From Bacteroidales bacterium (lineage in GTDB: Bacteria > Bacteroidota > Bacteroidia > Bacteroidales > JAAYJT01), in the NCBI GenBank assembly GCA_014860575.1, contig JACZJK010000005.1, forward strand, positions 62,001 to 126,000: a stretch of 64,000 nt of DNA, in the 5' to 3' direction. Positions within the stretch are counted from its first letter, which is position 1; each line of letters begins with the position of its first letter. Position numbers and translations under genes: made by a program. Positions 1 to 64,000 of the stretch are shown piece by piece. The notes beneath the pieces were generated by a model, which saw only the letters and a program-made list of their open reading frames with translations, made no database searches and had not been told where the DNA came from.

Positions 1-2
1 TA

Positions 3-1205
3 CGTGATATCATCAAAGGTAATTTGGTTTCGGTTCGGACACGATTAAATGAGCTCATGTACGAACATGCCGCAGCCCTTGAGTTCGAAAAAGCACAGAT
101 TATCAAGGATAAACTAACTGTGCTGGAGCGTTACCGCAGTAAATCAACGGTGGTGAACCCGAGCATCAGCAATGTTGATGTTTTCTCACTCGTGAGAACC
201 GGAAATCTTGTTTATGTGAACTTTGTGAAGGTTGTAGATGGCGCCATTGTACAGTCACACACAATCGAAGTTCAAACCAGGCTTGATGAAACTGATGCCG
301 AAGTTCTTGTACTGGCCATAACCGAACTCAGACAGCGGTTTAACAGCGATGCCGGTGAAATCATCCTTCCGCTCAAACCAGGATTTGAAATTCCCGGAGT
401 TACTTTTACGGTTCCGCAACGCGGCGACAAAAAGCATTTACTTGAACTTTCCGAACGCAATGCAAGCTATTTCCGACTCGAACGCCAGAAACAGCGCGAC
501 CTTGTTGACCCTGAACGCCACACAAAACGAATTTTGGGTCAGATCCAAAAGGATTTGAACCTGAAAGAACTTCCCGAAAGGATAGAATGTTTTGATAATT
601 CAAATATTCAGGGAACCAATCCGGTAGCTGCCGTGGTGGTGTTTACCAATGCGAAACCTGATAAAAAAGAATACCGCCATTTCAATATCAGAACCGTAGA
701 AGGTCCTGACGATTTTGCTTCGATGTACGAGATTGTAACACGCCGATACAAGCGCCTGATTGAAGAAGAAAAGCCGTTGCCACAACTCATCATCATTGAC
801 GGCGGAAAAGGCCAGCTAAATGCAGCTTACAAAAGCCTCACCGATCTTTGTGTTCAGGATAAAACTGAAATCATTGGCATTGCCAAACGTCTCGAAGAAA
901 TTTATCATCCCGGCGATCCGTTGCCGCTTTACCTTGACAAAAAATCCGAAACACTTAAGGTAATCCAACAACTCCGCGATGAAGCCCACCGCTTTGCGAT
1001 CACACACCACCGCAAGAAACGAGAAAAAAGTACCATCAAAACCGAGCTGGTTGAAATTGAAGGAATTGGAAAAGTGCTTTCGGATAAACTACTCAATAAG
1101 TTCCGGTCGGTTAAAAACCTGAAAAAGGCTTCATTGGAAGAGTTGCAGGAGTGCATTGGCGCGAAAAAGGGCGAAGCGGTATTCAGGTTCTTTAAGCACG
1201 AATAA
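3..1205 (+). CDS. uvrC: UvrABC excinuclease subunit C, 3' part
   Basis: UvrC makes the two incisions around DNA lesions in nucleotide excision repair. The reading frame is open from base 3 with no start, so the gene is cut by the window edge and the N-terminal GIY-YIG domain is missing. Visible in order are a UVR motif (ALEFEKAQIIKDKL), the RNase H-like C-terminal nuclease core with its acidic residues in ECFDNSNIQG and IIDGGKGQLNAA, a conserved HHRKKREK segment, and a C-terminal helix-hairpin-helix region (EIEGIGKVLSDKLL). The TTG at base 24 is an internal codon, not a start. A possible terminator follows 70 bases downstream. Confidence 0.95.
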   Translation, partial: RDIIKGNLVSVRTRLNELMYEHAAALEFEKAQIIKDKLTVLERYRSKSTVVNPSISNVDVFSLVRTGNLVYVNFVKVVDGAIVQSHTIEVQTRLDETDAEVLVLAITELRQRFNSDAGEIILPLKPGFEIPGVTFTVPQRGDKKHLLELSERNASYFRLERQKQRDLVDPERHTKRILGQIQKDLNLKELPERIECFDNSNIQGTNPVAAVVVFTNAKPDKKEYRHFNIRTVEGPDDFASMYEIVTRRYKRLIEEEKPLPQLIIIDGGKGQLNAAYKSLTDLCVQDKTEIIGIAKRLEEIYHPGDPLPLYLDKKSETLKVIQQLRDEAHRFAITHHRKKREKSTIKTELVEIEGIGKVLSDKLLNKFRSVKNLKKASLEELQECIGAKKGEAVFRFFKHE

Positions 1206-1273
1206 GGCTGGTTAACTTTAAACTAAACCAACCTTGATGAGATCTTTCTTGATGCGTAGTTAACATCCTGACA

Positions 1274-1302
1274 AACCAGGAGTTATGGCTGGTTACTTTT
1301 TT
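1274..1302 (+). terminator. Possible rho-independent terminator after uvrC
   Basis: AACCAG (1274-1279) and CTGGTT (1289-1294) can pair around a 9-base loop, followed by a run of T at 1297-1302. The stem is only 6 bp and contains three A-T pairs, so this is a weak call. The rest of 1206-1503 is AT-rich with no gene seen. Confidence 0.4.
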
Positions 1303-1370
1303 ATTTAACTGCGTCTTAATTACTGAATAAAATATTATTTACAAGTTGCACCACGGATGGTAATTTGATA

Positions 1371-1378
1371 TACTTTCG
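1371..1378 (+). promoter_or_regulatory. Possible -7 box for the kamA operon
   Basis: TACTTTCG differs from the Bacteroidota -7 consensus TAnnTTTG at one position. It lies 125 bases upstream of the kamA start. The same TACTTTCG octamer precedes mgtE at 56432. No -33 TTG at the standard spacing was seen. Confidence 0.3.
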
Positions 1379-1503
1379 CTCGTTTTTCAGATGGCACAAT
1401 TAAAATAAAACTAAGCAGAAAAAAATGATCATCATATGATATCATTAACCACAAAGTATTAACAAACAGTAAACTAAAAAACAGACACCGCATTTTATAT
1501 ACC

Positions 1504-2790
1504 ATGGATACCGAACCAATTTCGGAGCTTGCCCTCCACGAGGACAAGCTCCAGGCTGATGACGAACCTCCCAGTTTGTCTGCAAAAGTGAACGGGTTTA
1601 ACCTTCAGCTTGTTAAACCAAATGGCCAATCCCCTAATGGTTCCGGTTCCGGAGCCATTATCCCATCAGAACAATCCCTTGAATTTTTTTACAAATATTA
1701 TCCTTCTGCCAGCTTGAATGACTGGAACGACTGGCGTTGGCAGGTTCGTAATAGCATTAAAAGTGTTGCGGCATTAAAGCAGTTTCTAAATCTAACCAGC
1801 GATGAACTTGCCTGTGATGAAAATGACAAGGTAAATTTGCCAATCAGGATTACACCTTACTACGCCTCGTTGCTTTCCCGCACTGATGAAATGCAGGCCA
1901 TACGCCGTTCTGTAGTACCGGTGAAGGAAGAATTATACATCAGTCCAGGTGAAGATCACGACCCGCTTTGCGAAGAACATTCCAGTCCGGTTCCCAACCT
2001 GGTACATCGTTACCCCGACAGGGCACTCTTTCTGATTACAGGCTTTTGCTCCACCTATTGCCGCTATTGCACGCGTTCGCACATGGTTGCGCAGGACGAC
2101 AAGCTGCATCTTGGTAAAAGTGCACTTGAACCGGCTTTCGAATACATCGCTGCCAATCCAGCCATCCGTGATGTATTGCTTTCAGGGGGCGATCCGCTTA
2201 CATTGGGCGACAGTTATATTGATTACGTGCTGAGCCGGCTCCGGGCTATTCCTCATGTTGAAATCATACGCATTGGCACCAAGGTTCCGGTGGTGCTTCC
2301 GCAAAGGATTACCAAAAGCCTGGTTGCTATGCTCAGCAAATATCACCCGCTGTTCATGAGCATTCACTTCACCCATCCCGACGAACTTACACCTGAAGTT
2401 GCCCAGGCTACAGCAAGGCTGGCCAACGCTGGCATTCCACTTGGCAGTCAGACGGTTTTGCTGAAAAGTATCAACGATGAAGTGCAAATCATGAAAAACC
2501 TCATGCAGGGTTTGTTGAAACTCAGGGTCAGACCCTATTATCTTTACCAGTGCGACCCTATTCCTGGTTCAACACATTTCAGGACACCGGTAGAAAAGGG
2601 GCTGGAAATCATTGAAGGGCTCCGGGGTCATACCAGCGGTTATGCCATTCCACATTTTGTGATTGATGCACCCGGAGGCGGCGGCAAAATTCCGCTTCTC
2701 CCTGAGTATTTTCTAGGAAAGGATGAACATGGAAATATCCGTTTGCGAAACTATGAAAACAAGATGTTCACTTATCCGGAAATTGAATAA
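1504..2790 (+). CDS. kamA: Lysine 2,3-aminomutase (radical SAM, PLP)
   Basis: Radical SAM enzyme that moves the alpha-amino group of L-lysine to the beta carbon, giving beta-lysine. Residues 182-189 hold the 4Fe-4S motif CSTYCRYC, SGGDP at 227-231 is the SAM-binding glycine motif, and K395 in APGGGGKIP is the PLP-binding lysine. Counting back from that lysine, D351 (YQCD) and D388 (VIDAP) fall where lysine aminomutases keep the two aspartates that bind the substrate side-chain amine; glutamate 2,3-aminomutases replace them. Length (428 aa) fits the family. A roughly 50-residue low-complexity N-terminal extension precedes the usual WRWQ start of the fold. It is the first gene of a tight operon with acetyltransferases, a deacetylase and peptide-ligase-like enzymes and with no lysine fermentation genes, which points to making beta-lysine for a product rather than degrading lysine. 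Confidence 0.9.
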   Translation: MDTEPISELALHEDKLQADDEPPSLSAKVNGFNLQLVKPNGQSPNGSGSGAIIPSEQSLEFFYKYYPSASLNDWNDWRWQVRNSIKSVAALKQFLNLTSDELACDENDKVNLPIRITPYYASLLSRTDEMQAIRRSVVPVKEELYISPGEDHDPLCEEHSSPVPNLVHRYPDRALFLITGFCSTYCRYCTRSHMVAQDDKLHLGKSALEPAFEYIAANPAIRDVLLSGGDPLTLGDSYIDYVLSRLRAIPHVEIIRIGTKVPVVLPQRITKSLVAMLSKYHPLFMSIHFTHPDELTPEVAQATARLANAGIPLGSQTVLLKSINDEVQIMKNLMQGLLKLRVRPYYLYQCDPIPGSTHFRTPVEKGLEIIEGLRGHTSGYAIPHFVIDAPGGGGKIPLLPEYFLGKDEHGNIRLRNYENKMFTYPEIE

Positions 2791-2793
2791 GCC

Positions 2794-4560
2794 ATGTTTC
2801 GTATCCGGACAATAACCAACGATCTTTATCTGCGGGATAAAGCAGCCATTGAGCAGGTAAAGCAAATCCTTGTTTCGCACTTTCCGGAGGTTGATCCTCA
2901 AAAATTTGATCTTATCCCTGAGCAGTTAAGAAATCCGTTGAAATATAAATTCTCTGTAAGGGTTTTTGTGCTTGAAAACTTCAGCGGATTCGTTAAAGGT
3001 TTTGCCACGCTTTATTATGCCCCGGATATAAATTTCTGCTTCCTCGAGTTTATCGCCACCAGTAAAGATGCTACCTCTGGAGGGGTTGGAAGTGCACTGT
3101 ATGAAAGGGTCAGGGAAGAATCAAAAGAACTTGGAGCACTGGGCTTATTTTTCGAATGTTTACCTGATCATCCTACATTTTGCAAAGATGCTGATCTCAT
3201 TACCAAAAACAAAAAGCGCTTAAAATTCTACGAAAAGTTTGGAGCCAGACCCATCATCAATACCTTATACGAGCTTCCTGTGAACGAAGCCGATACTTGT
3301 CCGCCTTTGCTGGTTTTTGATGATCTGGATCGTCCTGAACCATTGGTTGGTAAAGACCTGAAGAAAATCGTAGCGGCAATACTTGAAAGGAAGTATTCCG
3401 ATTATTGCCCTGCAAGGTACAGGCAAAAAGTGCTTAATTCCATAAAAGACGGGCCAGTGGAGAGAAGGCCATATTTATACCGTAAATCAGAACCTGCAAA
3501 TAAAAACATTGCAGATCTGCTATTGCGGCGCAGGATATTCCTTGTGGTCAACGATAAACATTCAATCCACCATGTCAGGGAAAGGGGTTATGTGGAATCG
3601 CCGGTAAGGATTGAAAGTATCAGGAAAGAGATAAACAAAACCGGTTTGTTTGAGGAAATCAAACCTTTACTTTTTACCGAAGATCATATCCGCAAGGTTC
3701 ATTCATCCGGTCTGGTTAATTATCTTAAGAAAGTTTGCGAAGACCTCAAACCAGGTCAATCGGTTTATCCATATGTTTTCCCGATAAGGAATGCAGCAAA
3801 ACCACCCAAAGACCGCTCAGTAGCTGCTGGTTATTATTGTATAGACACTTTTACTCCAATCAATAAAAACGCCTACCTGGCTGCAAAAAGGGCGGTAGAT
3901 TGCGTAATTACTGCAAGTCAGAAACTTCTTGAGGAACATCCGCTTTCCTATGCTTTGATCAGGCCACCGGGTCATCATTCAGAAAAAAGGGTTTTTGGTG
4001 GGTTTTGTTATTTTAACAATATTGCGGTGGCGGCTAATTTCTTGAGTGAATACGGTAAAGTGGCTATCCTGGATATTGATTATCACCACGGAAACGGGCA
4101 ACAGGATATTTTTTATCATCGCAGCGATGTGCTCACCATTTCTATCCACGGTCATCCATCATTTGCATATCCGTATTTTACTGGTTTTGACGACGAAAAA
4201 GGAACCGGCGATGGAACCGGTTTCAACATCAATTATCCATTACCGGAAATATGCACAACGGCAGCTTATCATGAAACTCTTTTAAAAGCACTTAAAAAGA
4301 TAAAAACCTTCAGTCCGCGTTTTTTACTGGTTTCACTGGGCTTTGATATAGCAAAAGGTGACCCGACCGGAACATGGAGTTTTACAGCTCCTGATTTTTA
4401 TAGGAACGGTCAGTTGATTGGCCAAATGAAGTTTCCAACGCTGGTTGTTCAGGAAGGGGGTTATAAAAATGTATCGCTTGGCATCAATGCCCGGCACTTT
4501 TTCAAAGGCCTGTGGGATGGGAGGTTTTCAAACAATACAACTGCTAATCACATAAAATGA
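2794..4560 (+). CDS. GNAT acetyltransferase fused to acetylpolyamine-type deacetylase
   Basis: Two-domain protein starting 3 bases after kamA. Residues 1-165 look like a GNAT N-acetyltransferase, with an acetyl-CoA-binding GGVGSALYERV segment near 96-106. Residues 248-575 are a zinc-dependent deacetylase of the histone deacetylase/acetylpolyamine amidohydrolase superfamily. The catalytic set looks complete: H394-H395 (PPGHH), zinc ligands D429 and H431 (DIDYHHGNG) and D518 (SLGFD), and Y557 (QEGGY). HGHPSFAYPYFTGF and the glycine-rich stretch after it resemble acetylpolyamine amidohydrolases rather than histone-type enzymes, suggesting a small acetylated amine substrate. One polypeptide could both add and remove an acetyl group. 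Its stop overlaps the next start (ATGA at 4557), so translation is probably coupled. The precise substrate is inference; acetyl-beta-lysine is the obvious candidate. Confidence 0.85.
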   Translation: MFRIRTITNDLYLRDKAAIEQVKQILVSHFPEVDPQKFDLIPEQLRNPLKYKFSVRVFVLENFSGFVKGFATLYYAPDINFCFLEFIATSKDATSGGVGSALYERVREESKELGALGLFFECLPDHPTFCKDADLITKNKKRLKFYEKFGARPIINTLYELPVNEADTCPPLLVFDDLDRPEPLVGKDLKKIVAAILERKYSDYCPARYRQKVLNSIKDGPVERRPYLYRKSEPANKNIADLLLRRRIFLVVNDKHSIHHVRERGYVESPVRIESIRKEINKTGLFEEIKPLLFTEDHIRKVHSSGLVNYLKKVCEDLKPGQSVYPYVFPIRNAAKPPKDRSVAAGYYCIDTFTPINKNAYLAAKRAVDCVITASQKLLEEHPLSYALIRPPGHHSEKRVFGGFCYFNNIAVAANFLSEYGKVAILDIDYHHGNGQQDIFYHRSDVLTISIHGHPSFAYPYFTGFDDEKGTGDGTGFNINYPLPEICTTAAYHETLLKALKKIKTFSPRFLLVSLGFDIAKGDPTGTWSFTAPDFYRNGQLIGQMKFPTLVVQEGGYKNVSLGINARHFFKGLWDGRFSNNTTANHIK

Positions 4561-5540
4561 AAATAGGTCTCACATTTGATTTAAAAACCACTTATTTGCA
4601 ACAGGGTTTCTCACATGAGGAAGTGGCTGAATTTGATTCGGAAGAAACCATCGCCGGCATTGAATCAACCCTGAATGAATTGGGTTATCAAACCGAAAGG
4701 ATTGGAAATATTGTGGAACTTACGCAAGCTTTGGTTTCGGGAAAGTGCTGGGATTTGGTGTTTAATATTGCCGAAGGTTATTACGGCATTGGGCGCGAAG
4801 CCCAGGTTCCTGCATTGCTTGATGCATTCCGCATTCCCTATGTTTTTTCTGATCCCATGGTGCTTTCACTTACGCTTCACAAGGCTATGGCCAAGCATGT
4901 GATTCGTGGAAATGGAATCCCAACTGCTGCTTTTGTGGTCGTAAAAAATGAAAAGGATTTAGAAAACATCAACCTGGAGTATCCATTGTTTATCAAACCT
5001 GTGGCTGAAGGAACCGGGAAAGGAATATCGCAAAAATCTCTTGTAACCAATCGTATGGATCTTGAGTTGAATGCAAAAGAACTCCTGGATAAATTCAAAC
5101 AGCCCGTGTTGGTTGAAGAATACCTTCCGGGAAGGGAATTTACTGTTGGAATAACCGGCACCGGAAACGAAGCTGCACCATGCGGAATCATGGAAGTGAT
5201 AGTGTACGGGAAAATTGAAGAACAGGTTTATTCACTGCAAAACAAAGAAGAGTATGAATCAAGGGTCGCATATTCCATTCCTGAAAAATCAATTACTGAA
5301 TACTGTTACGATGTTGCGTTAAGATCCTGGAATGCATTGGAATGCCGCGATGGAGGCCGTGTTGATCTGCGGCTCGATAAAAATGGCGTTCCAAATTTTA
5401 TAGAAGTCAACCCGCTCGCGGGCTTGAACCCAATCCATTCTGATCTACCGATTTTATGCAAGTTGAACGGAATTTCTTACAAGGATCTGATTGGCATGAT
5501 TATGCAATCAGCCTTGAAACGCATCAATAACCATCCATAA
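4557..5540 (+). CDS. D-Ala-D-Ala ligase-like ATP-grasp enzyme (first of pair)
   Basis: ATP-grasp carboxylate-amine ligase of the D-alanine-D-alanine ligase superfamily, 327 aa. The N-terminal substrate lobe has FNIAEGYYGIGREAQ (69-83), the central domain has the ATP-binding lysine in FIKPVAEGTGKG (145-156), and the C-terminal part has EEYLPGREFTVG (187-198), D270 in VDLRLD, and metal ligands E283 and N285 in FIEVNPLAGLNP. Ddl itself normally has GSS where this has GTG. The enzyme would join an amino acid carboxylate to an amine via an acyl phosphate. It overlaps the upstream gene by 4 bases and sits 9 bases before a second ATP-grasp gene, so a cytoplasmic dipeptide or conjugate is likely. A cell-wall Ddl role is unlikely because no mur genes are near. 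Confidence 0.8.
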   Translation: MKIGLTFDLKTTYLQQGFSHEEVAEFDSEETIAGIESTLNELGYQTERIGNIVELTQALVSGKCWDLVFNIAEGYYGIGREAQVPALLDAFRIPYVFSDPMVLSLTLHKAMAKHVIRGNGIPTAAFVVVKNEKDLENINLEYPLFIKPVAEGTGKGISQKSLVTNRMDLELNAKELLDKFKQPVLVEEYLPGREFTVGITGTGNEAAPCGIMEVIVYGKIEEQVYSLQNKEEYESRVAYSIPEKSITEYCYDVALRSWNALECRDGGRVDLRLDKNGVPNFIEVNPLAGLNPIHSDLPILCKLNGISYKDLIGMIMQSALKRINNHP

Positions 5541-5549
5541 CCACTGGGC

Positions 5550-6542
5550 ATGCCAACAGCACTGATTTTTCATAGTAAACTCGGACCCAATCCACCGCCA
5601 GATGAACTGGATGTGCTGGACGAAGCAAAATATTTTAGGGACGGATTAGCCACATTGGGCTACGAGGTTCATCAATTTGATTTTGAAAATGACCTCGACA
5701 GGAACATTGATCAAATCAATTTAATGCAAGCTGATTTCGTTGTGAATCTGGTTGAAACAATCAATGCCGATGGCCGCCTCATTCATATTGCACCGGCATT
5801 TTTTGAGCATCATGCCATCCCATTCACTGGTTGCCCATCCGAAGCCATTTATGTTACCAGCAACAAGTTGCTTTCAAAGAAGATAATGCAACTTGCAGGA
5901 ATAAAAACTCCAGCATTTTCAATCAATCCTGACGAACTAAAATCACGGTTCAGCGGTCAGCAATTCCTTTTAAAGTCGCTTTGGGAACATGCGTCATTTG
6001 GTATGGATGAACACAACCCGGTTTTTATCGGAAATGCTGAAATCATTGCTGAGAGCCTTACAGAGAAAAACAAGCAACACAACACATATTTTGCTGAAGA
6101 ATACATCGAAGGGCGTGAATTCAATGTTTCGGTGATAGCCGGAAAGAATGGGCCAATGGTGCTACCCATCGCCGAAATCAAATTCATCAATTACCCTGAT
6201 GCGAAACCTAAAATTGTGGGCTACCGCGCCAAATGGGATGAAGCATCTTTTGAGTATAAAAATACCGTCAGGCATTTTGTTGACGAAACCGCAGAACCCG
6301 ATCTTTGTGGTCGCATCAGGAAAATATGCCTGCAATGCTGGAAAGAATTCAGCTTAAAAGGTTACGTGAGGGTTGATTTCAGGATGGATGTAAACGGCCA
6401 ACTTTATGTGCTTGAAATAAACGCCAACCCGTGCATTTCGGCTGATAGCGGATTTGTGGCAGCCGCAACGGTACAAGGCCTGTCGCAGGCTGAGATAGTC
6501 AACTTAATTATTAACGATTTAAGTGGGAGCAATGAAAAATAA
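5550..6542 (+). CDS. Divergent D-Ala-D-Ala ligase-like ATP-grasp enzyme (second of pair)
   Basis: Second ATP-grasp protein, 330 aa, with the same order of elements but more divergent. N-terminal lobe: FVVNLVETINADGR (63-76), where Ddl proteins have the FN..EG...E motif. ATP-binding region: LLKSLWEHASFGMD (140-153), where the usual KPxxxGSSxG loop is not recognisable although a lysine (K142) is kept. C-terminal: EEYIEGREFNVSV (183-195), VDFRMD (275-280) and metal ligands E289 and N291/N293 in LEINANPC. It probably couples a different acid or amine from its neighbour. It ends 11 bases inside the next gene, consistent with one transcript. It could instead be a regulatory or inactive partner of the first ligase; the retained C-terminal metal residues argue for activity. 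Confidence 0.75.
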   Translation: MPTALIFHSKLGPNPPPDELDVLDEAKYFRDGLATLGYEVHQFDFENDLDRNIDQINLMQADFVVNLVETINADGRLIHIAPAFFEHHAIPFTGCPSEAIYVTSNKLLSKKIMQLAGIKTPAFSINPDELKSRFSGQQFLLKSLWEHASFGMDEHNPVFIGNAEIIAESLTEKNKQHNTYFAEEYIEGREFNVSVIAGKNGPMVLPIAEIKFINYPDAKPKIVGYRAKWDEASFEYKNTVRHFVDETAEPDLCGRIRKICLQCWKEFSLKGYVRVDFRMDVNGQLYVLEINANPCISADSGFVAAATVQGLSQAEIVNLIINDLSGSNEK

Positions 6543-7017
6543 TATAATAATCCGTTCTGTGGTGAAGCCTGAAGATGTGGAATACGTCAGGGAAATAGTA
6601 ACATCCACAAATTTTTTCCATAGCTATGAGATTGATGTTGCCGTTGAATTGATTGAAGAGACTCTCAACAAAGGCAACGAGAGCGGATACAGTTTCCTTT
6701 TTGCTGAAGTTGATGGTAAACCAGTTGCCTACAGTTGTTTCGGGTTAATTCCGTGTACTAAGTCAAGTTATGATCTGTATTGGATCGTGGTTCACCATGA
6801 TTTTCGTGGTCACGGAATTGGAAAAAAATTATTGGAATTAACTGAACAGGCCGCAAGGGAAATTGGTGGTTCGGGCATATATGCCGAAACCTCCTCGCAA
6901 CCATTATACGAACCTACCCGTCGGTTTTATATTTCCAATAATTATATCGAAGAAGCCCGACTGAAGGATTTTTACAATCTTCGAGATGATAAGTTGGTGT
7001 ATTCCAAGCGTTTGTAA
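6532..7017 (+). CDS. GNAT family N-acetyltransferase
   Basis: Stand-alone GNAT acetyltransferase of 161 aa. The acetyl-CoA pyrophosphate loop is visible as HHDFRGHGIGKKLLE (motif RGHGIG), followed by a C-terminal FYISNNYIEEARLKDFY segment typical of the last strand-helix unit. I prefer ATG 6532 over the in-frame GTG 6523 because ATG follows a GGGAG (6525-6529) and keeps only an 11-base overlap with the upstream ligase. As last gene of the kamA operon it could acetylate the beta-lysine-derived product, as AblB does to beta-lysine in methanogens and Bacillus, although clear similarity to AblB cannot be claimed by eye. Confidence 0.8.
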   Translation: MKNNIIIRSVVKPEDVEYVREIVTSTNFFHSYEIDVAVELIEETLNKGNESGYSFLFAEVDGKPVAYSCFGLIPCTKSSYDLYWIVVHHDFRGHGIGKKLLELTEQAAREIGGSGIYAETSSQPLYEPTRRFYISNNYIEEARLKDFYNLRDDKLVYSKRL

Positions 7018-7103
7018 GGTAATCTAAAATATCGCGTTTATAGCGATCCAAATACTTAAATAAAAAACAATAACCTCTTAATGCCGTATATTGCTAATTA
7101 AAG

Positions 7104-7111
7104 TACCTTTG
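7104..7111 (+). promoter_or_regulatory. -7 box (TAnnTTTG) upstream of hemD
   Basis: TACCTTTG matches the Bacteroidota -7 consensus exactly and lies 50 bases before the hemD ATG. No TTG was found at the -33 position, so only half of the promoter is supported. Confidence 0.5.
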
Positions 7112-7160
7112 CAAAAAATTTCGAAACCCAACATTTCTAGGAATTTATTAAGGAAAGCAT

Positions 7161-7910
7161 ATGAAGGTTAAAAAGATTTTGGTTTCCCAACCCCAACCTG
7201 AGAATGAAAAATCACCTTATTTTGACCTTGCATCAAAGTACAGTATGCAAATTGACTTTCAACCTTTTATTAAGGTTCAAGGTTTAACGGCATCGGAGTT
7301 TCGCAAGCAAAAAATTTATTTACAGGATTATACTGCAATCATTTTTACAAGTAAGAATGCAGTGGACCATTTTTTCAGGTTGTGTACTGAATTGCGCTAC
7401 ACGGTTCCTGAAACCCTGAAGTACTTCTGTATTACCGAGGCTATTGCACTTTACACACAAAAGTATATTGTATATCGCAAGCGTAAAATATTTTATGGAA
7501 ACCGTGATTTTGCCGAGTTGGTAGATCTTATTAAAAAGCATTCCGATGAAAAGTTTCTCTTTCCTGCTTCCGATGTTTGCAAGGAGGAACAGCACCGCAT
7601 GCTAGAAGCAAGCAAGATAAATTATTCGAAGTCGGTTTTCTACAAAACGGTACACAACGAAATGAATAAACTCGGTGATTTGGATTATGATATGATCGTT
7701 TTTTTCAGCCCCGAAGGAATCAAATCCTTGTTCAAAAACTTTCCTGATTTCAAACAGGGAGATATTCAGATTGGAGCCTTTGGTAATGCAACTGCCCAGG
7801 CGATTACCAGTGCAGGTTTGAGATTGGACTTGCAGGCACCACTTCCCGAGGCGCCATCAATGACTATGGCGTTGGATATGTATCTTGCCAGAATAGGCAA
7901 CGGGAAATAA
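7161..7910 (+). CDS. hemD: Uroporphyrinogen-III synthase
   Basis: Converts hydroxymethylbilane to uroporphyrinogen III with inversion of ring D, the branch point of heme, siroheme and cobalamin synthesis. The 249-aa protein shows the expected two-lobed alpha/beta pattern: TAIIFTSKNAVDHF in the first lobe (a TSxNA motif) and DMIVFFSPEGIKSLF with GAFGNATAQAI in the second. Overall identity to model HemD proteins is low, as usual in this family. It has its own -7 box at 7104 and a strong terminator after it. No other heme genes are nearby. Confidence 0.85.
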   Translation: MKVKKILVSQPQPENEKSPYFDLASKYSMQIDFQPFIKVQGLTASEFRKQKIYLQDYTAIIFTSKNAVDHFFRLCTELRYTVPETLKYFCITEAIALYTQKYIVYRKRKIFYGNRDFAELVDLIKKHSDEKFLFPASDVCKEEQHRMLEASKINYSKSVFYKTVHNEMNKLGDLDYDMIVFFSPEGIKSLFKNFPDFKQGDIQIGAFGNATAQAITSAGLRLDLQAPLPEAPSMTMALDMYLARIGNGK

Positions 7911-7930
7911 TAAACAGCTTATAAAATAAA

Positions 7931-7963
7931 AAAGGCTGCTTCGGATAGAAGTAGCCTTTTTTT
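7931..7963. terminator. Bidirectional rho-independent terminator between hemD and tonB
   Basis: AGGCTGCTTC (7933-7942) pairs with GAAGTAGCCT (7948-7957) with one G-T wobble around a 5-base loop. A tract of A lies on the left and T on the right, so it can serve both convergent genes. Confidence 0.85.
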
Positions 7964-7977
7964 ATGATTAAAAGTTT

Positions 7978-8679
7978 TTACTGCAATGTAAACCTGATAG
8001 GCATATTAAACTGAACGCGAACCGGCCGACCTCTTTGCTTTCCTGCATTCCATTTTGGCATTGCCTTGATTACGCGGATAGCTTCTTCATCGCAACCACC
8101 GCCGATTCCCCTTAAAATCCTAACATCGGTAACGGAGCCATCGCGTTCAACCACAAATGTTACGAATACTGTGCCCTGGATACCGCTTTCACGAGCCATT
8201 TGCGGGTAGCGTATATTTTCAGATAAAAAGCGGATACGTGCCTCATCGCCTCCGGGAAATGATGGCGGATCTTCAACAACGATAAAAATTTCCTGTTCCT
8301 GAACGGCTTCTTCTTCAAATACGGGAGGAATATAAGCTTCTATCTGTGTTGTTTGATCTACATCAACATCAACAATGAAGTCGTCCTCAATTTCAACATC
8401 ATCTTCTACAATTTTAAACTGGGTGGTTTGTGGAGGAGGTGCAGGAGGAGGTGGTGGTTGATCCTGGCGTGTAATTTCAACCATCTCTTCAGTAATATCT
8501 ACAGCATCCCGGTCACCAAGGTCGGTGAGCACCCTGTCGTAAGATTTCCATTCAAAAGCAAGCAGAACCAAAGCCAGCGTGAAAACTAATCCAAGCTGTA
8601 TGAACGTAACTCTTTTGCTTTCGAGGTCGGCTTTTGATGATTTTTTGGTATCCATAATTCGGGTTTTTTTAAGAGCCAT
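7978..8679 (-). CDS. TonB family energy transducer
   Basis: Periplasm-spanning protein that passes proton-motive energy from ExbBD to outer-membrane TonB-dependent transporters. Near the N-terminus is one membrane helix (FIQLGLVFTLALVLLAF), then a proline-rich linker (PPPPPAPPP), an acidic region, and the C-terminal TonB domain with FPGGDEARIRFL, YPQMARESGIQGTVFVTFVV and MPKWNAGKQRGRPV. An internal ATG at 8655 (MDTKKSSKADLESK) matches the usual N-terminus of Bacteroidota homologues and may be the true start. It lies last in a minus-strand group after gcvH and the vanZ-like gene. No exbB or exbD is present in the window. Confidence 0.9.
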   Translation of the reverse strand: MALKKTRIMDTKKSSKADLESKRVTFIQLGLVFTLALVLLAFEWKSYDRVLTDLGDRDAVDITEEMVEITRQDQPPPPPAPPPQTTQFKIVEDDVEIEDDFIVDVDVDQTTQIEAYIPPVFEEEAVQEQEIFIVVEDPPSFPGGDEARIRFLSENIRYPQMARESGIQGTVFVTFVVERDGSVTDVRILRGIGGGCDEEAIRVIKAMPKWNAGKQRGRPVRVQFNMPIRFTLQ

Positions 8680-8708
8680 TAAAACATGGCTAAATTATTA
8701 AGTTTTTT

Positions 8709-9113
8709 TCAATTAGCATTTGCTTTGACCATTTTTTTTCTGAGGATCAGATAAAACACTGCAAATCCAATAAAGCAGCCTATTGTGTTTGCAATGAAAT
8801 CGTAAATATTTCCGCTTCGGTTTAAATTTAACGAGTATTGCAGGTATTCCATCAAAGACCCATGCAAAACACTCAGTGCCAACGCAATTATTGTACCAGA
8901 ATAACGCAGGAATGCATAGCCATATTGTTTTTGCATACTTTGAAGAAGCAAAAACGAAAGCACTCCGTAAAGGATCAGATGAACAATTTTGTCTGGTTTG
9001 AAAAGCTGATAAAAATCAGGAATCCTGGGCAGATAGTTTCCCGGATAAATTGAAAGTAATAGTATGAAAATGCTCCAAAAGATTACGATTCTGAAGTTTT
9101 TCAACCAGGGCAT
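8709..9113 (-). CDS. VanZ-like small membrane protein
   Basis: Protein of 134 aa with about four hydrophobic segments, around FWSIFILLLSIYP, HLILYGVLSFLLL, ALALSVLHGSLMEYLQ and IYDFIANTIGCFIGF. The HGSLMEYLQ and RSGNIYDFIANTIG motifs are those of the VanZ/phosphotransbutyrylase-like family; the biochemical role of most members is unknown. It sits between gcvH (36 bases upstream) and tonB and is probably co-transcribed with both. Confidence 0.8.
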   Translation of the reverse strand: MPWLKNFRIVIFWSIFILLLSIYPGNYLPRIPDFYQLFKPDKIVHLILYGVLSFLLLQSMQKQYGYAFLRYSGTIIALALSVLHGSLMEYLQYSLNLNRSGNIYDFIANTIGCFIGFAVFYLILRKKMVKANAN

Positions 9114-9149
9114 ATTATGATAAGAATAGCCTAGCCTGGAATGTTTGGC

Positions 9150-9533
9150 TTAGTGTGATTCGATCACTTCGTTGTATTCGGATGCTGATAAAAGATCGTT
9201 CAATTGGCTGGCATCTGTTAATTTAACCTTAATGATCCAACCTTCTCCGTATGGATCTTTATTCACCAATTCGGGTGTATCGGCAAGTGCTTCATTGAAT
9301 TCAAGTACTTCGCCGGCAACCGGCATGAAAAGATCTGAAACAGTCTTAACAGCTTCAATGGTGCCGAAAACTTCTTCCTTATCCAATGAATCGCCAACGG
9401 TTTCAACCTCAACGAAAACAATATCTCCTAATTCATGTTGTGCGAAATCAGTGATTCCTATGATGGCTTCATCGTTCTCAACTTTGATCCATTCGTGGTT
9501 TTTTGTGTACTTTAATGATTCGGGGACTTTCAT
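9150..9533 (-). CDS. gcvH: Glycine cleavage system H protein
   Basis: Lipoyl carrier protein that shuttles the aminomethyl group between the P and T proteins of the glycine cleavage complex. At 127 aa it is standard length. The lipoylated lysine is in [15 protein letters not shown], and [31 protein letters not shown] is the conserved N-terminal half (shown here as seen in the translation, motif HEWI...ITDFAQ). The gene has a near-perfect Bacteroidota promoter directly upstream. gcvT and gcvP are not in the window; gcvH next to sprA is an arrangement I recall from other Bacteroidota. Confidence 0.95.
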
Positions 9534-9565
9534 AATACTTCTGTTTTTGTTCCTTAATAAGCGAT

Positions 9566-9596
9566 CAAAATTAGTAAATACTTAAGAAAAACCAAA
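9566..9596 (-). promoter_or_regulatory. Canonical Bacteroidota promoter for gcvH
   Basis: Read on the minus strand, a -33 TTTG (9596-9593) is followed by a 19-base spacer and the -7 box TAATTTTG (9573-9566), 33 bases before the gcvH ATG. Both elements and the spacing match the consensus; it probably drives gcvH, the vanZ-like gene and tonB. Confidence 0.8.
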
Positions 9597-9613
9597 CAAT
9601 ATTTGTTTTTCTT

Positions 9614-12600
9614 CTATTGCGTGAGCGTAAACCTTAAACTGATGCCGGCAAAGGTGGTAGAGTTCGGAAATTGATTAGAGATAAAAGGATTTGTGGATGA
9701 GCGTTCAAAAAATAGTCTGGTAGTGAGGTTCTGGTTCACCATATAATCGGCTGAGAAGTTAATTGACATAATGCGCTGCCCTGCTGAAACCTGGTCAATT
9801 TCTTCATCAATCCTGCGTAATACGGTTTTATTGTCTCGTATGGAAACATCCAACTTCAGATTTACCTCACTGCTGACACGCTGGCTTCGCCCTCCACCGC
9901 CAACTGCAGTGATAAGGAACCTTATATCTTTAATCCTGTAGCCTAATCCAACGATGTATTCTTTACTGTTAACTTCGGTAAGCTGGTTATTTACGAAGCT
10001 ATAAGACAGATTCCGTGAGTGCTTGATTTCAATTTTTGAAAGAAGACTGTTATTCCAGGTCATATCTATATTGAAGAGGGGGCTGAACTGTTCAGTTATT
10101 GTAACCACATCCATTCTCTTTTCCGCAATAAAATTGCCCGCATTATCTCTTATGCCAGCGCCTGCCTTGTATTCGAGATTGGTCATGTAAGAACCTACAT
10201 TATACACTGAGCGGTATGCATGCGATACTGTGAAGGTTCTGAAATACCTCTTAAAGAATGGAATCTGAGTGAGCCCATTGTATGTAATCCTCCAGTTGGG
10301 CATTGGTATTTCTGGGAAAGGGTTCAAACCAAGTTTTGAAGCATCGCGCCCTGAATATGCAGCAAGGAAAGCGTGAAGCAAAACGTCCTGCGAAGTTGCA
10401 CCGTAACCATCAGGATAACCCAATGTATCAAAACCTTGCGATAGATTATCACCTTCGGCCAGCCGTTGGGCTACAATTAAGCGATTTTCCTTAAATGATT
10501 CAAAAACCGGATTGGTGTGATCTTTTCGATCGCTAGTAAATGCCGTGTTCCACATCAGGAACGACATACTAAAGTTTCCTCCTTGCTGTGGGGCAAATGA
10601 TTTAAATTCGCCATCGGGGCCGGCTTTGAAATATTCCTGAAAGTTGATGGCTTCGGTACGATCGGCCGTAAGGTCAATTCGTAAATAGGGCAGTGGTTCG
10701 AGGTTGGCCCTGACAACAAGATTCTTTGAAATCCTTGTAAGGTAAGCGCTGTTGAGCAAGGTGTCGGATGAAATCCAGTTATTTCGTACAGCGTTATTTC
10801 GGATATCCGTTTGATCGCCAAAAACGAAACCCCAACCTGGCGCTAAGTCGCTCATTCGATTTCCCATAAATGTAGGTTCGGGCATAAAACCAGGCAACAG
10901 TGTACCACGATTGTCGGTGTAACTGATTGAACCATCTTTTAGACTTATCATCAACCGAAGTATCGTGTTTCCGGCTATTCTCATATATTTTCCTATGTCC
11001 ACACCCTGATTTACAGTATCCTGGGCGGGTTCATCTTCGCCTTCCTCGTCTTTTTTCTGGTCTCGCGGCGGGGTAACGTTGCTGCGGCCAGCCGGGCCTG
11101 TAGTAGTTTGATTTACCTTTTTTAAGAACTCCACTTTGTTGTATAGGTTGCTGAAGCGGAAATTGCTGTTTACCTGCAAGGTTCCATTGTTCTCGATGGT
11201 ATTTCCGAGTGTTTCCTGCACACTCCTGGGCGATGCCTGCCAACGGAACATGCTGGAATACCTCGTGTTTATGCTTACCCAATCGAAGAGTTTGATTTTA
11301 TTGATAGGCAGCATATAGCTGACGCTCAGGTTCTGGTTGAAATTGGTAAGCGTTCCCATTGAATAAACTTCCTGCATGATAGAGTCCTTTACAGCTTGGT
11401 AATTGGGCTTTTCACGATCAACAGCTCCCGGGGGTTCATCAATAAATGCATTGGCAGCGGCGTTGAACTCAACTTTTAAACTTTGTGTAAGATCGTATTT
11501 GAGGTCGAAAAGCCGGCTCCAATCCCATCTTTTAATGTAATTGGTGTCAATCTTAATCAGCGCCTCGCTTTTATTCCTGATCAGGCGCTCGTTATATTCA
11601 CGGAACATATCGGTTCGGAAAGAAAAGGATCTGGGCAGTAAGAAGAAGTTAAAATCTTTGATCAACCTGATGTTTGTGAAGTTTGTGAAAGGCCGGATAT
11701 TTTTTGGGCTGTGCGAAAAATTATACCCAATGCCGCCACGGTAGGTAAGTTTTTTATCGAACTCAACATCTATATTGCGCTGGTTGATTTCGCTGTATGC
11801 ATAGGAGAAGTCGAAATTCTCAATTTGCCAGGGATATACTTTCGCGTTGGCTCCGGTTCTTTCTTTGCGCACATTCATGAAATTTATGTTTTTGCGCTGG
11901 GTGAAATCCTGGGTTCGCATATTGAGCGAATCTTTTTCTGATTTGCTCATGTCGCGGACAACATCCTTATAGTAAACATCGGGGTCGAGTGGGTTGTATT
12001 GAGGTGTGGCACGTGCTTCGGAATAGTCGAAGTGCATAGGGATGCGAAGGCCAAAGTTTTCGGGGAAGAATTTGCCTAATTGCAAATTGGTAGCAACGTC
12101 GAACTGCGAGAAGGTTTCTATCTGCCTTTCGGAAACCCTTTTGTCAATGCTGCCGAAACCTGGCGTACTGTATGATCCCGAAACCATCACGTTTCCAATG
12201 TCAGCGAGCATAGCATTCATTCGGGCAGTTGCTGCCCATCCGCTCTGGTCGTTGAAATCGGTCAGGCGAAGTTCGTTAAACCAGATTTCCGCGCATTTTG
12301 GCAGTCCGTCGTCATCGTCATAAATGCTACGTTTTTTAGGATTTCTCACACCAAGCATCAATGCTTTGATTTCGCTCAGGCTGGGATTTCCAACAACGGT
12401 GATTCGCCGGTTGCCATCATTCACATAGTAGGGTATAGAGGTTGTTATAATAGAACCTGGCTTATTCATTTCATCGTTGCGCCTGATTTTTGCTTCAACC
12501 AGTTTTGAAAGCAATATATCAATCTGGTTGTTTTCGGGCCAGATGATATCAGGATTGGCTGAGGAAGTGTTCCAGGGAGTAAACTCAAGCGGAACTTCAT

Positions 12601-15600
12601 ATTCGTAATAGTTTTCGGTAAAGTCGGAACCTATCCTGATGATTGCGGTCAGATCACCGAAATTCAACTCATCGGTTTCAATTGATTTCTCGGCATGCAC
12701 ATACATTTTAAACCTGTTAAACTGCCTGAAATCGAAGTCGGTGGTTTTATAAACTCCACGTGCATCACCATCAGTAAGATTACAGATCTTGATGGCCATG
12801 GATTGTTCATTTTTTTGCTGCAGGTTAATGGTTCCAAGGTTTACTTCGCGTTCAATACCCGGAGGTAAAACGTAAGGAACAGGAGAACGGTAACCGTTGG
12901 CCTCAATATTAACTGTACTGATCTCAAACTGGGTTTCTGTCTGGCTCGGAATAAAATCGCCCGGTTCAAATAATTCATTGTAATACCTTCTCCACTCGCT
13001 GCGAACCAATTCAAGTGTTGCGAACCTCAGTACCACTTCCTGATCCCAACCCTTAAAGAACGTACGCATAAACCTGATGGAACGGAAATCCTGGATATTT
13101 CCAATTGTCTGGTCAGGACTTCTGACCGGAACTTTAAACTGGTACCATTTTACATTGCCCCTTGTTCCATTTTCGAGAGGGATATTCTGTGCGTGGTGAA
13201 TATCAGCAATATAATTTCTGCCTACTTCCATTTGTTCGGGTCGCAACTCAATAACATATTGGTAATACCGTTCAGCCTCATTTAGCGTATTGTCGCGGTT
13301 GATATCTTCGGTGTTGGGCAAGCTTGTGGCCTGTGTAGAATAAGCTTCAGGCGATTGCTGCGCAGTCGGGGAGTTTGCCTCAGGGTTGTTGAAATACTTA
13401 TACCGCCTTGAGATACTCCTGAAACGGTCATCATCGTCGAGGTTTGTACCCCTGAAATACTGAAAGTTATCGGTTGAAGGGTCGTTAAAAGCATTCTGGT
13501 ATGCTTCGGATGCATCACCAAATTCTTCTGCTATAACGCCGAGGTAATTGTCGAAGAAGAAGCTTCTTTCAACTTCGTTGGTGAGTCCATCATAACCAAC
13601 ATCCTGGTATTGTCTTGCACTTAATTCGTTATCAAATGCAGGCACTAGGGCTTGTATGGTTGGAACAAGACCCCAGATAGTTGTATCAACATTGATAGGT
13701 TCAGGGCCGGTGGGCAAACCATTTTCATAGACTTTTCTTCCGTCGCGAAGCAAATCTTCTGAAATATCGCCGAGATTGAAGTAAAGGTATCCACCTGTGT
13801 GTGTTGAATCTTCGGCAAAGGGATCCATCATCCAAAACTCAATATACTCTATGTTAGTAGCTTCAAAGTCGGTGTTATCAAGCGCCCGCATCATACCGCC
13901 CCAGCGAGTTTGCGGGTCTCTCAGAGTTCCATCGGCATTGATCCCGCTTGAGATGGATGTTGGCCTTACGTCATAGTTGTATGGCCCCCTGATTGCAGGG
14001 TAAAAAGCCATATTGAAAATCGGGATATTCATGGGCTGCCCACTTGGAGGATCGGCATTCGGAAAGACTTCAGTTTCCTTTACTGCCCTCACTGAGTGCC
14101 TTGAGAGTTCATTCTTATCAATGTTCTCGGGTCGCAGGTTGCTGGTTCTTTCATAAAAGAGCGGGTCAACAACATACCACGAGGTCCGTGCACGGTTAAA
14201 GCCATATCTTAAACCAGTTCCTGCTGCCGCTTCCGGAAACATATTGGGCATGGTTTGTTGCTGTGGTGTGCTGGCAAGAAACCAGTTACCAACATTTTTC
14301 AGGTCAATGGTTGATTTACTGCCTTCAAAATCGTCAATATATGTTGTTCCGCTTTTACCTACTGCTCTCGAATGCCCGGGTATAAAGTGTGCAAACTCCC
14401 CGTCAACGGTTATACGCGAAGGAGCTGTTGTGCTATAGAATGGCAGTTTATCAATGAGGCGTGTAATAAACATTGCATCGGTTTGATATCCAAAATCAAC
14501 ACCCCAGATGGTGTTGCTGATGGGTTCGTTTCCATAGCTTACCTTTTGGGTCAGCGGGCGTTCGTTAAGATTAAGAATGGTTCCACCAATATAGAAATCA
14601 TTATTAAACCGGTGTTCAACCCGGGTTCCAAAAAGCCGTTTTGTTTGGATGTTGAACATATTCGTACTTTCGAGCGAAATATTGATTGGGGTACCGGAAT
14701 TCAAAACACCTTCATCTATAATCCGAACCCTTCCGAGAGTATAGTCAACAGTAAAATGTATATTTTCGGTAAGCGGGGTACCTCCGGCAGTTACCCTTAC
14801 CGATCCTTGCGGAACATTGATTGCATTGAGCGATATTTCTGAACCGCTTTCCGATTTATACATCCCTTCGATAATGAACCTGTTTTTGTCAGGGTATTGC
14901 TCGGCGCCTGTTTTAGTAAGCGTATAAAGTGAGTCGTATGCATATTTATCGCCAAGTTCAACGTTGGCTAATTTTCTGCGTAAATGACTGCCAAAGGGTT
15001 CAAGTACCGGGAAGTAAATTCTTCCGGTTGATGATTGGATGGTTCCGCCCTGGGTTGCTGCCTGGTCAATAAAATCGAACATGCCATCAGGTGGCGGGTT
15101 AAGTTGCTGGCCGAGATTGTCAAATCCCATAACCCGGATGAGCGGTACGCCTTCAACATCGGCCGGGCCTTCGAGCAGGTAGCCTGTTGGAACACTGTTA
15201 ACACCACCGCTATAGAGAATATTCAGGTAGAAATCTTCACGGTTGATCCTGAAAGCATTCAGGTTATAAACGTTTTTCATCATCAGGTCCCACATAGGTA
15301 CGCGGGTATCCATGGCGGTGCTCCTGAGCAATTTTACCATCAGGGCATTGGGTGAGTTAATTCCCTCGTCAGAGAATTCACCTACCTGGTAAACCCTGTC
15401 GTCCTGGCCTACGATGGTGTATTGATAAGCTACGGCCAACACCTGATCGGGGTTCAACTGATAATTCAACGAAATAAACCCGAGTTTGCTGTTGTAGGTG
15501 AATTCGTTATGGTTTAGTTTACGGGCATTTTCGACTTTCTCAAAATCACGCCCTGAAATCAGATCAAGCGGATGGGTTGACAGATAGCTTGTAACACTGT

Positions 15601-16840
15601 TGATGTTTCTTAGCTGACTGGTGTCAGATAATTGCTGCAATAAATTGTTCGAACGATTATCGGGGGCAAAATATTCCGTTGAAGAAACCAATTGATTATT
15701 ATAAGGCAAGTTTTCTGCCAGATCCATAAACGCTACAAGGTTACGGTTCTCAGTAACTGCTGCACCACGCGTTGTAACCCAAACCTCGATCTTTGTAATG
15801 TTGATGTTGGAACTTATAATGGGCATGCGCTCAAGGGCTTGCTCGTAACGATCCCTGAAATAATGCGCGAGGAAAAAGTGCCTGTTATCTTCGTAATCAA
15901 GGGCTTTGATCTCAAAAGTACTTGTTTGCGCTCCCCCCTGAACCGTTATGCTGCGGGTTTCACTCTTTTGTTGTGAGAACACCGAGGTTACTGTGGTTCG
16001 CCCAAACTGCAACTGTGTTTTAATCCCGAACAGGCTCTGGCTTCCTGTGATCAGGCTGCTGTTCAGCGGTAGAGTAACGTCGCCGGCCTCGATGAGTTTT
16101 ACAATATCATCTTCCTTGCCTTCGTACTTGAGCTTTAACTTGTTTTCAAAATCAAAAGTTGCCTCAGTATTATAATTGGTATTGAACTCTATTTTATCAC
16201 CGATTTTGGCGATCACGTTCATCTGGATTTTCTGCTGGAAATCGAAATTTGTGGTGCGCCTGCGTCTGACATCCAGGGCTGGGTCTTCACGGTAATTTGA
16301 GAGTACCCCAAAGATCAGCTCAGCCGATCCCTGTGGGCGGATATCAATGGTACTGCTTCCAAAAATGCGTTCGAATACCTGGCCGCCAACATGGATCTGT
16401 GGGATGATGCCATCGCTGCCGCGCGTTCTGGATGTGCTTGCCGAGCGTTCGCGCCAGTAATTCTGCAATGAATTTTCGAGGCGATAGTCCTTGTACTCTT
16501 CAAAGGTCAGGGTTCGTGGTGTACGATAACTTATATCGCCTATTTTCCGGTAAACGGTGTATTGGTTTGTAAGCGGGTCGTAAACAACTTCTTCAGTTAT
16601 GGAAGATGGATCTTTAAAATCGAGTGATGAGGGCGATTGGTAACCTGGCGTAAGCACATCCGGATGAGGGGTAAGCGGATATGGCAATGCTATGCTGGTA
16701 TCGGGCGATAAAGTAGTGTCGGGCGGAGAAGAAAAGAGAACGTGGTCATTTGAGCTCACGGTTGGAATATTGCCCCACATTGCAAGCAATAGTGATAAAA
16801 AGAGCACTGATCTGAGTACGTATAAAATGAATTGCCTCAA
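9614..16840 (-). CDS. sprA: SprA, type IX secretion outer-membrane translocon
   Basis: Giant outer-membrane beta-barrel that forms the protein-conducting channel of the type IX secretion system. At 2408 aa it has the length typical of SprA/Sov. An N-terminal signal sequence (FILYVLRSVLFLSLLLAM) is followed by conserved SprA segments such as GGQVFERIFGSSTIDIRPQ, the tip of a long alternating beta-strand-rich sequence, and a C-terminal barrel strand ending SLRFTLTQ. The gene is transcribed after ruvA with a 62-base gap, and gldD, gldE and two sorting-domain cargo proteins elsewhere in the window fit a working type IX system. No frameshift or stop was seen across the 7.2 kb frame. Confidence 0.95.
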   Translation of the reverse strand: MRQFILYVLRSVLFLSLLLAMWGNIPTVSSNDHVLFSSPPDTTLSPDTSIALPYPLTPHPDVLTPGYQSPSSLDFKDPSSITEEVVYDPLTNQYTVYRKIGDISYRTPRTLTFEEYKDYRLENSLQNYWRERSASTSRTRGSDGIIPQIHVGGQVFERIFGSSTIDIRPQGSAELIFGVLSNYREDPALDVRRRRTTNFDFQQKIQMNVIAKIGDKIEFNTNYNTEATFDFENKLKLKYEGKEDDIVKLIEAGDVTLPLNSSLITGSQSLFGIKTQLQFGRTTVTSVFSQQKSETRSITVQGGAQTSTFEIKALDYEDNRHFFLAHYFRDRYEQALERMPIISSNINITKIEVWVTTRGAAVTENRNLVAFMDLAENLPYNNQLVSSTEYFAPDNRSNNLLQQLSDTSQLRNINSVTSYLSTHPLDLISGRDFEKVENARKLNHNEFTYNSKLGFISLNYQLNPDQVLAVAYQYTIVGQDDRVYQVGEFSDEGINSPNALMVKLLRSTAMDTRVPMWDLMMKNVYNLNAFRINREDFYLNILYSGGVNSVPTGYLLEGPADVEGVPLIRVMGFDNLGQQLNPPPDGMFDFIDQAATQGGTIQSSTGRIYFPVLEPFGSHLRRKLANVELGDKYAYDSLYTLTKTGAEQYPDKNRFIIEGMYKSESGSEISLNAINVPQGSVRVTAGGTPLTENIHFTVDYTLGRVRIIDEGVLNSGTPINISLESTNMFNIQTKRLFGTRVEHRFNNDFYIGGTILNLNERPLTQKVSYGNEPISNTIWGVDFGYQTDAMFITRLIDKLPFYSTTAPSRITVDGEFAHFIPGHSRAVGKSGTTYIDDFEGSKSTIDLKNVGNWFLASTPQQQTMPNMFPEAAAGTGLRYGFNRARTSWYVVDPLFYERTSNLRPENIDKNELSRHSVRAVKETEVFPNADPPSGQPMNIPIFNMAFYPAIRGPYNYDVRPTSISSGINADGTLRDPQTRWGGMMRALDNTDFEATNIEYIEFWMMDPFAEDSTHTGGYLYFNLGDISEDLLRDGRKVYENGLPTGPEPINVDTTIWGLVPTIQALVPAFDNELSARQYQDVGYDGLTNEVERSFFFDNYLGVIAEEFGDASEAYQNAFNDPSTDNFQYFRGTNLDDDDRFRSISRRYKYFNNPEANSPTAQQSPEAYSTQATSLPNTEDINRDNTLNEAERYYQYVIELRPEQMEVGRNYIADIHHAQNIPLENGTRGNVKWYQFKVPVRSPDQTIGNIQDFRSIRFMRTFFKGWDQEVVLRFATLELVRSEWRRYYNELFEPGDFIPSQTETQFEISTVNIEANGYRSPVPYVLPPGIEREVNLGTINLQQKNEQSMAIKICNLTDGDARGVYKTTDFDFRQFNRFKMYVHAEKSIETDELNFGDLTAIIRIGSDFTENYYEYEVPLEFTPWNTSSANPDIIWPENNQIDILLSKLVEAKIRRNDEMNKPGSIITTSIPYYVNDGNRRITVVGNPSLSEIKALMLGVRNPKKRSIYDDDDGLPKCAEIWFNELRLTDFNDQSGWAATARMNAMLADIGNVMVSGSYSTPGFGSIDKRVSERQIETFSQFDVATNLQLGKFFPENFGLRIPMHFDYSEARATPQYNPLDPDVYYKDVVRDMSKSEKDSLNMRTQDFTQRKNINFMNVRKERTGANAKVYPWQIENFDFSYAYSEINQRNIDVEFDKKLTYRGGIGYNFSHSPKNIRPFTNFTNIRLIKDFNFFLLPRSFSFRTDMFREYNERLIRNKSEALIKIDTNYIKRWDWSRLFDLKYDLTQSLKVEFNAAANAFIDEPPGAVDREKPNYQAVKDSIMQEVYSMGTLTNFNQNLSVSYMLPINKIKLFDWVSINTRYSSMFRWQASPRSVQETLGNTIENNGTLQVNSNFRFSNLYNKVEFLKKVNQTTTGPAGRSNVTPPRDQKKDEEGEDEPAQDTVNQGVDIGKYMRIAGNTILRLMISLKDGSISYTDNRGTLLPGFMPEPTFMGNRMSDLAPGWGFVFGDQTDIRNNAVRNNWISSDTLLNSAYLTRISKNLVVRANLEPLPYLRIDLTADRTEAINFQEYFKAGPDGEFKSFAPQQGGNFSMSFLMWNTAFTSDRKDHTNPVFESFKENRLIVAQRLAEGDNLSQGFDTLGYPDGYGATSQDVLLHAFLAAYSGRDASKLGLNPFPEIPMPNWRITYNGLTQIPFFKRYFRTFTVSHAYRSVYNVGSYMTNLEYKAGAGIRDNAGNFIAEKRMDVVTITEQFSPLFNIDMTWNNSLLSKIEIKHSRNLSYSFVNNQLTEVNSKEYIVGLGYRIKDIRFLITAVGGGGRSQRVSSEVNLKLDVSIRDNKTVLRRIDEEIDQVSAGQRIMSINFSADYMVNQNLTTRLFFERSSTNPFISNQFPNSTTFAGISLRFTLTQ

Positions 16841-16902
16841 GGGTGTAGCTTATTTTCGTGAAGTATCAGCCTTTACTGGTAACATGTTTTGCTTATAGCA
16901 GT

Positions 16903-17502
16903 TTACAGCATTTTGAGTGCATTCTTGATCAGCGCTTCAACACTTAAACCACTTCCTTCGGTCCTGATGATCTTGTCAATTGTTTTTTCTGCCAGTATTT
17001 TGTTAAAGCCTAGCATTATTAACCCTGATAACGCTTCATCTTTTTTGGTATTGTACTGGGTTTCTAAAATTTCTCCGCCACTTCCTGTCTTTTCCAGCTT
17101 GTCTTTAAGATCAACAATAATCCGTTGTGCAGTTTTGCTGCCAATCCCTTTCACTGACTGTATCAGCGATGTATCGCCCCTTACGATGGCTGCCCTGATT
17201 TCAGCAGGAGTAAGTGAAGAAAAGATCAGCCTGGCTGTGCCTGCGCCAATACCTGAAACAGTGATTAACTCACGGAACAAAACACGCTCATCTTCATTGG
17301 CAAATCCAAAAAGCACAAGCGCATCTTCCCTGACAACAAGATGCGTTAACAACCGGCATGCAGCAGGCTTTTTTTCTGAAACCTCCGGGAGCAGACCGTA
17401 GGTATGAAGTGAAATGTGAAGCAAATAGCCTATGCCATTGCAATTGATGACTGCATAAGCAGGTCTTTTCTCAATCAATTGGCCTTCAATAAATGAATAC
17501 AT
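16903..17502 (-). CDS. ruvA: Holliday junction branch migration protein RuvA
   Basis: RuvA binds Holliday junctions as a tetramer and loads the RuvB motor. The 199-aa protein has the N-terminal OB-fold (MYSFIEGQLIEKRPAYAVINCNG pattern), two helix-hairpin-helix motifs, VSGIGAGTARL near 83 and VKGIGSKTAQRI near 118, and a C-terminal RuvB-binding domain (EALSGLIMLGFNKILAEK). It has its own -7 box and is followed by sprA on the same strand. Confidence 0.95.
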   Translation of the reverse strand: MYSFIEGQLIEKRPAYAVINCNGIGYLLHISLHTYGLLPEVSEKKPAACRLLTHLVVREDALVLFGFANEDERVLFRELITVSGIGAGTARLIFSSLTPAEIRAAIVRGDTSLIQSVKGIGSKTAQRIIVDLKDKLEKTGSGGEILETQYNTKKDEALSGLIMLGFNKILAEKTIDKIIRTEGSGLSVEALIKNALKML

Positions 17503-17552
17503 AATAATGGGTTATTGCGACATGGTATGAAACACCAGTTTTAAGAGTTTGG

Positions 17553-17560
17553 CAAAAGTA
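17553..17560 (-). promoter_or_regulatory. -7 box (TAnnTTTG) for ruvA-sprA
   Basis: The minus strand reads TACTTTTG here, an exact consensus match, 51 bases upstream of the ruvA start. No -33 TTG at standard spacing. Confidence 0.55.
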
Positions 17561-17679
17561 CAATTTTGGCTCAAAAATGAATCTTTAATTCTTTGCAGGC
17601 TGCATCAGAAAAATATCCTAATTTAGTGGCATTGTTTTACCACAGATTTCTACCACATTAAAAACCTAAAAGAGAAGAC

Positions 17680-19962
17680 ATGAGTACAAAAACCACATTA
17701 CAGAAAGAAGCCCTGGCCTATCATTCAGAAGGAAAGCCAGGAAAAATTGAAGTAATTCCTACAAAACCTTATTTCACCCAACGGGATCTTTCTTTGGCCT
17801 ACACTCCCGGGGTTGCTACTCCCTGCCTTGAAATTGAAAAAAACCTTGACGACGTTTATAAATACACCGCCAAAGGCAACCTGGTTGCGGTTATTTCAAA
17901 CGGAACGGCAGTTCTCGGCCTTGGAGATATTGGTGCAATGGCCGGCAAACCTGTTATGGAAGGCAAAGGCCTGCTGTTTAAGGTTTTCGCTGATATTGAT
18001 GTTTTTGATATTGAAGTTGACCTGAAAGATCCTCAGAAACTCATAGAAACAATCATCGCCATTTCCCCGACTTTTGGTGGCATCAACCTCGAAGACATCA
18101 AAGCGCCTGAGTGTTTTGAGATCGAAACAAAAGTTCAGGAAGCAATAGATATTCCTGTGATGCACGACGATCAGCACGGCACAGCTATCATTACTTCCGC
18201 CGGGCTTCTGAATGCGCTACTCATCAACGGTAAAAAAATTGAGGACATTAAAATTGTTGTGAGTGGGGCAGGAGCTTCGGCTATTTCCTGCACCAGGCTG
18301 TACATTGCGCTGGGTGCGAAACCACAAAACGTAATCATGGTTGATAGTAAAGGTGTGTTGCATAAAGGAAGAACTGATCTGAATTCTGCCAAACTACAGT
18401 TCGCGGTTGAAACTGATGCCCGCACCCTTGCCGATGCCATTGAAGGCGCTGATATGTTTCTTGGTTTATCAGTTGCCGGAGCGCTGAAAAAGGAATTGCT
18501 GCTAAAGATGAACCCAAATCCTATTGTTTTTGCCCTGGCAAACCCGGTGCCTGAGATTATGCCCGAGGAAGCCTGGTCGGTGCGTAACGACCTGATCATG
18601 GGTACAGGCCGCTCCGATTATCCGAACCAGATCAACAATGTGCTTGGATTTCCTTTTATCTTCAGGGGTGCTATGGATGTTCGCTCAACAAAGATCAATG
18701 ATGCCATGAAACTGGCAGCAGCTTATGCACTGGCCGACCTGGCCAAACTTCCCGTTCCCGACGAAGTGAACGTTGCCTATAAAACAGGAAACCTGAGGTT
18801 CGGAAAAGATTATATCATTCCCAAACCTATGGATCCAAGATTAATTGAACATGTTGCACCTGCTGTAGCAAAAGCGGCCATGGAAAGCGGTGTAGCCCGC
18901 AAACCGATCACCGACTGGGATGCTTACCGCGATGAACTGCGTAAGCGCATGGGCCTTGGTGATCCGGTAAAACGGTTTATCAGGTCAAAAGCCCGCATGG
19001 ATGCAAAGCGTGTTGTTTTTGCTGAAGCAGAAAATTATAAGATTTTAAAAGCCGCCGAATTGGTAAAAGATGAGGGCATGGCTATCCCCATTCTTCTTGG
19101 AAACAAAGAAGTCATTGAAGGGATGATCAGGCAATATGAGTTCGAACTCAATGATGTTGAAATTATTGACCCAAAATCAATTGAAGAAAAAGAGCGCAGG
19201 TTCAAATTCGCAGAAATGTTTTTTGAAAAACGCAAACGTCGTGGCGTAACAATGGCTGCCGCGCTCGATCGCATGCAGCACCGCAACTATTTTGGCCCCA
19301 TGCTGGTTGATACCGGCTTTGCCGATGCCATGATTTCCGGATTAACACGCAATTACCCTGATACTATCCGGCCGGCCCTTCAGATCATTGGAAGACGGAA
19401 GGACGCCCGTGTTATTTCAGGTATGTATATGATCCTGACCAAAAAAGGGCCTTTCTTCTTTGCCGATACAACGGTGAATATGAACCCTGATGAGGATACC
19501 CTGATGGAAATCACCTTGCAGGCAGCCGAGAAGATAAGGGAGTTCAACATTATCCCGCGCATCGCTATGCTCAGTTATTCAAATTTTGGGTCAAATGAAG
19601 GCAGAATTCCGTTGATGGTAAGAAATGCGGTTGCAAAACTTCACAAGAATTATCCTGATTTAATCGTAGACGGCGATATCCAGGCCAACTTTGCCCTCAA
19701 TAACGAAATGCTGAAAGAGAATTTCCCGTTCAGTAAACTGATTGATGGACCGGCAAATACATTGATATTCCCATACCTGACTGCAGGAAATGTGGCTTAT
19801 AAACTGATGCAGGAAATGGCCGGCTTTGAAGCCGTAGGGCCGATATTGATGGGATTGAACAAGTCAGTTCATATTTTGCAGATGGGCAGTTCGGTTTCAG
19901 AAATTGTAAACATGGTGGCTATCGCTGTTATTGATGCGCAAAAAAAGTCAATCGAATCCTGA
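17680..19962 (+). CDS. maeB: Malic enzyme with C-terminal phosphotransacetylase-like domain
   Basis: Oxidatively decarboxylates malate to pyruvate. The 760-aa length and layout are those of MaeB: malic enzyme domain to about residue 410 with [12 protein letters not shown], the catalytic HDDQHGTA region and a nucleotide-binding [12 protein letters not shown], then a phosphate-acetyltransferase-like domain from about 430 ([15 protein letters not shown]) to the end. In characterised MaeB proteins the C-terminal domain senses acetyl-CoA and lacks transferase activity. NAD or NADP preference cannot be decided by eye. Terminator follows; mdh is the next gene, so both interconvert C4 acids around malate. 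Confidence 0.92.
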
Positions 19963-19983
19963 TTTTCAGACCTTAAGTTGAAC

Positions 19984-20030
19984 AAGCGGCTATCTATTCT
20001 GTTTTGGAGAGGTAGCCGCTTGCGTTTTTT
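19984..20030 (+). terminator. Rho-independent terminator after maeB
   Basis: AAGCGGCTA (19984-19992) pairs perfectly with TAGCCGCTT (20013-20021), followed by GCG and six T. A 20-base loop separates the arms. Confidence 0.85.
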
Positions 20031-20063
20031 AATTTTTCATTCGCAGGTATTTACATGTTTTAC

Positions 20064-20071
20064 TATTTTTG
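20064..20071 (+). promoter_or_regulatory. -7 box (TAnnTTTG) for mdh
   Basis: TATTTTTG, exact consensus match, 34 bases before the mdh start codon and just after the maeB terminator. Confidence 0.55.
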
Positions 20072-20104
20072 CCTCCTGATTATAACCAATAAATTCAATC
20101 AACC

Positions 20105-21049
20105 ATGAGAAAGATCACCGTAATAGGCGCAGGAAATGTTGGAGCTACCTGCGCCAACGTAATAGCCCAAAAAGATTTATGCCGCGAAGTTGTGCTTGTG
20201 GATATCAAAGAAGGCATGGCCGAAGGCAAAGCGCTGGACATCTGGCAGACTTCGTCCATCAACCACTTCAACACCCGTGTTACAGGAGTTACCAATAATT
20301 ATCTCAAAACCAAAGGTTCCGGGATTGTGGTGATCACTTCCGGCCTTCCACGGAAACCGGGTATGAGCCGCGATGATCTGATCAAAACCAATGCAGCTAT
20401 TGTTACCGAAGCCGTTGAACGGGTTATAAGATATTCACCGGAAGCAATCATTATTGTTGTTACCAATCCCCTCGATGTGATGACGTATGCAGCCTATAAA
20501 GCAGCGCGCAAGGACAGCAGGAAAGTTTTCGGGATGGCAGGCATTTTGGACACTGGAAGGTATAAAGCTTTTATTGCCGATGCGCTCAATGTATCTCCAA
20601 AAGACATTCACTCAATGTTGCTGGGTGGCCACGGTGATGCAATGGTTCCATTGCCACGCTATACAAGTATTTCAGGAATTCCAGTCACCGAATTGCTGAA
20701 CAAGGAAGAAATTGAAAAAATTGTTGACAGGACCCGCAAAGGAGGTGGTGAGTTGGTGAACCTGATGGGAACCTCTGCCTGGTACGCTCCCGGCGCTGCT
20801 GCCGCTCAAATGGTTGAAGCCATCGTGGATGACCAACGTAGTATTTTCCCGGTGTGTGCATTGCTCAAAGGCGAATATGGTATGAAAGATGTTTACATGG
20901 GCGTGCCCGTAATTTTGGGTTCTGAGGGAATTGAAGAAATTATTGAACTGAAACTGAACGCCGAAGAAATGAAACTTGTGAAAGAATCGGCCAATGCGGT
21001 GAAAGTGACCATGAAGCAGCTTGACGATATGAATCTGATCGCTGATTAA
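20105..21049 (+). CDS. mdh: Malate dehydrogenase
   Basis: NAD-dependent malate/oxaloacetate interconversion in the TCA cycle. The 314-aa protein belongs to the LDH-like MDH group: Rossmann motif VIGAGNVGATCA, coenzyme-specific acidic residue in VLVDIKEG, substrate-binding arginines in GLPRKPGMSR (the arginine at the loop selects malate over lactate), VVTNPLDVMTY, and the catalytic histidine in GGHGDAMVP. It follows maeB but has its own promoter and terminator. Confidence 0.95.
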   Translation: MRKITVIGAGNVGATCANVIAQKDLCREVVLVDIKEGMAEGKALDIWQTSSINHFNTRVTGVTNNYLKTKGSGIVVITSGLPRKPGMSRDDLIKTNAAIVTEAVERVIRYSPEAIIIVVTNPLDVMTYAAYKAARKDSRKVFGMAGILDTGRYKAFIADALNVSPKDIHSMLLGGHGDAMVPLPRYTSISGIPVTELLNKEEIEKIVDRTRKGGGELVNLMGTSAWYAPGAAAAQMVEAIVDDQRSIFPVCALLKGEYGMKDVYMGVPVILGSEGIEEIIELKLNAEEMKLVKESANAVKVTMKQLDDMNLIAD

Positions 21050-21081
21050 ATTCAACGCTATTTAATGAAACCCCATGCACG

Positions 21082-21117
21082 AGGCTGCTTCGATATGGAA
21101 GCGGCCTTTTGTTTTTT
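21082..21117 (+). terminator. Rho-independent terminator after mdh
   Basis: AGGCTGCTTC (21082-21091) pairs with GAAGCGGCCT (21098-21107) with one wobble and a 6-base loop, followed by T-rich sequence to 21117. Confidence 0.85.
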
Positions 21118-21184
21118 AGTTGCGAATCCAGACACGATTGCGTGGTGATTATCTATGTGTTTCTTTTGGTTTGTTTTATTCTCT

Positions 21185-21224
21185 ATTCAATGATGTTCGG
21201 AGCGGCATTGCAAATGCCGCTCAG
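21185..21224 (+). repeat. Double-hairpin intergenic repeat, copy a
   Basis: Fragment of the repeat family described at 27345. Hairpin 2 is intact: GAGCGGCATT (21200-21209), loop GCA, AATGCCGCTC (21213-21222). Only the right half of hairpin 1 (ATTCAATG) remains. It lies 42 bases beyond the stop of the TIR-domain gene, facing copy b on the other side of that gene. Confidence 0.8.
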
Positions 21225-21265
21225 CTAGGTCATAATCACAATCATGTTTTTGATATAAAATATTC

Positions 21266-22111
21266 TCAATAAACCTTGATTGGGATAGAAAATTCCTTTT
21301 TTGTGTAATCACCTCCTTGAACTTTAACTTTAATGTCCTTTTCAGAAGACAAAGCTTTTTCTCCAATAACCACCCTCAATTCAAATTCCCATTTTTCGTC
21401 TGACGGTAAAGCAGGCATCATCAACCGAACTGTATTACCTGGTAACAATCGCAGATCAAATTGCTCATTCTTCTGAACACCCTTTCCATGTCCACCTTCA
21501 ATAAATTGGATATTGCAAAAATCAGGGAATTGAATATGTACTCTTATATCCCTGATAATTCGATTGATTTTATTCTCAATAATAAAATGTACGATTTCAT
21601 TAAAGTTAGGTGAAAATCGAATACCCCCATCTTGTTGAACCACAGACTCGTTATATGAGTTTCCCTTTGAATTGTTTTCCTTTGGGAACTTGAAATAAAT
21701 TGGATCCCTGTACTGATCGAAATCAAGCTTACCTATTTGTTTGTCAATTGATTTGGCATCGCATTTATTAAAAGTCACATAGTCTGTTACTTGTTCATAA
21801 AACCAATCAAGTTGAGATGATTCTTCTTTAAGAATAAAAATTGGAAGTTTGTTGGTCCAGGCCATGCCCGTTTCAAAAGCAATTATTGGTTTGCTATTAC
21901 TTTCAACATTTGTTGTCCAAACAACAAGGAACATATTAGAATCTTCCAGTTCGTTCCGGAGTTTGTCAATCAAATGTCTGCCAATAGAACTCCTTTCAGC
22001 TAAATAAGGGGATAGACCTTTCTGTTTTAAAAGGTGTTCAATCCTGTTAACGATTTCTTTATCAGCAGTAGCGTGAGAAACAAAGATTTTGGGTTGCCTA
22101 ACTTTTAACAT
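21266..22111 (-). CDS. TIR-domain protein with C-terminal beta-rich domain
   Basis: Protein of 281 aa. Residues 7-115 look like a bacterial TIR domain: KIFVSHATADKEIVNRIEHLL at the first strand and helix (motif FVSHATAD), NMFLVVWTTN as a core strand, and E80 in IIAFETGMAW at the position of the NADase glutamate. The C-terminal half (about 155-281) is strand-rich, with no family I recognise. Bacterial TIR domains often cleave NAD in antiphage signalling; whether this one does is inference. The frame stays open to 22207, but the 32 extra codons are part of a dispersed repeat, so I take ATG 22111 as start. No partner gene is adjacent. Confidence 0.7.
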   Translation of the reverse strand: MLKVRQPKIFVSHATADKEIVNRIEHLLKQKGLSPYLAERSSIGRHLIDKLRNELEDSNMFLVVWTTNVESNSKPIIAFETGMAWTNKLPIFILKEESSQLDWFYEQVTDYVTFNKCDAKSIDKQIGKLDFDQYRDPIYFKFPKENNSKGNSYNESVVQQDGGIRFSPNFNEIVHFIIENKINRIIRDIRVHIQFPDFCNIQFIEGGHGKGVQKNEQFDLRLLPGNTVRLMMPALPSDEKWEFELRVVIGEKALSSEKDIKVKVQGGDYTKKEFSIPIKVY

Positions 22112-22145
22112 ATCAATACAGGTTTTGAATAATACAAATCTCCTC

Positions 22146-22265
22146 CCTCGTTGAGCGGTATGTGCAGTGCCGCTCGCAACACCGGATAATTTGTAATTTT
22201 CCAACAATCACTTCTCTGCCATGGTTATTATGCTGTTTTCTCGGCGTTGGCATGGGTTCACAAAT
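22146..22265 (-). repeat. Double-hairpin intergenic repeat, copy b (inverted)
   Basis: Inverted, partly decayed copy. Hairpin 2 spans 22153-22175, and hairpin 1 is GGATAATT, loop TGT, AATTTTCC (22184-22202) with one mismatch. The conserved spacer reads AACACC on the plus strand. Similarity to copy f continues for another 60 bases to about 22265. It lies immediately upstream of the TIR gene start. The rest of the gap to 22467 holds no gene. Confidence 0.7.
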
Positions 22266-22467
22266 TATGATAGTCAGCGTTTGTCACAAAAAGCAAGATC
22301 TTTTTATCCTGATCTGCAGCATCGGATCAACATTGAAATAATTCTTTAAAGCTGCAAGGATTGGGAATGCTTCAATTAAGCCAGCAGAATCATCTGGTTT
22401 ACTGAGAAAACAGCTGTATCCCGAAAACTTCTTACATTAGCATCTATTTTTCAGATGCATAAACACC

Positions 22468-24258
22468 ATGGATGCTTCCATCATCATTGTACTTATCATA
22501 CTCACTGCCACAGTGGTTTTGCTTATCACCGAGCTTGTGCGTATTGATATGGTGGCAATTTTGTGCATGCTGGCCCTTGGCTGGGCTGGCATCCTCGAAC
22601 CGCATGAAATGCTTTCAGGTTTTTCGAGTAACGCAGTCATTGTAGTTATGGCCGTGATGATCATTGGGCATGGCATTGCACGAACCGGTTTGATGGATAG
22701 GTTTTCAATTGCAATAATCAGGGTGGCTGGCCCAAAAAACAGAACGATCACTGCTTTTATGTCGCTGATCGTTGGCCTTGTTTCGGGTTTTATTCAGAAC
22801 ATCGGTGCCGCTGCAATCTTTTTGCCCGGTATGATTGACGTTTCGCGGCGAACCAATATTCCTGCATCATCCCTGATCATGCCTGCGGGCTTCGCCGTGA
22901 TCCTTGGCGGAACGCTGACTATGGTCGGTTCAGGTCATCTGATACTTGTAAACGACCTGCTTTTGAATGCCGGCCTGCAACCCTACGGATTATTCAGCGT
23001 AACTCCTTTGGGCGTCCTGTTGCTTGCATCGGGAATTGCATTCTTTTACTTTTTCGGCAACTATGTGCTGCCCCGGAAAACTTCAACCGGCAAGGTCCCT
23101 TCGGCACAGGAAAAACTCATTGAAGCGCTGCAGTTACCCAGCAATATCTGGTATTATTCTATAAGCGGTTTGAGCCCTTTGATTGATCAAACCACCGAAC
23201 AATCAGGAATCTGGAAGCGATTCAATGTAAACATCATTGGTACTTCTGGCGAAGGCGATGTGATTTATGCACCCTGGCGTGAAACCAGGTTCAAGGCCGG
23301 ACAACAACTCGCATTATTGGGTCTGGAAGACAATATCAAAAAACTGGCTGCCGAATTTGAATTGCTTGCCGAACCGCCTTTAAGCCGCTTTTCGCGGCTG
23401 CGAAACCCTGATGAGTCGGGTTTTGCCGAAGTGATTGTTCCGCCCCGTTCCGAAGCCATTGGGCAAACCATCCGGAAGTTCGCAATGCGAAGGCGATTTG
23501 CCGTTGAACCACTCAGGCTCTTCAGCAAAGGCGAAGAGATGCGCGGTGATTTTTCCGACCACCAAATTTCTATTGGCGATACCATTATTGTGTATGGTTT
23601 GTGGGATAATATTCAGGAAATGGATAAGAGCATTGATTTTGTGGTAGCTACGCCATTTAAATCAGAACGCAAAATTCATTCAAAAACCTGGACTGCAGGC
23701 TTCGGTTTGGTGCTTGCCATAGCGCTTGCACTTACAGGATTTCCGATTGCTATGGCGTTTTTTACTGGAGCAATTTCTATGATCCTGTTGGGCGTGTTAA
23801 ACATGCAGCAGGCTTATCAGGCGATTGAATGGAAAATAGTGTTTCTGCTTGCAGGCTTGATCCCGCTTGGTGTAGCCATGCAGAAAACCGGAGCTTCAAT
23901 GTTCCTGGCCGAAGTAATTATGGAGCTGGTTTCAGGAAGTCATCCCCTGGTTCTGATTCTTACAATCGGAGTAATTTCAACTATTTTTTCACTTCTGATT
24001 TCTAATTTCGGGGCTATTGTAGTATTGGCGCCGATGGTGATTGGCATGGCAGAAATTGCCGGACTTGATCCCCGCCCACTGGTGTTGATGGCAGCAGTAT
24101 GTGTTTCAAATTCTTTCATTTTACCGACCCAGCAGGTCAACGCACTGCTGATGACCCCGGGTGGTTACAGAAATATTGACTTCATAAAAGGAGGCATGGG
24201 TTTGACAATTCTGTTTCTAGTGATCACAGTAAGTTTCTTCTATTTTATCCTCATTTGA
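22468..24258 (+). CDS. SLC13-type permease with two TrkA-C/RCK domains
   Basis: Membrane transporter of the divalent anion:sodium symporter group, 596 aa. N-terminal hydrophobic half (VVMAVMIIGHGIARTGLMD, GLVSGFIQNIGAAAIFLP), a soluble centre at roughly 210-390 with two RCK_C-like domains (GEGDVIYAPWRETRFKAGQ and EVIVPPRSEAIGQTIRKFA), then a second hydrophobic half. Substrate may be a dicarboxylate, sulfate or phosphate; it cannot be chosen by eye. A paralogue lies convergently 95 bases downstream. No promoter box was recognised. Confidence 0.8.
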   Translation: MDASIIIVLIILTATVVLLITELVRIDMVAILCMLALGWAGILEPHEMLSGFSSNAVIVVMAVMIIGHGIARTGLMDRFSIAIIRVAGPKNRTITAFMSLIVGLVSGFIQNIGAAAIFLPGMIDVSRRTNIPASSLIMPAGFAVILGGTLTMVGSGHLILVNDLLLNAGLQPYGLFSVTPLGVLLLASGIAFFYFFGNYVLPRKTSTGKVPSAQEKLIEALQLPSNIWYYSISGLSPLIDQTTEQSGIWKRFNVNIIGTSGEGDVIYAPWRETRFKAGQQLALLGLEDNIKKLAAEFELLAEPPLSRFSRLRNPDESGFAEVIVPPRSEAIGQTIRKFAMRRRFAVEPLRLFSKGEEMRGDFSDHQISIGDTIIVYGLWDNIQEMDKSIDFVVATPFKSERKIHSKTWTAGFGLVLAIALALTGFPIAMAFFTGAISMILLGVLNMQQAYQAIEWKIVFLLAGLIPLGVAMQKTGASMFLAEVIMELVSGSHPLVLILTIGVISTIFSLLISNFGAIVVLAPMVIGMAEIAGLDPRPLVLMAAVCVSNSFILPTQQVNALLMTPGGYRNIDFIKGGMGLTILFLVITVSFFYFILI

Positions 24259-24261
24259 AGC

Positions 24262-24353
24262 AAGACCCAAGTCTCAAATTCCAAGCCCCAAGCCCCAAAT
24301 TCCAAGCTCCAAGCTCCAAGCCCCAAGCTCTTGACTCTTGTCTCTTGTCTCTT
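24262..24353. repeat. Low-complexity CCAAGCYC array between convergent permeases
   Basis: About 50 bases of repeated CCAAGC-CC/TC words (24281-24330) followed by repeated CTCTTGT words to 24353. Fills the whole gap between two convergent genes. Too short and irregular for a CRISPR. Confidence 0.8.
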
Positions 24354-26123
24354 CTACAAGGGCCACACCCACATGATCAACGGTACACTGATTGCAACAA
24401 TGATGATTTCCAGCGGTAGGCCCATGCGCCAGTAGTCAGAGAATTTATAGCCTCCGGGGCCCATTACCAGAGTATTTGATTGATGCCCGATAGGTGTCAG
24501 AAATGCGCATGAACTGCCAACGGCAACGGCCATCAGGAACGGATCAACTGAAAAACCAAGTCCTTTGGCTACACCAATGGCAACAGGAGCCATCAAAACA
24601 ACAGTGGCTGCATTGTTGATAATATCGGAAAGCGTAATGGTTACAACAAGCACAATGGCAAGTAATGCCCAGGGAGGAATATTGTTTTTTAAATCTAAAA
24701 CAAGATGGGCAATGCGTTCAGCGCCTCCACTGGTTTCCAGTGCGGTTCCAATCGGGATCATAGCTCCGAGAAGTATAATTACCGGCCAGTCAATACTTTC
24801 ATACAGCTCTTTCAAAGGCAGTATCCGGGTTAGGATCATCGCCATGGCGGCTATTGTAAAAGCTAGCTGAACAGGAAACAGGCCTGCAACCACGAGTGCT
24901 ATGGCTGCGGCAAAGATTCCGAGGGCAAGTGGTATTTTTGTTTTGTAGCCCAGCCGTAGTCCGCGTCGTGCAAGCGGAAGGCAACCTATTGAGGTGATGG
25001 TGTCATAAAGCATGTGTTCCCGTCCCTGCAGCAGTAAAACATCACCGGTCTGGAATATTACATGATCGAGCCGGCGGTGGATTTTTTGCTCACGCCTTGC
25101 CACAGCCAGCAGGTTGATCCCATAACGGCTTCGCATACGTAGTGAAGCGGCGGTATTTCCAAACAACGAAGAATCTGACATCACAACGGCTTCGGTAATG
25201 GCAATTTTATTTGAACCTTCTGCATCTTTTCTGAACTTTTTGCCTCCAACAAGGGTCGCACCGCTGTCTTCAATAAAAGATTTTAAACCATCGGCGTCTG
25301 TTTCAATGATAATAATGTCTTTCAGCTTGAATTTTTCTTCAGGATCAGGAGCATGGATTCGTTTTTTATTGCGAACCAAACCCAGAATCTGCACATCGGC
25401 TTTTGTGATTGTTGCCAGCTCCGAGATGCTTTTGCCTTTGATCTTTGATTCCTTGTTCACTTCAACTTCGGTGATATAATCATCAATATCAAAGAGATCT
25501 TTTTCTGTTTTCGCGGCTGCCCGTAAGGGTATCAATCGCCAGCCTATCAGGGAAATGAAAGCGATGCCAGTAATGACTAATACGATACCGACCGGAGAAA
25601 AAGCAAACATACCAAAAGGCTCTCCCACCTCATCGCCCCGAAATGAGGCTATGATAATATTGGGTGGAGTTCCGATCAATGTGGTCATTCCGCCCAGCAG
25701 TGAAGCAAATGCAATAGGCATCAAAATATAAGATGGCGGGTAGCCGCTTTTTCTGGCCATCTGTATGGCTACAGGCATTACGATGGCCAATTCGCCAACG
25801 TTGTTCATAAAGGCAGATGCAACTGCCACAAGCAACGAAAGAGAAACAATCTGCAACAATACATTATTACCAAGCTTCATGACCCTGTTACCTAGCAAAT
25901 CCACTGCACCCGAGTATTCAAGCGCTTTCCCGATCACAAGTACGGCTGCAACAGTAATTACCGCCGGATGCCCGAAACCATTGAAAGCATTTTCAGGATT
26001 AATAATACCGGCAACAGTAAGAAGGCTTAACGCGATCATGGCAACCAGATCGTGGCGAATACGGCCCCAGACAAAAAGTACCAACACCAGGGCAAGGGTT
26101 CCGAAAACAATATGGTGATCCAT
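24354..26123 (-). CDS. SLC13-type permease with two TrkA-C/RCK domains (paralogue)
   Basis: Paralogue of the protein at 22468, 589 aa. Two blocks of transmembrane segments surround a cytoplasmic insert with two RCK_C-like domains (KGKSISELATITKADVQILG and MSDSSLFGNTAASLRMRSRYG as visible start points). Conserved membrane motifs include FMNNVGELAIVMPVA and LSDIINNAATVVLMAPVA, typical of SLC13/NadC transporters, and IGTPPNIIIAS. I start it at ATG 26123; the upstream TTG at 26156 would add only an atypical leader. Substrate unknown. Opposite orientation to its paralogue rules out a simple tandem duplication. Confidence 0.8.
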   Translation of the reverse strand: MDHHIVFGTLALVLVLFVWGRIRHDLVAMIALSLLTVAGIINPENAFNGFGHPAVITVAAVLVIGKALEYSGAVDLLGNRVMKLGNNVLLQIVSLSLLVAVASAFMNNVGELAIVMPVAIQMARKSGYPPSYILMPIAFASLLGGMTTLIGTPPNIIIASFRGDEVGEPFGMFAFSPVGIVLVITGIAFISLIGWRLIPLRAAAKTEKDLFDIDDYITEVEVNKESKIKGKSISELATITKADVQILGLVRNKKRIHAPDPEEKFKLKDIIIIETDADGLKSFIEDSGATLVGGKKFRKDAEGSNKIAITEAVVMSDSSLFGNTAASLRMRSRYGINLLAVARREQKIHRRLDHVIFQTGDVLLLQGREHMLYDTITSIGCLPLARRGLRLGYKTKIPLALGIFAAAIALVVAGLFPVQLAFTIAAMAMILTRILPLKELYESIDWPVIILLGAMIPIGTALETSGGAERIAHLVLDLKNNIPPWALLAIVLVVTITLSDIINNAATVVLMAPVAIGVAKGLGFSVDPFLMAVAVGSSCAFLTPIGHQSNTLVMGPGGYKFSDYWRMGLPLEIIIVAISVPLIMWVWPL

Positions 26124-26525
26124 AACAATAACGCTAAGTTTAGCGCGCTTCAACAAATCCGATACCGGCTTAGGTTAAGATAACCAGCGCTTTTATTTCA
26201 TTACATTCGAGCCACACAACAATTTACATTTCTATCAGGTTCTTTTATTGTTTTGCGAACCTTCACAAATCCTGATTAAACCTGAAGCATCAACAATATG
26301 CTTTAAAACGATAAAGGAAGCAGGTTTGTTTAGACCGGGATGTTGGATAGCCAGTGGACTAGTGACTTGAGATTAGTAAAGATTATTGAATTGCAGATTT
26401 GGGGATGTTTGGAGCACTACTGTATCTCCGGCACCGCTCAGCCGGAGTAGCACAACTTTTAGTTTATTGCAAATTCAATAATATAACGGGCGATTCCGAT
26501 ACCGCCCGGCCGGCATTGAAAACAA
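26124..26525. repeat. Intergenic region with decayed double-hairpin repeat, copy c
   Basis: No gene seen. From 26381 the sequence starts like the repeat family (ATTGAATTGCAGATTT, then GATGTTTGGAGC) but the second stem is replaced by CTCCGGC/GCCGGAG around ACCGCTCA (26426-26450). At 26463-26483 an inverted ATTGCAAATTCAATAAT matches hairpin 1, so two partial copies appear to face each other. A further CGGGCG/CGCCCG stem lies at 26487-26508. Confidence 0.6.
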
Positions 26526-26555
26526 ATAAATGTTTCTCTTTAGCGAAACATTTAT
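26526..26555. promoter_or_regulatory. Operator-like inverted repeat of the toxin-antitoxin operon
   Basis: ATAAATGTTTC (26526-26536) and GAAACATTTAT (26545-26555) form perfect 11-bp arms around 8 bases. The right arm ends on the first base of the -7 box, so a protein bound here would block transcription. The octamer TTTAGCGA in the centre (26539-26546) recurs at 26570-26577 just before the start codon. The HigA-like repressor encoded downstream is the likely ligand. Confidence 0.7.
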
Positions 26556-26562
26556 ATCTTTG
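26555..26562 (+). promoter_or_regulatory. -7 box (TAnnTTTG) of the toxin-antitoxin operon
   Basis: TATCTTTG, exact consensus match, 17 bases before the toxin ATG and abutting the inverted repeat. Confidence 0.65.
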
Positions 26563-26579
26563 CACATCATTTAGCGAGT

Positions 26580-26927
26580 ATGGGTAAGCGTTTTGAAATA
26601 ATATTTTTAGAGGAGGCCTTTGTGTTTTTGCAAGGCTTGGATCGGAAACAATACGAAAAAATACTTTTCAACATTCGCAGGGTGCAGGTGGAGAACGACC
26701 CGGAGCTATTCAAAAAGCTGACTGATGAAATATGGGAGTTCCGAACCATTTATCATGGTTTGCAATATCGCCTTCTTGCTTTTTGGGACAAAACCTCAGC
26801 TAAGGAAACAATGGTAATCTCTACACACGGATTTGTTAAAAAAAAGAGCAAAGTTTCAGGTCATGAAATCCAAAAAGCAGCTCAAATGCGCAAGCAATAT
26901 TTTTCTGACAAATTAAAAAACCTTTGA
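26580..26927 (+). CDS. HigB/Gp49-type RelE-superfamily toxin
   Basis: Ribosome-dependent mRNA interferase type toxin, 115 aa. Family features are the FLQGLDRKQYEKIL N-terminal helix region, the strand EFRTIYHGLQYRLLAFWDK, and the C-terminal THGFVKKKSKV with EIQKAAQMRKQYF, the pattern of the phage-derived Gp49-like/HigB family. The toxin gene comes first and overlaps or abuts an XRE antitoxin, the HigBA order. The ATG at 26580 follows a clear -7 box and operator. Confidence 0.88.
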   Translation: MGKRFEIIFLEEAFVFLQGLDRKQYEKILFNIRRVQVENDPELFKKLTDEIWEFRTIYHGLQYRLLAFWDKTSAKETMVISTHGFVKKKSKVSGHEIQKAAQMRKQYFSDKLKNL

Positions 26928-26929
26928 AG

Positions 26930-27244
26930 ATGAAAACATACACCTTAGACGAAGTACAGGACAAGCTCATCGGAAAAACCGGAACACCCGAACGAGACTT
27001 GTTTGAGTATGAACTTCAGCTGGACCTGATCGGAAAAGCCATCAGACAGGTACGCCGGGAACGTAACCTGACCCAGGAAGAACTGGGCAAACTCATTGGC
27101 GTTCAAAAAGCCCAGATTTCACGTCTTGAGAATAATGCAAGCAATGTTACTTTAGACACCTTGCTGAGAGTATTCACAGCGCTGAAGGCAAAAGTAAAAC
27201 TTCACGTAGAACTTTCCGATCTGAATTTTAGCGTGGGAGGATAA
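26930..27244 (+). CDS. HigA-type XRE antitoxin
   Basis: Antitoxin and likely autorepressor, 104 aa. The helix-turn-helix is plain: AIRQVRRERNLTQEELGKLIGVQ followed by AQISRLENNASNVTLDTLLRV (motif LTQEELGKLIG...QISRLEN). I use ATG 26930, 2 bases after the toxin stop, rather than the in-frame TTG at 26924. It would bind HigB and the inverted repeat at 26526-26555. The N-terminal 35 residues before the HTH probably hold the toxin-binding part. Confidence 0.88.
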   Translation: MKTYTLDEVQDKLIGKTGTPERDLFEYELQLDLIGKAIRQVRRERNLTQEELGKLIGVQKAQISRLENNASNVTLDTLLRVFTALKAKVKLHVELSDLNFSVGG

Positions 27245-27550
27245 TTTAATGACGCCAAAACATAAACTGGAAAACAAGATAATGTGCTGTTGATTGATCC
27301 TTTATTTGATAAGCTGTTGGCATTTGTGCTTCAAATGTAGAAAATATTATTGAATTGCAAATTCAATGGTGTTCGGAGCGGCATTGCAAATGCCGCTCCG
27401 CCGGGGGGAGGCAAATTTAATGACGCCAAAAACATAAACTGGAAAACAAGGTAATGCGGCGTTGATTGATCCTTTATTTGATAAGCTTTTGGCATTTGTG
27501 CCTCAAATGTAGAAAATACTATTAAATTGGAAGTTCAATGATGTTCGGAG
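27243..27550. repeat. Tandem 136-base duplication downstream of the toxin-antitoxin genes
   Basis: 27243-27378 and 27414-27550 are direct repeats, about 90 percent identical by eye (around 11 substitutions and one inserted A), with a 171-172-base period. Each copy ends in a version of the double-hairpin element; the second copy's hairpins are decayed. The first copy overlaps the antitoxin stop codon by two bases. No gene is seen in 27245-27602. Confidence 0.85.
27345..27413 (+). repeat. Double-hairpin intergenic repeat, copy d (most complete)
   Basis: Best copy. Hairpin 1: ATTGAATT (27349-27356), loop GCA, AATTCAAT (27360-27367). Spacer GGTGTT (27368-27373). Hairpin 2: CGGAGCGGCATT (27374-27385), loop GCA, AATGCCGCTCCG (27389-27400). 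Both stems are perfect. A GC-rich tail follows to 27413. Confidence 0.85.
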
Positions 27551-27556
27551 TGGGTA
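27523..27556 (+). repeat. Double-hairpin intergenic repeat, copy e (decayed)
   Basis: ATTAAATTGGAAGTTCAAT resembles hairpin 1 with several mismatches, followed by GATGTTCGGAGTGGG, the truncated start of hairpin 2. It lies 47 bases beyond the stop of the gene at 27603, facing copy f. Confidence 0.6.
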
Positions 27557-27602
27557 CGAATCAGCCAGATAAAGGAAGTTGCTTTATTGATAAGAATGAA
27601 CT

Positions 27603-28163
27603 TTAATCTCTCTCATTTTTCCTCCAGTAATCATTAGGCAGTTTTCCAATTTCATAGTCTTTAGATGTAAATATGTTGCCGGGCTTTCCAAATCTCCATA
27701 ATTCATTCCTATCTTCAAAAATAATCCATCTGATTAAATCATAGTTTTCTGGAAACCCCGAACAATAATGACCTGGATAAAATGCCGTTGTTCGATTCAA
27801 AAAATCCCCGTTAGTTAGGCCATCCTTTGCATAAGAAACCTGAATGTTTAAGGTATCAAGGATCTTTAGTGAAAAGAATAATTGATCATTGTTATCGTAA
27901 AGGAATATAATACTGTCAACAATCTCATACTTTCCATTAACTTCGAAGAAATTGCAATCAGGATCATGATAACTATGTGTCTTTTTTAAAAGCATAGCAA
28001 TAAAATTTGTAAAATGCCAATAATTATCCTCACAAATACTTAATTGCATAAAATATTCTTTTTGTATTATGTATTCACCCCATAAACTTTCTTGTTGGGT
28101 TGATTGAGGATAAGAACTATCATTGAATAAAATTAAAGCTAATATAGTGAACAATAATTTCAT
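27603..28163 (-). CDS. Small secreted protein of unknown function
   Basis: Protein of 186 aa with a cleavable-looking signal peptide (MKLLFTILALILFNDSSYPQS). The mature part is rich in aromatic and acidic residues (YDLIRWIIFEDRNELWRF near the C-terminus) and I recognise no family. The open frame continues to 28274, but the 37 extra codons fall in the dispersed repeat, so ATG 28163 is chosen. Base composition is more AT-rich than the neighbouring housekeeping genes, which hints at recent acquisition. It is flanked by inverted copies of the repeat, like the TIR gene. Confidence 0.6.
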   Translation of the reverse strand: MKLLFTILALILFNDSSYPQSTQQESLWGEYIIQKEYFMQLSICEDNYWHFTNFIAMLLKKTHSYHDPDCNFFEVNGKYEIVDSIIFLYDNNDQLFFSLKILDTLNIQVSYAKDGLTNGDFLNRTTAFYPGHYCSGFPENYDLIRWIIFEDRNELWRFGKPGNIFTSKDYEIGKLPNDYWRKNERD

Positions 28164-28189
28164 AATCTCATTTTTTAAAATGGTGGAAC

Positions 28190-28310
28190 TCCGCTGAGCG
28201 GCATTTGCAATGCCGCTCAGAACACCGGATAATTTATAATTATCCAACACCACTTCTTCCACTTTTATTATCATATTGCACTGCCAATGTTGGCATTGCT
28301 ACGCAAAGCT
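28190..28310 (-). repeat. Double-hairpin intergenic repeat, copy f (inverted)
   Basis: Hairpin 2: CTGAGCGGCATT (28194-28205), loop TGC, AATGCCGCTCAG (28209-28220), perfect 12-bp arms. Spacer AACACC (28221-28226). Hairpin 1: GGATAATT (28227-28234), loop TAT, AATTATCC (28238-28245), perfect. Similarity to copy b runs on to about 28310. The whole gap 28164-28472 contains only this, copy g and a promoter. Confidence 0.85.
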
Positions 28311-28321
28311 AGAATATAATT

Positions 28322-28345
28322 TTGAATTGCAAATTCAAGGATGTC
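28322..28345 (+). repeat. Double-hairpin intergenic repeat, copy g (hairpin 1 only)
   Basis: TTGAATT (28322-28328), loop GCA, AATTCAA (28332-28338), then GGATGT, which matches the spacer; hairpin 2 is absent. Confidence 0.65.
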
Positions 28346-28446
28346 TAATTCGATACCTGAGATACAGCACAAATTCTGCCCAGGCCTTGAAACACATGCT
28401 TAGCTTCGAACCTTGCTGTCCAAATCTCAGATTCACCGGGAATTCA

Positions 28447-28454
28447 TACTTTTG
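28447..28454 (+). promoter_or_regulatory. -7 box (TAnnTTTG) for the sirtuin gene
   Basis: TACTTTTG, exact consensus match, 18 bases before ATG 28473. Its position inside the longer open frame (from 28413) argues that 28473 is the true start. Confidence 0.6.
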
Positions 28455-28472
28455 CAGAAAGCTTTTCAGGAT

Positions 28473-29165
28473 ATGAAGAAAGTGGTAGTGCTTAGTGGAG
28501 CCGGTATCAGCGCCGAAAGCGGCATAAGTACATTCCGCGATGCCGGGGGATTATGGGAAAACCATCGCATCGAGGATGTTGCCACTTTTGAAGCCTGGGA
28601 AAGAAACCAGGAACTGGTTTTACAGTTTTATAACCTTCGGCGGAAGCAATTGCATGAGGTTGAACCCAATGCAGGCCACCGGGCACTTGTGAAACTGGAA
28701 GAAAAATTTGATGTGCAGATCATCACCCAGAATGTGGATGACCTGCACGAACGCGCCGGATCAAAAAATGTGCTTCACCTCCACGGCGAATTGAAGAAGG
28801 TTCGCAGCACTGCCGATCCCAGCCTAGTGTATGAACTGGATGGATGGGAACTCAAGAAAGGCGATGTTTGTGAAAAAGGTTCGCAGTTGAGGCCGCATAT
28901 CGTGTGGTTTGGAGAAGCAGTTCACATGATTGTTTCTGCAGCGGAACTTTCAGGCCGTGCCGATATTTTTATCGTTGTCGGGACCTCACTGCTTGTTTAT
29001 CCCGCTGCCGGGCTCATTGATTATGTGCCGCCAAAGGTTCCCAAATATATTGTTGATCCGAACGCAAAGGATATGAAGTACATTGCGAACCTGCATGTGA
29101 TTGCCGAAAAAGCGGGGACAGGCCTCGTGCAACTTGTTGAAGAACTCATGTCAACCAAAGACTAA
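28473..29165 (+). CDS. cobB: Sirtuin NAD-dependent protein deacylase, CobB type
   Basis: Removes acyl groups from protein lysines using NAD. The 230-aa protein has the NAD-binding GAGISAESGISTFR at residue 8, TQNVDDLHERAG with the catalytic His in LHLHGELK, and IVVGTSLLVYPAAG near the C-terminus. FYNLRRKQL carries the Tyr and Arg (YxxR) that mark SIRT5/CobB desuccinylase-demalonylase activity. The zinc-site cysteines are mostly gone: VRSTAD and DVCEKGS stand where E. coli CobB has its CxxC pairs, leaving one Cys. An FKBP lipoprotein gene follows 6 bases later. Confidence 0.9.
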   Translation: MKKVVVLSGAGISAESGISTFRDAGGLWENHRIEDVATFEAWERNQELVLQFYNLRRKQLHEVEPNAGHRALVKLEEKFDVQIITQNVDDLHERAGSKNVLHLHGELKKVRSTADPSLVYELDGWELKKGDVCEKGSQLRPHIVWFGEAVHMIVSAAELSGRADIFIVVGTSLLVYPAAGLIDYVPPKVPKYIVDPNAKDMKYIANLHVIAEKAGTGLVQLVEELMSTKD

Positions 29166-29171
29166 TACAAA

Positions 29172-29642
29172 ATGAAAAACTCAACTTCCCTCATTCTGTT
29201 AATCCTGGCATTATTCAGCCTGGCTTTTATTGCCTGCGAGGATAAGGAAGACAAACAGGCAGAAATCGACCGGAAAAAAATTCTGGATTACATTGCTGAA
29301 AATGAACTTGATGCAGAGGAAACTGCTTCCGGTTTATTTTATGTGATCGAGAACCCCGGAACCGGTGAACACCCTACGCAATATTCTACTGTCACCGTAC
29401 GCTATACAGGGTATTATCTTGATGGGGTCGTATTTGACACCAATGAAGGCGGTCAGGCTTCACCTTTTAACCTTCAGGGTGTGATTCATGGCTGGAAGGA
29501 AGGAATCCCGCTGTTCCGGACAGGAGGCATAGGAAAACTACTTGTACCTTCGCGACTGGCCTATGGGGCAAATTCAGCTTACCGGGGTATTCCAAATAAC
29601 TCAGTTTTGATTTTTGATATCCGGCTGGTTGAATTTTATTAA
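29172..29642 (+). CDS. FKBP-type peptidyl-prolyl isomerase lipoprotein
   Basis: Periplasmic prolyl isomerase of 156 aa. A lipoprotein signal (LILALFSLAFIAC) places the mature N-terminus at the cysteine, so it should be membrane-anchored facing the periplasm. The FKBP domain is shown by VTVRYTGYYLDGVVFDT, VIHGWKEGIPLFRTGGIGKLLVPSRLAYG and VLIFDIRLVEF (short motif set YTGY...VFD...GW.EG...G....PS.LAYG). Related Bacteroidota lipoprotein FKBPs include GldI. Whether this one supports type IX secretion cannot be told. Confidence 0.88.
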   Translation: MKNSTSLILLILALFSLAFIACEDKEDKQAEIDRKKILDYIAENELDAEETASGLFYVIENPGTGEHPTQYSTVTVRYTGYYLDGVVFDTNEGGQASPFNLQGVIHGWKEGIPLFRTGGIGKLLVPSRLAYGANSAYRGIPNNSVLIFDIRLVEFY

Positions 29643-29655
29643 GCTGTTGCCCGGT

Positions 29656-30138
29656 ATGGAAGAACAAGGTTTTATAAACAGTCATGATTACAAGCTGATA
29701 AAATCCAGAGCAGAAAGGTATTGCGATGTGCAGGATCGCAGTATTTTTGAAACAGTGATGAAGTTAAAATCATGGGGTTGTGAACCAGAATGGATAAATA
29801 CGATTATAAAAGAACTTACCAACAGCGGTCATATTGATGAACAACGGTTTGCCAATAATTTTGCCAGGGGTAAGTTCAGGATTAAAAGCTGGGGGAAGCT
29901 AAAGATTACAGCGGCCTTGTATCAGTTAAGAATAGCTTCGGCAATTATCAATAATGCTTTGAACCAGATTGATGAAGGCGATTATCGCATAACACTGACG
30001 GAAATTATCGAGAAAAAGCTGAAAATTACCAGGGGGGAAGCAAACATCAGAATTAACAAAACTGCCGCTTACGCACTTGGCAAAGGGTTCGAATCAACAT
30101 TGGTTTTTGAAGTTCTTAAAACAATAAACTTGAAATAA
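29656..30138 (+). CDS. recX: Regulatory protein RecX
   Basis: RecX caps and regulates RecA filaments. The 160-aa protein is helical throughout with the three-helix RecX repeats: RYCDVQDRSIFETVMKLKSWG, TNSGHIDEQRFANNFARGKFRIKSWG (LxxxGxIDExRFAxxFxRGKF is the signature) and the C-terminal repeat. ATG 29656 is preferred to the frame start at 29614, which lies inside the FKBP gene. Its stop codon overlaps the prfB start by one base (TAATG). Confidence 0.85.
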   Translation: MEEQGFINSHDYKLIKSRAERYCDVQDRSIFETVMKLKSWGCEPEWINTIIKELTNSGHIDEQRFANNFARGKFRIKSWGKLKITAALYQLRIASAIINNALNQIDEGDYRITLTEIIEKKLKITRGEANIRINKTAAYALGKGFESTLVFEVLKTINLK

Positions 30139-31227
30139 TGGTAACAAACGAAATGGTAAAAGACCTCAAAAAAAGGCTGGAAGCCTTAAGGAGGTTCCTT
30201 TGAAGTGGACAAGAGAAAACAGCTTATAGCTGAAGAAGAAGCGCTTACGCAAGCTCCGGCTTTCTGGAACGATACCAAGAAAGCAGAAGTGGTACTGAAA
30301 TCCATAAAGGAGAAAAACGATTGGGTAAAGGCATATGAAAAAGCCATGACCGCCCTCGATGACCTGAACGTACTCTGGGATTTTTATCAACTTGATGAGG
30401 CCACCGAGGAAGAAGTGGGTGTGCAATACAAGCTTACCCTAAAGCTTATCGAAGACCTTGAGTTTAAAAATATGCTTAGCGGCGAAGAAAACAAATTCGG
30501 CGCTATTATACAGGTTACTTCTGGTGCCGGTGGAACCGAAAGTCAGGATTGGGCCGAAATGCTGATGCGCATGTATTTGCGCTGGGGCGAGAGAAGTGGG
30601 TATAAAACGATCATCATTGATGAGCAGCAAGGAGATGTTGCCGGAGTAAAGCAGGTTTCAATTGAATTTGAGGGCGATTATGCGTTTGGTTACCTCAAGG
30701 GTGAAAATGGCGTTCACCGTTTGGTGAGGCTTTCGCCATTTGATTCAAACAACAAAAGGCATACCTCCTTTGCATCGGTGTATGCTTACCCGGTAGTTGA
30801 TGATGATATTGTGATAGAAATTAATCCCGCAGATATTTCATGGGATACTTTCCGCTCAAGCGGACCTGGCGGACAAAACGTGAATAAGCTTGAAACTGCT
30901 GTGCGTTTGCGCCATGCCCCTTCGGGCATCGTAATTGAATGCCAGGAAACCCGGTCGCAGGGACAAAACAGGGAAAAAGCCATCAAAATGCTGAAATCGC
31001 AATTGTATGAAATTGAACTGAGAAAACAGCAGGAAGAACAGGACAAGATTGAAAGTTCCAAAAAACTCATTGAATGGGGTTCGCAGATAAGAAATTATGT
31101 AATGCATCCTTACAAGCTTGTAAAAGACCTGCGAACCGGCTACGAAACTTCAAACGTTCAGGCTGTGATGGATGGCGAAATTGACGATTTTATAAAAAGA
31201 TATCTGATGGAATTCGGGCGTTCCTAA
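30138..31227 (+). CDS. prfB: Peptide chain release factor 2 with programmed +1 frameshift
   Basis: RF2 ends translation at UGA and UAA. The first 21 codons start at ATG 30138 and run into an in-frame TGA at 30201-30203. The site is AGGAGG (30189-30194), a 3-base spacer, then CTT TGA, the classic RF2 autoregulatory +1 shift; skipping T30201 continues into the 340-codon main frame. The main part has the codon-recognition SPF in [10 protein letters not shown] and the catalytic GGQ in [11 protein letters not shown]. Low RF2 would favour the shift and raise RF2. recX overlaps the start by one base. An annotator that ignores the shift would start this gene at GTG 30205. Confidence 0.95.
30189..30203 (+). 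promoter_or_regulatory. Programmed +1 frameshift site of prfB
   Basis: AGGAGG, TTC, CTT TGA. The internal Shine-Dalgarno lies 3 bases from the slippery CTT, the same spacing as in E. coli prfB. Confidence 0.95.
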
Positions 31228-31757
31228 ACACTTATTCCAGGTTCTGCTTCTTCGGTTTGCTCATATTTTTGTGGGAACCATTCTTTTACCCGTGGCCAGA
31301 TTTCCGGAACCACCGATGATAAAGGTTCGTAAAGGTATGATCCGGTGCGCATTTGTTGTGTGATAAGTTTGTTGTTTGTATCAAAGTTGTTCACTACAAA
31401 CAGCAGGATGCCAAGAAAAAGCACCGACTTCACTAAACCTAATAATAATCCGCCAACACGGTTTAAAATACCCAGCGCTGCCCAATCAACAACTGAATCG
31501 AACAGTCTGCCAATCAATTGTATGACCACAACCACCACGATAAAAGTGATGATAAAGGAAACAATATTTACATGCTGACCATCCCAGCTTAATTCGATAA
31601 CGAGCCAGTTGGCTACCCAGCCGGAAAAATGAATTGAAAAGTAGATGCCGGCAAACAAAGCCACCAGCGAAGTTATACTTAGTATCAATCCTTTGGAGAA
31701 GCCCCGCCAGGCAAACCAAACTATTGGAATGATGAGAATAATGTCAAGGGTTCCCAT
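31224..31757 (-). CDS. CvpA family membrane protein
   Basis: Inner-membrane protein of 177 aa with four hydrophobic segments ([72 protein letters not shown]). The glycine-containing FSKGL after helix 1 and [11 protein letters not shown] are CvpA hallmarks. CvpA is linked to colicin V production and envelope homeostasis. I start at ATG 31757; the frame start at 31808 would overlap the ABC gene. It converges on prfB with a 4-base overlap of stops and follows the MlaFE-like genes. Confidence 0.82.
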
Positions 31758-31767
31758 AATGATGGAG

Positions 31768-32514
31768 TTATGGTTTGTAGCTTTTTGCCAGTTCTGAGGC
31801 AAAAACAAAATCGTTGAGTTCCTTTATATCGCTTTTTAAGATTTCTGCTTTGCTGCCTTCCCACCAGAGATTGCCCTCATGGATGAAGAAAATTTTATCA
31901 CCCATTTCCATTACCGAGTTCATATCATGCGTGTTAACTACTGTGGTGGTTTCAAATTCCTGTGTGATTTCCCTGATGAGGTTATCAATTAAATTGGAGG
32001 TGGCAGGATCCAATCCGGAATTAGGCTCATCGCAAAATAAATACTTTGGATTCATTGAAATGGCGCGGGCAATGGCCACACGTTTTTTCATCCCGCCACT
32101 CAGCTCAGCAGGAAGCAGATTATTGGCATTTTCAAGGTTTACTCTCTGGAGGCAAAAATTTGCACGCTCACGTTTTTCGGCAAGGGAAAGTTTTGTGAAC
32201 ATCGAAAGTGGAAACATCACATTTTCCTCAACAGTCATCGAATCGAAAAGAGCTGAACCCTGGAAGAGCATGCCGATCTCGCGCCTTATCTCTTTAATTT
32301 TATCGCGCGATAGTTCCGAAAAAGGCCGGCCATCATACTCAACGGTACCGGTATCAGGTTTTACAAGCCCTACAAGGCATTTCATCAGGACCGTTTTTCC
32401 CGAACCACTTGCTCCGATGATGAGATTGGTTTTGCCCTGCTCAAATTTAATCGAGATGTCCTTCAATACCTGATGGTCGCCAAAGCTTTTTGATATGTTG
32501 CTGGCTTCTATCAT
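31768..32514 (-). CDS. ABC transporter ATPase, MlaF-type
   Basis: ATPase of a phospholipid-trafficking (Mla/Mkl) ABC transporter, 248 aa. Walker A GASGSGKTVLM, signature LSGGMKKRVAIARA, Walker B YLFCDEPNSGLDP and switch histidine VNTHD are all intact; EPNSGLDP is typical of the MlaF/Mkl group. Its start overlaps the stop of the MlaE-like permease by 4 bases. No MlaD substrate-binding gene follows in the window; the next genes are cvpA and prfB. Confidence 0.9.
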   Translation of the reverse strand: MIEASNISKSFGDHQVLKDISIKFEQGKTNLIIGASGSGKTVLMKCLVGLVKPDTGTVEYDGRPFSELSRDKIKEIRREIGMLFQGSALFDSMTVEENVMFPLSMFTKLSLAEKRERANFCLQRVNLENANNLLPAELSGGMKKRVAIARAISMNPKYLFCDEPNSGLDPATSNLIDNLIREITQEFETTTVVNTHDMNSVMEMGDKIFFIHEGNLWWEGSKAEILKSDIKELNDFVFASELAKSYKP

Positions 32515-33251
32515 GTTAACAATAATTGAGTGAGTATCAGGTTGAATACAATGATCATGATGCTACTGTAAACTACGGCATTGGTACTTGAGGTTCCCAC
32601 TTCAAGAGCACCGCCTTTGGTGTAATATCCGAAATAGCTGGAAATTGATGAAATCAGAAAGGCGAAAACGGCAGTTTTGATGAGGGCGTAGAAGATATTG
32701 AATGGGATGAAAAAAGATTGAATACCATAAATATATACTTCAGATGACACCAATCCTGTAGTTACCCCGGCAAGCCAGCCGCCAAATACGCCCAGAAACA
32801 TGCTGATAATTATCAAAATCGGGTTAATAAAAACGGTGGCTACAATTTTTGGAAAAATCAGGAAAGCTGCCGGGTTTATGCCCATGATTTCAAGTGCATC
32901 AATTTGTTCGGTAATGCGCATGGTACCAATTTCGGAAGCAATGCGCGAACCCACCTTTCCGGCCAGGATAAGGCTGATGATGGTTGGCGAGAATTCAAGC
33001 ACTATTGATTCGCGAACCGATAATCCTATGGTATAAAGTGGAATTAATGGATGTTCGATGTTGAATGCCATCTGAATGCACAACACTGCCCCCATAAAAA
33101 CCGAAATTATTACCACGATACCAAGAGAATCAAGCCCCAGCCTATCCATTTCAAAGATGATCCTTCGCAGATAGATTCGCTCGTTTTCGGGTCTCTTAAA
33201 AACCTGTTTTAGTAAAAGAAGGTATCTTCCTATTTCGTCAAGCAGCCGCAT
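32511..33251 (-). CDS. MlaE-type ABC transporter permease
   Basis: Membrane subunit of 246 aa with five to six hydrophobic segments and the MlaE family core: AFNIEHPLIPLYTIG, LEFSPTIISLILAGKVGSRIASEIGTMRITEQIDALEIMGI (key motif AGKVGSRIASEIGTM and EQIDALE), and the C-terminal TKGGALEVGTSSTNAVV. Works with the ATPase to move phospholipids between membranes. The 5' gap contains CTAAATTA, one mismatch from a -7 box on the minus strand. Confidence 0.9.
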   Translation of the reverse strand: MRLLDEIGRYLLLLKQVFKRPENERIYLRRIIFEMDRLGLDSLGIVVIISVFMGAVLCIQMAFNIEHPLIPLYTIGLSVRESIVLEFSPTIISLILAGKVGSRIASEIGTMRITEQIDALEIMGINPAAFLIFPKIVATVFINPILIIISMFLGVFGGWLAGVTTGLVSSEVYIYGIQSFFIPFNIFYALIKTAVFAFLISSISSYFGYYTKGGALEVGTSSTNAVVYSSIMIIVFNLILTQLLLT

Positions 33252-33602
33252 TTTATAATGTTTTGGCTAAATTAAGCATATTCTAAAAAGTAAGACCTAT
33301 TCAGAAACGCTATGATCGTATATTTTAGTTTATGGTTCATAATTTGGAACCCGCACCAGAATTATTCTACCGCAAAGGCGCAAGGCTTAGATTCTAAACC
33401 CTCTAAACCCACTAAACTCTCTAAACCTACAAAACCCACTAAACTTCTAAACCTTCATCGCATCTTAGCGAGAAATCTTATGAAAACAAGTCAAAACTTA
33501 AAAAGACAAACAGAGGGTCGAATGCATTGAAATATCCCGGATGGTAAATCGTTTAATATTCTGCTTGAGCTTCAGAAATGACTTAAGAACAAGAGTAATG
33601 TT
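33252..33602. repeat. Intergenic region with low-complexity CTAAACC words
   Basis: Between divergent mlaE-like and lipoprotein genes. 33392-33455 consists of irregular repeats of CTAAACC, CTCTAAACC and ACTAAAC words. No coding potential was recognised in the rest. Confidence 0.7.
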
Positions 33603-33610
33603 TATTTTTG
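33603..33610 (+). promoter_or_regulatory. -7 box (TAnnTTTG) for the small lipoprotein gene
   Basis: TATTTTTG, exact consensus match, 25 bases before ATG 33636. Confidence 0.55.
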
Positions 33611-33635
33611 CCTGATTTTAACAAAACCCTGCATA

Positions 33636-33848
33636 ATGAGAACCCGCAAAACATTGTACCTGACAGGATTCCTGATATTAGCATTGATGGTAAGTTCCTG
33701 CGCTTCATCGCGAAAAGGACGTAAGAGCCACAAAAGATATAACCGTGAAAGGTGCGATTGTTCGCGCTTTAGTGAAATGGTGAGTAACAACAAGGTAGCT
33801 ACTGTTGATTGGTTTGCATATCATGGCGGACAAAAACTTACTCAATAA
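33636..33848 (+). CDS. Small lipoprotein of unknown function
   Basis: Protein of 70 aa with a lipoprotein signal (FLILALMVSSC) and then a very basic stretch (SSRKGRKSHKRYNRERCDCSR contains 10 Lys/Arg) and a CDC motif. Own -7 box 25 bases upstream. Short CDCSRF-type lipoproteins occur in other Bacteroidota, function unknown. It overlaps the SprT-like gene by 26 bases, suggesting co-transcription. Confidence 0.65.
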   Translation: MRTRKTLYLTGFLILALMVSSCASSRKGRKSHKRYNRERCDCSRFSEMVSNNKVATVDWFAYHGGQKLTQ

Positions 33849-34431
33849 ATTTTTACCTGAACCTTGTATTGACAAGGTTTATCATTGGCTAAAGCTTCAT
33901 CAGGCAGTGTTGCGGATAACGGCGGCCCGCATGAGCAAACTGGGTGATTACCGCCCCCCGCACCGAGGCATGCCGCACCGCATTTCGGTAAATCATAATC
34001 TGAACCATCACGAGTTTCTTTCCACCCTGCTGCATGAAATGGCGCATTTGCTTTGCTGTGAGAAATATGGCCGGCGGGTAAAGCCTCATGGCAAGGAATG
34101 GAAACAGGCTTACAAGGAACTTCTTCCCGACATTTGCGGGCCTGGCATATTCCCCGAAGATATTGAGCAAGCCTTTGCTGTCTTTTTTCATCCCCGCACT
34201 TCTTACCGGCGTGGCAATGAAGTGTTAAAGCTGGCTTTCAGGAAGTACGACCCTGGTTCGGATCTAAAAGCAATTGAAGAAATTCCCGAAGGCGACAGTT
34301 TCATTTACCACCACCGCACCTTCAGGAAAATACAACGGGTTCGCACAAGATACAAGTGCATTTGCTTAAACAACAACCGTTTGTATTCTTTCAGCCCGCT
34401 GGCGCAAGTAATGCCGCAAGAAACTTCCTGA
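33823..34431 (+). CDS. SprT-like zinc metalloprotease-fold protein
   Basis: Protein of 202 aa with the metallopeptidase motif LLHEMAHLLCCEKYG (HExxH), followed by a distal histidine in KPHGKEWKQAY, the arrangement of the SprT-like family (SPRTN/YpsC type). A C-terminal RTRYKCICLNNN segment keeps only two of the cysteines of the usual zinc ribbon. Start at ATG 33823 rather than 33805 shortens the overlap with the lipoprotein gene. Substrate unknown; SprT-like proteins have been linked to protein-DNA crosslink repair in eukaryotes. Confidence 0.8.
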   Translation: MADKNLLNKFLPEPCIDKVYHWLKLHQAVLRITAARMSKLGDYRPPHRGMPHRISVNHNLNHHEFLSTLLHEMAHLLCCEKYGRRVKPHGKEWKQAYKELLPDICGPGIFPEDIEQAFAVFFHPRTSYRRGNEVLKLAFRKYDPGSDLKAIEEIPEGDSFIYHHRTFRKIQRVRTRYKCICLNNNRLYSFSPLAQVMPQETS

Positions 34432-34446
34432 TTTAATTGGTTTCAT

Positions 34447-34454
34447 TATATTTG
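34447..34454 (+). promoter_or_regulatory. -7 box (TAnnTTTG) for manC
   Basis: TATATTTG, exact consensus match, 32 bases before ATG 34487. Confidence 0.55.
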
Positions 34455-34486
34455 ACAAAAATTCAATTTAATATCAACTCATCTTG

Positions 34487-35578
34487 ATGATCATGAACCA
34501 TAACAACTTCTGTGTAATCATGGCGGGTGGTGTTGGCGCCCGTTTCTGGCCAATGAGCAAGACAGCACGTCCCAAACAATTTATTGATATTCTTGGAACC
34601 GGCGAAACCCTGATACAAACTACCTTCAACCGGTTCAGAAAAATCTGCCCTTCGGAAAATATCTATATCGTAACGAGTGAAGAATATCGCGATCTGGTTA
34701 AACAACAATTGCCACAAGTTACTGATGAACAGGTATTGGGCGAACCCATGCGCCGCAACACTGCACCATGCATTGCTTACGCCAACTTTAAAATCTTTAA
34801 TAAGAACCCCGAGGCCAATATCGTGGTTGCACCCTCGGATCACATTATATTGAAAGAAGATAAATTCACAGAAGCAATACTTGCGGGATTGGATGCTACA
34901 GCCAATAACGATTGGCTGCTTACCCTCGGCATACAACCCACCCGGCCCGATACTGGATATGGCTACATTCAGTTTGACGATAACAGCACGTATGACAGTC
35001 GCATCTCAAAAGTCAAAACATTTACCGAGAAACCTCAACTCGACCTGGCCATTTCGTTTTTGAAAAGCGGTGATTTTCTCTGGAATTCAGGAATATTTAT
35101 CTGGAGCCTGAAAGGTATCATGAAAGCTTTTGATAAATACCTCCCTGAAGTGAGTGATATTTTTAAAGAAGGCAATGGCAAGTACGACACACCCGAAGAA
35201 AATGACTTTATCTCAAGAGCTTACGCACTTGTAAAAAACATTTCAATTGACTATGGCGTGATGGAAAAAGCTGGAAATGTGTTTGTTCTTTCAGCCGATC
35301 TGGGCTGGTCTGATCTCGGCACCTGGGGTTCATTATATGAGAACCGCCCGAAAGATAAAAACGGCAATGCCATAGTTGGTAGTCACGTTATGGCTTACGA
35401 TATCAAAAACTGCATTGTGAATATGCCTAAAGATAAACTTGTTGTACTTCAGGGACTTGAAGATTATATTGTTGTTGAAGACGACCATGTACTTTTGGTT
35501 TGCCGTAAACAGGACGAGCAGGAGATCCGCCGCTTTGTGAACGATGTAAAGGTTGAAAAAGGGGAGGGGTTTGTGTAG
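34487..35578 (+). CDS. manC: Mannose-1-phosphate guanylyltransferase
   Basis: Makes GDP-mannose from mannose-1-phosphate and GTP for polysaccharide and glycoprotein synthesis. The 363-aa protein has the nucleotidyltransferase signature MAGGVGARFWPMSKTARPKQF (GGxGxRxWPxSxxxxPKQF), EPMRRNTAPCIAYA, VVAPSDHII, the FTEKP motif and SIDYGVMEKA. It lacks the C-terminal phosphomannose isomerase domain of long ManC proteins. The frame also opens at TTG 34484; ATG 34487 or 34493 is more likely. No polysaccharide cluster is attached. Confidence 0.92.
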   Translation: MIMNHNNFCVIMAGGVGARFWPMSKTARPKQFIDILGTGETLIQTTFNRFRKICPSENIYIVTSEEYRDLVKQQLPQVTDEQVLGEPMRRNTAPCIAYANFKIFNKNPEANIVVAPSDHIILKEDKFTEAILAGLDATANNDWLLTLGIQPTRPDTGYGYIQFDDNSTYDSRISKVKTFTEKPQLDLAISFLKSGDFLWNSGIFIWSLKGIMKAFDKYLPEVSDIFKEGNGKYDTPEENDFISRAYALVKNISIDYGVMEKAGNVFVLSADLGWSDLGTWGSLYENRPKDKNGNAIVGSHVMAYDIKNCIVNMPKDKLVVLQGLEDYIVVEDDHVLLVCRKQDEQEIRRFVNDVKVEKGEGFV

Positions 35579-35657
35579 GAAAGGCTAAGGTTGAGGCTGA
35601 GGCGAAGGCTGAGGCGAAGGCAGCTTCCGTAACCAGCAACCAGCAACCAGTAACCAG
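35579..35657. repeat. Low-complexity spacer between convergent manC and scoB
   Basis: Repeated GGCTGAGGCGAA words followed by CAACCAG/TAACCAG words (35634-35658). No terminator-like stem was found. Confidence 0.7.
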
Positions 35658-36314
35658 CTAAAGTTCCATCTCTCCAACTTCCCCATCAACAATGAGCGTG
35701 CCTTCGGTAGCGTTGCGGATTTCGTCAATGCTGACACCGGGAGCGCGTTCCAACAATCGGAAACCATTAGAAGTTACTTCCAGCACCGCAAGGTTGCTTA
35801 CTATCTTTTTCACGCACGCCACACCAGTTAAAGGCAACGTACATTCTTTCAACAGTTTTGATTGACCCGAAGGTGATGTATGTTGCATGGCTACGATGAT
35901 ATTTTTAGCTGAAGCAACAAGATCCATCGCACCGCCCATACCTTTCACCATTTTGCCGGGGATTTTCCAACTGGCAATGTCACCTTTTTCTGAAACCTCA
36001 AAAGCTCCTAGCACTGTAAGATCCACATGACCGCCACGGATCATGGCAAAGCTGGTAGCCGAATCAAAAAATGAAGCGCCTTGTACTACGGTAACGGTTT
36101 GTTTTCCGGCATTGATGAGGTCGGCATCTACTTCTGCTTCCGTTGGGAATTGCCCCATACCCAGGATTCCGTTTTCTGATTGCAGCGTCACCTGCATTCC
36201 ATCTGGAATATAATTGGCCACCAATGTAGGAATACCGATGCCAAGGTTCACATAGTAACCATCTTTTAGTTCTTGTGCTATGCGTTGTGCAATTTGTTCT
36301 TTTGTCAATGACAT
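35658..36314 (-). CDS. scoB: 3-oxoacid CoA-transferase subunit B
   Basis: Beta subunit of succinyl-CoA:3-ketoacid (or acetoacetate) CoA-transferase, 218 aa. The active-site glutamate is in LQSENGILGMG, and YYVNLGIGIPTLVANYIP with GAFEVSEKGDIASWKIPGKMVKGMGGAMDL fits the family (motif NLGIGIP, SENG, GGAMD). Activates acetoacetate released by HMG-CoA lyase in this cluster. I use ATG 36314; the frame continues to 36383 through low-complexity sequence. Confidence 0.92.
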   Translation of the reverse strand: MSLTKEQIAQRIAQELKDGYYVNLGIGIPTLVANYIPDGMQVTLQSENGILGMGQFPTEAEVDADLINAGKQTVTVVQGASFFDSATSFAMIRGGHVDLTVLGAFEVSEKGDIASWKIPGKMVKGMGGAMDLVASAKNIIVAMQHTSPSGQSKLLKECTLPLTGVACVKKIVSNLAVLEVTSNGFRLLERAPGVSIDEIRNATEGTLIVDGEVGEMEL

Positions 36315-36388
36315 ATTGTTATTTTTTTGCGTAATCCAACTGACTCGTCCCTCGCTCCATCTCCTTGTCTCCCCTTCTCCCAATCTTC

Positions 36389-37078
36389 TTAACGAACCGT
36401 CCTTCGTTCAATCCTCTTCTCATACCCCACTCCCTGAAAAATTCTTTGTACGAAAATCCCGGGAGTATGAACGAAGTTCGGATCCAGCGTTCCAGCAGGA
36501 ACCAGTTCCTCTACCTCGGCAATAGTGATCTTACCCGCCATGGCCATGGGCTGATTGAAATTATTGGCAGTTGCTTTGTAAACCAGGTTGCCCATTGTAT
36601 CACCTTTCCATGCTTTTACGATCGCAAAATCAGCAACAAGCGCCTGTTCGAGTACGTGGGGTTTACCGTTAAATTCGCGTACTTCCTTGCCTTCGGCCAC
36701 TTCGGTGCCATAGCCTGCCGGAACGAAAAATGCCGGAATACCTGCTCCACCGGCACGGCAACGTTCGGCCAGCGTGCCTTGCGGTATAAGCTCTACTTCA
36801 AGTTCACCGCTGAGTAATTGGCGCTCAAACTCTTCATTTTCACCCACGTAAGAGGCAATCATTTTTTTGATTTGCTTTTTTTGCAGCAACAATCCCAGCC
36901 CGAAATCATCCACGCCGGCATTGTTTGATATACATGTAAGGTCTTTAACTCCGGCTTCAACCAATGCCGTTATGCAATTTTCAGGGATGCCGCACAAGCC
37001 AAAGCCTCCAAGCATCAGGGTCATCCCATCCTGAATGCCGGCAATGGCTTCCTGGGCGTTTTTAACTACTTTATTCAT
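36389..37078 (-). CDS. scoA: 3-oxoacid CoA-transferase subunit A
   Basis: Alpha subunit, 229 aa, with the CoA-binding [13 protein letters not shown] near the N-terminus, [15 protein letters not shown], and [23 protein letters not shown] typical of ScoA/AtoD (short motif set [25 protein letters not shown]). Pairs with subunit B 74 bases downstream. Gap before HMG-CoA lyase is 229 bases with no gene. Confidence 0.92.
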
Positions 37079-37307
37079 TTGTTAGCTTTGTGTAATGCAA
37101 TAATAACATTTTTATGGGAATTAGGTTCTCAGAATCCATTGGCAAATCAAATCTTTAGCCTGGAAATACACTTTTAAAACCAGAAATAGTTAAATTTGAA
37201 TACACAAGTACACAAATTAACGTAAATTTGTTGACCAAACTATACAAAATGAGTGAAATTGAGTTGCAAATGGCTGGTTTATTGAGTCGACGATGTTGGT
37301 GTAGAAA

Positions 37308-38204
37308 CTAAGAATTGATATTTCCTTTTGGCATAGGCGGCCTGAATACAGAATTGGCAATCTGGACCGCCTTATCCATTTCCAGATTATTGAGGCCATG
37401 CCTCACACCTTTGTGGTCGAAGAATGAAATAAGGTCAGCAGTGTCGAGATTTCCAACCAACTCATAGCCCGACAGCGGACAACCTCCGACACCTGTTAGC
37501 ACACTGTCAAAATTCCGGCATCCTGATTCCCAGGCAGCTTCAATTTTATCATGCAATTTTTTTCTGCTGGTGTGCAAGTGAAAGCCAAATTCTACCGAAG
37601 GAAATTCTTTGAAAATCAGATTAAATAGTTTGGCAATGATTTCGGGGTCAGAAAATCCAACCGTATCAGAGATAGCTATATGTTTCACACCTTGCTGGTT
37701 CAAACGGAGAATCCATTCGGCAACAATATCTATGTTCCATTTATCATGATAAGGGTTCCCAAAGGCCATGGAAAGATAAGCACGGAATTTTTTTTCGTTT
37801 TTCTCGCAGATTTCGAGCAGGCTTTTAACCGTGTCCAACGATTCTTCCGGTGTACGGTTCAGGTTCATTTTCTGGAAAGTTGTTGAAATAGAAAAAGGAA
37901 ATCCGAACCAATCAATGATATCGTAAGCTGCTGCGGTTTCTCCCCACCTGGTATTACCGATTATTGCCAGCAATTCTGTATCCGAACCATCAGTTTCAAG
38001 CAGTGCAAGTAATTCGCTGATATCACTGAACTGGGGAATAGCCTTTGGGGAAACAAAGCTGCCAAAATCAATAATGTCAAATCCCACTTTCAGCAATGCA
38101 TTAATGTAGCGAGCCTTATCCTCAGTTGGGATAAAGTATTTCAGACCCTGCATTGCATCGCGTGGGGATTCGGTGATTTTGATGCCTTTTGATTCCTTAT
38201 GCAT
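37308..38204 (-). CDS. Hydroxymethylglutaryl-CoA lyase
   Basis: Splits HMG-CoA into acetyl-CoA and acetoacetate, the last step of leucine breakdown. The 298-aa TIM-barrel protein has the catalytic arginine in ESPRDAMQG, metal-binding GFHLHTSR (HxH), and the catalytic cysteine in GVGGCPLSGYELVGN, matching the HMGL signature GxGGCP. Context (methylcrotonyl-CoA carboxylase, hydratase, CoA-transferase) supports the call against other HMGL-like enzymes. Confidence 0.88.
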   Translation of the reverse strand: MHKESKGIKITESPRDAMQGLKYFIPTEDKARYINALLKVGFDIIDFGSFVSPKAIPQFSDISELLALLETDGSDTELLAIIGNTRWGETAAAYDIIDWFGFPFSISTTFQKMNLNRTPEESLDTVKSLLEICEKNEKKFRAYLSMAFGNPYHDKWNIDIVAEWILRLNQQGVKHIAISDTVGFSDPEIIAKLFNLIFKEFPSVEFGFHLHTSRKKLHDKIEAAWESGCRNFDSVLTGVGGCPLSGYELVGNLDTADLISFFDHKGVRHGLNNLEMDKAVQIANSVFRPPMPKGNINS

Positions 38205-38290
38205 TTTGTTTTATTTGTTATTGAGGTTAGCCATCATTAACAGACAAGGGAACAAGGGACTAGGGGCGAAAGGCAAACGGAAATTGAAGA

Positions 38291-38659
38291 TCATCGGGTA
38301 TTCAATTTTAGTTCTAGTGTTTGAATTGATTTGGTTTCCATTGCAATAATCTGATCCAGTTTATTTACTCTTTTATCAACAATTTCCTGACCCAGAAGTT
38401 TTACTGACCTCTCATACCAACCCTTAGATTCTCTGGCAGAACCACTACTAACTTTCATAAAATACATATACTCTTTGTGTGTGCCACGGCCATAACCTTC
38501 TTCAATGTTTGCACTGATCGAACCAATTGATTTAGTCATTTGCCTTGCTATCTCTCTGCCGCGTATGTCTTTGATGAGCATTTCAGAATCTTCCCAGAAT
38601 TCATTCCAGAGTTCTTTGGCCAATTGATAAAACCTGATTTCATCCAATTTATCCTTCAT
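38291..38659 (-). CDS. Four-helix-bundle protein (S23/IVP family)
   Basis: Protein of 122 aa of the family first known from the 23S rRNA intervening sequence. Motifs: QLAKELWNEFW, RQMTKSIGSISANIEEGYGRGTHKEYMYFMKVSSGSARES (core ANIEEGYGR and FMKVSSGSARE) and a C-terminal helix ending near LELKLN. Function unknown; the gene is common and mobile-looking in Bacteroidota. It interrupts the leucine cluster between the lyase and the acyl-CoA dehydrogenase, where it has no obvious metabolic role. Confidence 0.88.
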   Translation of the reverse strand: MKDKLDEIRFYQLAKELWNEFWEDSEMLIKDIRGREIARQMTKSIGSISANIEEGYGRGTHKEYMYFMKVSSGSARESKGWYERSVKLLGQEIVDKRVNKLDQIIAMETKSIQTLELKLNTR

Positions 38660-38736
38660 TTGCCCTCAATTAGTTATACATCGCCGTCATTCTGATTTAA
38701 CTGTCCCTCGCCCCTCGTCCCACGTCCCTTTATTTT

Positions 38737-39882
38737 TCAAATCCCAATGTGCCTCGAAATCACCAACCGCTGTATCTCCGAAGTTCCTTCACCGATTTGC
38801 AGCAAACGCTGATCGCGGTAATGACGTTCAATCTCATAATCTTTGAGAAGCCCATAGCCACCGTGGATCTGAACGGCTTCGTCAGCAATTTCTTTGGCGA
38901 TCTCAGAACAATAGAGTTTTGCCATGGCGGATTCCTTGCCGAAGGACATGCCCTGATCTTTCATCCAGCAGGCTTTGTAGAGGAATGTGCGGGCAAGCTC
39001 AATCTTCATGGCCATATCTGCAAGTTTGAAGGCAATTACCTGGAATTTTGATATTGGTTGACCGAATTGCTTGCGTTCTTTTGAGTATTGCAGTGCCAAT
39101 TCGAACGCGCCTTGTGCATGGCCCAATCCCATGGCTGCGATGGAAAGTCTACCGCCATCAAGTGTTTTGAGCATGATTTTGGAACCTTCGCCACGTTTGC
39201 CCAGAAGGTTTTCTTCAGGAACGCGGCACTCGTCGAAGAACATCTCGGCGGTATCGGAAGCGCGCCACATCATTTTGCCATGCAGCGGTGATGCAGTATA
39301 GCCGGGCGTTCCTTTTTCCATGATGAAGCATGAAAACTCTTTTTTCCCGTTTGTGTTTCCTGTAATCGCTTGCACAGTAACTCCTGCAGTTATTTCAGTT
39401 GAACCGTTGGTAATGAAAATCTTTGACCCATTGATGATCCACTCGCCATTTTCAAGCCTGGCGTTAGTTTTACTGGCCCGTGAATCGGAACCGGCTTCGG
39501 GCTCGGTGAGGCCAAATGCCCAGAGCTTTTCACCGGTACAAAGCTGAGGAACGTAGCGTTTCTTTTGTTCTTCAGTTCCATAGTATAAAAGTGGACTTAT
39601 GCCCAGGGAATTGTGAGCGGCAATAGTAGCGGCTTGCGAACCATCAATCCTGGCAAGCTCTTCCACGGCGATGATGTACGATAAGGTGTCCATCCCATGT
39701 CCACCATATTCAACAGGTGCTGTGATGCCGAATAAGCCAATCTCGCCCATTTTCCGGGTCAGATCCATGGAGAATTCTGCTTTTTCATCCAGTTCCTTTG
39801 CAATGGGACGAATTTCCCTTTCGGCAAAATCCCTCACGGTCCGCCTGATTAATTTGTGTTCTTCGCTTAAATTAAAATCCAT
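38737..39882 (-). CDS. Acyl-CoA dehydrogenase, short/branched-chain type
   Basis: FAD enzyme that forms the alpha-beta double bond of acyl-CoA, 381 aa. Visible: N-terminal helical domain with RTVRDFAEREI, the FAD-binding LTEPEAGSDS and ITNGS, and C-terminal ARTFLYKACW, IHGGYGLLKDYEIERHYRD and GEGTSEIQR. The glutamate in GEGTSE sits at the short/medium-chain catalytic position, while LDGGRLSI has Gly where isovaleryl-CoA dehydrogenases carry their catalytic Glu. So it is probably not a classical isovaleryl-CoA dehydrogenase, though the cluster suggests isovaleryl-CoA as substrate. Confidence 0.85.
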   Translation of the reverse strand: MDFNLSEEHKLIRRTVRDFAEREIRPIAKELDEKAEFSMDLTRKMGEIGLFGITAPVEYGGHGMDTLSYIIAVEELARIDGSQAATIAAHNSLGISPLLYYGTEEQKKRYVPQLCTGEKLWAFGLTEPEAGSDSRASKTNARLENGEWIINGSKIFITNGSTEITAGVTVQAITGNTNGKKEFSCFIMEKGTPGYTASPLHGKMMWRASDTAEMFFDECRVPEENLLGKRGEGSKIMLKTLDGGRLSIAAMGLGHAQGAFELALQYSKERKQFGQPISKFQVIAFKLADMAMKIELARTFLYKACWMKDQGMSFGKESAMAKLYCSEIAKEIADEAVQIHGGYGLLKDYEIERHYRDQRLLQIGEGTSEIQRLVISRHIGI

Positions 39883-39945
39883 CTCTGTGATATTTTAGAT
39901 TTACGATTGCTGATTTCGGATTTAAATCGGCAATCCGAAATAAGT

Positions 39946-41940
39946 CTATTCTTTTAAATTTAGTTTAATCAATACAACAGCTCCTCCCACCATGCTTCCT
40001 TTTTCAACATTCACGGATTCAACTGTTGCTTTATAAGGGGCTAAGATATTGTTTTCCATTTTCATGGATTCGATGATGAGCAAAATATCACCTTTTTCTA
40101 CCTCATCGCCGGGTTTCACACGCACATCAATTACTTTTCCGGGCATGGGCGAGGTGAGTTCATCATCATGCCGGCCGGTTCCCTGACCTGATGCTCCTAA
40201 AACCAGTTCATCGGTCAGCACATCGGCACGCTTTACCTCAAAGTCAAATCCATGCATGCGAACAATGAGGTGGCGTTTGCTGTCCACCGATATCAAAGCC
40301 TGAAGTCTTTCACCGTCAATGCTCAAATCCAGCAGTGGACCATTGATATTATTAACAATGCACTCAAATCTTTGGTTTCCCTTCATGAAAAAATAATGGC
40401 CCTTGGCTTTTGACATAACTTTGATCCTGCAAATCACTTCATCGCATTGAATAGGAATTTGCATCAGGTGGCGCCAGTAACCGGTTTGCTGCCATATACT
40501 TTTGCTTTGCGCTTGCTTTGCGTTCTCAAGTGAAAAAAGTAAAGCAGCCATCATTACTGTGGCCTCATTCTTTCGCTTTCTCTCCGATTTAATTTCTTCA
40601 ATAATAGCATTGGTGTGATCCTTACAGAATGCCGTGGAGAACTCATTTTTTCTGTATGCGGGATGTTGCAACACTCCCCTGAGATAATCAACGTTGGAGC
40701 GGATGCCATGCACAATAAAATCATTAAGGGCCGCTATGCTCTTATCAATTGCTTTTGTGCGATCCTCTCCCCATACCACCAGCTTGCTGATCATCGGATC
40801 AAAAGCGCCTGTTATGGTTGCGCTTTCGGCAATAAAGCTGTCAACACGGATGTTGGCTCCTTTGGGTTCGCGATAGAGATGAATATGCCCGGGCGAAGGC
40901 AGGAAATCTTTGGACGGAGCTTCTGCATAAATCCGGCACTCAATGGCGTGGCCTTTTTGTATTACATCTTCCTGTTTGATCCGCAAAGGTTGTCCTGCTG
41001 CAATGAGAATCTGCTCTTCAACCAGGTCGTAGCCGGTAACCATTTCAGTAACGGGATGTTCCACCTGGATGCGGGTATTCATTTCAAGGAAATAAAAATT
41101 GAGGTTTTTATCCACCAGGAATTCGATAGTGCCGGCGTTGCTGTAGCCAATGGTTTTAGCGAGCTTCACAGCCGCTTCACAAATTTCACTTCGCTTTTCA
41201 GGAGTAAGTGTAACTGATGGAGATTCCTCGATGATTTTTTGGTAGCGTCGTTGGATGCTGCATTCGCGTTCGAAAAGATGAATGGCGTTGCCATGCTGGT
41301 CACCCAGCACCTGCACCTCAATATGGCGGGGGCTTTCGATGAATTTCTCAATGTAAACCGTAGGATCGCCAAAATAGTTACCTGCTTCACGTTGTGTGGA
41401 AATAATTGCTTCTTTGATCTCTGATTTATTATTTACGATCCGCATGCCTTTGCCGCCACCGCCGGCTGCGGCTTTTACAAGGAAGGGAAAGTCTTTCTCG
41501 TTAAGATCGGGAAGGTCATGTTCATCTTTCAGGGTGTATCCGGGTGCAACAGGCAATCCGGATTTGATTGCAAAATCCCTTGCCTGCAGTTTATTTCCCA
41601 TTAGCAGAATTGCCTCCGGGGTCGGACCGATAAAGATGAGACCGGCATCAGCACAAGCCTTTGCAAACAAGTGGTTCTCTGATAAAAAACCATAGCCGGG
41701 ATGAACGGCATCGCAGCGGCTTAGTTTTGCGATCTCAATCAGCTTGGCAATGTTCAGATAAGTATCGGCCAGCGAACCATCGCCCAATGAAAAAGCTTCA
41801 CCGGCCTGGCTTACATGGAGCGAATCCTTATCAAGCGCATGATAAACAGCCACTGTGCCAATTCCTATGCGACGGGCGGTGCGGATGATGCGGCAAGCGA
41901 TTTCGCCGCGGTTGGCAATCAGGATTTTATTCATTTTCAT
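39946..41940 (-). CDS. Methylcrotonyl-CoA carboxylase, biotin-containing subunit
   Basis: Alpha subunit, 664 aa, combining biotin carboxylase and biotin carrier. Visible: KILIANRGEIACRIIRTAR at the start, ATP-grasp loop AAAGGGGKGM, catalytic EMNTRIQVEHPVTE, and the C-terminal carrier with biotinylated lysine in ESMKMENN. The same layout occurs in propionyl-CoA carboxylase; the adjacent carboxyltransferase, hydratase and HMG-CoA lyase favour methylcrotonyl-CoA. ATG 41934 (MNKIL) is an equally good start. Confidence 0.88.
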   Translation of the reverse strand: MKMNKILIANRGEIACRIIRTARRIGIGTVAVYHALDKDSLHVSQAGEAFSLGDGSLADTYLNIAKLIEIAKLSRCDAVHPGYGFLSENHLFAKACADAGLIFIGPTPEAILLMGNKLQARDFAIKSGLPVAPGYTLKDEHDLPDLNEKDFPFLVKAAAGGGGKGMRIVNNKSEIKEAIISTQREAGNYFGDPTVYIEKFIESPRHIEVQVLGDQHGNAIHLFERECSIQRRYQKIIEESPSVTLTPEKRSEICEAAVKLAKTIGYSNAGTIEFLVDKNLNFYFLEMNTRIQVEHPVTEMVTGYDLVEEQILIAAGQPLRIKQEDVIQKGHAIECRIYAEAPSKDFLPSPGHIHLYREPKGANIRVDSFIAESATITGAFDPMISKLVVWGEDRTKAIDKSIAALNDFIVHGIRSNVDYLRGVLQHPAYRKNEFSTAFCKDHTNAIIEEIKSERKRKNEATVMMAALLFSLENAKQAQSKSIWQQTGYWRHLMQIPIQCDEVICRIKVMSKAKGHYFFMKGNQRFECIVNNINGPLLDLSIDGERLQALISVDSKRHLIVRMHGFDFEVKRADVLTDELVLGASGQGTGRHDDELTSPMPGKVIDVRVKPGDEVEKGDILLIIESMKMENNILAPYKATVESVNVEKGSMVGGAVVLIKLNLKE

Positions 41941-42044
41941 GTTGTAAAGAAATTGGAACGCAGATGACGCAGATTTGACGGATAATCACGGATTTTTATC
42001 AGTGCAAAATCAGTTTTATCAGTGTCATCAGTGTTCTATTTTTT

Positions 42045-42833
42045 TTATACCACATTCCAAACTGGTTTTCGTTTTTCTAAAAAGGCAATCATTCCTTCCT
42101 GCGCTTCATCGCTCAGCCTTTGTTTTGCAATCAGTGTAGCGGTGTTTTCTATGGTTTGATCCAAAGTCCAGGTGTTCACCACATCAAAGATAAGTTTCTT
42201 GCAGTTCTCAACGGCTTTTGGCCCGGAGGAGAGAAGAAGGTTGAGGGTTTCGTTCAGGTAGTTCTCCAGTTCACTTTCGGGCAGAGAACGGTTAACCAAT
42301 TTGTGCTTTTCAGCTTCCGGTCCTTTGATGCGCTTTCCGGTCAGCATTAATTCCCGTGCGATGGGTTCGCCCACACGTTTAATCACGTAAGGAGAAATGC
42401 AAGCTGGTATTAAACCAATTTTTACTTCGCTTAGCGAGAATGTTGTGTTTTCCTCGCAAATAGCAATATCGCAGGCTGCAAGCAAGCCGTTTGCTCCGCC
42501 AATGGCTGATCCGTGAACAACGGCAATTACTGGTTTTGGGAAAGTGTAAATGTTGTATAAGAGCCGGCAGAGGTTCAGGCTGTCCTGGTAATTTTCATCA
42601 TAACTGTAGTCTTTAACAGCTTTCATCCAGTTGAGATCGGCACCTGCACAGAATGATTTTCCTTTGCCACGGATCACAACAACACGCAATGCATCATCTT
42701 TTTCAAGTTCTTTGAGTACAGCCGCAAGCTCACTGATGGTTAAATCGTTGAAGGCATTATGCACCTCGGGGCGGTTTAGCCAGATGGTGGCGATGTTGTT
42801 GGCGGATTCGAGGAGAAGGGTTTGGTAAAACAT
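42045..42833 (-). CDS. Enoyl-CoA hydratase family, likely methylglutaconyl-CoA hydratase
   Basis: Crotonase-fold protein of 262 aa; would hydrate 3-methylglutaconyl-CoA to HMG-CoA. Visible: RPEVHNAFNDLTISEL, the oxyanion-hole GKGKSFCAGADLNWMK, and AVVHGSAIGGANGLLAACDIAIC with the acidic residue region FSLSEVKIGLIPACISPYV. Specificity is assigned from the cluster rather than from residues. Confidence 0.85.
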   Translation of the reverse strand: MFYQTLLLESANNIATIWLNRPEVHNAFNDLTISELAAVLKELEKDDALRVVVIRGKGKSFCAGADLNWMKAVKDYSYDENYQDSLNLCRLLYNIYTFPKPVIAVVHGSAIGGANGLLAACDIAICEENTTFSLSEVKIGLIPACISPYVIKRVGEPIARELMLTGKRIKGPEAEKHKLVNRSLPESELENYLNETLNLLLSSGPKAVENCKKLIFDVVNTWTLDQTIENTATLIAKQRLSDEAQEGMIAFLEKRKPVWNVV

Positions 42834-42910
42834 TGGTATTTACGATTTACAAATGACGATTTTGGATTTAAGAGTGGAATAATAGAACAATAGAACATTT
42901 GAATTACGAA

Positions 42911-44578
42911 TTACATGCGGAAAACACCATAATTGGTTTCTTCAAATTTGCGGTTTAGCGACATGGAAATGCCCATGGCAAGGATTTTACGTGTGTCAAC
43001 GGGATCAATGATGCCGTCGTCCCACAAACGCGCTGTGCTGAAATAAGCCGAGCCTTCGTGTTCGTATTTGTCTAATATATTCTGTTTCAATTTGGTTTCT
43101 TCATCAAGTGGGAACTCTTTTCCTTTAGACTGTAATTGATCTTTTTTGACCGAAATTAAAACTTGTGCTGCCTGCTCACCACCCATTACGGAGATCTTTG
43201 AGTTCGGATACATGAAAAGCAAGCGGGGTTCGTAGGCACGCCCTGCCATGGCGTAGTTTCCAGCGCCAAACGAACCGCCGAAAACTATCGTGAATTTGGG
43301 CACGTTCGCATTCGCAACTGCATTAACCATCTTGGCGCCGTCCCTGGCGATTCCCCTGTGTTCGTATTCTTTCCCGACAATAAATCCTGTGATGTTCTGC
43401 AGAAAGATTAAAGGGATATTGCGCGTGGCACAAAGCTCCACAAAGTGCGCACCCTTCAGCGCCGATTCAGAAAAAAGGACACCATTATTTGCAATGATCC
43501 CCACCGGGAAACCCATGATATTGGCGAACCCGGTAACAAGAGTTGTTGCATAGCGGGCTTTGAACTCATGGAAGCGGCTGCCATCCACCACACGGGAGAT
43601 CAGCTCCCTGGAATCAACTGCTTTTCGCAGATCTACAGGAAGGATTCCATAAAGTTCTTTGGGGTCGTAGTAAGGGTCTTCCGGAGTGGCAATATCTAAA
43701 ATCTGCCGCTGCGGAACTTTCAGGGTTGAAAAAATATTGCGGCAGATACGTAAGGCATGGTGATCGTTCACAGCATAGTGATCGGCAACGCCTGAAATGG
43801 AAGTGTGCACATCAGCGCCACCCAGTTCTTCGGCGCTGACTTCCTCTCCTGTGGCGGCTTTTACCAGCGGAGGCCCGCCAATAAAAATAGTTCCCTGTTT
43901 GCCCACGATGATGGTTTCGTCGCACATTGCCGGAACATAGGCGCCTCCAGCTGTACAGCTTCCCATTACGATAGCGATCTGCGGAATGCCTGCCGCACTC
44001 ATCCTGGCCTGGTTATAGAAAAAACGGCCAAAGTGGTCACGATCAGGAAAAACTTCGGATTGCTGGGGAAGGAATACGCCACCGGAATCCACCAGGTAAA
44101 CCGTGGGCAAATGGTTTTGCATGGCTATCTCCTGAGTGCGAATATGCTTGCGGATGGTTTCTTTAACATAAGTGCCGCCTTTCACGGTGGCATCGTTGGC
44201 TATAATCACCGTTTCACGGCCTTGTATGACCCCAATGCCGGTGACGATGCCCGCCGAAGGAAACTCATTTTCGTACATGCCATAAGCCGCCAGCGGCGAC
44301 AATTCCAGGAAAGGTGTTCCGGGGTCAACAAGCAGGTCAATGCGTTCGCGGGCAAGCAATTTGCCACGTTCGCGGTGAAGTTTCACAGCTTTCTCAGGCG
44401 CGCCGTTGGTAACATCTTCGAGGGTCTGACGGTAATCGTTCAGCACCTGAAGGTAAGCCTTACGGTTCTCAGCAAAAGTAGCAGAGGTGGGGCTTATGTT
44501 GGATTCTATTCGGTACAAGGCTAATGATGTTAAAAGTTGTTGATTACGATGCAAGTTAATGTAAAGAAACAAGATCAT
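42911..44578 (-). CDS. Methylcrotonyl-CoA carboxylase, carboxyltransferase subunit
   Basis: Beta subunit, up to 555 aa, moves carboxylate from biotin to 3-methylcrotonyl-CoA. The carboxyltransferase fold shows in [51 protein letters not shown], and [29 protein letters not shown]. The first 20 residues ([12 protein letters not shown] and on) do not resemble the family; TTG at 44518 may be the true start. First gene of the cluster on its strand; no -7 box was found upstream. Confidence 0.88.
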
Positions 44579-44620
44579 TAAAATATTTGTTCAGCTTGCT
44601 ATATGATGTTCCTGTCCTAG

Positions 44621-44650
44621 TGAAGTCAAATTCGCAGATTTGCGACTTCA
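44621..44650. other. Imperfect hairpin in the gap between the carboxyltransferase gene and 44715
   Basis: TGAAGTC (44621-44627) and GACTTCA (44644-44650) can pair, extended by AAAT/ATTT with a two-base bulge. No T-run follows on either side, so it is not a typical terminator. Confidence 0.45.
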
Positions 44651-44714
44651 TGAGTGTCCGCTGCTACAAAAGCTTAGACGCAGCAGCAACCACAAAACTT
44701 TATCTTGTTCATTG

Positions 44715-45188
44715 TCACCAACTAAGGCAAAAGCTATTTTCTCCACTTTTTCTTTTTATTTTCATGCTTCCTGCTTCTACCCCATAAGTCCAATGGCCGA
44801 TAAATATCAATCTTAAAGGGTCTGTATCTTTGGTAATAGTCAAACTTCCTATTTCCCAAATTCTGCAAGTTTCATATCCCTTCGTGTTCCGAACATCAGT
44901 ATCCAATGTCCATTTAATTTCTCCATTCTCTTTTAGTGTCAGAATTGGCGAAAGCGTATCATTTCGGTTGTCCAATATAAGTTCACCATTACCTGATAAC
45001 GGAAATCTTGTAGCACTTTCACTAATTTCTATTGGGGCTGTTTTAACAGCAGAAAATGGTCCATCATCCATGCCACAACCGCGTGTAAAAGTGTAGACAA
45101 CAGAAAGTACAAAACCTAAATATGCAATGACCCCAATCCCTATTATTGAAGCAATTACAATGATTATTTTCTTTAATGTTTTGGTCAT
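44715..45188 (-). CDS. Membrane-anchored hypothetical protein
   Basis: Protein of 157 aa with one N-terminal membrane helix (IIIVIASIIGIGVIAYLGFVLSVV) after a basic start (MTKTLKK), so it is probably anchored in the inner membrane with the rest outside. The remainder is strand-rich (NGELILDNRNDTL, GEIKWTLDTDV, GSLTITKDTDPLRLIFIG). I recognise no family. Neighbours give no hint. Confidence 0.6.
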   Translation of the reverse strand: MTKTLKKIIIVIASIIGIGVIAYLGFVLSVVYTFTRGCGMDDGPFSAVKTAPIEISESATRFPLSGNGELILDNRNDTLSPILTLKENGEIKWTLDTDVRNTKGYETCRIWEIGSLTITKDTDPLRLIFIGHWTYGVEAGSMKIKRKSGENSFCLSW

Positions 45189-45213
45189 TGTCTATTGTCC
45201 TAATGTCAAAGGC

Positions 45214-45466
45214 CTAATTCTGTCGTTTATCAATTACAATGCAGACCAACTCTTTGATTTCGTTAACTATGTCAGCATACAAATGTCAGACAGGCTCTGA
45301 TATCATCAGGCTCCAGAACCGGGTAGGCAGCAAGTATGTTTTCCGGGGTTTCGCCAGCAGCAAGGTACTCAAGGATGGTTGAAACACTAATCCGTATGCC
45401 CCTGATAACTGGCTTTCCGTTGCAAATATCCGGATGGCTGCTTATTCTGTTAATCAGTTTTTCCAT
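45214..45466 (-). pseudogene. DUF433 antitoxin-like gene, frameshifted near its 3' end
   Basis: The first 60 codons encode a clear DUF433 domain (ISSHPDICNGKPVIRGIRISV, EYLAAGETPENIL, YPVLEPDDIRACL as seen; key motif HPDICNGKPVIRG and PDDIRACL). The frame then stops at 45272. One base away, the sequence continues HLYADIVNEIKEL and on to a stop at 45214, which looks like the missing DUF433 end (usual ACLxYA pattern, family length about 75-80 aa). A single extra base near 45286 explains this. The usual PIN/DUF5615 toxin gene is absent. Confidence 0.7.
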
Positions 45467-45479
45467 AGGTGGTTTTTTA

Positions 45480-45487
45480 CAAAGGTA
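45480..45487 (-). promoter_or_regulatory. -7 box (TAnnTTTG) for the DUF433 gene
   Basis: Minus strand reads TACCTTTG, exact consensus match, 14 bases before the start codon. Confidence 0.55.
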
Positions 45488-45585
45488 TTAATATTTGCAG
45501 GGAAACGACATGGTGAAAGTGCTGTGTTAAATCTTAAAAGCTGTCAATTAAAACATTTTCAAAATAATACAATCCGAATATACGT

Positions 45586-46428
45586 TTATCCCACTCTCAA
45601 TTCGGCTAAATTAAACCTTTCCTTCACCTTCGCTCCTTTCGGGTTTTTCTCCAGCGTGCAGCATTCGGTGTAGTGGTCGTGCTCGAAAAACAGGATGTAA
45701 TCATTTTCAACCGCTTCGTTAAGCAGGCTTTCTTTTTCATCCAGCGTAAGCAGGGGCTGAATGTCGTAGCTCATGATATACGGCAGGGGCAAATGTGCGG
45801 AGGTGGGCAGGGCATCGGATGTATAAACCACCGTTTTGCCTTTGTAGCTGATAAACGGAATGGCTTGCCCCATGGTGTGGCCGTTGAATATTTTTACCTT
45901 GAAACCCGGGAAGAGCTCGCCATCCTGATCAAATAATCTCAGGCGATCTTTCAAAGGTAAAAGGTTCTCAGGAGGATAAGATGGCTTTTCGCGCTTGTTT
46001 GGATTGATGGCCCAATCCCATTGCTGACGGCTTACATGATAGGTTGCGTTCGGAAAGGCTGGAAAAAGATTTCCATTTTCATCCTCGTCCACGCTGCCTC
46101 CGCAATGGTCGAAATGCAAGTGGGTGAGAAAAACATCGGTAATATCTTCCGCTGTGAACCCAACCTCAGCCAACGATTTCTTCAGGTTGATTTCGTCGTC
46201 GTTCAGACTGAAATACTGCGTGTTTTTATCCTTGTTCTTGTTGCCCATGCCGTTGTTGACAAGTATTTTGCGATCGCCATCCACTACCAGCAGGCAGCGC
46301 ATGCTCAGCGTAATGTAGTTGTTTTCATCAGCAGGATAAGATTTGCTCCAGATGACTTTGGGAACCACGCCGAACATGGTGCCGCCATCAAGTTTAAAAT
46401 AGCCGGTTTCGATAGGGTAGAGTTGCAT
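45586..46428 (-). CDS. Metallo-beta-lactamase fold hydrolase
   Basis: Cytoplasmic binuclear-zinc hydrolase of 280 aa. The metal motif is THLHFDHCGG (HxHxDH), with further ligands in IFNGHTMGQA, YTSDALPTS and the C-terminal FEHDH. The general layout (GTMFGVVPKVIW near the start) resembles YtnP/lactonase-like members. No signal peptide. Substrate unknown. Confidence 0.85.
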   Translation of the reverse strand: MQLYPIETGYFKLDGGTMFGVVPKVIWSKSYPADENNYITLSMRCLLVVDGDRKILVNNGMGNKNKDKNTQYFSLNDDEINLKKSLAEVGFTAEDITDVFLTHLHFDHCGGSVDEDENGNLFPAFPNATYHVSRQQWDWAINPNKREKPSYPPENLLPLKDRLRLFDQDGELFPGFKVKIFNGHTMGQAIPFISYKGKTVVYTSDALPTSAHLPLPYIMSYDIQPLLTLDEKESLLNEAVENDYILFFEHDHYTECCTLEKNPKGAKVKERFNLAELRVG

Positions 46429-46504
46429 AAAAGGGAAGTTTCTTAATTAACAAGCAGGAAGCTTTCAGGTTCAATTTATTCAGTTTGTGTAGGACCTGTA
46501 ACGG

Positions 46505-46720
46505 TTATTTTGGCAGCTTGAGCAAATACTCAAGTCCGTTGAGCTTGATTTCATAAATTGTTTGCAGCAATACACCGAGTTTTCCTTTCGGGAAGCCTTT
46601 ACGGTTAAGCCATTCAAGATAAGAAACAGGCAAATCGCAAAGAATCCGACCCTTGTATTTTCCAAAAGGCATTTCCATGCTTATTAGCAAACCGAATATT
46701 TCAGGACCGGGTTGATTCAC
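46505..46720 (-). CDS. DUF3820 family protein
   Basis: Short protein, 71 aa. Residues 16-50 carry the family pattern MPFGKYKGRILCDLPVSYL and EWLNRKGFPKGKLGVLL. The first 15 residues (MNQPGPEIFGLLISM) are atypical; ATG in MEMPFGKYKG could be the true start. Related modules occur in exonuclease-like proteins, but no activity is known for stand-alone copies. Confidence 0.75.
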   Translation of the reverse strand: MNQPGPEIFGLLISMEMPFGKYKGRILCDLPVSYLEWLNRKGFPKGKLGVLLQTIYEIKLNGLEYLLKLPK

Positions 46721-46738
46721 TAATACAATGTTTACTCG

Positions 46739-47281
46739 TCAAACTATTTCAGGTGCTTGCGTAGACTGTTTTTCAATAATCAAATCATTATATGATTTCG
46801 AAATGAAATCTTCGGGTTCAATTTTCAAGTAATCCGCATAATGCCTGCACTGCCGCTGCAGTTCTTCCAATCCGATTTCACCAGTTTCATCAATGGCTTC
46901 CACCTCAACAAAGGTTCCGAGGTATTGCACTGAATCGAAATGAAATTTCACATTATCAATAAAATAAATCTTCCTGATTTTTTCGACCACCACTTTTACG
47001 CCTGATGTTTTTGTAAGGATATCTTTCAATGCCGGATCGGGTTTGTGCTGGTAAAGCAGGACATTGGATTGCTTTGCACCGGCAGTATCCGGGCGTTCGT
47101 AATAAATCAGTGAATTTTCGATATTCCCTTCGCGAAGCTTCAGACGGCCTTTTTTAGCATTGAAATAAGTGTCGGTTTGATGATCTTCGCCAATGAATTT
47201 CGGGTTTAACCTGAGCAGGCTTTTCTCAAGTTCGTCTAAGATGTTTGTTTGGGCTTTGAATTCGAAGTTTAGAATGGGCAT
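46739..47281 (-). CDS. CYTH domain protein
   Basis: CyaB/thiamine-triphosphatase-type triphosphate tunnel enzyme, 180 aa. It starts NFEFKAQ (the EXEXK motif in variant form), followed by TDTYFNAKKGRLKLREG, YYERPD and FHFDSVQYLGTFVEVEAID, which supply the charged residues lining the tunnel. ATG 47281 is used; the frame extends to 47410 through spacer. May be a class IV adenylate cyclase or a triphosphatase; it cannot be decided by eye. Confidence 0.82.
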   Translation of the reverse strand: MPILNFEFKAQTNILDELEKSLLRLNPKFIGEDHQTDTYFNAKKGRLKLREGNIENSLIYYERPDTAGAKQSNVLLYQHKPDPALKDILTKTSGVKVVVEKIRKIYFIDNVKFHFDSVQYLGTFVEVEAIDETGEIGLEELQRQCRHYADYLKIEPEDFISKSYNDLIIEKQSTQAPEIV

Positions 47282-47406
47282 AATGATTTTATTTTGAACC
47301 ACAGTAGACACAATAGGGCACATAGGGTTTCGCAAAAACTTAATTTCAATTAACAATCCTTTCGATCTTCTATTGTGTTCTTCTGTGCCTATTGTTGTGA
47401 GAAAAT

Positions 47407-47751
47407 TCAATATAACCTGCCTCCTGCAGGAACATCTTTATCCGGAACAACAAGCATACAATCATTGTTCTGATCCGGAACACCAAGGGTTAATACCTCC
47501 GAAACGGATTTACCGATTTGCCTTGGCGGGAAGTTAACCACACACAAAACCATTTTCCCCTGCAAATCTTCAGGTTTGTAATGAACAGCAAGTTGCGCAA
47601 TGGATTTCTTGATACCGATTTCTTCACCCAGATCAATCAGGAGTTTGTAGGAAGGATTACGGGCTTCAGGAAATTCTTCAACAGAGAAAATTCTACCGAT
47701 TCGGATGTCAACTTTCAGGAAGTCGTCGAAGGATACTAATGTGTTTGCCAT
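47407..47751 (-). CDS. tRNA-binding domain protein, CsaA-like
   Basis: Small OB-fold protein of 114 aa of the CsaA/EMAP-II type: FLKVDIRIGRIFSVEEFPEARNPSYKL and a C-terminal VLTLGVPDQNNDCMLVVPDKDVPAGGRLY (motif DIRIGRI and P...VPAGGRLY). CsaA has been described as a chaperone-like, secretion-related protein in Bacillus and as tRNA-binding by fold. No operon partner. Confidence 0.85.
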   Translation of the reverse strand: MANTLVSFDDFLKVDIRIGRIFSVEEFPEARNPSYKLLIDLGEEIGIKKSIAQLAVHYKPEDLQGKMVLCVVNFPPRQIGKSVSEVLTLGVPDQNNDCMLVVPDKDVPAGGRLY

Positions 47752-47947
47752 GGATTCACGGATTAATTATGATGCTGTGATACAGTGATACAGTGTTGCT
47801 GTGAAAACCGATAACCGATCACTGAATACTGTTTGCCTTTTTTTGCCACGGATGCACTGATTATATTTTCATTTAACTGATTAGCTGGAATAAATATTTG
47901 CCAACTGAATATTGCCAACTGCCAACTTTTATTGGCCATTTCACAGA
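47752..47947. repeat. Low-complexity spacer
   Basis: Built of repeated short words: GATTCACGGATT, GTGATACAGTGATACAGTGT, CCGATAACCGATCACTG, and CCAACTG-TTGCCAACTGCCAACT. No gene seen. Confidence 0.7.
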
Positions 47948-48895
47948 TCAAAAATGCAAGATTTTTAACCAGCTAAAAAGTTCTCTATATGCTTTTTCTC
48001 TGACTGGTTTAGATGAGAGCATCACATCGTGCACGGCACCGTCAATGCTGATGATTTTACAGTTGCCTTGTATTTTGCCGGCATGTCTGCTGATGTCTTT
48101 CACATTCACCACCAAATCTGCATGTTTGAATTTTTCATTCCATTTTGAACCGCTTGCAGATTTTGCCGGGTGGATGATCAGCAATGGCTTTCTGAGCTCA
48201 ATACCTTTCCATACCTTTTTCTGGCCCTGGTGAATGGCCCTCACCCAGCCCATGTTTGCGAGCGGCATGATATGGGGTTTCAGGTTGAGGTCATAATCCC
48301 ATTCGCCGTAATCATTTTTATGCAGGCTCGGGCCATAGAATTTTGAGAACCGGCCTGGAACATTAGCATCCGGCCAGATTTTGCCCAACCTGGCAACAAC
48401 CGGAATGACAAGTTTCTTGGTTACAATGTCCTTGTTTTGTTCGAAAAACGGGCTGTTCAGGAAGAGCGCATCAAACAAGCCCTTATCCTGATTTTTTTCT
48501 GCATACAGAAGCATTATCAGCCCGCCCATTGAATGGCCGCTGAGCAGGATTTTCTCATTTCCTTCGGAGCGGATGATATTCAGCGTTGCATCAATATCCT
48601 GGTAATACTCATCCAGATTTCTAACGTTGTTGAATTTCTGATGCGGAAGCCATGAGCGGCCGCACTTCCTCAAATCCAGCGCATAGAAGTTAAAACCTTG
48701 CGTGTTGAATTTCCTTGCCAGGTCTGTATTAAAAAAATAATCGTTGAAGCCGTGCACATGAAGTACTGCTTTTACGCTCTTTTCCGGTGCAGGTTTTCTC
48801 ACGAGTGTGCACACTACTTTGCCCTCGTAATCATCAGGCTGTGAAATGGTAAGGGATTCGAACTCATTTTTTAAAATATCTGTTTTATAACTCAT
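47948..48895 (-). CDS. Alpha/beta hydrolase, serine aminopeptidase S33/monoglyceride lipase type
   Basis: Hydrolase of 315 aa. Nucleophile elbow LLSGHSMGGLIMLL (GxSxG), oxyanion region VLHVHGFNDYFF, and FYALDLRKCGRSW are typical of Hydrolase_4/monoglyceride lipases. Candidate catalytic Asp in SIDGAVHDVML with the His in the same segment. No signal peptide. Its start overlaps the upstream AlkD-like gene by 4 bases. Confidence 0.83.
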   Translation of the reverse strand: MSYKTDILKNEFESLTISQPDDYEGKVVCTLVRKPAPEKSVKAVLHVHGFNDYFFNTDLARKFNTQGFNFYALDLRKCGRSWLPHQKFNNVRNLDEYYQDIDATLNIIRSEGNEKILLSGHSMGGLIMLLYAEKNQDKGLFDALFLNSPFFEQNKDIVTKKLVIPVVARLGKIWPDANVPGRFSKFYGPSLHKNDYGEWDYDLNLKPHIMPLANMGWVRAIHQGQKKVWKGIELRKPLLIIHPAKSASGSKWNEKFKHADLVVNVKDISRHAGKIQGNCKIISIDGAVHDVMLSSKPVREKAYRELFSWLKILHF

Positions 48896-49608
48896 TTCGA
48901 TCTTGCGAATTTCCTGCGTTTTTCCTTATCCATTTTCTCGGTTGCGTAGCTAATAATCAGGCGACCGCAATGGTCCTTCCATTGTAAAAGAAATGCTTCA
49001 ATATCGTCCGGGTATTTCTTCCATAGGCCTCTCAATAATGTTCCAATCCCTTTCTGCACATATTCCGAACCATCCATCATCAAGGGTTCAACCAATGGTA
49101 ACGCAATGTCGGGCGTGAGGCCTGTTTTGATCAGCTCATTCAATGTTACAGGCACAGTCCGGCGCTGCCATTCGGAAGTAGCGATACTCCAGCTTGCGAG
49201 TTTCGGATAATCAATTACCTTATCCAGCATGAAATTTTTCAACACAAGCATACAAAGCACATCGGTGTTGGCCCAGTTATCCATTCCCAGTGAGAACCAT
49301 TTGCCTAAGCGGTCGAAGGTTGCAGGAGTGAATTGCTCCCTTCTTGAAGCAACAAACATAATTGCCAATGAAGCTTCTTCATAGTTTCCTGTCTGAACCA
49401 ATAGTTCTCCGAGATCAAGATAGTCATCAAGGCTCATTTCATCTTTCCATGTTTCGATCCAATGCTCTTTCTGTTCTTCGAAGGTTTTCTGGTCAATGCC
49501 ATAGCCCTTGAACCCATCCTTAAAGTAACGGGAGTATTTTGCAATGTTTTCAAGGTTCACATGCTTAGCAAAGAAACCTTGTATTTCATTAAATTTGTCT
49601 TCAACCAT
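48892..49608 (-). CDS. AlkD-like DNA alkylation repair protein
   Basis: Helical-repeat protein of 238 aa resembling the AlkC/AlkD HEAT-like glycosylases that remove alkylated bases. Visible: RYFKDGFKGYGIDQ, WANTDVLCMLVL, SEWQRRTVPVTL (Trp-Arg-Arg region) and GIGTLLRGLWKKYPDDIEAFL near the C-terminus. Identity is modest, so activity is inferred. First gene of a two-gene unit with the alpha/beta hydrolase. Confidence 0.72.
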   Translation of the reverse strand: MVEDKFNEIQGFFAKHVNLENIAKYSRYFKDGFKGYGIDQKTFEEQKEHWIETWKDEMSLDDYLDLGELLVQTGNYEEASLAIMFVASRREQFTPATFDRLGKWFSLGMDNWANTDVLCMLVLKNFMLDKVIDYPKLASWSIATSEWQRRTVPVTLNELIKTGLTPDIALPLVEPLMMDGSEYVQKGIGTLLRGLWKKYPDDIEAFLLQWKDHCGRLIISYATEKMDKEKRRKFARSK

Positions 49609-49654
49609 AGCAGGGGAATTAATGTTTATTTCTTAGTGATCCGGATTGTAATAG

Positions 49655-49662
49655 CAAATGTA
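49655..49662 (-). promoter_or_regulatory. -7 box (TAnnTTTG) for the AlkD-like gene
   Basis: Minus strand reads TACATTTG, exact consensus match, 47 bases before the start codon. Confidence 0.5.
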
Positions 49663-49746
49663 TAAAACTTCTCAACTATTAAAAACGAAGTTGTAACCAA
49701 TAACCTATAAGTATCGTCAGATATTCAAATAATAAAAATGCCTCCT

Positions 49747-51411
49747 ATGAAATCAACATTATCCTTCATCATCCTGACACTGGCCATTGTTTTTAGTGTT
49801 AGTGCTCAGCCCAAAACAAAAGAAAATCAACAGTTAAGCAACGCCATTGATAAAATCCTTGAAGAGGATTACAAGGCGGACGGCCCCGGTGTTGCCGTGC
49901 TTGTTGCCAAAAACGGTAACATTCTTTATCACAAAGGCATTGGCATGGCCAACCTCGAACTTGGCGTTCCCATGCAAGCGGATATGATTTTCAGGATTGG
50001 TTCGATCACCAAACAATTTACTGCCGTTGCTATTCTGCAACTGATGGAGCAGGGAAAGCTTTCTCTTGAAGATGAGATCACAAAATTTATCCCTGATTAT
50101 CCGACCCACGATCATAAGATCACTATTCATCACCTGCTTACGCATACTTCAGGCATAGCAAGTTATACCGGCATGAAAGATTGGACGCCGGAAGTAATGA
50201 AGAAGGATTTCACACCGCTTGAAATGATAGATTTTTTCAAGGACCAGCCTATAGATTTTGAACCGGGAGAGGAATGGCGTTATAATAATTCAGGGTATTT
50301 TTTACTGGGTTATATTATTGAAAAGGTAAGTGGACAAACCTATGAGGATTATGTGAGTAAACATCTGTTCGAACCTGCCGGAATGGTAAATTCTTTGTAT
50401 GGCAATGACAGGAATATACTTAAGAACCGCGCTTATGGATACCAGCAAGGTGAGCATGGTTATGAGAATGCCAACTTTCTGAGCATGACCCAACCTTATG
50501 CTGCCGGTTCACTCATGTCAACCGTTGAAGATATGTTCAGGTGGAACCGTACACTTATTTCAGGTAAAGTAGTCAGCCAGGAGTCCCTGGCGCTCGCATG
50601 GACAAACTACACCCTGAACAACGGAAGCATGATCAATTATGGATATGGTTGGATGCCGGGAGATGTGCAGGGATCGCCTATGATAGCACACGGAGGCGGG
50701 ATCAATGGTTTTATGACCCATGAAGCATATTTCCCTGCCGAAGACTTATATGTTGTCCTCTTTTTGAACTGCACCTGCATAGGAACCGAAGCAGCACATA
50801 AAATTGCCGCACTTGCCTTAGGTAAGCCTTTCGATTACAAGGAAGTAGAAATAGAAGCGTCAAAACTTGAAGAATACACCGGCGTTTATCAGAACAGCTC
50901 CGGAAACCAGCGCAATATCTACATTGAAGATGGTAAACTTATCTCGCAACGGGTTGGTGGCGGAACTTTCCGCATCATTCCATTTGAGGCAGAAAAGTTT
51001 TTCTTTGAAAACTCACTCACGAAGATTGAGTTTACGCGGAACCGCTTAAACGAAGTTGCAGCCGGGATTATGAAATCGTCAACCGGACTTCCCGAAACCT
51101 GGGAGAAAACAGAATTGCCGTTACCGGAAAAGCGCAGGGAAATTGAGGTTCCCGAAGAAATTCTAAAAACCCATGTAGGCAATTATGAACTGATGCCAGG
51201 TTTTGTGCTCTATATCACACTCGAAGATGGCAAACTTATGGCACAGGCAACCGGGCAGAGCACAAACGAACTCTTTGCCGAATCTGAAAGTGTTTTCTTT
51301 CTGAAAGTAGTTGAGGCTTCGCTGGAGTTTATCAAAGATGAAAATGGTAAAACCGTTGCTTTGATCCTAAAGCAAGGTGGACAGGAGCTTGAGGGGAAGC
51401 GGATTCAGTAG
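49747..51411 (+). CDS. Secreted serine hydrolase, beta-lactamase class C family
   Basis: Protein of 554 aa with a signal peptide (LSFIILTLAIVFSVSAQ). The class C/esterase fold has the SxxK motif in RIGSITKQFT, the YxN motif in RYNNSGYFLLG, and a third motif region around MIAHGGGINGF. Residues from about 370 form a C-terminal beta-rich extension (EYTGVYQNSSGNQRN and HVGNYELMPGF), often seen in Bacteroidota homologues. Likely an exported peptidase or esterase rather than a resistance enzyme. ATG 49738 is an alternative start. Confidence 0.85.
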   Translation: MKSTLSFIILTLAIVFSVSAQPKTKENQQLSNAIDKILEEDYKADGPGVAVLVAKNGNILYHKGIGMANLELGVPMQADMIFRIGSITKQFTAVAILQLMEQGKLSLEDEITKFIPDYPTHDHKITIHHLLTHTSGIASYTGMKDWTPEVMKKDFTPLEMIDFFKDQPIDFEPGEEWRYNNSGYFLLGYIIEKVSGQTYEDYVSKHLFEPAGMVNSLYGNDRNILKNRAYGYQQGEHGYENANFLSMTQPYAAGSLMSTVEDMFRWNRTLISGKVVSQESLALAWTNYTLNNGSMINYGYGWMPGDVQGSPMIAHGGGINGFMTHEAYFPAEDLYVVLFLNCTCIGTEAAHKIAALALGKPFDYKEVEIEASKLEEYTGVYQNSSGNQRNIYIEDGKLISQRVGGGTFRIIPFEAEKFFFENSLTKIEFTRNRLNEVAAGIMKSSTGLPETWEKTELPLPEKRREIEVPEEILKTHVGNYELMPGFVLYITLEDGKLMAQATGQSTNELFAESESVFFLKVVEASLEFIKDENGKTVALILKQGGQELEGKRIQ

Positions 51412-51501
51412 CAGTAGGCAGCGGCAGTTGGCCGTGGGTAGTAGTGGGCAATTTGCGGTTTCGGTTCGATAAATCTAAAATCCGAAATCTGAAATCAGAA
51501 A
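51412..51501. repeat. Low-complexity spacer between convergent genes
   Basis: Repeated GCAGT/GGCAG words, then AATCCGAAATCTGAAATC-type words (51477-51505). Confidence 0.7.
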
Positions 51502-52578
51502 TCACAAATACTCCCTGGGTTGGATCTCGCCTTTAAGAACCATTAATCCATTCATTGCAAGGGCGCGCATTTCATCTTCGCCAGGATAAACATACACGGG
51601 AGCAATGCGGTGAACTCGCGACATGATGCGGTTCACAAACCAGGCGCTTTTTGCAATACCCCCGGTGATGAGGATACCGTCCACATGGCCATAAAGCACC
51701 GTAGCCATTGCGCCAATATATTTGGCAACCTGGTAAGCCATGGCATCGAAGATAAGAAAGGCTTTTTCATCACCAGCCTCAACGCGTTGTTCAACTTCGT
51801 AGGCGCTGTTGGTTCCAAGGTGGGCCACCATTCCACCTTCGCCTTTCACCATTTTCAATAGTTGTTTCTCAGTATATTTTCCACTGTAACAGGCACGGAT
51901 CAAATCAGCGCTGGGCAAAGTTCCGCTGCGTTCAGGCGAGAATGGCCCTTCGCCGTCCAACCCCTGGTTCACATCAATCACCTGTCCATTTTTGTGTGCG
52001 CCAACCGTGATTCCACCTCCAAGGTGCACGACAATGAGATCCAGTTCTTCATAGGATTTCATAATGGATTTGGCGTGGGCGCGGGCAACGGCTTTTTGGT
52101 TCAGAGCATGGAAAATGGATATTCGTTTGAAATCAGGATGGCCCGCAATGCGTGCGATATCCTGTAACTCATCCACAACTACGGGGTCGGTGATATACGC
52201 TTTGGCATCAGGAAGGGAACGGGCAATATCGTCGGCAATCAAGCCACCCAGGTTGCTGGCATGCTCACCCATCGGACTGTTCTGAAGATCAGCCTTCATT
52301 TTATCGTTCACATAATAAATGCCTGAAGGAATGGGCTTGAGCAAGCCGCCACGACCAATTACGGCACGGATCAGATGAAGCATGATCTCTGCTTCTTCCA
52401 TTTCGCGGTAAATGATTTCCTTACGATAGCTGTACTGATCTGTGATTTTCTCAAACTTCGCCAATTCTTCAGTTGAATGGCTGATATTTTTCACGAACAC
52501 AGGGGATGGGCCGGCGTAAACCGCAATCTTGGTGGATGTGGATCCGGGGTTAATAGCCAGTATTCTGTAATCTTCCAT
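51502..52578 (-). CDS. buk: Butyrate kinase
   Basis: Converts butyryl phosphate and ADP to butyrate and ATP. The 358-aa acetokinase-fold protein has the N-terminal phosphate-binding ILAINPGSTSTKIAV, VVHLGGGITVGAHKNG, and ILITGGIAKSAWFV. Length and motifs fit Buk; branched-chain acids can also be substrates. It follows ptb by 33 bases on the same strand, so the two form an operon. Confidence 0.92.
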   Translation of the reverse strand: MEDYRILAINPGSTSTKIAVYAGPSPVFVKNISHSTEELAKFEKITDQYSYRKEIIYREMEEAEIMLHLIRAVIGRGGLLKPIPSGIYYVNDKMKADLQNSPMGEHASNLGGLIADDIARSLPDAKAYITDPVVVDELQDIARIAGHPDFKRISIFHALNQKAVARAHAKSIMKSYEELDLIVVHLGGGITVGAHKNGQVIDVNQGLDGEGPFSPERSGTLPSADLIRACYSGKYTEKQLLKMVKGEGGMVAHLGTNSAYEVEQRVEAGDEKAFLIFDAMAYQVAKYIGAMATVLYGHVDGILITGGIAKSAWFVNRIMSRVHRIAPVYVYPGEDEMRALAMNGLMVLKGEIQPREYL

Positions 52579-52611
52579 GCTTATAATGATGGGCTTGGTT
52601 GGTAATTTATA

Positions 52612-53508
52612 TTAACTAATCGCTGCCGCCAAGGCAATTGACATAAGTTTGCTTTTCTCTGAATCGGCGCGAGATGTAAGCACAATCGGAACTTTGGCCC
52701 CCATGATCACTGCCGCTGTTGTAGCTCCGCCCAGGAAATTCATGGATTTGTAAAGCACGTTTCCGGTGTTGATGTCGGGTGTTACAATCAGATCCACATC
52801 ACCGGCAACATCACTTACAATGCCTTTGTGATGCGCTGATTCAGTCGAAACGGCATTGTCCAGGGCAAGGGGCCCATCAATGACGCATCCTTTGATTTGT
52901 TTGCGACGGTTCATTTGCGTGAGCATGGCAGCATGAACAGTGGCTTCCATCTTTGGATTCACAGTTTCAACGGCACAAACAATAGCAACTTTGGGTTCCA
53001 TGATTCCAAGTTTGTGGAATACTTCAATGGCGTTCTGAACCATGCTGACCTTTTCTTCAAACTCAGGCGCAACATTCATGGCGGCATCAGTTACTCCCAG
53101 CAATTTATGATAAAACTGGGTTTCGAATAATGCCACATGGCTCAGGGTTGCTCCCTTGCGTAATCCGTTTTCCTTGTCGAGCACGGCTTTCAGCATGGGG
53201 CCGGTTCCCACAAGACCTTTCATCAGAATATCGGCTTTATTGTTGCGGATGAGAGAAACAGCCTCCACGGATGCCTTGTAAGGATCGGCAATATCAATTA
53301 TATGAACATCGCTGAGGTTGAAGCCAATTTCTTTGGCAATACTTTCAATAGCAGCTTTTTCGCCAATAAGTATGGGGTCGGCAAAACCTTCCTGTTTGGC
53401 CATCATGATGGCATCCAATACATGTTTATCGGCAGCGGCGGCCACGGCGATGCGGCAAACGCCTTTTTGTTTGGCAAGATCGAGGAGTGAGGTTAAGGAC
53501 TTTAGCAT
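52612..53508 (-). CDS. ptb: Phosphate butyryltransferase
   Basis: Converts butyryl-CoA and phosphate to butyryl phosphate, feeding Buk. The 298-aa protein shows the Pta/Ptb fold with MKGLVGTGPMLKAVLD, LSHVALFE, and TPDINTGNVLYKSMNFLGGATTAAVIMGAKVPIVLTSRADS (signature DINTGN...K...GGA..A..). Together with buk it would conserve energy from butyryl- or isobutyryl/isovaleryl-CoA. Confidence 0.92.
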   Translation of the reverse strand: MLKSLTSLLDLAKQKGVCRIAVAAAADKHVLDAIMMAKQEGFADPILIGEKAAIESIAKEIGFNLSDVHIIDIADPYKASVEAVSLIRNNKADILMKGLVGTGPMLKAVLDKENGLRKGATLSHVALFETQFYHKLLGVTDAAMNVAPEFEEKVSMVQNAIEVFHKLGIMEPKVAIVCAVETVNPKMEATVHAAMLTQMNRRKQIKGCVIDGPLALDNAVSTESAHHKGIVSDVAGDVDLIVTPDINTGNVLYKSMNFLGGATTAAVIMGAKVPIVLTSRADSEKSKLMSIALAAAIS

Positions 53509-53742
53509 GTTGCGTTAATTTTTATAATGAGATATTGTTGGATTAGGATTTGGGTGCAAATTACGGAAAAAACCGGGAATTTTCATTTGCCACGAATGCA
53601 CGAATAAATTCAAAGATGCCACGAATGCACGAATAAAAATTATTATGCTACGGATTCACGGATAAAATCATGAAACCATGCAGAAATATCATTTTGACCC
53701 TAAATCTCCGCCACGGCGAGGACTTTGAATTTTGAACTTTAC
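53509..53742. repeat. Intergenic region with CACGAATG words
   Basis: CCACGAATGCACGAATAAA occurs twice (near 53591 and 53619), followed by CTACGGATTCACGGATAAA. No gene seen. Confidence 0.7.
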
Positions 53743-55011
53743 CTAGTTGCTATGAAACTCAATCTTCCTTTGGATCGCACGGATACAAACCGGACAGAAA
53801 TTATCGTAGCCTGCTGATTTCATGGTGCAGTCGTAAAATGGGCGGTAAACCCCTTTTGCAGTATAGCCACCGCCTTCAAACACGCCAACGGTGGTTTTGT
53901 ATTGATCTTCGCCGGGTGTGGGAACCGGGGTTTCAGCATCCAGCACGTCTTGCCATTTTGCTTGAAAATCAACCATTGTGGTGATGTTGGGTTCCCAGGG
54001 CTCTGTTGCGAGGTCATAATAATCGTTATAAGCCACTTCCGAACTGTAATATTCGTCGGCCAGTCCGGCAAAGGAATGCCCGAATTCATGTATGAACACA
54101 TAATCGGAACGCAGGTGGTCGGTGGTAGTGATCGCATAATAGTTATAAATTCCGCCGCCACCGTATTGCTGACTGTTTACCAGAATAACAATCTGATCGT
54201 AAGGAACATTGGCAGCCAGGTTGCGCGTGTTTTTCACATCCATGGTGGTGAGATAGCGATCCAAACCGAAAGTGTAAAAATTGGAGTTCATCACGGTTTG
54301 TTTCCAGGTATTGGTTCCGGGAACATCAGTGCCCGATTCGCCGGAAGGCGCAAGCACCGCCCGGATGTTTATCTGATCGGTGTTTTCACTGAAGGGTTTG
54401 GCCTTGAGCAGGTATTCTGCGAACCGCAGGCAGTCGCTGCGGAATTTTGCCATTTCGTTTTGGGTATAACCTTCGGGAAGGAAAACAACGTCCAGCGCTT
54501 TCCATGAATCTGTGGCCACACGAACTTCAAATACGGGATATACCGCTTTGCGTTCGCGCGAAATGAAAATGCTGGTAGGATCAATGGTATAGCGGAAGTT
54601 TTCGAACCAAACGTTTTTTTTATCCCGTGTACTGAACACAACATATATTTTATTCAAGGGAAAAGGGAACACCAGGGTTTCGTTGAATGTGCGCCAGGTT
54701 TCACGGGCTTCACCGGTGGTTTGCCACTCCGAAAATAGCGAACTGCTGCTACTTGAAAAGATCAGGGTTTCCGTTGCAAAATCATAGACTTCAAATTTAT
54801 GGTTTCCGTAACCGAATGCATCAATCAGCTTGGTTTTTGAACCGCCCCAATAGGGTTCTTCAATCATTTCATCAATGCTGATGATTTCGGTTTCGTGGTT
54901 GCCGGTGCGGAAATAATCAAGCCGCAGGGTTTTAAAGGCAAAGTAATCATCGAAGCCGGGAAAGGCATTTACGGTGATGAAACAAAGTAAGACAACAAGC
55001 AATGTTCTCAT
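53743..55011 (-). CDS. M64 family (IgA-peptidase-like) secreted metallopeptidase
   Basis: Secreted protein of 422 aa with a signal peptide (MRTLLVVLLCFITVNAFP). N-terminal beta domain (M64_N-like, with WFENFRYTIDPTSIF at its end), then the M64 peptidase core: ALDVVFLPEGYTQNEM, VPYDQIVILVNSQQYGGGG, and the zinc site VFIHEFGHSFAGLADEYY (HExxH with a downstream acidic residue). No type IX sorting domain is seen at the C-terminus (ends RAIQRKIEFHSN). The ATG at 55011 is preferred to the frame start at 55050. Confidence 0.88.
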   Translation of the reverse strand: MRTLLVVLLCFITVNAFPGFDDYFAFKTLRLDYFRTGNHETEIISIDEMIEEPYWGGSKTKLIDAFGYGNHKFEVYDFATETLIFSSSSSSLFSEWQTTGEARETWRTFNETLVFPFPLNKIYVVFSTRDKKNVWFENFRYTIDPTSIFISRERKAVYPVFEVRVATDSWKALDVVFLPEGYTQNEMAKFRSDCLRFAEYLLKAKPFSENTDQINIRAVLAPSGESGTDVPGTNTWKQTVMNSNFYTFGLDRYLTTMDVKNTRNLAANVPYDQIVILVNSQQYGGGGIYNYYAITTTDHLRSDYVFIHEFGHSFAGLADEYYSSEVAYNDYYDLATEPWEPNITTMVDFQAKWQDVLDAETPVPTPGEDQYKTTVGVFEGGGYTAKGVYRPFYDCTMKSAGYDNFCPVCIRAIQRKIEFHSN

Positions 55012-55373
55012 ATGGCAGGGGTTTATTTTTCGAGCCGTGAAATTAAGCATTTCTTTGATTTTGCGAACCGGGTGGAGCTGGAAAATTGCAGCCTTTTAGG
55101 TAAAAAAAACCAGTTGATTTTACGAATACCGGCAATAAACCAGCGAATAATAAACGGATACTTGCTACCATACACTTATTTGCAATCTGCAGGAATGTAG
55201 GTGCAAAGCCGTGTATTCTTTCATGACAAAAAATGAAAATTTTCATTTTGGAGTAAGGGTAAGTGATGATAAGATTGTCTTAGATACCACGAGTATTACT
55301 GACTTTGAAATAGCAGCGATAAGCAAAATGAATTTGTGTAAAGCGTAATTAATTAACCATAACCCCCAACCTC
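55012..55373. other. Intergenic region between divergent genes with a 20-base palindrome
   Basis: No gene seen. AAAATGAAAA/TTTTCATTTT at 55230-55249 is a perfect palindrome with no loop, a possible dimeric regulator site. The remainder is AT-rich without recognisable boxes. Confidence 0.6.
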
Positions 55374-56261
55374 ATGAAACCACATTTACCACTTATCATT
55401 TTAACATGCCTGAGCCTGCAACTTTCGGCTCAGATTAAAAACACTTACAGCTTTGCCCAGGGCGACACCATTCAGGTAAGCGTTAGCTGGGATGCCTGGG
55501 CTATAAGCGGCGATCCAATACTGGGTTGCAATATCTATCGGATCGAAAATATGGATGTGCCGCTCAATGAAACATTGCTCACCTCTGTGGATTCAACTTA
55601 CCAGTTTATTGATGATACAGAGTTTGACCCGTATTTCCCGCCTAAATATACGATCATGGCCATTCGTAGCAGCGATACCGTGGAAGTGGCTTATGCCCAT
55701 GGATTCTCATCCATGGAATTCAAAACTGTGGGAACAGATTCGCTGGTGATGGAATTTGTTGTCTGGAACCCTGATATGTGTTGCCTGGGGGTTAACATTC
55801 TTCTCGAAGGCATTGTGGCAGGATATACAAACTATATTGATCCGTTCACACTTACATTCCCTCCTGGAATTTCTCTGTCAGGGGATTATGATTATTTTGA
55901 ATTAGCATTTTTATCGGATTGGGGATTTTACGCTGATTTGAAAATTACCGAGGATTTTATTGCACATTTTCTCACCACTGTTGGTATTCCAGAAATTGAA
56001 GAACCGGTTCATCAGCTTGGTATTTTTCCTAACCCCCTCACTGAGGGCAGCGCTTTAAGTTTCTATCTTGCTGATGGTTCACACAGCCAAATTGAAATTT
56101 ATAATCTCACTGGCAAGAAAGTGAAATCAGTTTTTGTGGGTTACCTTCCGGCTGGGTCTCATAAATTCAGCATCAATAAAAATGAATTTGCTCCCGGCTT
56201 GTATTTTTCCCGGCTACAAACCTCCGCTGGAAGCGTGGTTGGGAAAATGATGGTGAAATAA
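55374..56261 (+). CDS. Secreted protein with type IX sorting domain
   Basis: Protein of 295 aa with a signal peptide (LPLIILTCLSLQLSAQ). The C-terminal 80 residues are a type A sorting domain: LGIFPNPLTEG, IEIYNLTGKKVKS and the end FAPGLYFSRLQTSAGSVVGKMMVK (motif PGLYF...KMMVK). It should be exported through SprA and anchored or released at the surface. The middle (about 20-200) looks like one or two beta-sandwich modules (ISVSWDAWAISGD-like start) of unrecognised function. Confidence 0.85.
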   Translation: MKPHLPLIILTCLSLQLSAQIKNTYSFAQGDTIQVSVSWDAWAISGDPILGCNIYRIENMDVPLNETLLTSVDSTYQFIDDTEFDPYFPPKYTIMAIRSSDTVEVAYAHGFSSMEFKTVGTDSLVMEFVVWNPDMCCLGVNILLEGIVAGYTNYIDPFTLTFPPGISLSGDYDYFELAFLSDWGFYADLKITEDFIAHFLTTVGIPEIEEPVHQLGIFPNPLTEGSALSFYLADGSHSQIEIYNLTGKKVKSVFVGYLPAGSHKFSINKNEFAPGLYFSRLQTSAGSVVGKMMVK

Positions 56262-56286
56262 TCCTTCTCCGACAAGTGTTATGAAA

Positions 56287-56354
56287 CACATAGACACATA
56301 GTTCACATAATAGAAGGCTCTATATGAACTCTATGTGTCTACTGTGTCTATGTG
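56287..56354. terminator. Long imperfect inverted repeat after 55374
   Basis: CACATAGACACATAGTTCA (56287-56305) can pair with TGAACT-C-TATGTGTCTA further right (56325-56341), and the word TGTGTCTATGTG repeats beyond. AT-rich loop, no strong T-run. May be a terminator or one more word-type repeat. Confidence 0.4.
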
Positions 56355-56431
56355 GTAAAAAAAGATTTCAGACTTGGGTTGACCGCCGTTCTTAATCCTT
56401 GTGCGGATTCTATCAGATTCCTGAAATGTTG

Positions 56432-56439
56432 TACTTTCG
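56432..56439 (+). promoter_or_regulatory. Possible -7 box for mgtE
   Basis: TACTTTCG, one mismatch to TAnnTTTG, 36 bases before the start codon. Confidence 0.35.
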
Positions 56440-56475
56440 CCACTGTTTTTCTGAAACATCCCAAATCCTATAGTT

Positions 56476-57834
56476 ATGCAATTCGTATTAACCAGGGAAT
56501 ATCTCAGCACACTGTCCGACGCCATTGAGCGCCAGGATCAGCATTATGTGCGGCAGATGCTGGATGAATTGTATCCGGCCGATATTGCTGAAATCATCGA
56601 AGACCTTGATCTCGATGAGGCAAAATACGTTTTTACTTTGTTGGATGGAGAAGAAGCCGCCGACGTGCTCATGGAACTCGAGGAAGATGTACGAGTAGAT
56701 TTCCTTGAGAATATTTCCTCGAAAGACATCGCCCGGCGCTATGTTGATAATCTCGATTCCGATGACGCCGCTGACTTGATTTCCGAACTCCCGCTTTCGG
56801 TTCGCTCAGAAGTGCTCTCACATATCGAAGATGAAGAACAGGCAGCCAACATCGCCGACCTGCTGAATTACCCTGAAGACTCTGCCGGTGGATTAATGGC
56901 CAAGGAATTGGTAAAGGTAAACATGGATTGGTCTGTGACAGCCTGTATGCGATCCATTCGTAAGCAGGCCGAGGAGATGGAGCATTTTTATGTTGTTTAT
57001 GTGGTGAACGATCGCAATATCTTGCAGGGCATCGTTTCGCTGAAGGATATTATGCTTGCACCGGCCAAAGCCAAAGTGCTGGAAATAATTGATGGAGACA
57101 TCCATTCTGTGAACGCCAATATGGAAGCCGAAGAGGTTGCTAACATGATGCAAAAATATGACCTTGTGGTTGTTCCGGTGGTGGATGACCTCGGTCGGTT
57201 GTTGGGTCGCATCACCATTGATGACGTTGTGGATGTGATCAAGGATGAAGCCGACAAGGATTATCAATTGATGTCCGGTATTTCTGAAAACATTGAAAGT
57301 ACTGATAGTTTGTGGATTCTTTCACGCGCCCGTTTACCCTGGTTGCTGGTCGCACTCTTTGGAGGTATTATTGGTTCGCGTGTGATTAGTATTTACGAAC
57401 CACAAATCAAGATTTATCCCGAAATGGCTTTTTTCATGCCCCTGATTGCCGCTATGGGAGGTAATGTGGGCGTTCAAAGTTCGGCGCTGGTGGTACAGGG
57501 ATTGGCCAACAACTCGTTGAGCCGGAGCGGGATTGTGCCTAAGCTGTTAAAAGAGTTTTCCCTGGGTCTGTTGCACGGAATCATTTGCTCAACTCTGCTA
57601 CTGGCTTATAGTATTATTTTCGATCATTCCATGGCGCTTAGCATAACTGTAAGCGTTGCCCTGTTGGCTGTTATCTCATTTGCAGCTATTTTCGGGACCT
57701 TTGTTCCGCTGGCCCTCGACAGGTTCAAAATAGACCCAGCCCTGGCAACAGGGCCATTTATAACCACTTCCAATGACATTGTGGGCCTGTTCATTTATTT
57801 TATGATAGGCCGCATGATGTATGGTATATTCTAG
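56476..57834 (+). CDS. mgtE: Magnesium transporter MgtE
   Basis: Mg2+ channel/transporter of 452 aa. N-terminal superhelical MgtE_N domain (LDELYPADIAEIIEDLDLDEA pattern), two CBS domains (about 140-260: VTACMRSIRKQAEEMEH, ILQGIVSLKDIM, VVPVVDDLGRLLGRITIDDVVDVI), then five hydrophobic segments with the pore-lining GGNVGVQSSALVVQGLA and the terminal ATGPFITTSNDIVGLFIYF. Cytoplasmic domains gate the pore in response to Mg2+ in studied members. Confidence 0.93.
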   Translation: MQFVLTREYLSTLSDAIERQDQHYVRQMLDELYPADIAEIIEDLDLDEAKYVFTLLDGEEAADVLMELEEDVRVDFLENISSKDIARRYVDNLDSDDAADLISELPLSVRSEVLSHIEDEEQAANIADLLNYPEDSAGGLMAKELVKVNMDWSVTACMRSIRKQAEEMEHFYVVYVVNDRNILQGIVSLKDIMLAPAKAKVLEIIDGDIHSVNANMEAEEVANMMQKYDLVVVPVVDDLGRLLGRITIDDVVDVIKDEADKDYQLMSGISENIESTDSLWILSRARLPWLLVALFGGIIGSRVISIYEPQIKIYPEMAFFMPLIAAMGGNVGVQSSALVVQGLANNSLSRSGIVPKLLKEFSLGLLHGIICSTLLLAYSIIFDHSMALSITVSVALLAVISFAAIFGTFVPLALDRFKIDPALATGPFITTSNDIVGLFIYFMIGRMMYGIF

Positions 57835-58167
57835 TAAAACCCAATCTTTCACTCCATCTCACCAATCAATCAAAGATCAAAATCCAAAGCCCAAAACCTA
57901 AAGGCTAAAATTTCATTTCACAATAAGTCATTTGTAGATTTACGAATCTTAAATCTGGTATTTTGAATTAGTAATTCCACTATTCCATCTGCCACCAACC
58001 CACATTCCCGTTCTTTTGGCGGACAAGTCACTCCATCATTCTAGGCTTCGACAAGCTCAGCCACCGAGTACCATTACTCCAACACTCCAAACTGCATTAC
58101 TGCATTACTGCATCACAAGAAAAGCGACAAAATTGCTTAGTTTCGAACCCTAAGCTCCTTAGGATAT
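57835..58167. repeat. Low-complexity intergenic region
   Basis: No gene seen. Words such as AAAATCCAAAGCCCAAAACC, AATCTTAAATCTGG, ACTGCATTACTGCATTACTGC. 58045-58065 holds GGCTTCGACAAGCTCAGCC, a palindrome-like motif widespread in bacterial intergenic DNA. CCTAAG-CTC-CTTAGG (58149-58163) is a small stem near the end of the M14 gene. Confidence 0.65.
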
Positions 58168-61053
58168 TTACCTGATCAGGAGGATTTTCTTTACCATAAC
58201 CTTTTCTCCTGTTGTGAACCGCAACAAATAGATTCCTTGTCTGAACCTGCTCAGATCGTAAAGGAGTGTTGATGCATTGCTGATTTCATCTGCCATGATC
58301 GTTTCACCGGTAAGGTTCATTAGTTCAATCAATCCTGAGGGTGATGTTCCTCCAAAATCAATCTTGATATGATCATTGGCCGGAATTGGATAAACCATGA
58401 TTTCATCGCCTTCCACTTTACCGATTCCGGTATAGTCAATAATTGAAAGCTCAAGTGTATGTGAAGCGCTGCTGCAGATATCATACACCGGCAAACCTGT
58501 TAACGTTAGATATGCACGTTGAAGCTGGATATCGTTGCTGCCCGGTATATAGGTTGTATGCAGCAATGTAGCGTCATCAAAGGTTCCGTCACCGGAAGTT
58601 GACCACAGCAACGATTGGTAATTCTCAACCAGCGCTGCTGTAGCAGTGAAGGTTTCCCAGGGCAGAATTATGGTGTCATTGCCTGCTAAAACTTCGGGTT
58701 TGCAAAGGATTGAATCAAGTACAAGGATGTAGGAGTTTGCGAGGAAAGTATCGTTATCTAACTCATTGGACGCTGTGAGTTGCACATCATAACTTCCAGG
58801 AGAGTTATACACAACAACCGGGTTCTGAATCACGGAAACCAGAGGTTCCCCACCTTCAAAGTTCCATTGCCATGTATCAGGGTTTCCTATCGAGACATCG
58901 CTGAATGTCACTTCCGAACCTTCCATTATCAATGTTTCATTGGCTTCAAACAACGCATTTACAGGTGTGGTAAACGGAACCGATACGATTTCAATATCAT
59001 CGAAATAAAACCCATCGGCAGTGCTTGTTCCCCAGCTTGAACTATACAAATGAAACCTGATAAGAACGTTCTGACCCATATAATTGCTCAGGTCAATCGT
59101 TTCGGTAACCCAATCAAGCTGCTTATCACTATAAACTGGTTGACCGGCAACGGCTGTAAATAAACCGGGACGGGTGTATTCGCCCGCAAGTGGCGACCAG
59201 CTTCCACCATTATTTACTGAAATTCTAGCCTGTACATAAGCGCCCATGCCGTTGATATCCCAGCGGGCGTAGTATTTCAGGTAAGCTGTTGCCGCGTTCG
59301 GAATAGCAACCTGGCTGCTGGTAGTAATGGTCCGGCTTCCTGAAGAGGGATAGTTTCCTGAAGGGGAATCTGTTATAGAAGATGGAGGTGAAACATATTG
59401 AAAATTAGAAAGTCCCCAGTTGCCTGTCCAACCCAGCAGGTTGTTGCAGGGGTCAATAAATGCAGTTTCTGACAATCCGTACCAGATTTGTATTGTATCA
59501 TATTTAGTATACGAGCCATTATCAACTCCAATCATAAACTCTATCGCTGTGCCGCCACTGATTTCCGGGTCAAGACTATATGAAATTGAGTCAATTCTTT
59601 TTTCTAACTGTTCCATATCCAGGAATAACAATGGGTCGCCTGTGCTGAGGATATTTTCGCCAAGTGGTTCAAGAGAAACTGTATATTCGCCACCATCCTG
59701 GAAACCAAGCCTTTCAATTTCAAAAACCAGATGACTGTTCAACTTTTTTGTAACCGGAGGGTTTACAACTTTAGCTTCGGCATATTGAAGACTTAGAAAA
59801 CCCGCCATAAGGCTCTGGTACATATTCTCCTGGCATTGGGGTATGATACGGTTTACTGAAGGCCAGAATCCATCATTAGTTGATCCAACTTCCGGCGTAT
59901 AGGCAAAAATCTTGGGTTTTGTGAGTTGTTCACCGTACATCCAATCGTCCGATCCACCATTCACATTGTAGAGTATTGTGCTTGCAGGTCCATAGGTATA
60001 ACCGTTATCAGAGGTCATGATTTGGGAGTGTTTCATGTAAGTTTCATTGTCAGGAGTTGCACTTGACATATAACCCCAGCAGGAGAGCAGCAGGTTAGAA
60101 TAGGAATGATAGTTTAATGCTTTAGTGAAAGGGATTTCAGCACAAAGATTGCGGATTACCTGGGTTTCAGGTTCTGAAAACGGGCCTGTTCCGCGGTAGG
60201 TATCACTGCTGGGTGTTGGCGAAGAACCAGTATTATCGTAACCCCACATATAGCCAAAATTCCTGTTGAGGTCAACTCCATAGCTTCCGCCAGTATTTGC
60301 TTTTCGGTTTTTGCGCCACATGCCACCGCCATTCGGATTAGTTTGAATATTATACGCATATCCATCGGGGTTTACCATTGGAACCAGATAAAGTTCAGCA
60401 TGATCAACCAGGTATTGTATTTCAGGGTCGGAATCATAATTCTCAAGGATGTAATACATAAAGAACAGCAAATGCTGCATCCCAATTGCTTCGCGGGCAT
60501 GGATCATACCAGTGTACAACACCTTTGGTTTTTCGCCGGGCACTGTATCATTGGCTATCCTTACATAATAAATCGGGCGTCCTTCAATTGTAGTTTCGCT
60601 TAAAGGCATCTTTGCAGTGATGAGTCCAGGGTAAGTAGCATGTAAATTGTCGAGGTGGGTATGATATTCCTCTAAGGTGCAAAACCCTGCGTGCGAACCT
60701 AATGCGAACCCTTCAGGAACAGGGTAAGTTTCTGAAAGAATGTCGCGGGTTTGCGATTCACCCAAAGGTTCGGACAACAGACTGCGTTCTGCATAATACT
60801 TACTTATATCGGCAATGAGAACCTCAAAGCCAAGAGTGTTTTCCTGTAATATTTCAAGTTCTTTGGAAGAAGCTTCAACGATCAGGGAGCCATCTTCAAG
60901 AAAATAGGCATTGTCGAGGTTGATGCCAAGTTGCAGCATTGTGAGGGCCTGGGTTGCGCCTTCAGGCACTTTTATCCGAGAGTAATTAGGTGTTTGAGCA
61001 ATTAGCAGAATTGAGATAAACGAGAAACTGAGAAATAAGTAGAACTTTTTCAT
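58168..61053 (-). CDS. Secreted M14 zinc carboxypeptidase with PKD and type IX sorting domains
   Basis: Large secreted peptidase, 961 aa, signal peptide FYLFLSFSFISILLIAQ. After a propeptide the M14 domain (about 130-430) has zinc ligands in TGMIHAREAIGM (HxxE) and ALNYHSYSN (His), substrate-binding NPDGYAYN and RKNRK, and the catalytic Glu in AYTPEVGS. A region around 580-700 (YFDDIEI at its end) looks like an immune-inhibitor/MAM-type sandwich, then a PKD domain (WQWNFEGG, PGSYDVQLTASN). The C-terminal 80 residues are a sorting domain (VYPIPANDHIKID, GIYLLRFTTGEKVMVKKILL). ATG 61053 chosen; the frame extends to 61146. Confidence 0.9.
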   Translation of the reverse strand: MKKFYLFLSFSFISILLIAQTPNYSRIKVPEGATQALTMLQLGINLDNAYFLEDGSLIVEASSKELEILQENTLGFEVLIADISKYYAERSLLSEPLGESQTRDILSETYPVPEGFALGSHAGFCTLEEYHTHLDNLHATYPGLITAKMPLSETTIEGRPIYYVRIANDTVPGEKPKVLYTGMIHAREAIGMQHLLFFMYYILENYDSDPEIQYLVDHAELYLVPMVNPDGYAYNIQTNPNGGGMWRKNRKANTGGSYGVDLNRNFGYMWGYDNTGSSPTPSSDTYRGTGPFSEPETQVIRNLCAEIPFTKALNYHSYSNLLLSCWGYMSSATPDNETYMKHSQIMTSDNGYTYGPASTILYNVNGGSDDWMYGEQLTKPKIFAYTPEVGSTNDGFWPSVNRIIPQCQENMYQSLMAGFLSLQYAEAKVVNPPVTKKLNSHLVFEIERLGFQDGGEYTVSLEPLGENILSTGDPLLFLDMEQLEKRIDSISYSLDPEISGGTAIEFMIGVDNGSYTKYDTIQIWYGLSETAFIDPCNNLLGWTGNWGLSNFQYVSPPSSITDSPSGNYPSSGSRTITTSSQVAIPNAATAYLKYYARWDINGMGAYVQARISVNNGGSWSPLAGEYTRPGLFTAVAGQPVYSDKQLDWVTETIDLSNYMGQNVLIRFHLYSSSWGTSTADGFYFDDIEIVSVPFTTPVNALFEANETLIMEGSEVTFSDVSIGNPDTWQWNFEGGEPLVSVIQNPVVVYNSPGSYDVQLTASNELDNDTFLANSYILVLDSILCKPEVLAGNDTIILPWETFTATAALVENYQSLLWSTSGDGTFDDATLLHTTYIPGSNDIQLQRAYLTLTGLPVYDICSSASHTLELSIIDYTGIGKVEGDEIMVYPIPANDHIKIDFGGTSPSGLIELMNLTGETIMADEISNASTLLYDLSRFRQGIYLLRFTTGEKVMVKKILLIR

Positions 61054-61105
61054 GACCGTTAAGGTTAGGTTTAGAGCATCAGCGTGCAGGAATTCGAACG
61101 AACAA

Positions 61106-61113
61106 CAAAAGTA
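61106..61113 (-). promoter_or_regulatory. -7 box (TAnnTTTG) for the M14 gene
   Basis: Minus strand reads TACTTTTG, exact consensus match, 53 bases before ATG 61053; its place inside the longer frame supports the later start. Confidence 0.55.
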
Positions 61114-61182
61114 ATTGTTTCGCAAGAAACATATCAGAAAAACCACAATTAAAAGGATGGATAAAATGAATTTCCCGGGAGG

Positions 61183-61770
61183 TCATTCTGATTTCCACTG
61201 CAAGGTCATCGCCATATGCTGAATATCTTCTTTCAGAAATTCGATAACCGGGGCTAGAGAATCATTATTGGGTACCACGTTGAAGTATAATGCACCGCGT
61301 AGAAAGTGACGCGTGCTGTCAGTTACATAAAACTGACAGGTGCTTGCAACCCCGGTACCGCGTATGTTATAGATAATACCGTACACATTTCCTTCTTGGT
61401 TAACAATAATGTCTTCCCTGATACCAGATGCTTTTGAGATATGTTTGGTGAGTAGTTTATGCGTATCGTCGAGATATTCAGGCAGGTTATTGTCAACGCT
61501 TTTATAACTGAGATGGATTCTTGCCTTGAACCTTGGTATGTCAATATTGATCCACCAGGGCTCAGCAGTCGGTGATGGGTCAATTAAAATATTTGCATAA
61601 GTGGGGTACTCAAATGAGTATGGGAACCCGTTTTCGAATTTCTGATAGTTTTTTTCCGGCATGTCAATCCTGAAGAAGGATCTTGGCTTGGGCACGGGAG
61701 TTGGTGAACATGCAGCAAAGAGAAGCAATACAAGCAGACTTATTTGAACTATCCGGGCGTGCATCGGCAT
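61183..61770 (-). CDS. gldD: Gliding motility lipoprotein GldD
   Basis: Lipoprotein of 195 aa required for gliding and type IX secretion in Flavobacterium. Signal and lipobox: ISLLVLLLFAAC. Characteristic start of the mature part: PKPRSFFRIDMPEKNYQKF, then FPYSFEYPTYANI and the C-terminal VVPNNDSLAPVIEFLKEDIQHM (motif PRGY/F-RID-P and N.DSL.PVI.FL..D). Its ATG overlaps the gldE stop by one base. Confidence 0.92.
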   Translation of the reverse strand: MPMHARIVQISLLVLLLFAACSPTPVPKPRSFFRIDMPEKNYQKFENGFPYSFEYPTYANILIDPSPTAEPWWINIDIPRFKARIHLSYKSVDNNLPEYLDDTHKLLTKHISKASGIREDIIVNQEGNVYGIIYNIRGTGVASTCQFYVTDSTRHFLRGALYFNVVPNNDSLAPVIEFLKEDIQHMAMTLQWKSE

Positions 61771-63122
61771 TACAATTTGTGGAGATTTTTGATAGTAACC
61801 TGTATTCGTTTGATCCTGCGCTTATCTACTGCTTCTACTTTAAACACAAAATTGTCGTACTCAACGGTTTCATCTTTTAAAGGAATTTTACCCATTAATT
61901 CTAGCAGCAATCCGGCCAATGTATCCGATTCTCCTTTTACCCTCGAAAATATTTTATCTTCAATTCCAATGATCTTACAAAAGTCGTTAAGCAAGGTTTT
62001 ACCCTCAAAAATAAAATTACGGGCATCAATTTTTGAGTAGGTTATGTCTTCCGCTTCTACATCAAATTCATCGTTAATTTCACCAATAATCTCTTCGATG
62101 ATATCCTCAAGGGTAATGATACCTGAAGTGCCGCCGTATTCGTCAACCACTATCGCCATGTGAATTTTTTTCGATCTGAATTCTTGTAATAGATCGTTAA
62201 TGCGTTTATTTTCCGGAACAAAGAAGGCAGGCCTCAACAGATCAGGCCAGGTGATAGTAGTAGGCTTATCCAGGTAGGGAAGCAGGTCTTTGATGTAAAG
62301 GATTCCCTGCACCATATCAAATGAGTCTTCATAAACCGGAATCCTTGAATATCCTGAGTTGAGGATCACACTATGTAATTCAGCAAAAGAGGTGTTTATT
62401 TCCACAGCGGTGACATCAATACGCGATCTCATGATCTCCTTAACCTCAATATCGCTGAATTTTACAATTCCCTTGAGTATATTTCTTTCTTCTTGCGCCG
62501 TATTGTTGTCTGCGGTAATATCAATGGCTGCACCTAACTCGCTGAGGGATACTTCATGACCTTTTCGTTTGATGTGCTTGTCAATGAAAGAAGTTGAATT
62601 AACCAGAAGGGAACTCAGCGGATGAAAGATTATGCCAAGGCTCTTCAATAAACCTGATATTCTTGTGGCATATACAAGGGCAAAATTTGCTGCAAACATT
62701 TTTGGCAGTATTTCGCCAAGTAAAAGTATAAGCACTGAAACAACTAAAACCTGCAGGATAAATATCAGTATCGGGGAAGCATCAAAGCTGAAAAGTCTCG
62801 TGCTTATAAATGTTGAGAGGATGATAATGGAAACATTTATAAAGTTATTGGCTATCAGGATGGTTGCCAATAGTTTCTTAGGCGTAGCAAGCAATTCAAG
62901 TACGCGTTGGTTCAGCCTCGTGGAGTTCGAACGAAGACTGTTCAAATGTTCAGGGGTTAATGAAAAAAAGGCTACTTCAGAGCCTGATATCAGGGCAGAT
63001 AAATAAAGCAGCAATCCCATTCCTATGAAAAGGATTACTACTTCAGATGAAAGGGGTTGCAACAAAATACCTGAGGTAAGGTCAACTGCCTGTTGAAGAG
63101 GCTCAGGGTCACTAGCGTCCAA
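61770..63122 (-). CDS. gldE: GldE, CNNM/CorC-type membrane protein of the gliding machinery
   Basis: Protein of 450 aa with an N-terminal DUF21/CNNM transmembrane domain (LSALISGSEVAFFSLTPEHL, LLATILIANNFINVSII, LLLGEILPKMFA), two CBS domains (MRSRIDVTAVEI, SRIPVYEDSFDMVQGILYIKDLL, VDEYGGTSGIITLEDIIEEIIGEI) and a C-terminal CorC_HlyC transporter-associated domain (FEGKTLLNDFCKIIG, DTLAGLLLELMGKIP). The order ssb, gldE, gldD is conserved in Bacteroidota, which distinguishes it from general hemolysin-like paralogues. Confidence 0.92.
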   Translation of the reverse strand: MDASDPEPLQQAVDLTSGILLQPLSSEVVILFIGMGLLLYLSALISGSEVAFFSLTPEHLNSLRSNSTRLNQRVLELLATPKKLLATILIANNFINVSIIILSTFISTRLFSFDASPILIFILQVLVVSVLILLLGEILPKMFAANFALVYATRISGLLKSLGIIFHPLSSLLVNSTSFIDKHIKRKGHEVSLSELGAAIDITADNNTAQEERNILKGIVKFSDIEVKEIMRSRIDVTAVEINTSFAELHSVILNSGYSRIPVYEDSFDMVQGILYIKDLLPYLDKPTTITWPDLLRPAFFVPENKRINDLLQEFRSKKIHMAIVVDEYGGTSGIITLEDIIEEIIGEINDEFDVEAEDITYSKIDARNFIFEGKTLLNDFCKIIGIEDKIFSRVKGESDTLAGLLLELMGKIPLKDETVEYDNFVFKVEAVDKRRIKRIQVTIKNLHKL

Positions 63123-63161
63123 TGCTGAAATGATTTAATGATAACTGTTTGAAAAACACTG

Positions 63162-63192
63162 CAAAAATATAGTATTGCAATGAATAATTCAA
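63162..63192 (-). promoter_or_regulatory. Promoter for gldE-gldD
   Basis: Minus strand: TTG (63192-63190), 20-base spacer, TATTTTTG (63169-63162). Spacer is one base longer than consensus. It lies between ssb and gldE, 40 bases before the gldE start. Confidence 0.65.
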
Positions 63193-63254
63193 GTGCATCA
63201 GGTTTGAGTTTAAATTATTTAAACTCGGCTTGGTCAATGAAAATGTTGAACGGA

Positions 63255-63683
63255 CTAGAAAGGCAGGTCGTCAGCCGGTTCTGATATTGCTGGCTCAGGA
63301 GCGTTTGATTTATGGGTGTCCTCAATCGGCGGGCTGTATTCACCACCATCCTGGCGGGAGCCGAGCATGATCATGTTATCTCCAATAATTTCAGTGATGG
63401 AGCGTTCAACACCATCCTTATCGGTATATTTTCGTGTTGTAATTTTACCCTCAACGAAAATTGATTTCCCTTTACGGAGATATTTTTCAGCAACATCAGC
63501 CAGCCCTCTCCATAATGCAATGCGATGCCATTCGGTCTGCTCAACCTTGTTGCCGTCTTTGTTTTTGTACGATTCAGTGGTTGCAAGTGAGAAATTTGCC
63601 ACTTTTGTGCCGTCCTCGAAGGTGCGGACTTCAGGGTCCTTTCCAAGGTTGCCAATCAGGATTACTTTGTTTAGTCCAGTCAT
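63255..63683 (-). CDS. ssb: Single-stranded DNA-binding protein
   Basis: Binds single-stranded DNA in replication and repair. The 142-aa protein has the OB-fold start NKVILIGNLGKDPEVRTF, WHRIALWRGLADVAEKYLRKGKSIFVEGKI and ITEIIGDNMIMLG, then a short linker and the acidic tail DDLPF that docks partner proteins. Own promoter upstream; gldE follows on the same strand. Confidence 0.95.
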   Translation of the reverse strand: MTGLNKVILIGNLGKDPEVRTFEDGTKVANFSLATTESYKNKDGNKVEQTEWHRIALWRGLADVAEKYLRKGKSIFVEGKITTRKYTDKDGVERSITEIIGDNMIMLGSRQDGGEYSPPIEDTHKSNAPEPAISEPADDLPF

Positions 63684-63731
63684 AATTAAAGGTTTTTAAT
63701 GGAACAATGAGATTTATGAAAATTATTGGAG

Positions 63732-63762
63732 CAAATATAGTGATAGTAAGTTGGTAAATCAA
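63732..63762 (-). promoter_or_regulatory. Promoter for ssb
   Basis: Minus strand: TTG (63762-63760), 20-base spacer, TATATTTG (63739-63732), 49 bases before the ssb ATG. Confidence 0.65.
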
Positions 63763-63796
63763 GCGTTGTGATTGAGAAATTATCTTTCCTTTGTAT

Positions 63797-63804
63797 TAAT
63801 TTTG
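63797..63804 (+). promoter_or_regulatory. -7 box (TAnnTTTG) for the gene at 63890
   Basis: TAATTTTG, exact consensus match, 86 bases before ATG 63890. Confidence 0.45.
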
Positions 63805-63889
63805 GTGCATTATCCGTTGGTTTTTTATCGCTTGACAACAATTATCCGGCCAGCTTTTAGAATTATGCCACCCGAATTAAAAAACGCTT

Positions 63890-64000
63890 ATGATTACTCC
63901 CGGAATTTTCAGTCATCTGTCGCCTTTTAAAAAGATTATTCTTCTTACGCTGATTGCGTTGCTTTCGATGCTGGCGATAATGAGTATTGGCTGGCTTATT
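63890..64000 (+). CDS. Membrane protein, 5' end only (possibly CPBP-type)
   Basis: Only the first 37 codons are inside the window: a short basic start with FSHLSPFKK, then a hydrophobic helix (IILLTLIALLSMLAIMSIGWL). The start of several Bacteroidota CPBP-family intramembrane proteases looks like this, with a SPF-K motif before the first helix, but 37 residues cannot confirm it. Confidence 0.5.
   Translation, partial: MITPGIFSHLSPFKKIILLTLIALLSMLAIMSIGWLI

Follow-up and report, generated by a model that had tools for sequence, protein, structure and literature searches.

Opposing acetylation and deacetylation is represented by AcuA/AcuC, a separate GNAT acetyltransferase and class I type deacetylase that act on acetyl-CoA synthetase, while the combination of a GNAT with ATP-grasp ligation is represented by the compact cassette for the osmolyte NAGGN (N-acetylglutaminylglutamine amide). 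In the acetylpolyamine amidohydrolase (APAH) of Mycoplana ramosa, E106 and E117 are the polyamine-recognition residues (PMC5454378, PMC11532494); the PIS motif sits at the APAH active-site rim (PMC11532494, PMC5454378), and Graf et al. connect the motifs RPPGHH and EGGY with acetyl, not longer acyl, groups (PMC11532494). In beta-lysine, it is the beta-amine that streptothricin acetyltransferases acetylate (PMC11702664). Herein we analyse a fusion of an acetyltransferase to a deacetylase in a Bacteroidales genome, within a stretch of 64,000 nucleotides that we refer to as the window.

A GNAT-deacetylase fusion in a compact operon

A preliminary description of the window had placed an acetyltransferase joined to a deacetylase at positions 2794..4560 of the forward strand, and this is confirmed by an intact open reading frame (ORF) of 588 aa with an ATG start and a TGA stop, by Pfam and by AlphaFold2 models. 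All gene calls used here are mechanical ORFs. The fusion is the second of five tightly packed, collinear and overlapping genes on the + strand, ordered KamA, fusion, ATP-grasp 1, ATP-grasp 2 and GNAT2, with uvrC and hemD-like genes on the flanks of the operon. The first gene encodes a KamA-type lysine 2,3-aminomutase (1504..2790, 428 aa), whose stop codon is followed after 3 bp by the start of the fusion, and the TGA of the fusion in turn overlaps the ATG of the first of two paralogous D-Ala-D-Ala-ligase-like ATP-grasp ligases (ATP-grasp 1, 4557..5540, PF07478 E 1.3e-26; ATP-grasp 2, 5550..6542, PF07478 E 1.1e-16). D-Ala-D-Ala ligase models score below their own cut-offs on ATP-grasp 1. The last gene is a second, stand-alone GNAT (GNAT2, 6532..7017, PF00583 E 6e-13). 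Searches against anti-phage and phage families gave no match.

The KamA neighbour carries most of the information on a possible substrate. It matches TIGR00238 (348 bits, above its cut-off) and scores 468 bits against the AblA equivalog model TIGR03820, which is below the cut-off of 525, and its solved relative is 2A5H (E 4e-126). In the Clostridium enzyme of that structure, we take R134, D293 and D330 to be the residues that hold lysine and K337 to be the PLP lysine. The equivalents of all four, together with the [4Fe-4S] cysteines that form the radical SAM triad, are kept in the window's KamA and are invariant in 37 sequences, so that the protein has the features of a lysine 2,3-aminomutase. 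Because the lysine-binding residues are kept, beta-lysine is likely the building block of the pathway. The same conservation in an adjoining gene makes a lysine or beta-lysine derivative, as already suggested in the preliminary description, the best guess for the substrate of the fusion.

Judged from their enzyme families, KamA would convert L-lysine to beta-lysine, the two ATP-grasp enzymes would form amide bonds between beta-lysine and one or more partner amino acids, and GNAT2 would acetylate one amine. The gene set thus looks built for the production of a small compound from beta-lysine.

Both halves of the fusion retain conserved active sites

Residue conservation was counted over 75 full-length relatives of the fusion from many phyla. 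The domain search proposed in the preliminary description finds both halves, the deacetylase strongly (Hist_deacetyl PF00850, residues 267-572, 3592..4509, E 5.7e-73) and the acetyltransferase more weakly (PF00583, residues 21-150, 23.6 bits vs a cut-off of 20.7); PF13508 scores 24.3 bits on the latter, below its cut-off of 27. The GNAT half (residues ~1-183, 2794..3342) is supported by Pfam, the AlphaFold2 model, Foldseek and VIA-align. Its GNAT fold is seen in a model of this half alone (mean pLDDT 92.7), which aligns to GNAT structures with Z ~15 over ~150-170 residues (VIA-align) and has a best Foldseek E of 8e-9.

Loss of the residues that bind acetyl-CoA had been named beforehand as a sign that would speak against two opposing activities in one chain. 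Within the acetyl-CoA loop (TSGGVG, residues 94-99, 3073..3090), the G97-x-G99 part of the GNAT motif Q/R-x-x-G-x-G/A is invariant in all 75 relatives, whereas the usual leading Q/R is not kept and position 94 is mostly T. Two further features are conserved to a similar degree, namely a family signature ECLPD (residues 121-125, 3154..3168; E121, C122, P124 and D125 invariant, L in 74/75) and Y146 (3229..3231) in the motif N-x2-RL-x-FYE, which is invariant in the 75 and, from what is known of the GNAT family, presumably occupies the position of the general-acid tyrosine. The halves are joined by a conserved helical segment (residues 184-235, 3343..3498), with model helices at 186-200 and 207-215. 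By sequence profile, the top solved relative of the GNAT half is 3PP9, a putative streptothricin acetyltransferase, at a weak E of 0.0069 that lies near noise and offers a hint of substrate only. The choice of a substrate by structure was rejected, with GCN5, RimI, aminoglycoside and tandem clavulanate GNATs tied.

In the deacetylase half, the residues named in the preliminary description are correct and invariant in the 75 relatives: the catalytic pair H394-H395 of RPPGHH (3973..3978), the zinc ligands D429 and H431 (4078..4086) and D518 (4345..4347), and the transition-state tyrosine Y557 of EGGY (4462..4464). The half thereby has the His pair, Asp-His-Asp zinc site and Tyr of the Zn-dependent HDAC/APAH superfamily in 75/75 sequences, and both the RPPGHH and EGGY motifs are invariant as a whole. 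Both active sites of the fusion are therefore intact and conserved.

The full-chain AlphaFold2 model (pLDDT 87.9, pTM 0.87) matches APAH structures at E ~1e-29 and is closer to them (TM 0.87-0.88, scaled to target length) than to class II HDACs (~0.75), which agrees with the APAH type assigned beforehand. That resemblance had also been read as a clue to the substrate, and here the fold and motifs stand but the polyamine-recognition positions do not. E106 of the M. ramosa enzyme aligns with S342 (S in 33, P in 17, A in 10 and E in 3 of the 75), E117 aligns with F353 (Phe in 75/75), and the PIS motif is replaced by an invariant PTG. These replacements make a polyamine substrate less likely, though the E106 position is variable among true polyamine enzymes too. 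A single chain that both acetylates and deacetylates polyamines is in our view very improbable, although the nearest solved structures are acetylpolyamine amidohydrolases, and a beta-lysine derivative would be the likelier substrate.

The structural affinity to APAH also bears on a protein acetylation switch, in which the fusion would act in the way that AcuA/AcuC control acetyl-CoA synthetase. An APAH-type enzyme does deacetylate acetylated acetyl-CoA synthetase in vitro (PMC11532494), but the deacetylase half is nearest to APAH by structure, and the gene partners of the fusion are small-molecule enzymes in many phyla, which together make such a switch improbable.

Spread and origin of the fusion

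A single scan of 84,980 species genomes retrieved 318 candidate stretches, and the best 80 of these 318 are all full-length fusions that cover nearly the whole query, which argues against a chance fusion. According to their record labels, the relatives belong to Bacteroidota, Deltaproteobacteria, Calditrichota, KSB1, Acidobacteria, Aminicenantes, Chloroflexota, Alphaproteobacteria and others, and their source genomes are mostly metagenome bins. Two named isolates carry the fusion: Desulfacinum infernum DSM 9756, which has all five operon genes (L087), and Desulfoferrobacter suflitae, in which the fusion is without partners within 7 kb (L051). In a quick tree, the deacetylase halves of the fusions group as a single clade apart from their unfused counterparts (SH-aLRT 99), and the fusion arose once. 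Across 295 genomes of the window's order, the GNAT half is found in fused form only, except for one remote GNAT of 184 residues. The single clade, taken with the catalytic residues invariant in 75 relatives, indicates a real and maintained two-activity enzyme rather than a local fusion.

Several loci show further variation in architecture. GNAT-deacetylase-GNAT2 triple fusions of 753-771 aa occur at six loci (L069, L074, L097, L098, L103 and L110), and their C-terminal GNAT is 42-47% identical to the window's GNAT2. At L215:5906-9060 (genome G345), an ORF in which an ATP-grasp of the D-Ala-ligase type is fused to a peptidase of family S58 directly precedes an APAH-type deacetylase, which is the closest unfused relative in the tree. 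We take S58 to be the family of beta-aminopeptidases, and this ORF is possibly another link to beta-peptides. On a Shinella plasmid (L204:2270-6110), genes for an amino acid ABC transporter, an aminotransferase, a 3-keto-5-aminohexanoate cleavage protein, a GNAT and an APAH-type deacetylase stand in a row suggestive of a catabolic route for an acetylated beta-amino acid or diamine. That GNAT was considered as part of a split fusion and rejected, since it shows no clear similarity to the GNAT half of the fusion (E 3.0 by BLASTP, 6.7% by profile).

The fusion is an accessory to a probable beta-lysine ligase core

We then related the fusion to the other genes of the operon across genomes. KamA and ATP-grasp 1 lie within ~7 kb of the fusion at 37/80 loci (the best 80 of 318) in several gene orders, the commonest being KamA-grasp 1-grasp 2-fusion-GNAT2 and the order seen in the window (KamA-fusion-grasp 1-grasp 2-GNAT2). 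Where the fusion is unlinked, an ATP-grasp ligase or a variant cluster is present elsewhere in 27/30 genomes. For example, KamA and ATP-grasp genes were found in 10/10 genomes that carry the fusion within the order and phylum of the window, six of which have the core cluster away from the fusion, and ATP-grasp 1 was found at 48-60% identity in 19 of 24 unlinked-fusion genomes from many phyla; two of the 24 carry a variant KamA-GNAT2-grasp-grasp cluster instead, and in the remaining three the ATP-grasp 1 match is weak or absent in bins that are possibly incomplete.

The fusion thus co-occurs with the pathway. Within the order, ATP-grasp 1 is present in 33 of the 295 genomes, and these include all nine that have the full fusion (hypergeometric p ~9e-10, calculated over related genomes that are not independent). 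The other 24 of the 33, however, have ATP-grasp 1 but no full fusion, and the core-only loci listed mostly have KamA, ATP-grasp 1 and ATP-grasp 2, usually also GNAT2, adjacent to one another with no deacetylase in between. Since this core of KamA, two ATP-grasp ligases and GNAT2 is often present without it, the fusion is accessory to the beta-lysine ligase pathway, probably as a tailoring enzyme, and dispensable to the core.

This distribution weighs on the idea of a protected intermediate put forward in the preliminary description, whereby the GNAT half would block one amine of lysine or beta-lysine, the ligases would use the other, and the deacetylase would unblock the first at the end. In other ligase clusters, a GNAT has been proposed to block the lysine epsilon-amine and so steer the formation of the peptide bond (PMC2922099), and the two halves of the fusion are always kept together. 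An essential deprotection should not be optional, however, and no replacement deacetylase was found beside the core among the core-only loci listed. The core without the fusion therefore favours an optional tailoring or turnover step over obligatory deprotection, and we regard the protecting-group chemistry as rather unlikely.

Two observations concern the arrangement of the core. A divergent KamA-grasp-grasp-GNAT cluster, with ATP-grasp ligases ~28-39% identical to those of the window, lies beside the fusion at loci L040, L075, L079, L081, L092, L095, L102, L104, L105 and L115, and one fusion enzyme is therefore common to two cluster types. In genome G473, the fusion operon (L179:4351-8701) is preceded not by a complete KamA but by an ORF that resembles the KamA N-terminal extension, and a KamA of 53% identity lies ~30 kb away on the same contig, so KamA appears to have been displaced.

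Neighbouring genes raise a possible osmotic context. MscS-type channels are the commonest family near unlinked fusion copies, and some of these copies have TrkH-like and Na+/H+ antiporter genes nearby. Loci with MscS-type genes near the fusion include L052, L059, L088, L090, L115, L117 and L118, and at L036:3243-3803 such a gene is directly downstream. With N-epsilon-acetyl-beta-lysine being a known compatible solute (e.g. PMC12776343), these neighbours would suit a turnover enzyme or switch whose halves oppose each other on a single acetyl group as conditions change, and so adjust or recycle an acetylated beta-lysine solute. The enrichment of MscS over distant neighbours is not significant, however (7/110 near vs 3/113 far neighbours, p 0.16), and the full-chain model has no regulatory domain between the two halves, so that we judge this reading unlikely.

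Proposed role of the fusion

For the fusion as a dedicated, optional tailoring enzyme of a beta-lysine-based small-molecule pathway, which resets the acetyl pattern of the product, we see an even chance. The fusion probably adjusts the acetyl groups of an undescribed beta-lysine compound. The substrate, the position of each reaction and an osmotic role we infer. The APAH-type half would deacetylate the epsilon amine, which terminates a straight carbon chain, and the GNAT half would place an acetyl group onto an amine, probably a different one and, at a guess, the beta-amine. In effect, acetyl groups would be shifted or swapped on the completed beta-lysine compound, perhaps tuning its charge if it serves as a compatible solute.

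The preliminary description had proposed a chain that both adds and removes an acetyl group. Both sites are indeed intact, but the two opposed reactions may act on different nitrogens, and acetylation and deacetylation at one site would be a futile cycle that wastes acetyl-CoA unless regulated. A set of two acetyltransferases and one deacetylase is compatible with other schemes too. A further reading, which we put forward tentatively, is a single-chain acetyl-relocating enzyme that strips one amine of its acetyl group and acetylates a second amine of a beta-lysine peptide made by the ligases; such peptides would then represent a widespread, undescribed class of beta-lysine metabolites in many bacterial phyla, possibly compatible solutes. 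Should the product be a solute of the beta-lysine peptide kind, the operon would represent a metabolic pathway that is common in anaerobic and sediment bacteria and has been overlooked.

Comparison with known systems

In the open literature that we searched, no description of the fusion was found. Likewise, the open-access literature yielded no description of the four-gene beta-lysine/ATP-grasp core and no report of KamA together with ATP-grasp and a deacetylase, for which an earlier mention is possible. The individual enzyme families are known, and it is the chain with both sites strictly conserved across phyla that appears undescribed in that literature.

The deacetylase domain of the fusion is 33-36% identical to APAHs (Mycoplana ramosa 3Q9B, Marinobacter 6PHR; cluster 4 of Graf et al. 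2024) and shares their fold, zinc and catalytic residues and the RPPGHH and EGGY motifs. Unlike them, it stands behind a GNAT, has E106, E117 and PIS replaced, and has beta-lysine and ligase genes as genomic partners. Cluster 4 enzymes are further characterised by head-to-head dimers and by polyamine deacetylation. AcuA/AcuC likewise pair an acetyltransferase with an opposing deacetylase, but do so as separate proteins on a protein substrate, whereas the fusion is one APAH-type chain in a small-molecule operon. The streptothricin and nourseothricin acetyltransferases (3PP9, 5C82, 7YPU) include the top, though weak, profile relative of the GNAT half; they are stand-alone resistance enzymes, and the likeness of the fusion to them (E 0.0069) comes without a structural preference. 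The NAGGN cassette resembles the window operon in being compact and in combining a GNAT with ATP-grasp ligation, and differs in its amino acid and in having neither KamA nor a deacetylase. The AblA/AblB pathway to N-epsilon-acetyl-beta-lysine likewise combines a lysine 2,3-aminomutase with a GNAT acetyltransferase. AblB was not among the profile matches of the fusion or GNAT2 (E up to 0.01, in a set of models that may not include AblB), and the window operon departs from that pathway in a KamA that scores below the AblA cut-off and in the addition of two ATP-grasp ligases and a deacetylase.
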